From: a virus | IMG/VR virus record: IMGVR_UViG_3300006737_000067 | Location: 1-39,439 of that record | Reading direction: 5' to 3' (one strand) | DNA length: 39,439 nucleotides | Part shown: one piece after another, positions 1 to 39,439 of the stretch | Layout of the letters: every line of letters begins with the position of its first letter | How positions within the stretch are numbered: the first letter of the stretch is position 1 | The notes under the pieces: model-generated | Told to the model about the DNA's origin: nothing | What the model saw: only the letters and a program-made list of their open reading frames with translations | Databases searched by the model: none | Made by a program: the position numbers and the translations under genes

Positions 1-1590
1 AAGACTGGAGCAGATGCTAAAAAAATGTTCACAGATAAAGTTGTCCCGATATCCGTTAACTATCCGTTTTTCTTCAAGCCGATCCAGGATGGTATGGATC
101 GTCCTAAGACCGAACTGGCATATAGAGTCCCAGCTTCAAAACTTACTAGACGTAAACTAGATGACAATGTTAAGTTAAAAGAATTACAAGGTCTTGACAC
201 GACTATAGATTGGAAAAATACAGGTGATAACTCTTACGATGGTGAAAAGTTAAAGCTATTAGCCCATGATGAAAGTGGTAAATGGGAAAGACCTGACAAC
301 ATATTAAACAACTGGAGAGTTACAAAAACTACATTAAGACTAGGACGTAGGATCGTAGGTAAATGTATGATGGGCTCAACTTCAAATGCATTAGATAAAG
401 GTGGAGACAACTTCAAGAAATTATATTATAATTCAGACGTTACAAAAAGAAATAGAAACGGACAAACAAGTAGCGGACTCTATTCTCTTTTCATCCCTAT
501 GGAATGGAACTACGAAGGATTCATGGATTCTTTTGGATCACCTGTATTCATTACGCCAAAAAATAAAATCCTCGGAATTGATGGTGCGCCAATTGATATT
601 GGAGTCATCGAGCACTGGGAAAACGAGGTTGATGGATTAAGAAACGATAGTGATGGTTTAAATGAATATTATAGACAATTTCCTAGAACTGAACAACACG
701 CTTTCAGAGATGAAAACAAAAACACCTTATTCAATTTAACTAAGATATACGAGCAGATAGATTATAATGAAGAAATGGCTAATGAAAAATCTGTTACAAG
801 AGGAAATTTTGGCTGGAACAACGGTATGATTGATACTAATGTTACATTTTATCCTAATAAAGACGGTAGATTTTTAATATCATGGGTTCCACCTAAAAAC
901 TTACAAAACAGTGTAATAGTAAAGAATGGTATTAAGTACCCTGGTAATGAGCATATTGGAGCGTTTGGCTGTGATAGTTACGATATATCAGGAACTGTTG
1001 ATGGTAAAGGATCTAAAGGCGCACTACATGGATTAACTAAGTTTTCAATGGAAGATGTGCCGCCAAATCACTTTTTTTTAGAATACATATCAAGACCACA
1101 AACGGCAGAAATATTTTTTGAAGACGTATTAATGGCTTGTCATTTTTATGGTATGCCTATACTAGCAGAAAATAATAAACCTAGACTATTGTATTACTTT
1201 AAACGTAGAGGATACAGAGGTTTTAGTATGAATAGGCCAGATAAAGTGTGGAATAAATTATCAGTAGCTGAAAAAGAAATAGGTGGAATACCTAACTCTA
1301 GTGAAGATATTAAACAAGCACACGCTGCGGCAATAGAACATTACATAGAGAATTACGTAGGTAGAATTGAAGACGGAAATGGTGACATGTATTTTCAAGA
1401 AACATTAAGTGATTGGGCTAAGTTCAATATAAATAATAGAACAAAGCATGATGCTTCTATTAGTTCTGGACTAGCTCTTATGGCTTGTAATAAGAATAGA
1501 TACAGACCAAACATGGAAATTACTAAACAACCTATGTCGCTTACTTTTAAAAAATATAATAACACAGGATCTATTTCACAAATAATATAA
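1..1590 (+). CDS. terL: Terminase large subunit, 5' truncated by window edge
   Basis: This is the DNA-packaging motor subunit that cuts concatemeric phage DNA and pumps it into the prohead through the portal. The frame is open from base 1 (KTGADAKK precedes the first ATG at 25), so the N-terminal ATPase domain with the Walker motifs is missing and only about 529 residues are visible. The C-terminal RNase H-like nuclease is recognisable: an FGCDSYDISG motif supplies the first metal-binding Asp (codon at 973), and a TKHDASISSGLAL motif near the end supplies the last Asp (codon at 1450). The stop TAA at 1588-1590 is followed after 3 bases by the portal gene, the usual terL-portal order. The motif style matches terminases of crAss-like and other Bacteroidetes podoviruses; that comparison is from memory. 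The ATG at 25 is internal and should not be taken as the true start. Confidence 0.88.
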   Translation, partial: KTGADAKKMFTDKVVPISVNYPFFFKPIQDGMDRPKTELAYRVPASKLTRRKLDDNVKLKELQGLDTTIDWKNTGDNSYDGEKLKLLAHDESGKWERPDNILNNWRVTKTTLRLGRRIVGKCMMGSTSNALDKGGDNFKKLYYNSDVTKRNRNGQTSSGLYSLFIPMEWNYEGFMDSFGSPVFITPKNKILGIDGAPIDIGVIEHWENEVDGLRNDSDGLNEYYRQFPRTEQHAFRDENKNTLFNLTKIYEQIDYNEEMANEKSVTRGNFGWNNGMIDTNVTFYPNKDGRFLISWVPPKNLQNSVIVKNGIKYPGNEHIGAFGCDSYDISGTVDGKGSKGALHGLTKFSMEDVPPNHFFLEYISRPQTAEIFFEDVLMACHFYGMPILAENNKPRLLYYFKRRGYRGFSMNRPDKVWNKLSVAEKEIGGIPNSSEDIKQAHAAAIEHYIENYVGRIEDGNGDMYFQETLSDWAKFNINNRTKHDASISSGLALMACNKNRYRPNMEITKQPMSLTFKKYNNTGSISQII

Positions 1591-1593
1591 TAA

Positions 1594-4011
1594 ATGCAGA
1601 TTTACACAAACAATAATAGTTCATTTCCAGATCAGGTAGTACCTGATGCAGTCAAAGAGACATGGGAATATGGTAAAAAAGTAGCATGGGCTATAGAAGG
1701 GGATTGGTTTAGTGGGACTAGATCTGGAGTTGAAAACAGGTTTAATACTAATTACAATAACTTTAGGATGCGTAGACTTTATTCTAGAGCTGAACAACCT
1801 GTGCAGAAGTATAAAGATGAATTAGCAATAAATGGAGATTTATCTTACTTAAATCTAGACTGGAAACCTGTACCAATTATACCTAAGTTTGTAGATATTG
1901 TTGTAAATGGTATGGATGATAAGCTGTATGATGTTAAAGCTTTTGCTCAAGATCCAGAATCAAGAAAACAAAGATCTAAGTACGCAGAAGATATTTTAAG
2001 AGATATTCAAGCACAAAAGTTTTTAAATATTCTTAAAGGTGATATTGGTTTAGATTTATTTAACACTGAGCAACCAGAAGAATTACCTGAAAATCAAGAA
2101 GAATTAGATTTACATATGCAACTAAGCTATAAACAAGCTAGTGAAATAGCATGTGAAGAAGCTATTACAAATACTTTAGAATTTAACAAATATTATTTAA
2201 CTAAGCGTAGAGTAATAGAAGATTTAGTTGTGTTAGGGATGGGTGCAGTTAAAACAAACTGGAATAGAGCAGAGGGTGTTACGGTCGATTATGTAGATCC
2301 AGCAAGGATGGTTTATTCTTATACAGAAGATCCTAACTTTGAAGACATGTGGTATGTAGGAGAAGTTAAAAATATTACGTTAGCAGAAATAAAAAAAGAA
2401 TTTCCACACTTAACAGATGCTGACATGGAGAGGATCCAAAGGTATCAAGGTAATAGTAATTTTCTTTATAATTGGAACGGTCGTAATGACGGTAATGCTA
2501 TATATGTATTATATTTTGAATATAAAACATATAGTAATCAAACTTTTAAAATAAAGAAAACCGCAACAGGTTTAGAAAAGTCTTTAGAAAAACCAGATAC
2601 ATTTGATCCAGAAGCAAATGACAACTTTGATAAAGTTAATAGATCTATAGAAGTACTATATAGTGGTGCTAAAATTTTAGGTTACGATGAACTTTTAAAA
2701 TGGGAACTTTGTAAAAATATGACTAGGCCTAAGTCTAATTTAGTTAAGGTTAATATGAATTATACCATATGCGCTCCTAAATTATATATGGGTAGAATAG
2801 AAAGCTTAGTAAGTAGAATGATGGGTTTTGCTGATATGATACAGTTAACTCATTTAAAAATACAACAAGTAATATCTAAGTTAATACCTGATGGTGTTTA
2901 TATGGATGTTGACGGTTTAGCAGAGGTTGATCTAGGTAATGGCACTAGATACAATCCACAAGAAGCTTTAAATATGTATTTCCAAACTGGTAGTATATTA
3001 GGTAGATCAATGACAACAGAAGGTGATCCTAATCCTGGTAGAATGCCTATACAAGAATTACAATCTAGTTCTGGTGGTCAAAAAGTACAATCTCTTATAT
3101 CTACTTACCAGTACTATTTACAAATGATTAGAGATGTAACTGGATTAAATGAAGCTAGAGATGGTAGTATGCCTAACTCAGACTCATTAGTAGGTTTACA
3201 AAAGCTAGCAGCAGCTAATTCTAACACAGCTACTAAGCATATATTAAATTCTTATTTATATCTTACTGTTAGAACGTGTGAGAATATAGTTAATAGAACA
3301 TCCGATAGCATTGAGTTTGAATTAACTAATGAAGCTCTTAAAAATAGTATATCAACTTGGAACGTTGGTCAATTAGATGATATGGTTAACATGCATTTAT
3401 ATGATTATGGTTTATACTTAAGTTTAGTTCCTGATGAATTAGAAAAAGAACAACTAGAACAAAACATACAAGCTGCATTACAAAGTGGTAGTATAAATCT
3501 TGAAGATGCGATAGATATTAGGCAGATAAATAACCTTAAGTTAGCTAATCAAATGATTAAGCTTAAACGTAAGAAAGCTGCTGAAGCGGCACAAGCTGCT
3601 CAACAAGCAAATATTCAAGCACAGGCTCAAGCCAACACAGAATCTCAACAAGCAGCTGCATTAGCAGAAGCACAGAAACGAGAAGCTATAGCAGATACTG
3701 AGGTTAAGATTGAAAAAGCAAAAAGCCAATTTGCGATAGAAAAGATGGAAGCCGAAGCACAAATAAAAAGACAGTTAATGGAGTTAGAGTTTAACTACAA
3801 TATGCAGCTAGGGCAACAAAAGGTTAATAGAGAACAGGAAAGAGAAAAAGATATTGAAGAACGTAAAGATAAACGAGCAAGAATTATAGGCACACAACAA
3901 AGTGCAATTGCTAATCAAAAACAAAAACAAGGTGATGCGATAGATTTTGAAAATCCAGCGGTACAAGATGATTTAGAAGATCCGCTTCAAAGTATATTGA
4001 ATCAATCTTAA
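1594..4011 (+). CDS. Portal protein
   Basis: At 805 residues this is the likely dodecameric head-tail connector at the unique capsid vertex through which DNA enters and leaves. Position between terminase and scaffold/capsid genes supports this. The N-terminal part has the WKPVPIIPKFVDIVVNGMDD stretch (about residues 92-111), typical in my recollection of crAss-like and marine Bacteroidetes phage portals, followed by an alternating alpha/beta core. The last 170 or so residues are rich in Ala, Gln, Lys and Glu (AAEAAQAAQQANIQAQAQA onward) and should form a long coiled coil, comparable to the barrel or crown helices of large podovirus portals. The start ATG lies 3 bases after the terminase stop with no Shine-Dalgarno motif, so translation is probably coupled. 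Confidence 0.85.
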   Translation: MQIYTNNNSSFPDQVVPDAVKETWEYGKKVAWAIEGDWFSGTRSGVENRFNTNYNNFRMRRLYSRAEQPVQKYKDELAINGDLSYLNLDWKPVPIIPKFVDIVVNGMDDKLYDVKAFAQDPESRKQRSKYAEDILRDIQAQKFLNILKGDIGLDLFNTEQPEELPENQEELDLHMQLSYKQASEIACEEAITNTLEFNKYYLTKRRVIEDLVVLGMGAVKTNWNRAEGVTVDYVDPARMVYSYTEDPNFEDMWYVGEVKNITLAEIKKEFPHLTDADMERIQRYQGNSNFLYNWNGRNDGNAIYVLYFEYKTYSNQTFKIKKTATGLEKSLEKPDTFDPEANDNFDKVNRSIEVLYSGAKILGYDELLKWELCKNMTRPKSNLVKVNMNYTICAPKLYMGRIESLVSRMMGFADMIQLTHLKIQQVISKLIPDGVYMDVDGLAEVDLGNGTRYNPQEALNMYFQTGSILGRSMTTEGDPNPGRMPIQELQSSSGGQKVQSLISTYQYYLQMIRDVTGLNEARDGSMPNSDSLVGLQKLAAANSNTATKHILNSYLYLTVRTCENIVNRTSDSIEFELTNEALKNSISTWNVGQLDDMVNMHLYDYGLYLSLVPDELEKEQLEQNIQAALQSGSINLEDAIDIRQINNLKLANQMIKLKRKKAAEAAQAAQQANIQAQAQANTESQQAAALAEAQKREAIADTEVKIEKAKSQFAIEKMEAEAQIKRQLMELEFNYNMQLGQQKVNREQEREKDIEERKDKRARIIGTQQSAIANQKQKQGDAIDFENPAVQDDLEDPLQSILNQS

Positions 4012-4036
4012 TTATTAATTTATATTATATTATATC

Positions 4037-5191
4037 ATGGCAAAAGAAAAAGTAACAGAAGAAGGTTCATTTAAAATGCCTTCTAAAAGAACCAAACCAA
4101 AACCTAGAAATCTAGGAAAAATAGATAACATAAGCAAAGTCGATTTAAAACCTAAAAAAGATGCCGTTCAAGAACAGTCAAAAGAACAACCCGTTTCAGA
4201 AACAAAAGAACAACCCAAAGTTGAAGTTGAAGAAATTAAACAACCTGAAACACAACCAGAAGAACCTGCCAAAGCACAGGAGGAAGTAACAGTAATAAAT
4301 GAAAAACCTAAAGAAGTAGCTAAAAAAGAGCAAGAAGTTAAAGATGCTATTAGAGATGAAAAGGTTTTAGGAAGACAATTACCAGAAAATATAGAAAAAT
4401 TAGTTAAGTTCATGGAGGACACTGGTGGATCTGTCGAAGATTATGTTACATTAAATAAAGACTACACGAAGTATGATGATACTTTATTAGTAAGAGAATA
4501 TTATAAAAAAACTAAACCACACTTATCGGATGATGAAGTTAGTTTCGTAATGGAAGATAATTTTACATTTGATGAAGAGGTTGATGAAGAAAGATTTATA
4601 AAGAAGCAAAAGCTGAAATATAAAGAAGAAGTTGCAAAAGCCAAAACTTTTCTCGAAAAAATGAAAAGTAATTATTATGATGAAATCAAGTTGAGGCCGT
4701 CAGTTACTAATGAGCAGAAAAAAGCTATGGACTTTTTCAATAGATACAACGAAGAGCAATCTAACATACAGACTAGGAGAGAAGAATTTTTACAAACAAC
4801 TAATAACTATTTTCAAGAGCAATTTGAAGGTTTCAATTTTGAAGTTGGAGATAAAAAGTTTAGGTATAAAATCTCAAATCCTAATGAAATGGTTGATAAA
4901 CAAGCTGATGTCGGTAAATTCATATCTAAGTTCATGGACAAAGATGGAAGAATTAATGATATCGATGGTTATCATAAAGCCATTTATGCTGCTAGAAATG
5001 CAGATAGAATAGCAGAACATTTTTATGAGCAAGGCAAAGCTGATGCTACTAAAGATATTGTTGCTAAGTCTAAAAACATTAATAGTGAACCTAGATCCGG
5101 TAATACAGGTGAATCATTACCTAATGGCTGGAAGGTTAGAGCAATCACTGGTTCAGATTCTACTAAGTTGAAAATTAAAAAAAGAACATAA
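4037..5191 (+). CDS. Probable scaffold / capsid assembly protein
   Basis: This 384-residue protein lies directly between portal and major capsid genes, where scaffolds are normally encoded. The first 115 residues are highly charged and of low complexity (Lys, Glu, Gln, Pro, Val), probably disordered. The rest is Lys/Glu-rich and predicted mostly helical, and the C-terminus is strongly basic (TKLKIKKRT), as in scaffolds that bind the capsid inner face through a basic tail. No enzymatic motif is visible. The function is inferred from position and composition, not from a recognised family. The leader before the ATG is pure A/T apart from one C. Confidence 0.6.
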   Translation: MAKEKVTEEGSFKMPSKRTKPKPRNLGKIDNISKVDLKPKKDAVQEQSKEQPVSETKEQPKVEVEEIKQPETQPEEPAKAQEEVTVINEKPKEVAKKEQEVKDAIRDEKVLGRQLPENIEKLVKFMEDTGGSVEDYVTLNKDYTKYDDTLLVREYYKKTKPHLSDDEVSFVMEDNFTFDEEVDEERFIKKQKLKYKEEVAKAKTFLEKMKSNYYDEIKLRPSVTNEQKKAMDFFNRYNEEQSNIQTRREEFLQTTNNYFQEQFEGFNFEVGDKKFRYKISNPNEMVDKQADVGKFISKFMDKDGRINDIDGYHKAIYAARNADRIAEHFYEQGKADATKDIVAKSKNINSEPRSGNTGESLPNGWKVRAITGSDSTKLKIKKRT

Positions 5192-5207
5192 ATAAAAAAC
5201 AAATAAA

Positions 5208-6677
5208 ATGGCGTTAGTACCAGGCGGGAGTTTTCCCGCAAAAATCGTTCCTGCACAAAATAGAGTTGTTGTACAGGACAATTACATTGATTTCAACAGC
5301 GTTGCTGGTGGACAATGGGCTCAACAATATCTACCTGAGCTTTACGAACAAGAGGTAGAAAGATACGGAAACAGAACTTTATCTGGTTTCTTGAGAATGG
5401 TTGGAGCTGAAATGCCAATGACATCTGATCAAGTTGTTTGGTCTGAGCAAAACAGATTACATATTGCTTATAACAATGTAGCTGTTGCTGTCGCTGGTGG
5501 TGGAGCACCTCAATATGACATTACTATTACTTTACCTGCTGGAGCTACACAAGGAGCTGTTAGAACTGGAGCTACAATTTTGGTTTCTGATAACGCAACA
5601 GGTTTAAGTACTGCTAAATTTTTAGTAACTAATGTTACTGGTGGTACACTTAATGGTTTAGTTGCTGAATGTTACGAAACTGTACCTGCTGCTTTAACTG
5701 CTGGTGGTGCAAAATGTAGTCTATTCGTCTATGGTTCTGAATTTCCAAAAGGAAGTGAAGGAATGAAAGGCGCTATCGAACCAGCTGTATCTACTTTCAC
5801 TAACTCTCCAATTATCATTAAAGATAATTACGAGCTAAGTGGATCTGATGCTGCTCAAATTGGTTGGATTGAAGTTGCTACTGAAGACGGAACTTCTGGA
5901 TACCTATGGTATTTAAAAGCTGAGTCTGAAACTAGACTAAGATACGAAGATTACTTAGAGATGGCAATGGTTGAAGGTGAACTTTGGTCACATGCTGCTA
6001 CAGCTTTTGGTGGTCAATTTGGACCTGCTGGTGGAACACAAAACATCAAAGGAACTGAAGGTTTATTTGCTGCTATCGAATCAAGAGGTAATGTATTCTC
6101 TGGATTTGCTGGTGCTGCTGGACCTGGTTCTGGAGCAATTGCAGATTTTGACGAAATTCTTAAGAATCTTGATAAGCAGGGTGCTATTGAAGAAAACATG
6201 CTTTTCTTATCTAGACAAACTGCTTTAGATTTTGATGATATGGTTGCTGCTATGAATGGATCGTTTGCTTCAGCTGCTGCTGCTTCATACGGTTTATTTG
6301 ACAACGAGAAAGAAATGGCGTTAAACTTTGGATTTACAGGTTTTAGAAGAGGTTCTTATGACTTCTACAAAACAGACTGGAAATATCTGAATGATGCATC
6401 TACTCGTGGTTTATCTAAGCAAATTGATGGTGTGATGATTCCTGCTGGAACATCTACAGTATACGATCAAATGTTAGGATCTAACATCAGAAGACCTTTC
6501 TTACACGTAAGATATAGAGCGTCTGAAACTGAAGATAGAAGATTCAAAGCTTGGATCACTGGATCTGTTGGTGGTGCTTACACTTCTGACTTAGATACAA
6601 TGAGAGTTAACTTCTTATCTGAAAGATGTTTAGTTACTCAAGCTGCTAACAATTTTGTATTGTTTACAGGAGCATAA
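5208..6677 (+). CDS. Major capsid protein
   Basis: This 489-residue protein is the likely main building block of the icosahedral head. It follows the scaffold gene and is followed at once by an intrinsic terminator, a common arrangement for a strongly expressed capsid gene. Visible features include the N-terminal YLPELYEQEVERYGNRTLSG region and the GAEMPMTSDQVVWSEQNRLH motif (about residues 65-84). Both resemble, from memory, crAss-like major capsid proteins of HK97 fold. A Gly/Ala/Thr-rich segment at about 88-180 may be an inserted surface domain. The codon choice looks more regular than in neighbouring genes (mostly GCT, GGT or GGA, TCT, AGA), fitting high expression. No protease is encoded beside it, so maturation cleavage is not evident. 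Confidence 0.82.
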   Translation: MALVPGGSFPAKIVPAQNRVVVQDNYIDFNSVAGGQWAQQYLPELYEQEVERYGNRTLSGFLRMVGAEMPMTSDQVVWSEQNRLHIAYNNVAVAVAGGGAPQYDITITLPAGATQGAVRTGATILVSDNATGLSTAKFLVTNVTGGTLNGLVAECYETVPAALTAGGAKCSLFVYGSEFPKGSEGMKGAIEPAVSTFTNSPIIIKDNYELSGSDAAQIGWIEVATEDGTSGYLWYLKAESETRLRYEDYLEMAMVEGELWSHAATAFGGQFGPAGGTQNIKGTEGLFAAIESRGNVFSGFAGAAGPGSGAIADFDEILKNLDKQGAIEENMLFLSRQTALDFDDMVAAMNGSFASAAAASYGLFDNEKEMALNFGFTGFRRGSYDFYKTDWKYLNDASTRGLSKQIDGVMIPAGTSTVYDQMLGSNIRRPFLHVRYRASETEDRRFKAWITGSVGGAYTSDLDTMRVNFLSERCLVTQAANNFVLFTGA

Positions 6678-6684
6678 AAATAAT

Positions 6685-6706
6685 GGAGGGTGAAAGCCCT
6701 CCTTTT
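6685..6706 (+). terminator. Intrinsic terminator after capsid gene
   Basis: GGAGGG (6685-6690) pairs with CCCTCC (6697-6702). An additional T-G wobble pair closes a GAAA tetraloop (6692-6695), and TTTT follows. It lies 7 bases after the capsid stop codon and probably lets only part of transcription continue into the head-decoration genes. Confidence 0.85.
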
Positions 6707-6729
6707 ATAAATCTTAAATAATACTTAAC

Positions 6730-7110
6730 ATGGCAAACTTAATAAGAATTCCAATTAAAGGAGCTTCTGTTGGAAATAGCAATGAACCAAGATATGGTAT
6801 TGTAAATGTTGATGGTGCGTATGATGCTGCGGTAAGCGGTTCAAACGAACATATAGATATTTATTCTACAATACCTGCAGGTGGTGCAAATGTTATAATT
6901 ACAACAATAAGCTACTATGCAAATGGCGGTGGAACAGCTGTCGTTACAGCGCAAGATATAGAGAACTTCAAAGATCTAATCCTTGAATCTAATCAGAATC
7001 CTGCGTCTAATCCAATTTTTGAACTAGAGGGTGCTGCTACTGCAGCTGCTGCTGACTTAGAAGATTATCAAGCTGATAACTTCTCTATCTCAGCTGGTAC
7101 TCCGAAATAA
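6730..7110 (+). CDS. Small head protein A (possible decoration or head-fibre protein)
   Basis: This is a 126-residue protein without a recognised family. It is Ala/Gly/Asn-rich, has few Lys, and lacks signal peptide and membrane segments. Its start, MANLIRIPIKG, matches the next gene's MANYIKIPLSL, so the two are probably paralogues or share an N-terminal capsid-binding element. Its position just after the capsid gene and its terminator suggests an abundant head accessory protein. That is inference from context. The ATG follows an A/T-rich leader with no ribosome-binding motif. Confidence 0.6.
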   Translation: MANLIRIPIKGASVGNSNEPRYGIVNVDGAYDAAVSGSNEHIDIYSTIPAGGANVIITTISYYANGGGTAVVTAQDIENFKDLILESNQNPASNPIFELEGAATAAAADLEDYQADNFSISAGTPK

Positions 7111-7118
7111 TTAACATT

Positions 7119-7721
7119 ATGGCAAATTATATAAAAATACCTTTATCATTGAATCCAGGTAGACCAATGTTAACAGGTACGGGGTCTTTAACTACTTCAA
7201 TAACAACTAACAGTACAGACGCGACTAACCAAGTTGCTACTGCAACTGCTTTTACAACTGATGGATTAGGTACATCAGGTGTAGTAGATTTAACAATCGC
7301 TGGTAATACAGTTACTGTTGCATCTGTTGCTACAGCAGGTGATGGTTATAAAGCTGGTGACACTTTAACTTTTGATCAAAGTGTTATCGGTGGAACGACT
7401 GACGTTGTTATAACTTTAGTCGCTGCTGATTTAGCAACTTTTGAAGGAAGTGATACAAACCCTTATCAAATGATACCAGTAGATAACATCGCGTGTGTTG
7501 AACCTGTTTCAGCTACTCAATGTAAATTAGTTACTAACCTTTGGGATAGTACTGATACAAAAGAGTGGACAGTTACAGTTTCAAATGCACCTGCATCTAC
7601 TAAAGAACAGCTATGTGCTGATCTAGCTGAGGCTATTAATGAAGCTTCACAAAATGAAAACGAGCAACCTGAAGTTAAGTTCTTTAACTTAGCTACAGTA
7701 GAAGACGTTGATTTAAGCTAA
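7119..7721 (+). CDS. Small head protein B (possible decoration or fibre protein)
   Basis: This 200-residue, Thr/Ala/Val-rich, probably all-beta protein has a MANYIKIPL start related to the preceding gene. Residues about 75-100 contain AGDGYKAGDTLTF, a GxGYxxGD-type repeat seen in many marine phage structural proteins (recollection, not a search). It has no catalytic motif. The gene sits 8 bases after the previous stop and is closed by a strong UUCG terminator, so the two paralogues form a short transcription unit behind the capsid gene. A head fibre or decoration role is inferred; a tail role cannot be excluded. Confidence 0.6.
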   Translation: MANYIKIPLSLNPGRPMLTGTGSLTTSITTNSTDATNQVATATAFTTDGLGTSGVVDLTIAGNTVTVASVATAGDGYKAGDTLTFDQSVIGGTTDVVITLVAADLATFEGSDTNPYQMIPVDNIACVEPVSATQCKLVTNLWDSTDTKEWTVTVSNAPASTKEQLCADLAEAINEASQNENEQPEVKFFNLATVEDVDLS

Positions 7722-7724
7722 TAC

Positions 7725-7757
7725 AAAAAGTTATCCCCACTTCGGTGGGGACTTTTT
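7725..7757 (+). terminator. Intrinsic terminator with UUCG tetraloop
   Basis: CCCCAC (7735-7740) and GTGGGG (7745-7750) flank TTCG, forming the very stable cUUCGg loop. The stem is extended below a three-base bulge by AAAAAGT (7725-7731) with ACTTTTT (7751-7757), so it should act in both directions. It begins 4 bases after the preceding gene ends. Confidence 0.9.
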
Positions 7758-7773
7758 AATTTTATTATATATT

Positions 7774-8535
7774 ATGGAAACAAAAGAAAAAAAAGCTCCA
7801 GTTAAATGGGAGTATAAAGATAGAAATTATTATTTAGTTAATGGTAAAAACCCATTAACAATGACTATACCTAGTAGACATTCACGTAGATATCCACTTC
7901 TACATTTTGATGAAAACTTAGGTTATCAAAGAGAATTAAGATACGCAAGTAATCAACAAACACCTTATGTAGATGAACAAAAAGGTGAAGTTACTTTAGC
8001 TCATGTAGTTTTTCACAATGGCCACTTATTAGTACCTAAAGAAAAAAGAAATCTACAAGAGTTTTTAAATGTACATCCTCATAAAGATATTATATTTTCA
8101 GAGTTCGATGCAGCTGAAGAAGCTGAAGATCACTTTGATCATTTAGAAACAGAGATTGAAGCTATGAACTTAGCTTACGAAATGGAGATTGATGAAGCGG
8201 AGGCAGTGCTTAGAGTAGAAGTAGGTTCTGATGTTACTAAATTATCTTCTAAAGAAATAAGAAGAGACGTTGTTGTTTTCGCTAAAAGAAATCCTCAACT
8301 ATTTTTAGATTTAGCAGAAGATGATAATTTAATATTAAGAAACTTTGCTATTAAAGCTACTGAACAAAGAATAATTAAGTTAGCAGAAGATCAAAGAACT
8401 TTTTCTTGGGCTAGCAACGGTAGAAAACTACTAACAGTAGGTTTCGACGAAAACGCTTATTCAGCTATAGCTGCTTGGTTTAAAACTGATGAAGGACTTG
8501 AGGTTTATAAATCTATAGAGAAAAAAATAAAATAA
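7774..8535 (+). CDS. Conserved phage structural-region protein, function unknown
   Basis: This 253-residue protein is not assigned to a function. The N-terminal third is basic and Tyr-rich (WEYKDRNYYLVNGKNPLTM). The middle (about 105-150) is very acidic and helical, and the C-terminal part is a helical segment with KLSSKEIRRDVVVFAKRNP. It has no signal peptide, membrane segment or catalytic motif. Proteins of this look occur, as I recall, between capsid and neck genes of crAss-like and marine Bacteroidetes phages, so a capsid-vertex, chaperone or cargo role is possible. It stands alone between two intrinsic terminators, suggesting separately tuned expression. Confidence 0.55.
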   Translation: METKEKKAPVKWEYKDRNYYLVNGKNPLTMTIPSRHSRRYPLLHFDENLGYQRELRYASNQQTPYVDEQKGEVTLAHVVFHNGHLLVPKEKRNLQEFLNVHPHKDIIFSEFDAAEEAEDHFDHLETEIEAMNLAYEMEIDEAEAVLRVEVGSDVTKLSSKEIRRDVVVFAKRNPQLFLDLAEDDNLILRNFAIKATEQRIIKLAEDQRTFSWASNGRKLLTVGFDENAYSAIAAWFKTDEGLEVYKSIEKKIK

Positions 8536-8552
8536 CAAGTGATACTAAATAA

Positions 8553-8578
8553 GGCGGCTATGCGGCCGCCTTTTTTTT
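8553..8578 (+). terminator. Intrinsic terminator
   Basis: GGCGGC (8553-8558) pairs perfectly with GCCGCC (8565-8570) around a six-base loop and is followed by eight T residues. It is the third terminator in under 2 kb and the last seen until 28.8 kb. Confidence 0.9.
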
Positions 8579-8589
8579 AAATAAAAACT

Positions 8590-9336
8590 ATGCCAGGATT
8601 TAACAGTATAAATGTTAATACCGTGTATCAAACGGTGTTAAGTATATTAAACAAAGAACAAAGAGGTTACATTACACCTTACGAGTTTAACAACTTAGCT
8701 AATCAAGTTCAACTGGAGATTTTTGAAAGTTACTTTGAAGATCTAAATGTTTTTTTAAGATCACCTGAAAATAGTAGTGAATACTCTGATAGAGTAAAAT
8801 CTTTAAGAGAGAAAATATCCGTGTTTGAAACTACGTCTCAACTAAGTATAGGTGTAGGAGGTACTGGTGTACTAACAGGTTTAACACCTAGTCTACATAG
8901 GTTAGGATTTATAACTTATAAAGATGGTTCTAAAACACCTGTGGAATTACAAGAAGTTACCCCTCATGAATTTACTTTAGCTCAAAGATCTACTATAGCT
9001 CAATCAAGTTCTAGTTATCCTGTTTACTATCAGACTGGACCTACTATAAACGTATTTCCTCAAACAGCTACAAGCCCTACAGCACCCATACAAAGATATG
9101 ATATATTTTATGTAAGAGTACCTAACGTAGTTAATTGGGCGTACACTGTAAATAGTGTTGGTGCATATATTTACGATCCTGGAGTTGCTTCAGTTGATTT
9201 TGAAATATCAGATGTAGACCAAACGGAGGTTATATTAAAAATATTAGCTTATGCTGGTGTTGTTATTAGAGATAGTGAAATTACACAAATGGCTTCTCAA
9301 GCAGCTGCAGTACAAGATCAAAAAGAAAAAATGTAA
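8590..9336 (+). CDS. Neck / ring protein (head-tail adaptor type)
   Basis: This 248-residue protein starts an uninterrupted run of neck and tail genes. Its N-terminal segment (about residues 9-50: VNTVYQTVLSILNKEQRGYI, then PYEFNNLANQVQLEIF) is helical and matches my memory of ring or adaptor proteins in the crAss-like neck. The remainder looks beta-rich with a helical end. It likely docks below the portal and connects the head to the short tail, comparable in position to T7 gp11-type adaptors. The ATG follows the preceding terminator by 11 bases, and its stop is only 3 bases from the next start. The assignment rests on order and motif style. Confidence 0.65.
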   Translation: MPGFNSINVNTVYQTVLSILNKEQRGYITPYEFNNLANQVQLEIFESYFEDLNVFLRSPENSSEYSDRVKSLREKISVFETTSQLSIGVGGTGVLTGLTPSLHRLGFITYKDGSKTPVELQEVTPHEFTLAQRSTIAQSSSSYPVYYQTGPTINVFPQTATSPTAPIQRYDIFYVRVPNVVNWAYTVNSVGAYIYDPGVASVDFEISDVDQTEVILKILAYAGVVIRDSEITQMASQAAAVQDQKEKM

Positions 9337-9339
9337 AAC

Positions 9340-10545
9340 ATGGGACTTATAAAAGAAGATAACGCACAATATTACTCTGGTCAAAAAATCATTGATAACT
9401 CTGCTGGTGCTGGGGTTAAATCATTTACATTTTCAAATTACAATACTGAATTAGTCAGTGCTTTTGGAGAACCACAAGTAGCACCGTCTAACTGGACTAG
9501 GATAGCATCAGCTTCAAATTTTGAAATATATCACGGAACAGGAGCTCCATTGGTTTTTACTAAAATAAATGAAGATCAATTTAAAGTTTCAGATCCTACT
9601 GCCAATACTATAGAAATGCCACCAGCTAGTGCTGGTATAACAGGCGGTGTAGTAATGTGTCAACTAATGCCAGCTGCTATTAATGCTAATTATGGTGGAT
9701 ATAGTTGGACTCCACTAAATGATATTATAGATAATTTTATGTTTGCTTATGTAGGTGAAGATAAAATACTACAAAGAGTAAAACGTAATGACGTTATATT
9801 TCATGCTAAAAGAGTTTTACAAGAATTAAGTTACGACGTTTTAAAAGTAATAAAGTCTCAAGAATTAACTATACCACCTAACCTTTCTGTTCCTATACCT
9901 CAAGATTTCGTGAATCAAGTGGCGTTGTCGTGGGCTGACAGCTCAGGCGTAATGCACCCTATATATCCCTTAAATGGATTGAGTGGCAACCCATATGATT
10001 TACCAATACAAGATAATAAAGGTATACCTACACAAGACTCTTTTGCTAATAACATAGATGCAGATCAATCGTTAATAGAGCAAAGGTGGAAAAAAGCTAC
10101 TTCTAATGAAATAACAGGAGACTATGATGCTTACAATGCTACAGGTGTATTTGACTACGTTTGGTGGAAACAAGCATATGGCCAAAGATATGGTTTAAAT
10201 CCAAGTACTTCACAAGAAAATGGTTGGTACAGTTTAAATGAAAGAACTGGTAGGTTTTCGTTTAGCAGTAGTTTAGCTAACAGGTGTATTGTATTAGAAT
10301 ATGTTTCTGATGGTTTAGCATATGATGATGACACTAGAATACCTAAAGTAGTTGAAGATGCTATGTACGCTTCTATAATGTATAATATTCTATCTGTTAG
10401 AAGATTTTCTGATCCAAACATGATACAGCTATACAAGAGAGAAAAATACGCTAAAACTAGAAATGCTAAAATAAGATTACAAGATTTTAATTTAGAAACA
10501 TTAACACAGACTTTTAGAAATCAGTCTAAGTGGATTAAACATTAA
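9340..10545 (+). CDS. Neck / ring protein
   Basis: This 401-residue protein has a conserved central block: RNDVIFHAKRVLQELSYDVL (about residues 150-170), then IPQDFVNQVALSWADSSGVM and HPIYPLNG. This pattern is recalled from neck and tail-stabilisation proteins of crAss-like phages. The C-terminal domain contains FDYVWWKQAYGQRYGLNPS and a basic helical end. There are no membrane helices or enzymatic motifs. It is translated 3 bases after the previous gene and 4 bases before the next, consistent with co-assembly into the head-tail connector. A tail-tube role is the main alternative. Confidence 0.65.
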   Translation: MGLIKEDNAQYYSGQKIIDNSAGAGVKSFTFSNYNTELVSAFGEPQVAPSNWTRIASASNFEIYHGTGAPLVFTKINEDQFKVSDPTANTIEMPPASAGITGGVVMCQLMPAAINANYGGYSWTPLNDIIDNFMFAYVGEDKILQRVKRNDVIFHAKRVLQELSYDVLKVIKSQELTIPPNLSVPIPQDFVNQVALSWADSSGVMHPIYPLNGLSGNPYDLPIQDNKGIPTQDSFANNIDADQSLIEQRWKKATSNEITGDYDAYNATGVFDYVWWKQAYGQRYGLNPSTSQENGWYSLNERTGRFSFSSSLANRCIVLEYVSDGLAYDDDTRIPKVVEDAMYASIMYNILSVRRFSDPNMIQLYKREKYAKTRNAKIRLQDFNLETLTQTFRNQSKWIKH

Positions 10546-10549
10546 TTAA

Positions 10550-13500
10550 ATGCAACAAACCTATAAACACTCTTTTACAGATTCTAAAATGCAAAAGGAT
10601 CTGGACTCTAGACTTGTGTCTCCACGCGAGTATAGAGACGCTGTTAACGTAGCTGTTTCAAGATCTGAAGGAGCTGATGTTGGTGCGTTAGAAAACATAC
10701 TAGGAAATGAGTTCATTAGTGCCCTACAATATCCTGGTGCTACTATAGATACTAGATTTTTTATAATAGGTTGGTACATAAATGAAGATCAAGATTATAT
10801 ATATACTTTTGTAACTAATTACAAAGATAATTCTGCTACTAAACTAGACAATCCTGCAGGTCCTTTAGCATACTGTTCTATAGTGGAAACAAATACAAAA
10901 ACAGGTAACTCACAAGTCTTAGTTACTGGTTCCTTTTTAAACTTCTCGGAAAATAGTCCTATTAATCATGTAGATTTAATAGAGGATCTTTTGTTTTGGA
11001 CTGATAATAGAAATCAACCACGACAAATAAATGTTACTAAAGCTCGATCAAGTGTAAACTACTACATAAAAGAAGAAGATATATCTGTAGCTAAGTATTA
11101 TCCTTATAATCCTATAAAGATAAAGAGGGAGTACACATTAACTAATTGCGTTTATGTTAAGCAAGACTTAGATAAAAGAGTATCACCTTTAGGCGCTTCT
11201 GGTTATGACGCTTGGTACGATTATTTTATATTAGAAGATAATCCTAGCCAAGACGTTATAGATGAGTTTATAGACAACATAGGCAGTAAAGGATATGTAG
11301 AAGATAGTAATGGAGATAGGTTTGAATTTAAAGTAGCTTTTTTTCAACAAGATGGTTATAACCCAACTAACGCTGGACTAGCTTTAGATGCGGGTTTTTT
11401 ACCAGCTCCTTTTGATAGCGCTGATAATACACCTGGTAACTCTAATAGAAAATACTTATTATTTATAGATAGAGCTTTAAATAATACTAAGTTCCCAGCA
11501 TGGGATGAAGCTGATCCAGTTTTAAGCACTTATAAGTTTAAAATTGTTTTATTCTCTCAAAACGCTAAAGATATTAGTAGAGCTTGGGACGATTATGACC
11601 AATTTAAACTAACGGTGACAAACCAACTTGGTCCAGCAACACAGTTTGTTGATTCCTCAGCTACATGCTCTAGCTTGATACCAAGTTTATTTTATTTTGG
11701 AACTAGAAGTAAACCTAACAATGATAATACTGGTGCACCTGCTTATTGGTCTGCTTGGAATCAACCTCCGGCAAGTACTGCAATTGGTACTTTTACACCA
11801 TTTAGAACTGTAAATGCTTTCCCAACAAACACAGCATCATCACCAGTAAATCCTCAAGATGCTTACGTAAGGATGACACATCCTAAAATACCAGATACAG
11901 ATTATGTTGTTGCAGCTTTAATTCTTGCAGCACCTGGAATTAGTGGAGGTCCTGGTGTTTTAAACATAGCAACTAGTAGATATACTAGTCTTAGAGATGG
12001 AGCTTTTGACGCTACTTTTGCTGGGTTAAATGCAGAATATGGAATAGCTACTGGTGATCAGATATCTTTTAAATTGCCAAATAAATTTTTTAAACAAGAT
12101 TTTCCTGGTGATCCGGCTTTTTTAGATGATAAGTTTGTAAGGTTTTCTTATAGGTTTAAATTCGACAATAATGAATATTCTTTATTATCTCCTTTTACTC
12201 AAAATGTATTTATACCAAAGCAAGGTGGATATTTTCAAAAGACTATTGGTGCTAATAAACAGAAAGCTAGTTTAAATGATTTCTTAAGTCAAGAACAGCA
12301 AGCAGGAGAAAATACTATAGTAGAGTTTTTGACTAATGAAATAACTGAAGTCGCTTTAGATATACCACTACCATGCCCCGCTAATGAATTAGGAAATAAA
12401 CTTAAAGTTAGTGAGATAGATATAGTATATAAAGAGTCTACAGCGCTAGCATTAAAAGTTGTAGAAACATTAGATATTCAAGATTATAATTCAGTAACTA
12501 CAAAATTTATTTCTTACAAGTACCAAAGTAGAAGACCTATAAAAGTTCTACCTGACAGTGTTATAAGTAGAGTTTATGATAAAGTTCCTATTAGAGCAGC
12601 TACACAGGCTTCTGCAGGTAATAGAATAATATATGGAAATTTTATAGATGCGCATACTTCTCCACTAACGTTAGATTACCTAGTTGGAGTTAGTGCTAAG
12701 TTTACACCTGCGTTTAAACAATACAATGCTAGTGACATAGCTTATCCTAATCATACTTTAAAACAAAATAGAACATATCAAGTTGGTATTGTGTTACAAG
12801 ATAAATACGGTAGGTCTTCAGATGTTATTTTATCATCAGTCAGAGATAGAAGTTATGAGGAAAAAACAGGACCATTTGCTAACAATCCTATAGTTTTTGG
12901 TGGATCTACAGTATATACACCTTACTTCGATAGTGTAACAGAAAAATTAACTTCAACAGCTTCTGTTCCCGCTTCACAGAATCCTAGAGCAGGTATTGTT
13001 GATTGGCCTGGTGATTCTCTTAAAATTCTTTTTGCAAATACTATACCTAACGTTATAACTAGTAATGATGGTTATCCTGGTTTATATAGTAATGTAAAAA
13101 CAGCATTAGAATTTGCTAGCTCAGGAGGAATTAATATAAACAATTTAAACTCTTTAAGATTCAACCCTGCTATAGGTGATATAAGTTTAGCTTCTGTTGG
13201 CAATTACGTTTCTTACACTTTATCAGGGACGAGATATGAATTTGAAATAGGAGCTATAGATTTAACTAATAATATATTATGGGTAGCAAATAACGCTTCT
13301 TATAGTTTTGTACAGCCAGCTGCTACTGATACGGTTACTATATTAGAAAGAAATAAATTAGGTTTTTATTCTTATAAAGTTGTAGTAAAACAAACTGAAC
13401 AAGAATATTACAATGTTTATCTTCCTAGTATATTAAATGGAGCTCCTATAATAAAACCTTTTAAATTAGATGTAACTGGAGTTAGTGGCGTTGGTGTTGT

Positions 13501-15049
13501 TAACAATACGGCAGTAAATCCAGCAGCAGAACCTAAAACATTCTTGTTATTAGAAGGTATGAATTTTACTATTTCAGGAACTGAGTATACTATTACTAAT
13601 ATTTTAAATAATGATAATTTTACATACTCACCTTCTACTTCTTTTGCTGCTACCCCAAACACAGAATTTTTTACAAAGTCTAGTAAAAACATGATAAATG
13701 TTACTACTTTATTAACTGATAACGCTAATAAAGTTCCACCTGGATTACTAGAAACAACGCCTGTTCAACAACAATATTCTCCTAGTGATACAACTTTGTA
13801 TCCTAGGGTAGCCATACAAGAAGGCTATACGCCTACAGGTTTGTACTATACATCTGCAAATCAAAATATTCCTATATTTCCAGGTAGAAGAGATATGAAA
13901 GTAAGAGCTGTTGGAAACTTCTTTGCTTTAAATACAGATGCTACTACAGCTGGTTTATATGAAGCACAGTCTGATCCACCATCAGCTAACATTGAAAATG
14001 TATTTAAGTTAGGTAGAGATGCAGAGACTGCTTTACCAGACAGCGTTGAACCTTTAGTTTTTTCAGCTTATGAAACCAACCCAACTAAATCTGCACTAGA
14101 GATATTTTGGGAAACTGGAACTACAGGTTTAATAGAAGATCTTAACGAAGCTATACTAGGTGCTGATGACGTAGTGTTTGATTTAAGTACAGGATCTTCT
14201 CCTTGGAATGAAAGTTTAAATATAACAGGTTCTATATCTAGTCTAAGGTTATTAGTATTTACAGTTAGAAATAATTCAGCTGGAATAATACCACCTGCTA
14301 GTTTTAGTAATTGTGTTTTAAAAAATATAACAAACCAAGATGGAACAGTGTCTTATCCAACTGATGGTAGTAATACTCCTATAACTTTATATACTCAAGC
14401 TGGTGTTGCTAATACAAAAGTAGATGCTTCATTAAGCGCTAGTCAATTTGGTATTAGTTTAGATCCTAGAGGAAACTTATTCTATTCACAAACTTTAGTA
14501 AACAATTTTCTTAATTTTGTATTTGAATGTTCTATAAGTAATCCTTTAGAAAACACTTATGAATTTCCTTTATCATTCACATTGAGAAATCAAGCTCCAA
14601 ATAGTAATTATGGTGAACCTAATAATCCAAATATTTCTGTAATAAACAACAGTGGTATAAACGAAACTAGAGAAGGTGCAGTTCCAACTGCTGGTTCTTG
14701 GTCAAATAATACTATATGTGGAACTTTAGGCGCTAATAACGGAAGCAATAATGCTAATACTCCTCAAGCTTTTGAAGAATTAAATTGGACTATTGAAGTT
14801 AGAGATCCTAGTGCTGGAACTTATTATGATTTCTTTTCAAAACATCAAGGTTTAGAGATTGCTAATTATAGTAATCCAAATTTCCCACCTCAACTCAACG
14901 GTAAGATACTACAAATAGATGATGTTAAAGACGCTGGTGGTGAGCCATTAAGTGTTAACCCATTACCTTTAAGAATATGCGTTACAGATATGAATGGTTC
15001 AGGTTTAAAAACCACTATTAGTGAAATAAATTTAACCATTATATCTTAA
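10550..15049 (+). CDS. Large tail stabilisation / muzzle-type protein
   Basis: This 1499-residue structural protein, mainly beta by composition (Asn, Thr, Ser, Tyr, Pro-rich), has no membrane segments. The N-terminus contains FTDSKMQKDLDSRLVSPREY, followed by RDAVNVAVSRSEGADVGALE and NILGN (about residues 9-50). I recognise this from large tail-stabilisation proteins of crAss-like phages, which close the portal channel and hold the tail barrel. The far C-terminal region has repeated immunoglobulin-like stretches and may face outward for fibre or receptor contact. It overlaps nothing and starts 4 bases after the preceding gene. The exact homologue within the tail is uncertain because several large proteins of this class exist. 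Confidence 0.68.
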   Translation: MQQTYKHSFTDSKMQKDLDSRLVSPREYRDAVNVAVSRSEGADVGALENILGNEFISALQYPGATIDTRFFIIGWYINEDQDYIYTFVTNYKDNSATKLDNPAGPLAYCSIVETNTKTGNSQVLVTGSFLNFSENSPINHVDLIEDLLFWTDNRNQPRQINVTKARSSVNYYIKEEDISVAKYYPYNPIKIKREYTLTNCVYVKQDLDKRVSPLGASGYDAWYDYFILEDNPSQDVIDEFIDNIGSKGYVEDSNGDRFEFKVAFFQQDGYNPTNAGLALDAGFLPAPFDSADNTPGNSNRKYLLFIDRALNNTKFPAWDEADPVLSTYKFKIVLFSQNAKDISRAWDDYDQFKLTVTNQLGPATQFVDSSATCSSLIPSLFYFGTRSKPNNDNTGAPAYWSAWNQPPASTAIGTFTPFRTVNAFPTNTASSPVNPQDAYVRMTHPKIPDTDYVVAALILAAPGISGGPGVLNIATSRYTSLRDGAFDATFAGLNAEYGIATGDQISFKLPNKFFKQDFPGDPAFLDDKFVRFSYRFKFDNNEYSLLSPFTQNVFIPKQGGYFQKTIGANKQKASLNDFLSQEQQAGENTIVEFLTNEITEVALDIPLPCPANELGNKLKVSEIDIVYKESTALALKVVETLDIQDYNSVTTKFISYKYQSRRPIKVLPDSVISRVYDKVPIRAATQASAGNRIIYGNFIDAHTSPLTLDYLVGVSAKFTPAFKQYNASDIAYPNHTLKQNRTYQVGIVLQDKYGRSSDVILSSVRDRSYEEKTGPFANNPIVFGGSTVYTPYFDSVTEKLTSTASVPASQNPRAGIVDWPGDSLKILFANTIPNVITSNDGYPGLYSNVKTALEFASSGGININNLNSLRFNPAIGDISLASVGNYVSYTLSGTRYEFEIGAIDLTNNILWVANNASYSFVQPAATDTVTILERNKLGFYSYKVVVKQTEQEYYNVYLPSILNGAPIIKPFKLDVTGVSGVGVVNNTAVNPAAEPKTFLLLEGMNFTISGTEYTITNILNNDNFTYSPSTSFAATPNTEFFTKSSKNMINVTTLLTDNANKVPPGLLETTPVQQQYSPSDTTLYPRVAIQEGYTPTGLYYTSANQNIPIFPGRRDMKVRAVGNFFALNTDATTAGLYEAQSDPPSANIENVFKLGRDAETALPDSVEPLVFSAYETNPTKSALEIFWETGTTGLIEDLNEAILGADDVVFDLSTGSSPWNESLNITGSISSLRLLVFTVRNNSAGIIPPASFSNCVLKNITNQDGTVSYPTDGSNTPITLYTQAGVANTKVDASLSASQFGISLDPRGNLFYSQTLVNNFLNFVFECSISNPLENTYEFPLSFTLRNQAPNSNYGEPNNPNISVINNSGINETREGAVPTAGSWSNNTICGTLGANNGSNNANTPQAFEELNWTIEVRDPSAGTYYDFFSKHQGLEIANYSNPNFPPQLNGKILQIDDVKDAGGEPLSVNPLPLRICVTDMNGSGLKTTISEINLTIIS

Positions 15050-15078
15050 TTTTTAAAATAAATAAGTGATACTATATT

Positions 15079-16956
15079 ATGGCAGCAATTATAGAAGTAG
15101 AATATTATAACTCCTTGTGGTTAAAGAGAGTACTTACACCAGAGACAGCTAAAAATAATACAGAAGACTTAGCAACAAAGCCAGTAATTCCTGGTGGAAG
15201 TGGTACGTCACCTAGACGTGGTGTTTTTCCATTGAGTAATGTATACGCTTCTCCACAAACTTTTAATATAACTACAGAGTATCCAGGTGCTGACACGACA
15301 ATACCTGATAATAGATCTGTTACTATAGAAAACTTTTATTTAGAAGACATGTACATTAAAGGTGGTTTTAATAATACACCTATGGATTATGGCGCTAGAG
15401 CTTTTTTGGATAGAGAAGAACCGGTTCAACAAGACAGGTTTGCTGCATTAATATATTCTGGTGTTTTTAATTCTAGAACAGGTGTTAATAGAACTAATGA
15501 GTTTCCTATTGGTGATCAAATAACTAAATCAGCAAATCCAGACAACGGTAGTATACAAAAATTATATGCTGAAGAAAACAACTTATTAGTACTCCAGGAA
15601 AATAAATGTAATAGAGCTTTGATAGATAAAGACGCTATATACTCTGCTGAAGGTGGTGGTACCGTTACTACTCAAAATGCTGTTATAGGTCAAATAGTTC
15701 CTTACGCAGGTGAATATGGTATTAGTAGAAATCCAGAAAGCTTTTCTATATATGGTTTTAGAAAATATTTTGCTGATAGAAATAGAAGCGCTATATTAAG
15801 ATTGTCACATGATGGTATTACTGAAATATCAGAATACGGTATGCGTGATTGGTTTAGAGATAATTTAGAAACACTTGAAGACAATATAGTAAATGAGTTT
15901 AAACTTAGTTTTGAAAAAGCTAAAATAGTACAAGGCGAAAGTTTCTTCTGTGTTGAAAATTCAACACCACAATTACTAGGTGAGTTAGCATTAGGTGGTT
16001 ATGTTATTGAAGATGGTACTGGTATTGGTTTAGGTTATATAACTGAAATAGACTTAAATCCAGCAGTACCTGTTACAGGTTATCCTGTACAAATACAATT
16101 AGATAGAACTGTATCTTTAGCTAGTGGAACATACCCATCAGGAGAGTTAAAGGTTATTTATTATAGTAGAAGCTATATAAAAGGTGGATGGGATATATAC
16201 AACAAACAATATGTTTTATCTTTACAGTATAATAATAAAAGTAAAGATCAAGAAGATGATACATTTTATACTTTAGGTTTTGATGAGTTAACTAAAGGTT
16301 GGACTAGCTTTTATACATACAGGTTTGAACAATTAGGTAGTTTAAAAGGTAAAGTATATACTACTTACAATAAAAGTTTTGCATTGCCAAATGCTGGCAA
16401 CTTAGGATATTCTGGTTTATGGATACAGTACTCTAACAACGTTAATAGAGGTAATTTCTACTCGGTTGATAATCCATCTACTGTTACTTTCATAGCAAAT
16501 CCAAACCCTTCTGTCCAGAAAAACTTTTTAACAATAGATTATGAAGGAAATAGTGGTTGGAAAGTAGTTGCTATATCATCTGACGAAACCGGCTTTGATA
16601 AAGAATGGTCTGGTGGAGTACCATTAGGAACTTGGAAACTATACTATGATACTACTAACTTAATAAGAAGTTATTATGAGGGACAATATGATGGTGCTGG
16701 TAATACAGGAGCAACAGCTAGCCCTTTAAATCCGCCTTTATTGCACGCTGGGTTTGATAGAAAAGAAAATAGATACGTTGCTAATCTAGTTAATAATAGT
16801 AACGCTATGCCAGGTGAAATACAATTTGGTGATCAAATGAGTGGTATAAAAGGTTTCTTCTCAGAAGTAAAAATGAGTACAGATACTAGTACAGATCCAG
16901 GTGGTTTTAAAGAACTATACACCGTTGGGTTAAGGTACAATGTGTCTTCAATGTAA
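15079..16956 (+). CDS. Tail stabilisation protein, beta-propeller type
   Basis: This 625-residue structural protein contains RFAALIYSGVFNSRTGVNRT (about residues 118-137), then IQKLYAEENNLLVLQENKCN and DKDAIYSAEGGGTVT, and later NPESFSIYGFRKYFADRNR. This succession belongs, in my recollection, to phage tail-stabilisation proteins with a WD/beta-propeller-like fold (P22 gp10-like role). In some crAss-like phages it is joined to the preceding protein. It probably forms the tail hub beneath the neck rings. No catalytic motif was seen. The leader contains AAGTGATACTA immediately before the start, a sequence also found at 8537-8547. Confidence 0.68.
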   Translation: MAAIIEVEYYNSLWLKRVLTPETAKNNTEDLATKPVIPGGSGTSPRRGVFPLSNVYASPQTFNITTEYPGADTTIPDNRSVTIENFYLEDMYIKGGFNNTPMDYGARAFLDREEPVQQDRFAALIYSGVFNSRTGVNRTNEFPIGDQITKSANPDNGSIQKLYAEENNLLVLQENKCNRALIDKDAIYSAEGGGTVTTQNAVIGQIVPYAGEYGISRNPESFSIYGFRKYFADRNRSAILRLSHDGITEISEYGMRDWFRDNLETLEDNIVNEFKLSFEKAKIVQGESFFCVENSTPQLLGELALGGYVIEDGTGIGLGYITEIDLNPAVPVTGYPVQIQLDRTVSLASGTYPSGELKVIYYSRSYIKGGWDIYNKQYVLSLQYNNKSKDQEDDTFYTLGFDELTKGWTSFYTYRFEQLGSLKGKVYTTYNKSFALPNAGNLGYSGLWIQYSNNVNRGNFYSVDNPSTVTFIANPNPSVQKNFLTIDYEGNSGWKVVAISSDETGFDKEWSGGVPLGTWKLYYDTTNLIRSYYEGQYDGAGNTGATASPLNPPLLHAGFDRKENRYVANLVNNSNAMPGEIQFGDQMSGIKGFFSEVKMSTDTSTDPGGFKELYTVGLRYNVSSM

Positions 16957-16962
16957 TTAAAT

Positions 16963-17364
16963 ATGAATATAAGAAAATTAACAGAATCTGATTATGAGAT
17001 TCTAGCTGATTGGTGGAGAGCATGGAAATGGCCACCTATCGAAAAAGACTTTTTACCAGACAATGGAACTGGTGGGTTTGTTGTTTATAAAGATAATGTA
17101 ATGATAGTTGCAGGGTTTGTTTATATAACTAACTCTAAGGCAGTTTTGCTTGAATGGATAATATCTAATCCAGAATATAAAGAAAATGACAGAGACTTAG
17201 CTATAACATGCTTGATAAAGACTGTTGAGAAAATTATAAAAGACTGGGGATATAAATATATATTTAGTATAGGTAGAACAAAAGCATTAATAGATAAACA
17301 CAAAGAACTAGGTTATCATGTAGATGATACACCATCCTACGAAATAACAAAAATTTTAAAATAA
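16963..17364 (+). CDS. GNAT-like acetyltransferase-fold protein
   Basis: This 133-residue protein has the overall layout of a GNAT domain: MNIRKLTESDYEILADWWRA at the start, central strand AVLLEWIISNPEY, helix DRDLAITCLIKTVEKIIKDW, then YKYIFSIGRTKALIDKHKEL and GY near the end. The acetyl-CoA pyrophosphate-binding R/Q-x-x-G-x-G/A loop is not conserved here (YKENDRDLA), so catalysis is doubtful. Similar small GNAT-like genes sit before the internal virion genes in T7-like phages (gp13-like position), suggesting a virion-assembly role rather than metabolic acetylation. It is separated by only 5-6 bases from each neighbour. Confidence 0.6.
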   Translation: MNIRKLTESDYEILADWWRAWKWPPIEKDFLPDNGTGGFVVYKDNVMIVAGFVYITNSKAVLLEWIISNPEYKENDRDLAITCLIKTVEKIIKDWGYKYIFSIGRTKALIDKHKELGYHVDDTPSYEITKILK

Positions 17365-17369
17365 AGAAT

Positions 17370-18086
17370 ATGGGAGTAGCAACAGGAGTATTAATAGCAG
17401 GTGGTATTGCAGCAGCGGCAGGAGCAACCACTAGTGCTATAGGAGCTAGCAAAGCTAAAAATGCTAGAGACGCCGCAACATCACAAGCTGATCAACTGCA
17501 ACAACAGTTAGAAGCAATGGAGGCTAGTAGACCTGCATTTAAAAATCCATATGAAAATTTACAAAATCAATTTGAAAACTTAAATAATCCATATGCTAAT
17601 TTAACTGTATCTACCGAAGCTGCTAAGATACAAGCTGAAGAAGCTGACATAGCTTTAGCCAATAGCTTAGACATGATGCAAGAACAAGGCATGGGTGCTG
17701 CTGGTGCTACTGCTTTAGCTCAAATGGCTTTAAAAAGTAAAAGAGGTATTGCATCTACTATCAATGCTCAAGAAACTCAAAACAAAAAAATGGCTGCTGA
17801 AGGTCAAGCTAACGTAGATAAACTTAAAGCTGAAGGAGCTCAGAAAATAGATATGATGAGAGCTAAAGGTGATGAAATGGAACAGAGAGATGCTATACAA
17901 TGGCATGAGAAAAAACTAGATCGTACTGCTGGTTTAATTGATAATGCTAGACAAAATGCTGCAGATGCTGACGCTGCTAGAAATGCGGCGATAATGGGTA
18001 TTGGAACCTCAATAGCAAATGGAGCTGGTATAATAGCTGGAGGTTTTGGTACAGGAAAATCATCAACAGGAACAACACCAACTTAA
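17370..18086 (+). CDS. Internal virion (ejection) protein, gp14-like
   Basis: This 238-residue protein has a hydrophobic Gly/Ala-rich N-terminal segment (about residues 4-27, TGVLIAGGIAAAAGATTSAI), a long Ala/Gln/Glu coiled-coil middle (about 28-200) and a Gly-rich hydrophobic C-terminal segment. This architecture and the place just before two larger internal proteins match T7 gp14-type proteins, which are ejected first and line the cell-envelope channel for DNA entry. Sequence identity with T7 gp14 is not claimed. The order GNAT-like, small, medium, giant parallels T7 genes 13-16. Confidence 0.65.
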   Translation: MGVATGVLIAGGIAAAAGATTSAIGASKAKNARDAATSQADQLQQQLEAMEASRPAFKNPYENLQNQFENLNNPYANLTVSTEAAKIQAEEADIALANSLDMMQEQGMGAAGATALAQMALKSKRGIASTINAQETQNKKMAAEGQANVDKLKAEGAQKIDMMRAKGDEMEQRDAIQWHEKKLDRTAGLIDNARQNAADADAARNAAIMGIGTSIANGAGIIAGGFGTGKSSTGTTPT

Positions 18087-18103
18087 TTTTAAATTATTAA
18101 ATA

Positions 18104-19789
18104 ATGAGTTACGCTAAACCACAAAGAATTATAGATAAAAGTTTTGATGCATTCATAAAGGGCGCAAAAGAAATTACAAACTCAGCAGCAAAAACTGCTA
18201 ATACAATATCGGAGAATACTATACGTCAGAAAAAAGAACAAGCAGCTCTTCAAGAAAAAAGAGATGACGAAGAGATGGCTATGAATGAAAAAGCTAATAC
18301 TTTTGGTAGTACTGGTGATGCTCAACTTGATGAAAATATTGTAGGTTTTTGGAACGATAAAGTAGATGAATACTTTCAAATAAAAAATGCTATGCAAAAT
18401 GGTAGCATAAGTAGACGTGAAGGTAATTTAGCATTGACTAGAATAGAAGGTTTATCTAAACAATTTAAAAATCAAGCAGCTTATCTAGCTGGTCAAGTGT
18501 CTAATTATAGAGATGATTCTAAAATTCAAACAGGTGCGCCTGGTTCTATAAGTTCTGTTAGTTCTCAAGAAAGTCAACAAGTATTAAACACCATGATGGA
18601 AGGTGGTAACGTACAAGTAGTAGAAAGAGGTGGTGTTATATATTACTATACACCAGATACTGTAGATGAAGATGGTAACGTTACTAAGAAAGGTGCAATG
18701 TTAAATGGTTCTGAGTTAATGGCTAAGGCCGCTACTGGTGATGGACTATATAGTAAGGTTCAAGATATATCAGCTATGGAACAACAGTTATTTAATAAAG
18801 CTTTAAATGTTGATGATATAGTAGATGAAACATATATTAAAACAACTTCAGAAACAAAAGACGGTAAGATATATAAAACTAGAGAAATAACAGATCCTGA
18901 GTTAGCTATGAATACTTTACTAGAAAGCCCAGGTATGGATAGTATAATTAGTAATTCAGATGTAATGACTAGTTATTTCCAAGATGTGATACCAGATGAT
19001 GGAGAAGATGGTTATTCTTTAACAGAATACTATAACAGTGATAGTGGTCAAGCTATGAGAGACGCTGGAGTTACTTTAAATGATTTTGTTAATAGCAGAT
19101 GGGGTGAACAGGTAGGTGAACCAGATGATCCTAAAAATGAAGCTATGGCTGCTGCTCAAGAAGATGCTGCAAAAAAATGGATAGCTAATGATACTTTAAA
19201 TAAAAATACTCCAGGTTTAAATAGCATTAAAGGTAATTACTTTAGTATTGAAAATGCACCTAAGCCAGAAAAGCCAGATGTAAAAGAAGAAAAAGGTCTT
19301 CCTTATTCAGCTACTATTAAAAATGAAATAGTTCAAGGTCAATCTAAATATGATGAGGGTATGAAAACAATAACTACATTGTATCAAAACGGTGAACCTA
19401 CAGCTGAACAAATTGTTGAAACATTAAACAACGCGCCTTATACTAAAGGCCATGGAGCTCAAGATTATTGGGTTGGTGCTGGTAAAGAAGAAAATGCAGA
19501 TGGAGAGATGGTTGATGTAGATCCACAAAGACCTGGTGAAGTTGGAATGGTTTATGGTACTGGTAATAGTCGTGGTTTTTCTATAGATTATTTCACAGGA
19601 AACGAAGGTCATGATAATTTAAACACAATGTATCTTGGTCAAATATTTAAGAATCAAGAAACTATTGATCACTTTAAAAATAACCAACCTAAGTTTGTAC
19701 CAACCGATGAAGACAAAAAGAAAATAGCTGCCGCTAAACCAGGTGATAAAATCACATTGAGTAATGGTTATACTATAACAAAAACTTAA
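18104..19789 (+). CDS. Putative internal virion protein, gp15-position
   Basis: This is a 561-residue acidic protein without recognised domains. The N-terminal 70 residues are basic and helical (RIIDKSFDAFIKGAKEITNS onward); the rest is rich in Asp, Glu, Asn and Gly. It has no signal peptide, membrane helix, lytic motif or metal-binding motif. Located between the gp14-like and giant proteins, it occupies the position of T7 gp15, and it is inferred to be packaged and ejected with DNA. A tail-assembly role is possible. The leader is A/T-rich (TTAAATTATTAAATA) and lacks a ribosome-binding motif. Confidence 0.5.
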   Translation: MSYAKPQRIIDKSFDAFIKGAKEITNSAAKTANTISENTIRQKKEQAALQEKRDDEEMAMNEKANTFGSTGDAQLDENIVGFWNDKVDEYFQIKNAMQNGSISRREGNLALTRIEGLSKQFKNQAAYLAGQVSNYRDDSKIQTGAPGSISSVSSQESQQVLNTMMEGGNVQVVERGGVIYYYTPDTVDEDGNVTKKGAMLNGSELMAKAATGDGLYSKVQDISAMEQQLFNKALNVDDIVDETYIKTTSETKDGKIYKTREITDPELAMNTLLESPGMDSIISNSDVMTSYFQDVIPDDGEDGYSLTEYYNSDSGQAMRDAGVTLNDFVNSRWGEQVGEPDDPKNEAMAAAQEDAAKKWIANDTLNKNTPGLNSIKGNYFSIENAPKPEKPDVKEEKGLPYSATIKNEIVQGQSKYDEGMKTITTLYQNGEPTAEQIVETLNNAPYTKGHGAQDYWVGAGKEENADGEMVDVDPQRPGEVGMVYGTGNSRGFSIDYFTGNEGHDNLNTMYLGQIFKNQETIDHFKNNQPKFVPTDEDKKKIAAAKPGDKITLSNGYTITKT

Positions 19790-19799
19790 ATAAGTATTT

Positions 19800-22700
19800 A
19801 TGGGAAATGAACATGATTGGTTACCTGAAGGATTTGAAATTGTTGACGAAGGAAAAAAATCTCAAGAATCTAATAGTCCAGACTGGTTACCAGAAGGTTT
19901 CGAAATCGCAGGAGATGAAGCACAACCTGACAATCAAGCTGGTGTAGCTCAACCTGAAGGCGGAGAAGAGACTACAGAAGTAACTGAAGAGGTAGCAGAA
20001 CCTACTGCAGAAGAACTAGTAGAGTCAGACATAAATAATTTACAAAACACTTTGTATGAGGATAAGTTAGTTGCTGCTGCTAATGAACGAGCTGAAAAGT
20101 TAAAGTTAGCTAAAGAAGCAGATACAGCATATGAAGAAAGTAAAAAATCTAAAGCTAAAGAATTAGAAGCAGAAAAGTTTGAAAATGAAACATATGGTGG
20201 TCGTAACACTAAATATAAACGTGTAGAAATAGAACAACCTGATGGGTCTGTAAAGTCATATTCTTACACTGACGTTTTTAAAATGCACGGCGATGTAGAC
20301 GAGTACGTTAAAAGATGGAGAGGTAAAGCTAAGATTATAGACAACACACCAGTTGAAGAGGTTAAAGAAGAAGTAGTAGTATCAGATCCAGAATTACAAG
20401 CTAAATTAGATAAAGAAGCTAAAGAACGTAAAGAAAATATAAAGAAGTTAGAGGCAGAAGAGCAAGCTAGAGCTAGAAAATTGTCTAGCTTAGAAGCAAA
20501 AAAAGAGTATAGAAACGAGTACACTAGCGCAAAGGTATTAAGTAAGGATTTAGCGACTATAGATGAAAATGAAGATAGAACTAAGAAGCAGCTAGGTAGA
20601 ACTATATATGAAAACATTAGTACTAGAATAGACAGTAGTAATAGAGATGCTGAAGACGACGTTTGGTTTAGTACTCTTGACGAGGATGAGTTAATAGAGA
20701 CTATAGAACCAGATGGTAAATTTTATGACGATGCTCAAGCGAAGTTGTATATGAAAGAGTTTTTTAATAACGATAAAGATCTTTATAATAATTGGAAACA
20801 ATACCATAATTCAGAAGGAGAAGATTATGACTTTGAGTGGACTAAAAATTATGTAGGAGAAAACGTAGTTAAAAATGCTATTAGAGAAGCTAAAGCTGGT
20901 GCTCAAGAAATGTTCTATGTAAACAATGAGTACACTCCACAGCAAAGAAGAAGAACATCTGAGTTTATGTTAGAAGATTATGTTGGTGTTGATGAATTAG
21001 CTAAAGCTAGACAAGATCATAAAACAGAACATGATAGACATGCAGACAACGTAAGAGCTTACAATGACGATGGCAAAAGAGGAGATTTAGTTAAGGTAAA
21101 TACAGCTTTTGGATCTATGTACGTACCAGCAGGTATTTACTCTCAATCAAAAGTATATGGTTCGACAGAACAGGGCGGGATTGGTCAAGATGGTGCTTTT
21201 GAAGAAGGACAATTTAGTGAAGGATCTTCTTTATCACAAAAAGAATTAGATGACTTAAGAATTAAGGCAGAAGAAAAAATTATCTTTGCTAATGAGCAAA
21301 TCAATGAAGACTTTAATAATTACGAAGCTGATGTAAGTTCTTTAGAAACGGATATGAAACCTTTTGTTGAACAAGCTAACGCGGCTAGTGTTATTATACA
21401 GAGATTAGAAGACGAAGGAATTAATGCTGATTCACCACCTTCTGTTATAGCAGAATATAATAACGCAGTACAGAGTATAAAAGATGCTCAAGTCGGAATG
21501 AAAGAAGCTGGACTACAGCAAAGAGAAGAAGAATTAATAAATACTTACAGCATATTAAAAAATAGAAACACAGAGCTAATGGATAAAGCCGCTAGTTTTG
21601 GAGACGTTGACTTAGCTGTTAGAGGTGCTTTGAAAAACTATAGTAACCTACAGAGGATGGGCTTACAGTTGGAAAAAGGGTTTTTAGGTTCTGGTGCAGA
21701 AATGATTGGTAGTGCTGCAGCAGGTGTAGGTAATGCTCTTACCTACATGACCGATAAGTTTACAGATGCATCTGACGAAGAGATAGAGTTAATGTATGAA
21801 GAAGCAGGTAAGTTAAAAGGTTTAGCTACTAACTACAATAAAGAACTTAATGATTCTTTAAATGAAGACTATATACAAAATATAAGATTTGACGACTCTA
21901 GTTGGACCAACATGGATACCTACATGGGTCAAATGTTTGCTAATAATTCACCATCTATATTAACTACATTAATGACTTTACCCATGGGTGGAATGGGTGG
22001 TTTATCTACTGGAGCCGCAAGAGGTACAATAGCTTACAGAACAGCTGCTATGAGAGCAAGTTTACAAGCTAGCAAATATTCTCAAGGTTTATTCTTTATG
22101 CAAGGATACGGTAGTAAGATGGCAGATTTAGAAATTGCAAGTTTAAACAGTGAACAGAGGATTGCTGATTTAAATACCGCGTTAGAAAATGCTAAGTCAC
22201 CATTTGAGAAAGACATGATAGCTGGTCAGATCAGTGAAATAAATAGACAAGTAAGTATACCTCAGTGGCAAAGAACAACTTCTTCTATGATTGCTGGTTT
22301 GTCTGACATGTACATGGAAAAACTAGGATCTTTAAGTTACGTAAATAAATTTACAAGAATAGCACCTGTTACTGGATCTAGCACTTTTAAAAAGATGATG
22401 TACTCTGGTTTAAACACTGGGTTAAACTTATCTAAAGAAATTGGTGAAGAAATGGGAGTTGAATTAATCAACAACGCTTCCGATATCGTAATGCTAGGTG
22501 AAGATAAAAGCTTATTAGATGGTATTAATAAAGACTTTATAGTTAATACTGCTTTTACATCTTTAGCTATACAAGGACCAGGTATGGGTGGTAATGCTTA
22601 TAATATAATAAGAGATGAAGTTCAAACTGTTAAAGATAGAACTAAAACATTACAAAGAAGAAATGAGTTATTTAATATTAGAAAAAAATTAAACGACACA

Positions 22701-25700
22701 GGAAATCCTATAACAGTAAAAGAAAGAAAGAAATTAGTTGCTAGACAAAGAGCAATTATAAGAGCTGAGTCTATGCAGGACGTTATGAAGACTCAGAAGC
22801 TGGCTAGAATGAGCGACACTGAGGTTAAATCTTTATTTAATCTTAATGCTAAAAAAAGAAAGCTATTAAAAGATATAAGATCTAATGCTGCTCAAGGTAT
22901 ATCTAAGGCAACTAAAAAAAATAGAGACAAGTTAGTTGCTGAGTATAAAAAAGTAGATGCTAGACGTAATGATTTACTTTCAAGAGAAGCTAGAAACAGA
23001 CAAGAAGCTGCTAAAGACAATTCCGATCCAGCACAACTAGAACATAATATGGGGTTAAATGATTTTTACACTGATGTTGTAGAAATGAATCAAGCTATGA
23101 ATGATGGTGGCTTTACTAAATATGAAGGAGAAAACAAACCCGATATAGAAAGTTTAAAAAGAAAAGGGTTAAGTGATGCTGATGCAAAAGCGGTTGTAGC
23201 TGCTTATGATAAGGGTTCTAATGCGGCTAATATTGGTAACGATATATTTATATTTCAAGAAAACATAAAACGAGGTATGGCTAACACAGATTTAATAACT
23301 GAATCTGAGATAGCTGCAGTAGCACCAATGCATGAGTTGTTACATATTCAAAATAGAAAAGCTGGTATTGTTAAAGATAACGTTGTAGTTGGACAAGCTA
23401 ATACAGCTATAACAGAGCTTGATGGTTTAATGAAAGAAAAATTAGCGTTAAACAAAATAACTCAAGAACAGTACGATAACTTTAATGCTAGAAAAGAATT
23501 ATACACTACAGATAAAGGAGTTAATGTTGAAGAATTACTTAATTTATATGGGGATTTTGTAAACATAGGAGTATTAACAGCTTCTGGCTTAAACAATATG
23601 TATGGTATTAAAAATACTTTATCTACCTTAGTTAATAAATTTAACCCATCTAATCAAGCTTGGTTGTTTCCAATGCAGACGGGTAAAGATGTATTTGGTT
23701 ATTTAAATAGTTTTCAAAAGTCTGCTAAGAAATATGACATAGCTAGAATAGATGACGACGAAAAGAAAGAAGAAGTAAAAGAATCTTCTAGCTTAGCTGA
23801 AATGTCTAAAGACTTTGACATGTCTAAACCATCTGGTAGAACAAGATTTTTAAACGAGAATCTAGCTAAAGATAAAGACGGTAATTTTGTTACTGATATT
23901 ACTAGATCAAAGTTTGGTCAAGACATAGGAGGTATGATAGAGTCTACAACTAGAAGATTATATGACAAAGTACCAGAAGATTTAAGAAAAGGTGTTACAA
24001 GAGATGACTTTAAAAATGATTTAACTACTATGGCTAGTACGTTAATTCAACAAGAGTTTGATCCTAGCAAACAAGACTTAGATAAATTCTTAAGTAATAG
24101 ACTAAATTTAAGGGCTAATAAGTTAGCTACAGATACATTTGACCAAGAGTTTACAGATGATATAACAGAAGCTAAAGATATAGCCGCAGAAGAAACCGCT
24201 GATATAGTTAAAGAAGATAACAAAAAAATAGATCAATCTCAAAGAGGAATTAAATTGGCAAACAGGTTAGTTACTAATGAGGATCAAAAAGAAACATTAG
24301 ATCAAGCTGTACAAGAAATTAAAAGTGAAATAGATAATTTACCTATAGCAGATTTAGATTTTAAAACCTTAAAAAATATAGCTATTGATAAAGTTCAAGA
24401 GTTGTTTGGTATAAAACCTAAAACAGGTAACTTAACTAAAGGAGATGTAGCTAATGCTCAAAACTTTATCAACAAAAATGTAGAAGCTTTAATGACGATG
24501 ATGCCTGAGGGTGCAACCCGTAGTGGTACTTCAACTGGTGTTCAAAAGGTTTTATTAGATAAGTTATATAAGAAAACGAAAAGAGTAGCAATGTCCGTTA
24601 CAGGTAGTAAAGCTGGACTTGCTGTTCAAGAAAAACGTAATGACATAACTCAATCTCAGTTTAAAGAAATATTTGGTATTACTCCAGCTGGTACACCTAA
24701 TATAAGTGATAGAAATACTAGTGCTAGAATAAAAGCTTTAGTAGCTCAAACAGAGCGTATGCTTTCTAATCAAGAAGTAAGAGCTGAATTAGAAAAACGA
24801 GGTAGAGATATACCACAAGCTTTGGCTGAAGGTAAAGCTCAAGTAATGTTCTCTGAGTCTTTAAATAAAGTAACACCAGAGCAAAGAAAATTATATGATA
24901 AACTTTCTAATGCTAGATCTATTAATGATGTTGCTAAGATACTAGGATTACCTAAGATAACTGTTAATGATGAGAATAGAATAGGTAAACAAATAGCAAT
25001 ACTAGAAGCTATAGTAAAATATGGTTTAAGTTCTAATGTATTTAAAGCAGCTATGCCAGCTTCATCTGGTGCTATTAGAATGAGAGTTGGTAAGGTACCT
25101 ATGCTAGATATGTATCTTGCAGATAATAATATTAAAGCAGTTAAAGGAGATGTTTGGTATAAGTTAACTAATGGGAAGTTTGCTAAAGGTGTAGAAAAAG
25201 GTATAGATAAAAATGGTAATAAAACTTTTTCGCCACCGGTTGATAAGGAAGGTTTACCGTTAACTAATTTAGTTGCACAAAGAGGTAGATTATATTATGG
25301 TGTTACTGATCCTGCGTATATAGCAGCGCTAAAAGCTGCAGAGGCAAGAGACGACAAACAAAAACCAAAAAGAATAAGGGTCAAAGGAAAGATTACTCGA
25401 AAAGAGTTTAACAAGAATAAACCACAAAGTGATATGAACATGGATATTCTTGAAGATGTTTCTAAACAATTAGGTAACGCTGTGAAAGAGGGAATGAATC
25501 CAGCTCTAGCAGCTTTGCTTATTGCTCAAGGATATCAAGCAACTGCTGGACTAATAAAAATTGCTGCTAGGTTTGATAATGTTTCTGATGTCATGGAGTA
25601 TGGTAAGTCTAAGAAACAAAGAACAGGAGAGAAATATAGAGAAGAACATAATCCACCAGCATCTGTAATAGGTGCTACGCTTATAGGAGCTATAGTTAAT

Positions 25701-28700
25701 AAAAATGTAGACGAAATATTTCCTTTTATTAGAAAAAACTATTCACAGACTCAGCTATCAAAAGCTTCAGATGAATTATTAGATATGGCTAAGTTAGATG
25801 CTACTATACCTACTGGTTATAGTATATTTAATGATCCAATAATAAGATTATCTAAAGCTGGTATTAACGGTAATACTATAACAAATCTAATTAGTGGTAA
25901 ATCTATGATGGAAGATTATGGATTACCTGTGCCTGGTAGACTTAAAAACAATACAGCTGTAGTTGCTTTCCAAAACAATTTAGTTGCTGAAGTTGAAAAT
26001 GGTAAGTCAATAGAAGATGCTAAGGCAGAGTTAGACGCTTTCTTACCACTAGCTAGTGACATACAAAAGTCTGCTAATGAAAACGTTTCAATGCTTAATG
26101 AATCTAAAGTTCTTAATGTTGATGACAACATGAGTCCTGAAGATATACTAAGCAAAGCAAAGACTATAGATGAAGCTTTAGCAAACGCTAGAAAGACTAA
26201 GAAAACTAATAAGAAAATAAGAGTATTTGATTTTGATGATACACTTGCTCAAACAAATAGTAAAGTATTTTACACTAAAAAAGATGGATCTCAAGGAGAA
26301 TTAACAGCAGAACAATTTGCTAGTGACGGAGCTAGACTAGTTCAAGAAGGAGCTGTAATGGATTTTTCTGACTTTGATATAGTAAAAGAAGGTAAACGTG
26401 GACCATTGTTTAAAGTAGCTGAAACTATTAAAAACTCTAGAGGTAATGAAGACTTATATGTTCTTACAGCTAGATCACCGCAAGCTCAAGAAGCTATATA
26501 TGAATTTTTAAAATCAGAAGGTTTAGAATTTAAAAAAGAAAACATAGTAGGATTAGGTAATTCATCAGGTGAAGCAAAAGCTAATTGGATAATAGATAAA
26601 GCAGCTGAAGGGTTTAATGATTTCTACTTTGCAGATGATGCTTATCAAAATGTTAAAGCAGTTCAAGATGCTCTTGATGTCATAGATGTTAAGTCTAAAG
26701 TACAGCAAGCACACGTGTTAGAATCAAAGAACTTAAATAGTGATTTTAATAAGCTGTTAGAAAACACTACAGGTATAGGTAAACAAAAGAAATATTCTAA
26801 AGCTAAAGCTCAAGTAAGAGGCGCTAACAAAGGTAAAGGTAAATTCTGGATACCTTATTCAGCTGAAGATTTTCAAGGATTAATATATAAGACCTTAGCT
26901 AAAGGAGCTTTAGGTGATGCACAGATGGCTTGGTACAAGCAACATGTATTAGATCCATATGCTAGAGCGATGGATAATTTTTCTACTGCTAGGTTAAATT
27001 TAATGAAAGACTTTAACGCTTTAAAGAAAAAATTAAATGTACCTGCTAATTTAAGAAAAAAGACAGACTCTGGTTTTACTAATGAACAAGCAGTTAGAGT
27101 TTACTTATGGAATAAGACAGGACAAAAAGTACCTGGACTATCTGATACAGATTCAAAAGAATTATCTGATATAGTAGAAAATGATCCTCAATTAAAAGTT
27201 TTTGCAGATCAAATATTAACTATAACAAAAGGTGATGGATATGGTAAGCCAGGGCAAAGCTGGTTAGTAGGTACTATAACTACAGATTTACTAGATCTAC
27301 TTAATACAACTAAAAGAGATAAGTTCTTAGAGCAATGGCAGAATAATGTTGATCAAATATATAATCAAGATAATTTAAATAAGCTAGAAGCTATATATGG
27401 AGCTAAGTATAGAGAAGCATTAGAAAATGTTTTAAGTAGAATGAAGTCTGGTAAGAACAGATTGTCTAGTGGTAATAGGTTAAGTAATAAAATACTCGAT
27501 TACATCAATGCTAGTAATGGAGCTATAATGTTCTTTAACATGAGATCAGCTGTGCTTCAAACTATATCTAGTATAAACTTTATGAACTGGAGTTTTAATA
27601 ATCCTATACAAGCAGGTAAAGCTTTTGCTAATCAACCTCAGTACTGGAGTGATTTCAAAAAGCTAATGAACTCAGACTTCTTAATGGATAGACGTAATGG
27701 TTTAAGAATTAATATATCTGAAAGTGAAATAGCTGATGCTGCTAAAACGTCACAGAATAAAGCTAAAGCAGTTTTAAATTACATATTACAAAAAGGTTAT
27801 TTACCTACTCAATATGCAGATAGTTTTGCTATAGCTTCGGGTGGTGCTACGTTTTATAGAAATAGAATAAATAGTTTAGTCGAAGATGGAATGAAGCTCA
27901 AAGATGCTGAAGCGCAGGCTATGCAGGAATTCAGAGAGATTGCTGAGGAAAACCAGCAGTCTAGTAGACCTGATAAAATATCTCAACAACAAGCTAGTGA
28001 CGCTGGTCGTTTAATACTTATGTTTGCTAATACACCTATGCAGTATGCTCGTATACAGAAAAGAGCTTTTCAAGATTTAGTCAATGGCAGAGGTGATAGA
28101 AAAACTAATATAAGTAAAATAATATACTACGGTGTAATTCAAAATATTATATTCAATGCTTTACAACAAGCTGTATTTGCTCTAGGATTTGGTGATGGAG
28201 ATGATGAAGAAGAAAAGAATAAGAAGTATTTAAAAACAGCTAATGGTATGTTAGATTCTACTTTACGTGGACTAGGTATGGGAGGAACAGCAGTATCTGT
28301 TATTAAGAATTTTATATACGATATATATGAAAGATCAGGTAGATCAAGGCCTGAGTATGTAGATTCTGTTTGGAAGTTACTACAGTTTTCTCCACCAATA
28401 AGTTCTAAGATATCTCGTATGAGACAAGCGTTGTGGCTGTTTGATAGTAAGAAACGTAGACAAGAAATGTTTGATAAAGGGTTTAGTTTAGATAACCCTG
28501 CTTATGATGCTGCAGCTAAAGTTATATCAGCTACTACTAATTTACCTTTAGATAGAGTACTTCAAAAGTTTGATAATATAAACTCTGCTATGAACGAAGA
28601 AACAGAGTGGTGGCAATCAGTAGCAATGTTATTAGGTTGGCCTAGTTGGTCGTTAGAAGAAAAAACCTCGTCTACTAAAACTACTAAAAAGAAAAAACCC

Positions 28701-28766
28701 AAACTTACCGCAAGGCAAAAGTCTGGGAATAGAAAGAAAAGAAAAGTTACAGTAAGAAAAAGATAA
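19800..28766 (+). CDS. Giant ejection/polyvalent protein with HExxH and HAD-phosphatase domains
   Basis: This 2988-residue protein is the last of the virion block, corresponding in position to T7 gp16. It begins with two copies of DWLPEGFEI (residues 6-14 and 28-36), then a charged coiled-coil region to about 620. Gly/Ala-rich hydrophobic stretches follow at about 627-650 and 717-742. APMHELLHIQNRKAG gives an HExxH zinc-peptidase motif at 1178-1182. A full HAD phosphatase set occurs at about 2140-2290: DFDDT at 2144-2148, Thr2223 in VLTAR, Lys2260, and FADD with Asp2279/Asp2280. The C-terminal part (about 2560-2810) has FFNMRSAVLQTISSINFMNW, then GGATFYRNR and LMFANTPMQYARIQKRAFQD, typical in my memory of the C-termini of large phage polyvalent or ejection proteins. 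It ends in a very basic tail (KKKKPKLTARQKSGNRKKRK). A role in carrying enzymes into the cell with the genome is inferred; catalysis is untested. No lysozyme motif was recognised. Confidence 0.75.
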   Translation: MGNEHDWLPEGFEIVDEGKKSQESNSPDWLPEGFEIAGDEAQPDNQAGVAQPEGGEETTEVTEEVAEPTAEELVESDINNLQNTLYEDKLVAAANERAEKLKLAKEADTAYEESKKSKAKELEAEKFENETYGGRNTKYKRVEIEQPDGSVKSYSYTDVFKMHGDVDEYVKRWRGKAKIIDNTPVEEVKEEVVVSDPELQAKLDKEAKERKENIKKLEAEEQARARKLSSLEAKKEYRNEYTSAKVLSKDLATIDENEDRTKKQLGRTIYENISTRIDSSNRDAEDDVWFSTLDEDELIETIEPDGKFYDDAQAKLYMKEFFNNDKDLYNNWKQYHNSEGEDYDFEWTKNYVGENVVKNAIREAKAGAQEMFYVNNEYTPQQRRRTSEFMLEDYVGVDELAKARQDHKTEHDRHADNVRAYNDDGKRGDLVKVNTAFGSMYVPAGIYSQSKVYGSTEQGGIGQDGAFEEGQFSEGSSLSQKELDDLRIKAEEKIIFANEQINEDFNNYEADVSSLETDMKPFVEQANAASVIIQRLEDEGINADSPPSVIAEYNNAVQSIKDAQVGMKEAGLQQREEELINTYSILKNRNTELMDKAASFGDVDLAVRGALKNYSNLQRMGLQLEKGFLGSGAEMIGSAAAGVGNALTYMTDKFTDASDEEIELMYEEAGKLKGLATNYNKELNDSLNEDYIQNIRFDDSSWTNMDTYMGQMFANNSPSILTTLMTLPMGGMGGLSTGAARGTIAYRTAAMRASLQASKYSQGLFFMQGYGSKMADLEIASLNSEQRIADLNTALENAKSPFEKDMIAGQISEINRQVSIPQWQRTTSSMIAGLSDMYMEKLGSLSYVNKFTRIAPVTGSSTFKKMMYSGLNTGLNLSKEIGEEMGVELINNASDIVMLGEDKSLLDGINKDFIVNTAFTSLAIQGPGMGGNAYNIIRDEVQTVKDRTKTLQRRNELFNIRKKLNDTGNPITVKERKKLVARQRAIIRAESMQDVMKTQKLARMSDTEVKSLFNLNAKKRKLLKDIRSNAAQGISKATKKNRDKLVAEYKKVDARRNDLLSREARNRQEAAKDNSDPAQLEHNMGLNDFYTDVVEMNQAMNDGGFTKYEGENKPDIESLKRKGLSDADAKAVVAAYDKGSNAANIGNDIFIFQENIKRGMANTDLITESEIAAVAPMHELLHIQNRKAGIVKDNVVVGQANTAITELDGLMKEKLALNKITQEQYDNFNARKELYTTDKGVNVEELLNLYGDFVNIGVLTASGLNNMYGIKNTLSTLVNKFNPSNQAWLFPMQTGKDVFGYLNSFQKSAKKYDIARIDDDEKKEEVKESSSLAEMSKDFDMSKPSGRTRFLNENLAKDKDGNFVTDITRSKFGQDIGGMIESTTRRLYDKVPEDLRKGVTRDDFKNDLTTMASTLIQQEFDPSKQDLDKFLSNRLNLRANKLATDTFDQEFTDDITEAKDIAAEETADIVKEDNKKIDQSQRGIKLANRLVTNEDQKETLDQAVQEIKSEIDNLPIADLDFKTLKNIAIDKVQELFGIKPKTGNLTKGDVANAQNFINKNVEALMTMMPEGATRSGTSTGVQKVLLDKLYKKTKRVAMSVTGSKAGLAVQEKRNDITQSQFKEIFGITPAGTPNISDRNTSARIKALVAQTERMLSNQEVRAELEKRGRDIPQALAEGKAQVMFSESLNKVTPEQRKLYDKLSNARSINDVAKILGLPKITVNDENRIGKQIAILEAIVKYGLSSNVFKAAMPASSGAIRMRVGKVPMLDMYLADNNIKAVKGDVWYKLTNGKFAKGVEKGIDKNGNKTFSPPVDKEGLPLTNLVAQRGRLYYGVTDPAYIAALKAAEARDDKQKPKRIRVKGKITRKEFNKNKPQSDMNMDILEDVSKQLGNAVKEGMNPALAALLIAQGYQATAGLIKIAARFDNVSDVMEYGKSKKQRTGEKYREEHNPPASVIGATLIGAIVNKNVDEIFPFIRKNYSQTQLSKASDELLDMAKLDATIPTGYSIFNDPIIRLSKAGINGNTITNLISGKSMMEDYGLPVPGRLKNNTAVVAFQNNLVAEVENGKSIEDAKAELDAFLPLASDIQKSANENVSMLNESKVLNVDDNMSPEDILSKAKTIDEALANARKTKKTNKKIRVFDFDDTLAQTNSKVFYTKKDGSQGELTAEQFASDGARLVQEGAVMDFSDFDIVKEGKRGPLFKVAETIKNSRGNEDLYVLTARSPQAQEAIYEFLKSEGLEFKKENIVGLGNSSGEAKANWIIDKAAEGFNDFYFADDAYQNVKAVQDALDVIDVKSKVQQAHVLESKNLNSDFNKLLENTTGIGKQKKYSKAKAQVRGANKGKGKFWIPYSAEDFQGLIYKTLAKGALGDAQMAWYKQHVLDPYARAMDNFSTARLNLMKDFNALKKKLNVPANLRKKTDSGFTNEQAVRVYLWNKTGQKVPGLSDTDSKELSDIVENDPQLKVFADQILTITKGDGYGKPGQSWLVGTITTDLLDLLNTTKRDKFLEQWQNNVDQIYNQDNLNKLEAIYGAKYREALENVLSRMKSGKNRLSSGNRLSNKILDYINASNGAIMFFNMRSAVLQTISSINFMNWSFNNPIQAGKAFANQPQYWSDFKKLMNSDFLMDRRNGLRINISESEIADAAKTSQNKAKAVLNYILQKGYLPTQYADSFAIASGGATFYRNRINSLVEDGMKLKDAEAQAMQEFREIAEENQQSSRPDKISQQQASDAGRLILMFANTPMQYARIQKRAFQDLVNGRGDRKTNISKIIYYGVIQNIIFNALQQAVFALGFGDGDDEEEKNKKYLKTANGMLDSTLRGLGMGGTAVSVIKNFIYDIYERSGRSRPEYVDSVWKLLQFSPPISSKISRMRQALWLFDSKKRRQEMFDKGFSLDNPAYDAAAKVISATTNLPLDRVLQKFDNINSAMNEETEWWQSVAMLLGWPSWSLEEKTSSTKTTKKKKPKLTARQKSGNRKKRKVTVRKR

Positions 28767-28803
28767 AGGAACAAACAAACTGGGCACCATACCCAAAGTT
28801 CCT
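28767..28803 (+). repeat. Nested inverted repeat after giant gene
   Basis: AGGAAC (28767-28772) is complementary to GTTCCT (28798-28803), and inside this TGGG (28781-28784) pairs with CCCA (28792-28795). An alternative longer pairing, GTTACAG (28746-28752) with CTGTAAC (28802-28808), reaches into the end of the coding region. These may protect the 3' end of the late transcript or assist the terminator directly downstream. Confidence 0.5.
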
Positions 28804-28809
28804 GTAACC

Positions 28810-28840
28810 AAAAAGGGAGGCCGCAAGACCTCCCTTTTTT
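28810..28840. terminator. Bidirectional terminator between converging blocks
   Basis: GGGAGG (28815-28820) pairs with CCTCCC (28829-28834). After one C-A mismatch, C28822-G28827 closes a GCAA tetraloop. The stem is flanked by AAAAA (28810-28814) and TTTTTT (28835-28840), so it presents a T-run to both the rightward virion transcript and the leftward early transcript. Confidence 0.9.
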
Positions 28841-28842
28841 AT

Positions 28843-28881
28843 TTAGCAGCTACCACAGTAGCCATTACAATATGGACACAT
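28843..28881 (-). CDS. Possible 12-residue Cys-rich micropeptide
   Basis: The minus strand carries ATG (28881-28879) through TAA (28845-28843), encoding MCPYCNGYCGSC, in the 58-base gap between the reductase stop and the terminator. It has a C-x2-C-x3-C-x2-C arrangement, and CPYC is the classical glutaredoxin active-site tetrapeptide. It begins 17 bases after the reductase stop, in another frame, behind an A/T-rich leader like those of real genes here. It would be on the reductase transcript. The function is unknown: metal binding or thiol exchange with the reductase are guesses, and chance occurrence is possible for so short an ORF. Confidence 0.35.
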   Translation of the reverse strand: MCPYCNGYCGSC

Positions 28882-28898
28882 AATATTTGTTTTAAAAA

Positions 28899-30761
28899 TT
28901 AAGTAATTTCACAAGCACCACCAGCGCAAGCAAGCTCACCACTAAGATCAGTGTTGTCTTCAGTTTCGATAACATGTTCTAAATTTATATCTTTTAAATG
29001 TTGTAACCTATTTATGTAGGTTCCTTCATCAATGTCCTCGAAAGGGGCTTGAGTATATGTTCCACCATCAAATGGTAATACAGATAAACCATTATAGTGT
29101 TTTCTGTTATCCCACATCCATTCACCTGCGTCTTCCCACTCTTCAGCTTTTAAACTGACCGTAGCAGAAACATTGTGAGTGTTAGATCCTTTTCTATGAC
29201 CAGGTGCAACCCACTCTGTAGCAACCTTCTTTATACGTTCAAGTAATTGAAAAGGTGATTCAGTTCTAAGTATAGATCCAGCCGGAGCTTTCTGTGGTAT
29301 ACTAATTACAGCTGTGTCATGAGGTCTGAAAAACTCATCTTCAACCAATAATGGATGGTTCTCAACTAAGTATTTGTATATACTTTCGTTTTTACCAACC
29401 CTGATCCTACGCAGATAATAATCATTGTGCCATGCGTGAATACCAGATGAGGTTCCTAGCGCCAGAGATGTTGTCCCTGCAGGCTTCACGGTTGTGCATC
29501 TTGCAGCGTTATTAATCCCAATCGCTTTGGCGACTCTTGCGTTTTCTCGTTTTACTAATTGAGCGGCTTTCTGCATGTCGTATCCTAACACCCTGCCAGA
29601 TCCTATACCCGTCATCGACACTCCTATTAATGCTTCTTTTTCTGTTGTTTCTTTCCATACGTCTCTTAAGTAGTGAAAGTCCGTATATCCAGCTTGTAAC
29701 GTTCCTATAAACGCAGCTGCTTTCACTCTGTTGTTTAACTCATCTTGTGATTCAATATCACTAGCATTTACTTCACATAGGTTACAAAACTGATATGGTC
29801 GTAAAGCTATTTCACAACAAGGGTTTGTACCCCAGTCTTTGTCGTTGTTAAAATATATTCCAGGTTCACCTGCTCCTGATAGTTCTACACGTTTCCACAG
29901 ATCCATAAAAAACTCTTTAGTTATTTTATGTCTCATAAGTACAGCAGAGTTATTAGCTCTACCTCTTTGTGGGTTTGTTTCCCACCAATTTCCAGACTTC
30001 GCTGAGATCATCTCGTCGTCGTCCGCTGAGAACAAGCTTATAAGAGCTGCTCGACGAATCCCACCAGCTAAGACAGCGTCTGCAATATGGCAAACTATAT
30101 CGTGTGTTTCTATAGTGGAGAGCGTATCTGTTTCCTCCTTTGAATCTAAGACTCCTGTTATTTTTACTATACATTCTTTCAGTGGTTGAGGTCCAGGTGC
30201 TTTACCACCAGACGTTACTAACATTGCACCCTTAGGGCGTATATCAGAGTAGTCAAACTCTATACGTGAACTTCTTTTGTCACCAAGATATGATTTCATT
30301 AATACTTTAATAGCATCAGCCCAACCTTCAATTGAGTCACCTATTAAAAATCTTCTAGTTCTTTTTTCATAAGGTTTACTAATCATAGGTAGTTTGTCAA
30401 CGTGATGTTTCTGTACTGAGTAACCTACACCAGTACCACCTAATAATAAAAACATTATCTCATTAAACGAATCAACACTATCGATAGGTAGATATGCGCA
30501 ATTATATACCCTATTAGGACTAATCTCAATAGGTTTACCACCAAATTGTAGCGATCGCATAGAAGGTAAAACTTTCTTTTCATAAACTAATTTATATGTT
30601 TCTTCGATCTGGTCTTTTAAATCAGGATACTTTTTAATATGCATGTCTTTATTTCTAGTAACAAGTTCATGCCATGTTTCTCTTCGGTTTAATTTTGGTA
30701 AGTACTTAGCGTACTTCATGTAAACGGTAATATCACTTAGTATCTGATTCGATAGCTCCAT
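28899..30761 (-). CDS. nrdJ: Class II (adenosylcobalamin-dependent) ribonucleotide reductase, monomeric
   Basis: It reduces ribonucleoside triphosphates to deoxyribonucleotides for phage DNA synthesis, using a radical from vitamin B12 coenzyme and so needing no oxygen and no second subunit. At 620 residues it is shorter than the Lactobacillus enzyme (about 739). The visible signature starts with YNCAY with Cys88, the first active-site redox Cys. NPCCEIAL gives Asn313, radical Cys315 and Glu317, and the partner Cys326 lies in FCNLCE. The C-terminal shuttle pair is Cys612/Cys617 in CAGGAC, with the same spacing as the Lactobacillus pair. KPAGTTSLALGTSSGIHAWH (about 426-445) is a phosphate-binding loop typical of the class. 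It overlaps the upstream 72-residue gene by 29 bases and is last but for a tiny ORF in the leftward operon. The host or surroundings must supply cobalamin. Confidence 0.93.
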   Translation of the reverse strand: MELSNQILSDITVYMKYAKYLPKLNRRETWHELVTRNKDMHIKKYPDLKDQIEETYKLVYEKKVLPSMRSLQFGGKPIEISPNRVYNCAYLPIDSVDSFNEIMFLLLGGTGVGYSVQKHHVDKLPMISKPYEKRTRRFLIGDSIEGWADAIKVLMKSYLGDKRSSRIEFDYSDIRPKGAMLVTSGGKAPGPQPLKECIVKITGVLDSKEETDTLSTIETHDIVCHIADAVLAGGIRRAALISLFSADDDEMISAKSGNWWETNPQRGRANNSAVLMRHKITKEFFMDLWKRVELSGAGEPGIYFNNDKDWGTNPCCEIALRPYQFCNLCEVNASDIESQDELNNRVKAAAFIGTLQAGYTDFHYLRDVWKETTEKEALIGVSMTGIGSGRVLGYDMQKAAQLVKRENARVAKAIGINNAARCTTVKPAGTTSLALGTSSGIHAWHNDYYLRRIRVGKNESIYKYLVENHPLLVEDEFFRPHDTAVISIPQKAPAGSILRTESPFQLLERIKKVATEWVAPGHRKGSNTHNVSATVSLKAEEWEDAGEWMWDNRKHYNGLSVLPFDGGTYTQAPFEDIDEGTYINRLQHLKDINLEHVIETEDNTDLSGELACAGGACEIT

Positions 30762-30951
30762 GTTCTTTATCTTCTTTAACTTTTTCTTTTACTTTACCTA
30801 AAGCATTATCATATTCTGACATTTGCTTTATCGTTTCTAACGTACCAAAAGATACGGTTCTTAAATAATCTAGCTCTTGTATCATGTGTTCCATAACATT
30901 AGTCAAGGACTGGATTTTATTTTTCATTTCAATTAAACTTTGTTCTTTCAT
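30733..30951 (-). CDS. Small coiled-coil protein, function unknown
   Basis: This 72-residue, charged, predicted fully helical protein (MKEQSLIEMKNKIQSLTNVM onward, ending KEDKEHGAIESDTK) has heptad-like hydrophobic spacing. It shares four bases (ATGA) with the stop of the oxygenase gene upstream and overlaps the reductase start by 29 bases, so translation is probably coupled. It could be a small partner or regulator of the reductase. No family is recognised. Confidence 0.65.
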   Translation of the reverse strand: MKEQSLIEMKNKIQSLTNVMEHMIQELDYLRTVSFGTLETIKQMSEYDNALGKVKEKVKEDKEHGAIESDTK

Positions 30952-31511
30952 TTATAAAACATTACAAATACTTTTCTTCCTTTTTCCCAACTTTTATTAG
31001 GATATTTACTGTGAAAATAATTAGATGGATAAGACACTAGTCTATTTTTTTTATAACCAATTACAGTATTAAGTTTCCAGTTGTCTAATTTATTAGACTC
31101 ATTTAAAATTAAGTCATCATATTTTTTTGAAGTCAACTGATCAACTGGTAGACTACAACCTAATTCTTTATGTTCCCACAAAGCAGTACCATTTAACTCA
31201 TCTAAACCAGGTTCAGACATGTATAGAACTATAGCTCTTGAAGGTAGTTGTCCATTTATTATAGAGTCACAATGTATTCTCCAGTCTGTATCTAATTCAT
31301 CAGTAGCTATTCTAAAGAAAGATAATATATTTTCTATTCTTTTATTTTCTATTACAGATATTTTATCACACATCCAAGCAGTAAAATCTTCTGGTGGATT
31401 CATTATCCAAAATTTCTTATCGCCCGTATCTACTTCTTTAAAATTAACTAAGTATTTATTTAGTGCTTTTAAAATATTATTTCGTAAGAAGTTATCAATT
31501 ATGTATATCAT
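30948..31511 (-). CDS. 2-oxoglutarate/Fe(II)-dependent oxygenase family protein
   Basis: This 187-residue protein matches the double-stranded beta-helix oxygenase pattern. The iron ligands appear to be His80 and Asp82 (WRIHCDS) and His167 (NYFHSKYP), with Arg179 (KGRKVFVMF) placed to bind 2-oxoglutarate. The GTALWEH and RLVSYPSNYFHS context resembles prolyl-hydroxylase-like phage and marine bacterial members. The substrate cannot be deduced: protein, small-molecule and nucleobase hydroxylation are all used by this superfamily. Its stop (TGA) overlaps the next start in ATGA, and its start overlaps the 55-residue ORF upstream by 17 bases. Its place amid nucleotide genes makes a DNA- or nucleotide-linked role possible. 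Confidence 0.75.
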   Translation of the reverse strand: MIYIIDNFLRNNILKALNKYLVNFKEVDTGDKKFWIMNPPEDFTAWMCDKISVIENKRIENILSFFRIATDELDTDWRIHCDSIINGQLPSRAIVLYMSEPGLDELNGTALWEHKELGCSLPVDQLTSKKYDDLILNESNKLDNWKLNTVIGYKKNRLVSYPSNYFHSKYPNKSWEKGRKVFVMFYK

Positions 31512-31662
31512 ATTTTTTACTAAACTCTATTAAGTCTTTATATTTTAAATAACCTCTGCTTGTTATACTCCATTCAATAAACTTTTGTAATTGTCTTTCA
31601 GAGTATTTACGTCTAGCTAGATCTTTCTTTTCCCAAGAATTAAGCTCACGGTTTCGTCGCAT
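31495..31662 (-). CDS. Small basic protein, 55 residues
   Basis: An ATG at 31662 opens a 55-residue frame ending with TGA at 31497-31495. It begins MRRNRELNSWEKKDLARRKY and ends EFSKKYDIHN, a basic, helical, aromatic-containing composition typical of real small phage proteins. It fills what would otherwise be a 105-base gap, overlapping the endonuclease 3' end by 46 bases and the oxygenase start by 17, as other genes here do. Function unknown; DNA or RNA binding is conceivable from its charge. Confidence 0.6.
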   Translation of the reverse strand: MRRNRELNSWEKKDLARRKYSERQLQKFIEWSITSRGYLKYKDLIEFSKKYDIHN

Positions 31663-32069
31663 TCTTTTTGATTTTGTGGTTTATACAATGTTGTAGTAGG
31701 ATAATTTTTCGCCATGTATTTTTTAAACAGCTTCCACCTAAGAGGAAAAGATTCATTGGCTCTACCCTTACATTCAATGACAAAGTTATTACCAATGAAA
31801 TCAGGTGTGTATTTAAGATTAAGAATTTTTTTATTACCCCTATCTTTAAATTCTCCTTTTCCGTTTCCTGTTCGCTCATAGCTTTTATTAGGCGAGACAA
31901 ATGAGGGGACTAATTCAAATGTTGTCCCCTCATATTCTGCTTGTATATCAGCATCTTTTAAAGCCGTATACATGTAAGCCTCTAATCCTGACTTAAACTC
32001 TATACCATCTACAATTTTTTTCTTGGCTCTAACAGGACCACGCTTTTTACGACGCAATATCCGAGACAT
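31617..32069 (-). CDS. Endonuclease I, Holliday-junction resolvase (T7 gp3-like)
   Basis: This 150-residue PD-(D/E)XK nuclease resolves branched replication and recombination intermediates and may degrade host DNA. The catalytic set is visible: Glu30 in KSGLE, Asp90 in YTPDFIG, and Glu99-x-Lys101 in VIECKG. This matches the order in T7 endonuclease I (Glu20, Asp55, Glu65, Lys67). It is longer than T7's between the first Glu and the Asp, with a Lys/Gly-rich insert (NGKGEFKDRGNKK). The N-terminus is very basic. It overlaps the MazG-like gene upstream by 23 bases and the 55-residue ORF downstream by 46. A VRR-type or transposase-like nuclease is less likely. Confidence 0.85.
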   Translation of the reverse strand: MSRILRRKKRGPVRAKKKIVDGIEFKSGLEAYMYTALKDADIQAEYEGTTFELVPSFVSPNKSYERTGNGKGEFKDRGNKKILNLKYTPDFIGNNFVIECKGRANESFPLRWKLFKKYMAKNYPTTTLYKPQNQKECDETVSLILGKRKI

Positions 32070-32334
32070 AATATGGTAGACCGTTAATACTCTCGCCGTA
32101 GACTTTGTCTTTAGCTTCAGCTAGTTCATCTCTAGCTGCTTGTATATATAATATAGCATCCATTAATTCCTCTTGTATATCATTAAGATATCCTGCTAGA
32201 TCTTTTACGCCTGTTCTACGTTCTTTGTCAAGTGTTTGACCGTACTTGCTGAAACCTACATCTGATCTGCTTACGAACTTATCTACAACTGTTTCAACAA
32301 CAGGGTCTCTAAATTTAATCTCTTTCTTTACCAT
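32047..32334 (-). CDS. MazG-like / all-alpha NTP-pyrophosphatase-type protein
   Basis: This 95-residue, almost entirely helical protein has FSKYGQTLDKERRTGVKDLA, followed by YLNDIQEELMDAILYIQAA. The KYG-x-TL and QEELMDA (Glu55, Glu56, Asp59) motifs resemble a phage family related to all-alpha NTP-pyrophosphatases (MazG, dUTPase and dCTPase superfamily). A complete catalytic set of two acidic pairs is not evident in so short a protein, so it may act as a dimer or be regulatory. It lies among nucleotide genes between the MazG fusion and endonuclease I. A role removing dCTP or a noncanonical dNTP is inference. Confidence 0.55.
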   Translation of the reverse strand: MVKKEIKFRDPVVETVVDKFVSRSDVGFSKYGQTLDKERRTGVKDLAGYLNDIQEELMDAILYIQAARDELAEAKDKVYGESINGLPYYVSDIAS

Positions 32335-32401
32335 AGTAATATAGTATTATTAATATTAATGTTGCAGCTAAATTAGCTATTATTATTCCTAGTGTTGTCA
32401 T
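32315..32401 (-). CDS. Possible 28-residue single-helix membrane protein
   Basis: ATG at 32401 opens a frame ending with TAA at 32317-32315. It encodes MTTLGIIIANLAATLILIIL, then YYYGKERD: one clean hydrophobic helix and a charged C-terminus. It overlaps the end of the MazG fusion by 29 bases and the start of the following gene by 20, exactly bridging a 38-base gap between them. The pattern fits a small phage membrane protein (holin-like, inhibitor or uncharacterised), but an A/T-rich sequence can produce such a peptide by chance. Confidence 0.45.
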   Translation of the reverse strand: MTTLGIIIANLAATLILIILYYYGKERD

Positions 32402-33224
32402 CTTTTACAAATGTTCCGTTAACCATTTTACCGGTGCGTTTTTTTATAACATCATATGCTGAATCAATACAATGTTCTATAGTTACTCCGCCTAAATGAG
32501 CCATGTTAGTTAAGACAACAACCATATCACCTATAGCATCTACAAATTCATCTTTATCATCTTTTAACACTGCTCTACCAAGCTCACCAGCTTCTTCCAT
32601 TAGTTTGCAGAACTGAGTTTTAGTATCACCTTTAGTGTATAAACCTCTTGAACCTGCCCAGTCTCTAATTTTTTGAAACCTATCATCATCGACCCATGCA
32701 TGACCGTTTTGTTTAGCTGGTCTATCTTTTAATTGATCATAAAACAATTGAGCTTCATTTTTAGCTTCATTTAAGAATGCTTCGTAGAAAGCTTTATTGT
32801 ATATATAAGATCTTTTCTTATTAAACATGGATGTTGATGCATTTTGCATTATCCAGTCTATTGTTTCTTTAGTTACTTCAAATTTACCATGGATTGTTTC
32901 CCATGTTAATCCTATTGAGTCCATCAATCTACCTTTTAGTTTGTTTAAAGGTACAGGAAATGTTGAGGTTTGTTCGGTTGCGTTTACTTTCATTTTAAAT
33001 AATTGTTTATAAGGTTTAAGGTCGACTTTATAGCCGTAAGACTTTTGAAGTTCTAACTCGCGGCTCGATATATAATCGATGTCATTGCTTTGATCTAGAA
33101 CTTCGTATTCGTCTAGGGTATACCCCTGTTGTTGTGTAACTCTTTTATTAAGATCACGTGTTTCACCTATCTTTTTACCCGGTATGTGGTATAAAAAGTA
33201 TGTTATATTACCATCCATATTCAT
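32373..33224 (-). CDS. GIY-YIG-like domain fused to MazG-type NTP pyrophosphatase
   Basis: This is a 283-residue two-domain protein. Residues about 7-65 resemble a GIY-YIG nuclease domain: ITYFLYHI in place of the GIY strand, KKIGETRDLNKRV for the YIG strand and Arg, and Glu56/Glu58 in SSRELELQ for the metal ligand. The linker to about 170 is unassigned and helical. Residues about 180-275 are MazG-like, with EExxE at Glu210, Glu211 and Glu214 (KLMEEAGE) and ExxD at Glu226 and Asp229 (DEFVDAIGD). These residues bind magnesium and hydrolyse dNTPs to dNMP plus pyrophosphate. The gene follows, with a 17-base overlap, the thymidylate-synthase-family gene, so it may supply its monophosphate substrate. 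The GIY-YIG call is weaker than the MazG call. Confidence 0.72.
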   Translation of the reverse strand: MNMDGNITYFLYHIPGKKIGETRDLNKRVTQQQGYTLDEYEVLDQSNDIDYISSRELELQKSYGYKVDLKPYKQLFKMKVNATEQTSTFPVPLNKLKGRLMDSIGLTWETIHGKFEVTKETIDWIMQNASTSMFNKKRSYIYNKAFYEAFLNEAKNEAQLFYDQLKDRPAKQNGHAWVDDDRFQKIRDWAGSRGLYTKGDTKTQFCKLMEEAGELGRAVLKDDKDEFVDAIGDMVVVLTNMAHLGGVTIEHCIDSAYDVIKKRTGKMVNGTFVKDDNTRNNNS

Positions 33225-33924
33225 CAGCTCTTGATTGTGCTGGGCCTTTCTCTTTAGAACTCAAGAACTTACCCAGATCTTTATTATATAAATGTAAATT
33301 ATGTGCAAAATGAAAATAAGATCCTAATTCATAATCTGTCTCCTCTGCAACTAATAATTGTAATTGTGCAAAACAATATTGATCATTACAGAAACCGTAC
33401 CAGAGATCATTAGATCGCATCGTAACACACATATTCAGATGATTATTAACAACTGTGAATTGTATTGCGTACGTGCATGGAGTATCATACTTATATCTGC
33501 CTCTTTCTTTACCATCGTAAATTGATATTGTAGCTTGTCTAGTGTTAGGATCACGTCTTAGCATTTCTATAACTTTATCTAACTGGTAACCTCTTTCCCA
33601 CTGCCAACCATAATTAGAGTTAACATCACCATGATCGTCTGCCATACGTTTCCATATAGCAGGTACTTTACCGTATATCTCTCCTAATGTCTCTATGTTT
33701 CTATCACCTGATAGATACCATCTCCATTCAGCTTCTGCATAATCTTCTTTCCAGTTACGCCATGATTCATTTATAGTCATTTGATCTGGGTTCTCCATTT
33801 CAAATCCTATATTAAACAAAGCTTTTGTCCCAGCAAAGTCTTGACCATAGTGCTCTACGCATTGATACCAATACTGGAAAGCTTCATTAGCATTTCTAAA
33901 TTTATTTGCGAACGTTTTTATCAT
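33208..33924 (-). CDS. Thymidylate synthase family enzyme, predicted dCMP-specific (hydroxymethylase-like)
   Basis: It uses methylene-tetrahydrofolate to add a one-carbon group to C5 of a pyrimidine deoxynucleotide. Numbered from the ATG at 33924 (238 residues), the catalytic Cys150 lies in DTPCTYAIQF. MRSNDLWYG follows, with Arg170, Ser171, Asp173 and Gly177, and the HLY motif corresponds to the nucleotide-sugar-binding HxY. All align without gaps to E. coli thymidylate synthase from Cys146 onward. At +31 the E. coli Asn177 is replaced by Asp181, as in T4 dCMP hydroxymethylase (Cys148, Asp179). The likely substrate is therefore dCMP, not dUMP; whether the product is hydroxymethyl- or methyl-dCMP cannot be told. 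An in-frame ATG at 33975 is possible, but it lies deep inside the upstream gene, so the later ATG starting MIKTFANKFRNANEAF is preferred. Confidence 0.83.
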   Translation of the reverse strand: MIKTFANKFRNANEAFQYWYQCVEHYGQDFAGTKALFNIGFEMENPDQMTINESWRNWKEDYAEAEWRWYLSGDRNIETLGEIYGKVPAIWKRMADDHGDVNSNYGWQWERGYQLDKVIEMLRRDPNTRQATISIYDGKERGRYKYDTPCTYAIQFTVVNNHLNMCVTMRSNDLWYGFCNDQYCFAQLQLLVAEETDYELGSYFHFAHNLHLYNKDLGKFLSSKEKGPAQSRADEYGW

Positions 33925-34162
33925 AATAAAATTTATATAGTTCCATAACTTTAGGCCATAATTCTGTTGGACCATAAGTATTTGGACTTAATTGTTTTCT
34001 TCCGTTTACATTTACCTCTATCCAACAGGTCTTGTTTACAAAACCTTTACCGCAAGGTACGGAGTATATTTTAATACCATGTTTTATACACCATTGGTAT
34101 GCTTTAGTGTTTGCTTTATCCCATAGTGGAGGTTTCCAGTCTATCTTTTTGCCTATTCCCAT
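33902..34162 (-). CDS. Hypothetical protein, 86 residues
   Basis: This small basic protein (MGIGKKIDWKPPLWDKANTK at the start, ending YKFYYDKNVRK) has several Trp residues and Cys at about 25, 37 and 46. No family is recognised and no membrane segment is present. It overlaps the primase-helicase end by 10 bases and the preferred start of the thymidylate-synthase-family gene by 23, so it is an integral member of the operon. The composition and codon use match its neighbours. A nucleic-acid-binding role is possible but unsupported. Confidence 0.65.
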   Translation of the reverse strand: MGIGKKIDWKPPLWDKANTKAYQWCIKHGIKIYSVPCGKGFVNKTCWIEVNVNGRKQLSPNTYGPTELWPKVMELYKFYYDKNVRK

Positions 34163-35865
34163 GGCATTTTTTCTTCTAATTCAGGTTGTACGTGAGGTAC
34201 AAAACATCCTGACCTTGGTTCCCACGTAAAGAATGCTTCTGCTCCGTTTTCCCCGAGGTTTTGAAACTTACATTTAAGTATCTTGACTTTAGTTGTTTTA
34301 GCTTCATAGTCTCTGTGTACAAGCAAACCATGATATGACGCGTCGTACCATTCACCACCACCTTTAATGTTGTACATTGTTGGTTCTTCAATTTTACCAT
34401 CTTGCGTTTTATACATTTTAGTGGGATGGGCTACTATAAATACTAGCACATCGTATTTCTTAGCAAAGGTTTCAATCTTAGTTAGATACTCCATTGTGTA
34501 CCTATTAACGTCTTCTGTTTTACAGTCAACATCTCTAACTTTGTTAAATGGATCGATAACTAAACATTTAATACCTTTACGTTTTACAAGCTCAGCTCCT
34601 TTACGTAATACAGACTCAAGAGTGTAACGTTCCATATCAATAAAGAAAAAGTTATCATTAACGTGTTCAGCTACTTGATTCCATTTGTCTCCGCCAATAT
34701 CGCCTTTATCAGGCATATCACCCCATACTTTACGCATTAACTTATGTGCATGTAAATATGTTGGTGCGTTTTCAGGAGATGCAAAAGCTGTTTTCCATTC
34801 ATATTCTTTATTATAACCTACAACCATTTGATCTACAAAATCTGACTTACCTGAACTAGGTATACCAGTTACAGTAATAAACTGCTTAGTATATGTACTA
34901 AAAATTGAATCAAAATTATCAAGGCCAATAGTATGCCCACGTTTAAAACCGTTTCTAACAAAGTCCGTAATTTCATCTTCTATATCTCTAAATGTTGTAA
35001 CGTTTTCTAACGGTACAGGTTTTGCATTTGTTATACGTGACAATAGCTCTTTAGCTGAGTACTTTAATAAATATTCATTAGCATCTTTGCAATCGTCAAA
35101 TGTAACTAGATAACAAGTCTCAGCTCCAAGTCTACGTATTAATTCAGTCTGTAGGGCTTGTCCCGGTGCGTCTGAATCAACTGCAATAATGATCTTAGAC
35201 TTATCCTCAAAATAATCAATACAATTATCTAGATAGTCTAAATTGTTTGAGTTTAACGTAGCTCCATTTGGAACTGATATTGCATTTGTAATTCCTGCTT
35301 CATGTAAAGCTAAGACGTCCATCTCACCTTCAACAATAACACAATAATCATAACCTACAATATTATCTATATTATAAAATACTTTTTCAGCTCCTTTATA
35401 AAGCTTAAAGTTTTTTCTACCATCTCTGTATTTAACATTAGTAAGTTGTCCACCTACATAATAATTAAACTGAATAGTATTCTCGGCTTTGCCGGTTTGA
35501 GGCATATATTCTTTACCAACACTAACTTTTAATTCATCTAGTGTATCTTTAGATATTCCTCTAGTCTTAAACCACTCTAGCGTTTTATCAACTACAAGAT
35601 CAACCTTTTTAATTTCAGGCATAACATATTCACGTTCAGCTTTGCCTTTACGTTTGTATGTGTGTAATTGAAAAGTGCTATCACAGTTGTGGCAAGTACC
35701 GAGACCACGCTCCCAATCATAGCTAGCACATTTTGCTTTTCTATTCTCAGGTTTCCTAGAAGAGGAACACAGGGGACAAGTCCCCTGAGATTTTCCTACG
35801 TCTAAGCCGTGCTGATTAAAGTTTTCAATTTGAAAACCATTGATCTCTATTTCTTCGACTTGCAT
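34153..35865 (-). CDS. DNA primase-helicase (T7 gp4-like)
   Basis: This 570-residue replisome protein makes RNA primers and unwinds the fork. An N-terminal zinc-ribbon has Cys30/Cys33 (CPLC) and Cys58/Cys61 (CHNC), with Cys46 between. The Toprim primase has Glu179 in VEGEMD and Asp230/Asp232 in AVDSDAPG. The RecA-like hexameric helicase follows, with Walker A GIPSSGKS (334-341), Walker B CLVIDPFN (Asp438) and sensor His480 in VAHPTKM. The tail is acidic (PELEEKMPWE), as in T7 gp4, whose acidic C-terminus contacts the polymerase. The length equals T7 gp4A (566). It ends with TAG and overlaps the next gene by 10 bases. The matching DNA polymerase is not in this window. Confidence 0.93.
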   Translation of the reverse strand: MQVEEIEINGFQIENFNQHGLDVGKSQGTCPLCSSSRKPENRKAKCASYDWERGLGTCHNCDSTFQLHTYKRKGKAEREYVMPEIKKVDLVVDKTLEWFKTRGISKDTLDELKVSVGKEYMPQTGKAENTIQFNYYVGGQLTNVKYRDGRKNFKLYKGAEKVFYNIDNIVGYDYCVIVEGEMDVLALHEAGITNAISVPNGATLNSNNLDYLDNCIDYFEDKSKIIIAVDSDAPGQALQTELIRRLGAETCYLVTFDDCKDANEYLLKYSAKELLSRITNAKPVPLENVTTFRDIEDEITDFVRNGFKRGHTIGLDNFDSIFSTYTKQFITVTGIPSSGKSDFVDQMVVGYNKEYEWKTAFASPENAPTYLHAHKLMRKVWGDMPDKGDIGGDKWNQVAEHVNDNFFFIDMERYTLESVLRKGAELVKRKGIKCLVIDPFNKVRDVDCKTEDVNRYTMEYLTKIETFAKKYDVLVFIVAHPTKMYKTQDGKIEEPTMYNIKGGGEWYDASYHGLLVHRDYEAKTTKVKILKCKFQNLGENGAEAFFTWEPRSGCFVPHVQPELEEKMPWE

Positions 35866-35874
35866 TTAATTTAA

Positions 35875-36189
35875 TTAAAATGGTAGATCTGGTTCAGCTT
35901 GTGTTTGTTTTTGTGGCTGTGGTGCTTGACCATTAGCTTCATAAGGTATTTTATCAGGAAAAGTTCCATTAGTCCAAACAACCTTAACATTACCTAAGTA
36001 TTGCTTTGGTGTTTTAGCTTCTCTTTCCTCTTTGGTTTGATCCATTGTTACTGGTCCTTGGTTACCAAACTGGTCAGGTTCATCATTTACCGTAATTGTA
36101 ATGGGCAAATACTTTCCTTTCTTACCTTCTATTATTTTTGATTTGTCTATTGCATTTAAGTTAATGCTTGCTTTAATTATTCCTGCCAT
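35875..36189 (-). CDS. Single-stranded DNA-binding protein (SSB-like)
   Basis: This 104-residue protein has an N-terminal beta-rich part (IIKASINLNAIDKSKIIEGK onward, with YLPITITVND and KQYLGNVKVVW) compatible with an OB fold. A Gln/Pro-rich linker (NGQAPQPQKQTQ) follows, and it ends in EPDLPF. This ending copies the acidic-Pro-Phe tip that bacterial SSB uses to recruit replication and repair proteins. It lies 9 bases before the primase-helicase and 1 base after the exonuclease, the usual recombination/replication setting. The OB fold is inferred; the tail is directly visible. Confidence 0.75.
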   Translation of the reverse strand: MAGIIKASINLNAIDKSKIIEGKKGKYLPITITVNDEPDQFGNQGPVTMDQTKEEREAKTPKQYLGNVKVVWTNGTFPDKIPYEANGQAPQPQKQTQAEPDLPF

Positions 36190-36190
36190 A

Positions 36191-36922
36191 TTATAGGGTT
36201 TTGTTTATAAAATATTGTGAAGAGTCAAACTCTTCTGTGTTATAAAATAGATCATATACTTCTGAAGCTTTTTCAACTTTTTCTTCACCTGACTTGTAAA
36301 AGTTAGAAGAGCAGTCGAATAAGCCTATTTGACCACTGTTTTTATCAATGGCTATAAATATAAACTCATATCCAAACAGTTTACTATAAATGTATGCTTG
36401 TGAATCGTAATTATACTTTTTAGCATTCCATTTAAAGCCGTCAAGATCAGAAGTGGTTTTAAGATCTATTATTAATTTTTCATTATGATTAACTATATCG
36501 GCTTTACCTTTCCACATTTGACCGTAGAGTTCGGTAATAGCAGGTACTTCATATTCGCCTTTTTCTTCTGCGATGAGGTCTCTGCAAACCTTGTTATTCA
36601 TAAGTGTAGATACTAGAGCTTCAACTTTGTCAACCTCGTGTTGTAACAAGCACATTTCACCACCAGACATTTCTTTATATACCTTAGTGTTTCTGCTACT
36701 TGAATCAACAATTTTAAAGTTTTTAATCTTGTCAGGTTCTAGTATAGCAGTGTGAAAATAGCCTCCTACTAAGAAGTGGGCATTTGTCTTACTTGGTTCT
36801 TTTAAAGATAATGGGTTTTTAAGTAGTGTAGATATATCTGAATTACTTAAATACTGTTTACCAAAGTCACCATAATAATGCTCATCGATCCTAAGTTTAT
36901 CTATTATCTCTTGTTTTTTCAT
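36191..36922 (-). CDS. PD-(D/E)XK exonuclease (RecE/Cas4/YqaJ-like)
   Basis: This 243-residue nuclease probably resects double-stranded DNA ends for the annealing protein encoded immediately upstream. Motifs are LSNSDISTLLKNP (about 25-37), GGYFHTAILEPDK with His57, and GKADIV with Asp142. LIIDLKTTS follows with Asp153-x-Lys155, here D-x-K rather than E-x-K, and then YDSQAYIYSKLFG, the Q-x-x-x-Y motif with Gln175. This is the pattern of RecE/exonuclease VIII-type phage exonucleases. The Cys residues do not form an obvious Cas4 iron-sulphur cluster. Its start ATG overlaps the TGA stop of the annealing protein gene (ATGA). Confidence 0.82.
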   Translation of the reverse strand: MKKQEIIDKLRIDEHYYGDFGKQYLSNSDISTLLKNPLSLKEPSKTNAHFLVGGYFHTAILEPDKIKNFKIVDSSSRNTKVYKEMSGGEMCLLQHEVDKVEALVSTLMNNKVCRDLIAEEKGEYEVPAITELYGQMWKGKADIVNHNEKLIIDLKTTSDLDGFKWNAKKYNYDSQAYIYSKLFGYEFIFIAIDKNSGQIGLFDCSSNFYKSGEEKVEKASEVYDLFYNTEEFDSSQYFINKTL

Positions 36923-37446
36923 AGTGTTAGCATTTCTTCATGCTTTTTTGAGACTACGTATTTAGCTTTAATTGCGGATAAGCTACCGCCTTTTGCGATA
37001 TACTCTTTAGCTTTAGCTAGTGATTCGTTTGTCATTGTTTGTTTAGCGGCAGTTGCTTTGCCGTGTGTATTAGTTGCATCTGAATCTTGAGTGTCATCAA
37101 TCAAGAACAGATTACCAAGTGCATACTTTTTACCATATGAACTTGCAGCACCATATCTCTGTGGCATTTGCATACCCTTTTGATCTAAGTCTACACCTAC
37201 TACAGCTTGAGAGCTTATCTCATCTTTACCATCAGAAACTGTTGCAGTAACCTGCATAACTGGTGGGTCAAATGATACTAACTCTTCGTCTACAGTAACT
37301 GTAACTTTTAGCTCCTTTAAAAAGGGTTTTGTTGCTTCGAGAATGTCTTCGGCAGAACGGAAGTTGTACTTGCCGAATGAGTTAAATCTTGATTTTTTTG
37401 ATTTAAACTCAACTTGGATTTTTGATAATTTTTCGTTAATTGTCAT
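36919..37446 (-). CDS. erf: Erf-family single-strand annealing recombinase
   Basis: This 175-residue protein promotes annealing of complementary single strands in phage recombination and genome repair. The Erf core shows FGKYNFRSAEDILEATKPFL (24-43), then GVDLDQKGMQMPQRYGAASS (84-103) and YGKKYALGNLFLIDDTQDSD, the most conserved part of the family. The C-terminal 40 residues form a Lys/Ala-rich helical domain, in the place where family members bind SSB or other partners. The downstream exonuclease overlaps by four bases and SSB follows, giving a complete two-component recombination set. Confidence 0.88.
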   Translation of the reverse strand: MTINEKLSKIQVEFKSKKSRFNSFGKYNFRSAEDILEATKPFLKELKVTVTVDEELVSFDPPVMQVTATVSDGKDEISSQAVVGVDLDQKGMQMPQRYGAASSYGKKYALGNLFLIDDTQDSDATNTHGKATAAKQTMTNESLAKAKEYIAKGGSLSAIKAKYVVSKKHEEMLTL

Positions 37447-37489
37447 ACTATTATAATCACGTATTTATTTGTTAATTTACAATGGTAAC

Positions 37490-38239
37490 TTACAGGTAAT
37501 CAAGCACTTGCGAGTGATCCACGTTTTCTATTAATTTTTCTACAGCCTGCTTTTTTAGCTCTGAAACTCTTACATAAGCTGACACACCTTTTATGTTTAA
37601 TCCTGTTGCTATTTCATTAGCAGACCATTTTGGACCTGTTAAACCATAGCTTTTTTCAAGAACAAATAGTTCGTTCCATTCAAGATGTTTAACTAGTAAG
37701 CTCATTATATAAGCATTTAGTAAAGTTTCATTGTATGGGTCTGACTTATCAGGTATTTGATATACCATATCTTCATCGTCTTGCTTAGCATCTATTGATA
37801 AGAATATAGAATTAAAAAACATTCTAACCATTTTTTCATCTTTACCTTTTCGCATTTCATTTAATTTATGCTCAGGTATACGCATTGTACCTCTGTTTCT
37901 ATCTATTTCCCTACGTATTCCACCACGTATTCTTTTAGCTAGAAAAGATTTTAAAGTTTTTTCTACGTCTTCAGATTCAAATAATTTATTTCTGTCTATT
38001 TTATCTACAGCTCTACACAATTGTACACTACCTTCTTGTATTATATCCATTATAGACATAACACCTGAGGCTTCTTGACTAGTAGCAAATTTTCTACCTA
38101 TGTTTTCTACTAATGGTAAAAATATTATTTTAAGTTCTTCTGGAGTATAATCTACAAATCTTTTTTGTTTTACACCCTGTATAGAAAGCTTAACATCCTC
38201 TTTATACCTTACATAGTTTTTTATATTATACTTTTTCAT
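37490..38239 (-). CDS. Sigma-70-like RNA polymerase sigma factor
   Basis: This 249-residue protein likely redirects host RNA polymerase to phage promoters. Region 2 spans about residues 38-112, including MSIMDIIQEGSVQLCRAVDK (polymerase clamp contact and -10 region) and FLAKRIRGGIRREIDRNRG. A short region 3 follows around IPEHKLNEMRKG. Region 4 occupies about 175-240, with a helix-turn-helix at KWSANEIATGLNIKGVSAYV and RVSELKKQA. Region 1.1 is missing, as in alternative sigma factors. No phage RNA polymerase is seen in the window, so this is the best candidate for controlling the late block. It overlaps the upstream HTH gene by 14 bases; a 43-base gap separates it from erf. Confidence 0.82.
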   Translation of the reverse strand: MKKYNIKNYVRYKEDVKLSIQGVKQKRFVDYTPEELKIIFLPLVENIGRKFATSQEASGVMSIMDIIQEGSVQLCRAVDKIDRNKLFESEDVEKTLKSFLAKRIRGGIRREIDRNRGTMRIPEHKLNEMRKGKDEKMVRMFFNSIFLSIDAKQDDEDMVYQIPDKSDPYNETLLNAYIMSLLVKHLEWNELFVLEKSYGLTGPKWSANEIATGLNIKGVSAYVRVSELKKQAVEKLIENVDHSQVLDYL

Positions 38240-38825
38240 TCAATAAGTCTTTCTCATCTTTTAGTTGTTGACTCATATTTCTATGTATTGTTCTACTTGA
38301 ACAGTTTAATAGACCTGCTATGAGGCCTATAGTTATTTTTTTACCATTATGGTTTAAGTCTATCATGCATTGATATATTGACTCTTCATCAATCATATTT
38401 TTTCTACCTATTAGTTTACCTACAATACTTAATTTTTCTGATATAGATAAACCAGTACCATCTTTAAAAACTATTTTACGTAGTTTATTTTTTGGTGGTT
38501 GTTCAAGATCTTGTTTGTATATATCATTTATAAGACTATTTAATACAAGGTTTGATATATTAAACGTTGTAAAACCATTGTCTTTGTTAGAGATGATCTC
38601 TGCTGTTTTATCAAACTTAGTCTTATCCATTGATGGGTTTAAATACCATATAGTTAATAAATGCCATTTTAAAGATCTTATAGTTGTTATTTTAGCTGTA
38701 GTATTAAATAGACTGTAGTACCCATAAGTACCTTCGATATAATACCATCCCCAACTATACTCTTTTGTTGGTTTATCTGGTGAATACCTTCGATATACGA
38801 TGCGGTTGTCATTAAGATATTTCAT
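38226..38825 (-). CDS. Putative DNA-binding (HTH) protein
   Basis: From the ATG at 38825 this is a 199-residue protein; a GTG at 38840 would add five residues but is less likely, because ATG dominates here. The N-terminal half is rich in Tyr, Trp and Thr (YSWGWYYIEGTYGYYSLF) and unassigned. The C-terminal part contains ITIGLIAGLLNCSSRTIHRN, a good helix-turn-helix candidate, followed by MSQQLKDEKDLLNEKV. Its start region overlaps inverted repeats built on TGTGACA/TGTCACA, possible operators. The sigma gene starts 14 bases inside its end. A transcription regulator of the early block is the likeliest role. Confidence 0.62.
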   Translation of the reverse strand: MKYLNDNRIVYRRYSPDKPTKEYSWGWYYIEGTYGYYSLFNTTAKITTIRSLKWHLLTIWYLNPSMDKTKFDKTAEIISNKDNGFTTFNISNLVLNSLINDIYKQDLEQPPKNKLRKIVFKDGTGLSISEKLSIVGKLIGRKNMIDEESIYQCMIDLNHNGKKITIGLIAGLLNCSSRTIHRNMSQQLKDEKDLLNEKV

Positions 38826-38832
38826 ATTTCTA

Positions 38833-38888
38833 TGTGACACTAGCCTATTACTATTTAATCTTTAGGGCTGTTGTCACACAATGTGTGA
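38833..38888. promoter_or_regulatory. Inverted repeats upstream of HTH gene
   Basis: TCACAC (38874-38879) and GTGTGA (38883-38888) form a palindrome around AAT. TGTGACA (38833-38839) is also complementary to TGTCACA (38872-38878) across 32 bases. They lie just upstream of the HTH gene start and partly within the 43-residue ORF, so they may be operator sites or an RNA hairpin controlling the HTH/sigma genes. Confidence 0.35.
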
Positions 38889-38986
38889 TAATATAATTCA
38901 TGTTCATTTTTATAACCATTACTAGCTATAACTTCATCTAACCACATTTGGCTATAATATAATACAAAGTCTTCATTTTTATTCAT
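38855..38986 (-). CDS. Small hypothetical protein, 43 residues
   Basis: ATG at 38986 to TAA at 38857-38855. The peptide starts MNKNEDFVLYYSQMWLDEVI and ends LCDNSPKD; it is acidic, helical in its middle and without membrane segments. It begins within 5 bases of the preceding gene's stop (38990-38988) and fills a gap between two ORFs in the same direction, which supports it as a real gene. The function is unknown. Confidence 0.55.
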   Translation of the reverse strand: MNKNEDFVLYYSQMWLDEVIASNGYKNEHELYYHTLCDNSPKD

Positions 38987-38987
38987 A

Positions 38988-39176
38988 TTAAGGATTTAAT
39001 AATAATAAATATCTGTTATATTTTAAATATAACTCTCTAGTAATATTATCTACATTACCGTATTTACACGCTTGTTTACATATCGTGTTTCTTAATTCAA
39101 CTACACGCGCTTCGACATAGTAAACATGGTTTCTATATCTTAAATACTTTATTAGTTCGTGTTTGTAGTTTCTCAT
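38988..39176 (-). CDS. Small hypothetical basic protein, 62 residues
   Basis: From the ATG at 39176 it begins MRNYKHELIKYLRYRNHVYY and ends YLKYNRYLLLLNP: basic, very Tyr-rich, mostly helical. A TTG at 39224 would extend it by 16 residues, but the extra codons (AGG, GAG, CTC, CTG, ACG) are unlike the A/T-ending codons used in this phage, and the extension covers a palindrome-rich leader. The shorter form is preferred. No family is recognised. Confidence 0.55.
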   Translation of the reverse strand: MRNYKHELIKYLRYRNHVYYVEARVVELRNTICKQACKYGNVDNITRELYLKYNRYLLLLNP

Positions 39177-39228
39177 ACCTACGAAAGCCCATACCGTTTC
39201 CAGTATGAGCTCCCTCTCATCCAATTGG
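39172..39228 (-). promoter_or_regulatory. Palindrome-rich leader, possible translational switch
   Basis: This stretch is more G+C-rich than its surroundings and has competing pairings: CTCATAC (39172-39178) with GTATGAG (39203-39209), CATAC (39190-39194) with GTATG (39203-39207), and ATGAG (39205-39209) with CTCAT (39216-39220). It also holds the palindromes GAGCTC and CCAATTGG. The first pairing buries the ATG of the 62-residue gene; the other two would free it. Confidence 0.4.
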
Positions 39229-39241
39229 CTCTTTATTGAGG

Positions 39242-39328
39242 TTATTCGTAGTATTTGTCTAATAACAAATGAGCAACTTCTTCGCTGATCATGTTGTCAT
39301 TATATAATTTCCATATTAATTTTCTCAT
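39242..39328 (-). CDS. Small hypothetical protein, 28 residues
   Basis: ATG at 39328 to TAA at 39244-39242, encoding MRKLIWKLYNDNMISEEVAH, then LLLDKYYE. Its ATG overlaps the TGA of the upstream cut-off frame (ATGA), the same coupling seen at two verified gene junctions in this block, which favours a real gene despite its size. The function is unknown. Confidence 0.45.
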   Translation of the reverse strand: MRKLIWKLYNDNMISEEVAHLLLDKYYE

Positions 39329-39439
39329 GATTTATCTTTTACCATTTCTTCTATTATAACAAAATATCTTTCTGCTAATTCATCTTTTTCATTCATAGTT
39401 TCTAATACATTTGTATAGCGGGTGTCTGTAAGAACCTGC
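39325..39439 (-). CDS. Partial hypothetical protein, cut by right window edge
   Basis: An open frame enters from the right end (first full codon at 39438-39436) and ends with TGA at 39327-39325. The last 37 residues are visible, beginning QVLTDTRYTNVLETMNEKDE, helical and acidic. If translation starts at the internal ATG (MNEKDELAERYF), it would be only a 23-residue peptide. Its coupling by ATGA to the next ORF supports translation. Confidence 0.4.
   Translation of the reverse strand, partial: QVLTDTRYTNVLETMNEKDELAERYFVIIEEMVKDKS

Follow-up and report, generated by a model that had tools for sequence, protein, structure and literature searches.

The window analysed here (39,439 nt, positions 1 to 39,439 of the IMG/VR virus record IMGVR_UViG_3300006737_000067) carries a gene of the thymidylate synthase family, which raises the question of whether its product makes dTMP or acts on dCMP and, in the latter case, which modified base it forms. 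The open reading frame begins at an ATG at position 33924 and codes for 238 residues; an alternative in-frame ATG at 33975 would give a longer form of 255 residues. The protein matched the Pfam thymidylate synthase family PF00303 (E=2.8e-26), and PHROGs also placed it in thymidylate synthase families. A previous inspection of the DNA letters (the sequence-only reading) had stated that routine annotation would miss a dCMP enzyme at this locus. This held for Pfam and PHROGs, but not generally: against the NCBIfam thymidylate synthase equivalogs the protein scored no more than 78 bits, missing every cut-off (108–427), and its nearest isolate-phage proteins already carry the annotation deoxycytidylate 5-hydroxymethyltransferase. 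Both T4 dCMP hydroxymethylase (dCH, gp42) and the CMP hydroxymethylase MilA were among its best PDB matches. Overall similarity was nevertheless rejected as a classifier of the enzyme, since the bacterial thymidylate synthase 6auj scored level with T4 dCH. The main features of the locus are collected in Table 1.

Table 1. Features of the window considered in this work (coordinates in the window; all on the minus strand).
Feature	Coordinates	Strand	Basis
Predicted dCMP 5-hydroxymethylase, thymidylate synthase superfamily	33208..33924	-	PF00303; PDB matches to T4 dCH and MilA; residue pattern
Codon of catalytic Cys150 (T4 Cys148)	33475..33477	-	Alignment
Codon of Asp181 (T4 Asp179, E. coli Asn177), predicted dCMP-specificity residue	33382..33384	-	Alignment
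Codon of Asp147 at Cys-3 (T4 Asp145, water-activating in hydroxymethylases)	33484..33486	-	Alignment; role from PMC6400193
Ser103-Asn-Tyr105 (T4 Ser94-x-Tyr96), second part of the hydroxymethylation signature	33610..33618	-	Alignment; PMC6400193
283-aa protein whose C-terminal domain is a MazG/PRA-PH all-alpha NTP pyrophosphohydrolase, candidate dCTP pyrophosphatase	32373..33224	-	PF01503 (E=2.6e-6), PF03819 (2.6e-5), phrog_715 (2e-30)
Ribonucleotide reductase of class II (adenosylcobalamin), resembling triphosphate reductases, same gene block	28899..30761	-	phrog_367 (2e-128); nearest NCBIfam TIGR02505 RTPR, below cut-off
Primase/helicase, conserved upstream neighbour, same gene block	34153..35865	-	phrog_239 (5e-87); upstream in 54 of 59 relatives

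The active site was examined in an alignment of 21 sequences, with T4 gp42 and E. coli ThyA among the references and T4 numbering matched at every site. The sequence-only reading had counted Arg, Ser, Asp, Gly and Asp at +20, +21, +23, +27 and +31 from the catalytic Cys. The alignment bore this out: Arg170, Ser171, Asp173, Gly177 and Asp181 follow Cys150 with ungapped spacing, and the six residues fell exactly on T4 Cys148, Arg168, Ser169, Asp171, Gly175 and Asp179. The last of them, as had also been proposed, lies on T4 Asp179 at the site where ThyA has Asn177. The comparison covered 15 active-site positions of T4, and the window enzyme was identical at 14 of them (Glu60, Ser94, Tyr96, Arg123, Asp145, Cys148, Thr149, Arg168, Ser169, Asp171, Gly175, Asp179, His216 and Tyr218). 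Among the phosphate-binding arginines, Arg129 (T4 Arg123) was kept and Gln130 replaced T4 Arg124; Gln is also found there in the SPO1 and Vi01 hydroxymethylases. The folate-handling residues Glu66 (T4 Glu60) and Asp173 (T4 Asp171) were present, and Thr151 occupied the site of ThyA His147. Only 25 residues followed the Tyr213 site, compared with 28 in T4 and 55 in ThyA, and the thymidylate synthase C-terminal sealing tail was absent.

The 177/179 position is known from mutagenesis to be the cytosine/uracil switch (PMC6400193, PMC8670742, PMC5175136). The ternary structure of the T4 enzyme revealed a hydroxymethylation signature consisting of an Asp at Cys-3 plus a Ser-x-Tyr motif, and the T4 change D145N abolishes 5hm-dCMP formation (PMC6400193). 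The window enzyme has both parts of this signature close to the +31 Asp; they are stronger marks than that Asp and were not part of the sequence-only reading. The dCMP specificity predicted by that reading is supported by the Asp at the mutagenesis-defined site together with the other T4-like active-site residues.

Enzymes of known chemistry differed at a small set of positions (T4 numbering). ThyA and the RB69 thymidylate synthase have Asn179, Leu145, Pro94 and His149. The SPO1, M6, Vi01 and phiW-14 enzymes, which we take to be dUMP hydroxymethylases, have Asn179 (displaced by one residue), Asp145, Gly or Ala at 94, and Asn149. The AXL1 enzyme, chosen to represent the group of the 5mC phage Xp12, of which AXL1 is a close relative, has Asp179, Asn145, Ser94 and Pro149, with 61 residues past the Tyr218 site. 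T4 gp42 has Asp179, Asp145, Ser94, Thr149 and a short tail, and the window enzyme is the same at each. In this alignment, Asp145 is the mark of hydroxymethylases for either base and Asp179 that of cytosine, and the window enzyme has both. The gene thus very probably codes for a T4 gp42-type deoxycytidylate 5-hydroxymethylase that depends on folate, a reading in which we infer both the dCMP substrate and the hydroxymethyl product from sequence.

In a maximum-likelihood tree, the clade of the window enzyme joined T4 gp42 and the enzyme of Bacteroides phage BF503P2 (split 93/91, not starred; the T4 branch is long). The dUMP hydroxymethylases formed a clade of their own (99/93), and the AXL1 enzyme grouped with the thymidylate synthases (99/98); Asp177 therefore probably arose separately in the AXL1 lineage. 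An AlphaFold2 model of the window enzyme (mean pLDDT 88.4, pTM 0.85) was used in a structure search, in which MilA was the best PDB match, followed by T4 dCH and thymidylate synthases. Asp181, placed by alignment, is predicted to sit in the cytosine pocket. MilA (PDB 5B6D, 5JNH) shares the fold and the Asp for cytosine, but it has Lys133 and Ala176 for ribose where the window enzyme has Arg and Ser, as in deoxyribose enzymes (PMC5175136), which argues for a substrate of the deoxyribose type.

The sequence-only reading had relied on the +31 Asp and had proposed that the phage may build hydroxymethyl- or methylcytosine into its DNA. That residue argues for dCMP but does not by itself settle the product, because the RB69-type 5-hydroxy-dCMP enzyme also has it; Asp-bearing enzymes of known chemistry yield three products, namely 5-hydroxymethyl (T4), 5-methyl (Xp12 group) and 5-hydroxy (RB69 type, with an FAD-bound structure). 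A dCMP methylase of the Xp12 type, which would lead to 5-methylcytosine in DNA, would account for the Asp, as this is present in AXL1 and a single N-to-D change is enough to turn a thymidylate synthase into a dCMP methylase (PMC8670742). However, at Cys-3 AXL1 has Asn, the residue that eliminates 5hm-dCMP formation in T4 D145N, and its long tail and its position in the tree set it apart from the window enzyme, which has Asp147 and a short C-terminus. The AXL1 genome also has a DHFR gene nearby, as a methylase would need because methylation consumes THF, while no DHFR was seen among the window ORFs examined. A methylase is thus very unlikely, and of the two products proposed earlier it is the hydroxymethyl one that stands. 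The other dCMP chemistry to be considered is that of a flavin-dependent 5-hydroxylase forming 5-hydroxy-dCMP, which Mosigvirus phages make with a member of the thymidylate synthase superfamily (PMC13390438). The RB69 homologue was rejected as a control for dCMP hydroxymethylases because it proved to be of this type: its sequence is near-identical to that of 9iqc, which the structure search returned with the same fold and which is a riboflavin-dependent monooxygenase structure containing dCMP and FAD. The model superposed on 9iqc better than on T4 dCH (Foldseek TM-score 0.79/0.80 versus 0.69), and the RB69 protein has Asp at the same site. The sequence-profile match, in contrast, was weaker for 9iqc (7.7e-15) than for MilA (2.8e-24) or T4 dCH (4.2e-23). 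Further, five T4 sites differ in the RB69 enzyme (PDB 9IQC), with Thr for Ser94, Glu for Asp145, Asn for the pterin-contacting Asp171, Val for Gly175 and Phe for Tyr218; as far as a single RB69-type exemplar allows the comparison, the window enzyme has Ser, Asp, Asp, Gly and Tyr at these sites, as in T4. A flavin-type hydroxylase accordingly has a very low probability.

An ordinary thymidylate synthase converting dUMP to dTMP and merely tolerating the Asp would agree with the Pfam and PHROGs labels and with the lack of ThyX in six related virus records, so that this gene would be the sole thymidylate source that the phage itself encodes. It would have to be reconciled with Asp at 177, Thr in place of His147, Asp at Cys-3, the missing tail and the failure to reach any NCBIfam cut-off, and it is extremely improbable. 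A dUMP hydroxymethylase was rejected, given that the window enzyme has Asp rather than Asn at the discriminating site and Thr rather than Asn after the Cys, and belongs to a different clade. Taken together, the T4-type residues tell apart the enzyme classes whose chemistry is known.

Conservation was analysed in the best 80 of 542 stretches encoding relatives that were found by a pattern scan of IMG/VR. All of these 80 had Asp at +31, and all kept the Asp at Cys-3, both named residues of the Ser-x-Tyr motif, and the catalytic Cys with the Thr following it. The scan seeds included these motifs, so for most relatives the counts are biased; however, seven of the viral loci matched neither motif seed, and all seven kept the +31 Asp, the Cys-3 Asp and the Ser. 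The same three residues were kept in seven of seven relatives from bacterial bins (found with the motif seeds). Since every one of the best 80 viral relatives keeps the Asp, including the seven found independently of the motif, these comparisons exclude a chance origin of this residue. The use of the residue at position 177 as a reporter of phage cytosine modification has been published (MetaGPA, 2021, PMC8670742; T4dCH, 2019, PMC6400193), and the window enzyme is a well-supported addition to a known enzyme type, in a large uncultured clade.

The gene coding for the MazG/PRA-PH protein overlaps the predicted hydroxymethylase gene by 17 nt, and its EExxE...ExxD motif is intact. A gene of this kind lies immediately downstream in 73 of the 76 relatives with room to tell, with the full motif in 59 of the 73. 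PRA-PH and thymidylate synthase domains co-occurred on contigs with modified cytosine in the MetaGPA study (PMC8670742), and a role of this neighbour as a dCTPase is plausible. No resemblance to the pyrophosphohydrolase of AXL1 was detected by BLAST. Matches of the middle part of the protein to designed Pizza proteins in the PDB were taken as spurious. Two other genes of the window, both on the minus strand, were noted. One (30948–31511) codes for a 187-residue protein with an HxD...H...R pattern like that of 2-oxoglutarate/Fe(II) oxygenases and a DUF6445 match just under the cut-off; the PHROGs label 'minor coat protein' looks wrong for it, and among the 80 viral loci a single one had the gene, but it is present in locus L134. 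The other (37490–38239) codes for a sigma-factor-like protein (phrog_351, E=2.5e-13).

Among known systems, T4 gp42 (PDB 1B49, 6A9A) has only ∼24% identity to the window enzyme, with which it shares a short C-terminus and all compared active-site positions save Arg124. T4 encodes the dCTPase gp56 as well as glucosyltransferases, whereas the window virus has the adjoining MazG/PRA-PH enzyme and no T4-like glucosyltransferase was found in it. The closest isolate sequence (44% identity) was WAX07047 of Bacteroides phage BF503P2, annotated as deoxycytidylate 5-hydroxymethyltransferase; the motifs GFCNDQYCF and DTPCT are common to both proteins. The gene context differs, as BF503P2 has dut and a second Asp-bearing homologue (L082, 17109–17915). 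The latter has Leu at the Glu60 and Gly175 sites and may have another chemistry or be a degenerate copy. The MetaGPA thymidylate synthases from modified-cytosine contigs resemble the window enzyme in having Asp at 177, an altered residue 147 and a PRA-PH neighbour; however, a carbamoyltransferase or dCMP deaminase is often included in those contigs and neither was seen here, and modification was measured there, while it is predicted here (PMC8670742). Two more isolate-phage proteins drew attention. That of Agathobaculum phage AB434P2 (L119, 3838–4500) is labelled deoxyuridylate hydroxymethyltransferase, yet it shows the dCMP pattern Asp179, Ser94 and Thr149. In Lactobacillus phage ATCCB (L083, 7971–11026), a dCMP-type hydroxymethylase is followed by genes with the labels beta-glucosyltransferase and UDP-galactopyranose mutase, which suggests sugar-decorated hmC.

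The window is contained, at 99.97% identity, in a 63.5-kb IMG/VR contig (G001, loci L086–L089) that encodes an identical protein. The ends of this contig show a 115-bp imperfect overlap, and it is probably near complete. The portal and primase of the virus relate to those of Flavobacterium elemo phages and Cellulophaga phages, and by its sequence the virus is an uncultured marine podophage related to flavobacterial phages. None of five isolate or assembled relatives (MW202828, elemo, Calle_2 and phi19:3 by the portal; phi10:1 by the primase) has a thymidylate synthase family gene, so the modification gene appears to be confined to the uncultured branch. The contig carries a primase/helicase, a ligase, an ERF annealing protein and an exonuclease. 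A family-A (PolA) DNA polymerase was not found in it or in two relatives, and no plausible remaining ORF over 500 residues in the contig was a candidate for another polymerase. A GroEL-like gene (L088, 12472–14276, minus strand) was observed beside a small co-chaperonin-like gene, and a further GroES-like gene lies apart from this pair (529–1122, minus strand).

If the enzyme is a dCMP hydroxymethylase, the following pathway may be proposed. The ribonucleotide reductase, which is most similar to triphosphate-type enzymes, would provide dCTP, which the adjoining MazG/PRA-PH enzyme would probably convert to dCMP, both removing the unmodified precursor and supplying the substrate. Cys150 would attack C6 of dCMP, with Asp181 holding and protonating the cytosine and methylene-THF donating the one-carbon unit; Asp147 and Ser103/Tyr105 would position a water molecule such that 5-hydroxymethyl-dCMP is formed instead of a methyl group. 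Kinases of the host or of other origin would lift hm-dCMP to hm-dCTP, although a dNMP kinase like T4 gp1 was not recognised, and the replisome would put hm-dCTP into the phage DNA. As no phage polymerase was found, this replisome would have to be, and probably is, that of the host. DNA bearing hmC should resist many host nucleases.

The hydroxymethylase might also serve another or a partial use, leaving virion cytosine mostly unmodified, an outcome that overlaps with the preferred reading of the enzyme. It would fit the negative results for the kinase and the polymerase just mentioned, and no relative of the T4 or ATCCB glucosyltransferases was found in the window clade. The gene is, however, fixed in place beside a dNTP pyrophosphatase in relatives, and 5hm-dCMP is not known to us to have a role in salvage. 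Bare 5hmdC is, moreover, carried by T4gt DNA (PMC8670742). Mostly unmodified virion DNA is on balance unlikely. A more specific proposal, which we put forward tentatively and consider rather doubtful, is that a large, uncultured marine podophage lineage, probably with flavobacterial hosts, replaces cytosine with bare 5-hydroxymethylcytosine by means of a two-gene hydroxymethylase/MazG-type dCTPase operon and the host replisome, with neither a phage DNA polymerase nor a sugar transferase. For the flavobacterial or marine phages of this group, literature searches turned up no report of hydroxymethylcytosine. Such a lineage, if real, would differ from T4 in both the supply and the use of the modified base.

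Incorporation of modified cytosine into the DNA, a trick known from T4, is probable for this uncultured marine phage and for hundreds of related sequences. The residue set Asp179, Asp145, Ser94 and Asp171/Gly175/Tyr218, read against controls of known chemistry, sorts the superfamily by sequence into makers of dTMP, 5hmU, 5mC, 5hmC and 5-hydroxyC. If the present reading is correct, marine virus sequences labelled 'thymidylate synthase', several hundred of them at the least, would make hydroxymethylated-cytosine precursors, which would bear on how well the DNA of these viruses is sampled by enzymatic library methods and on the restriction and CRISPR systems to which they are susceptible.
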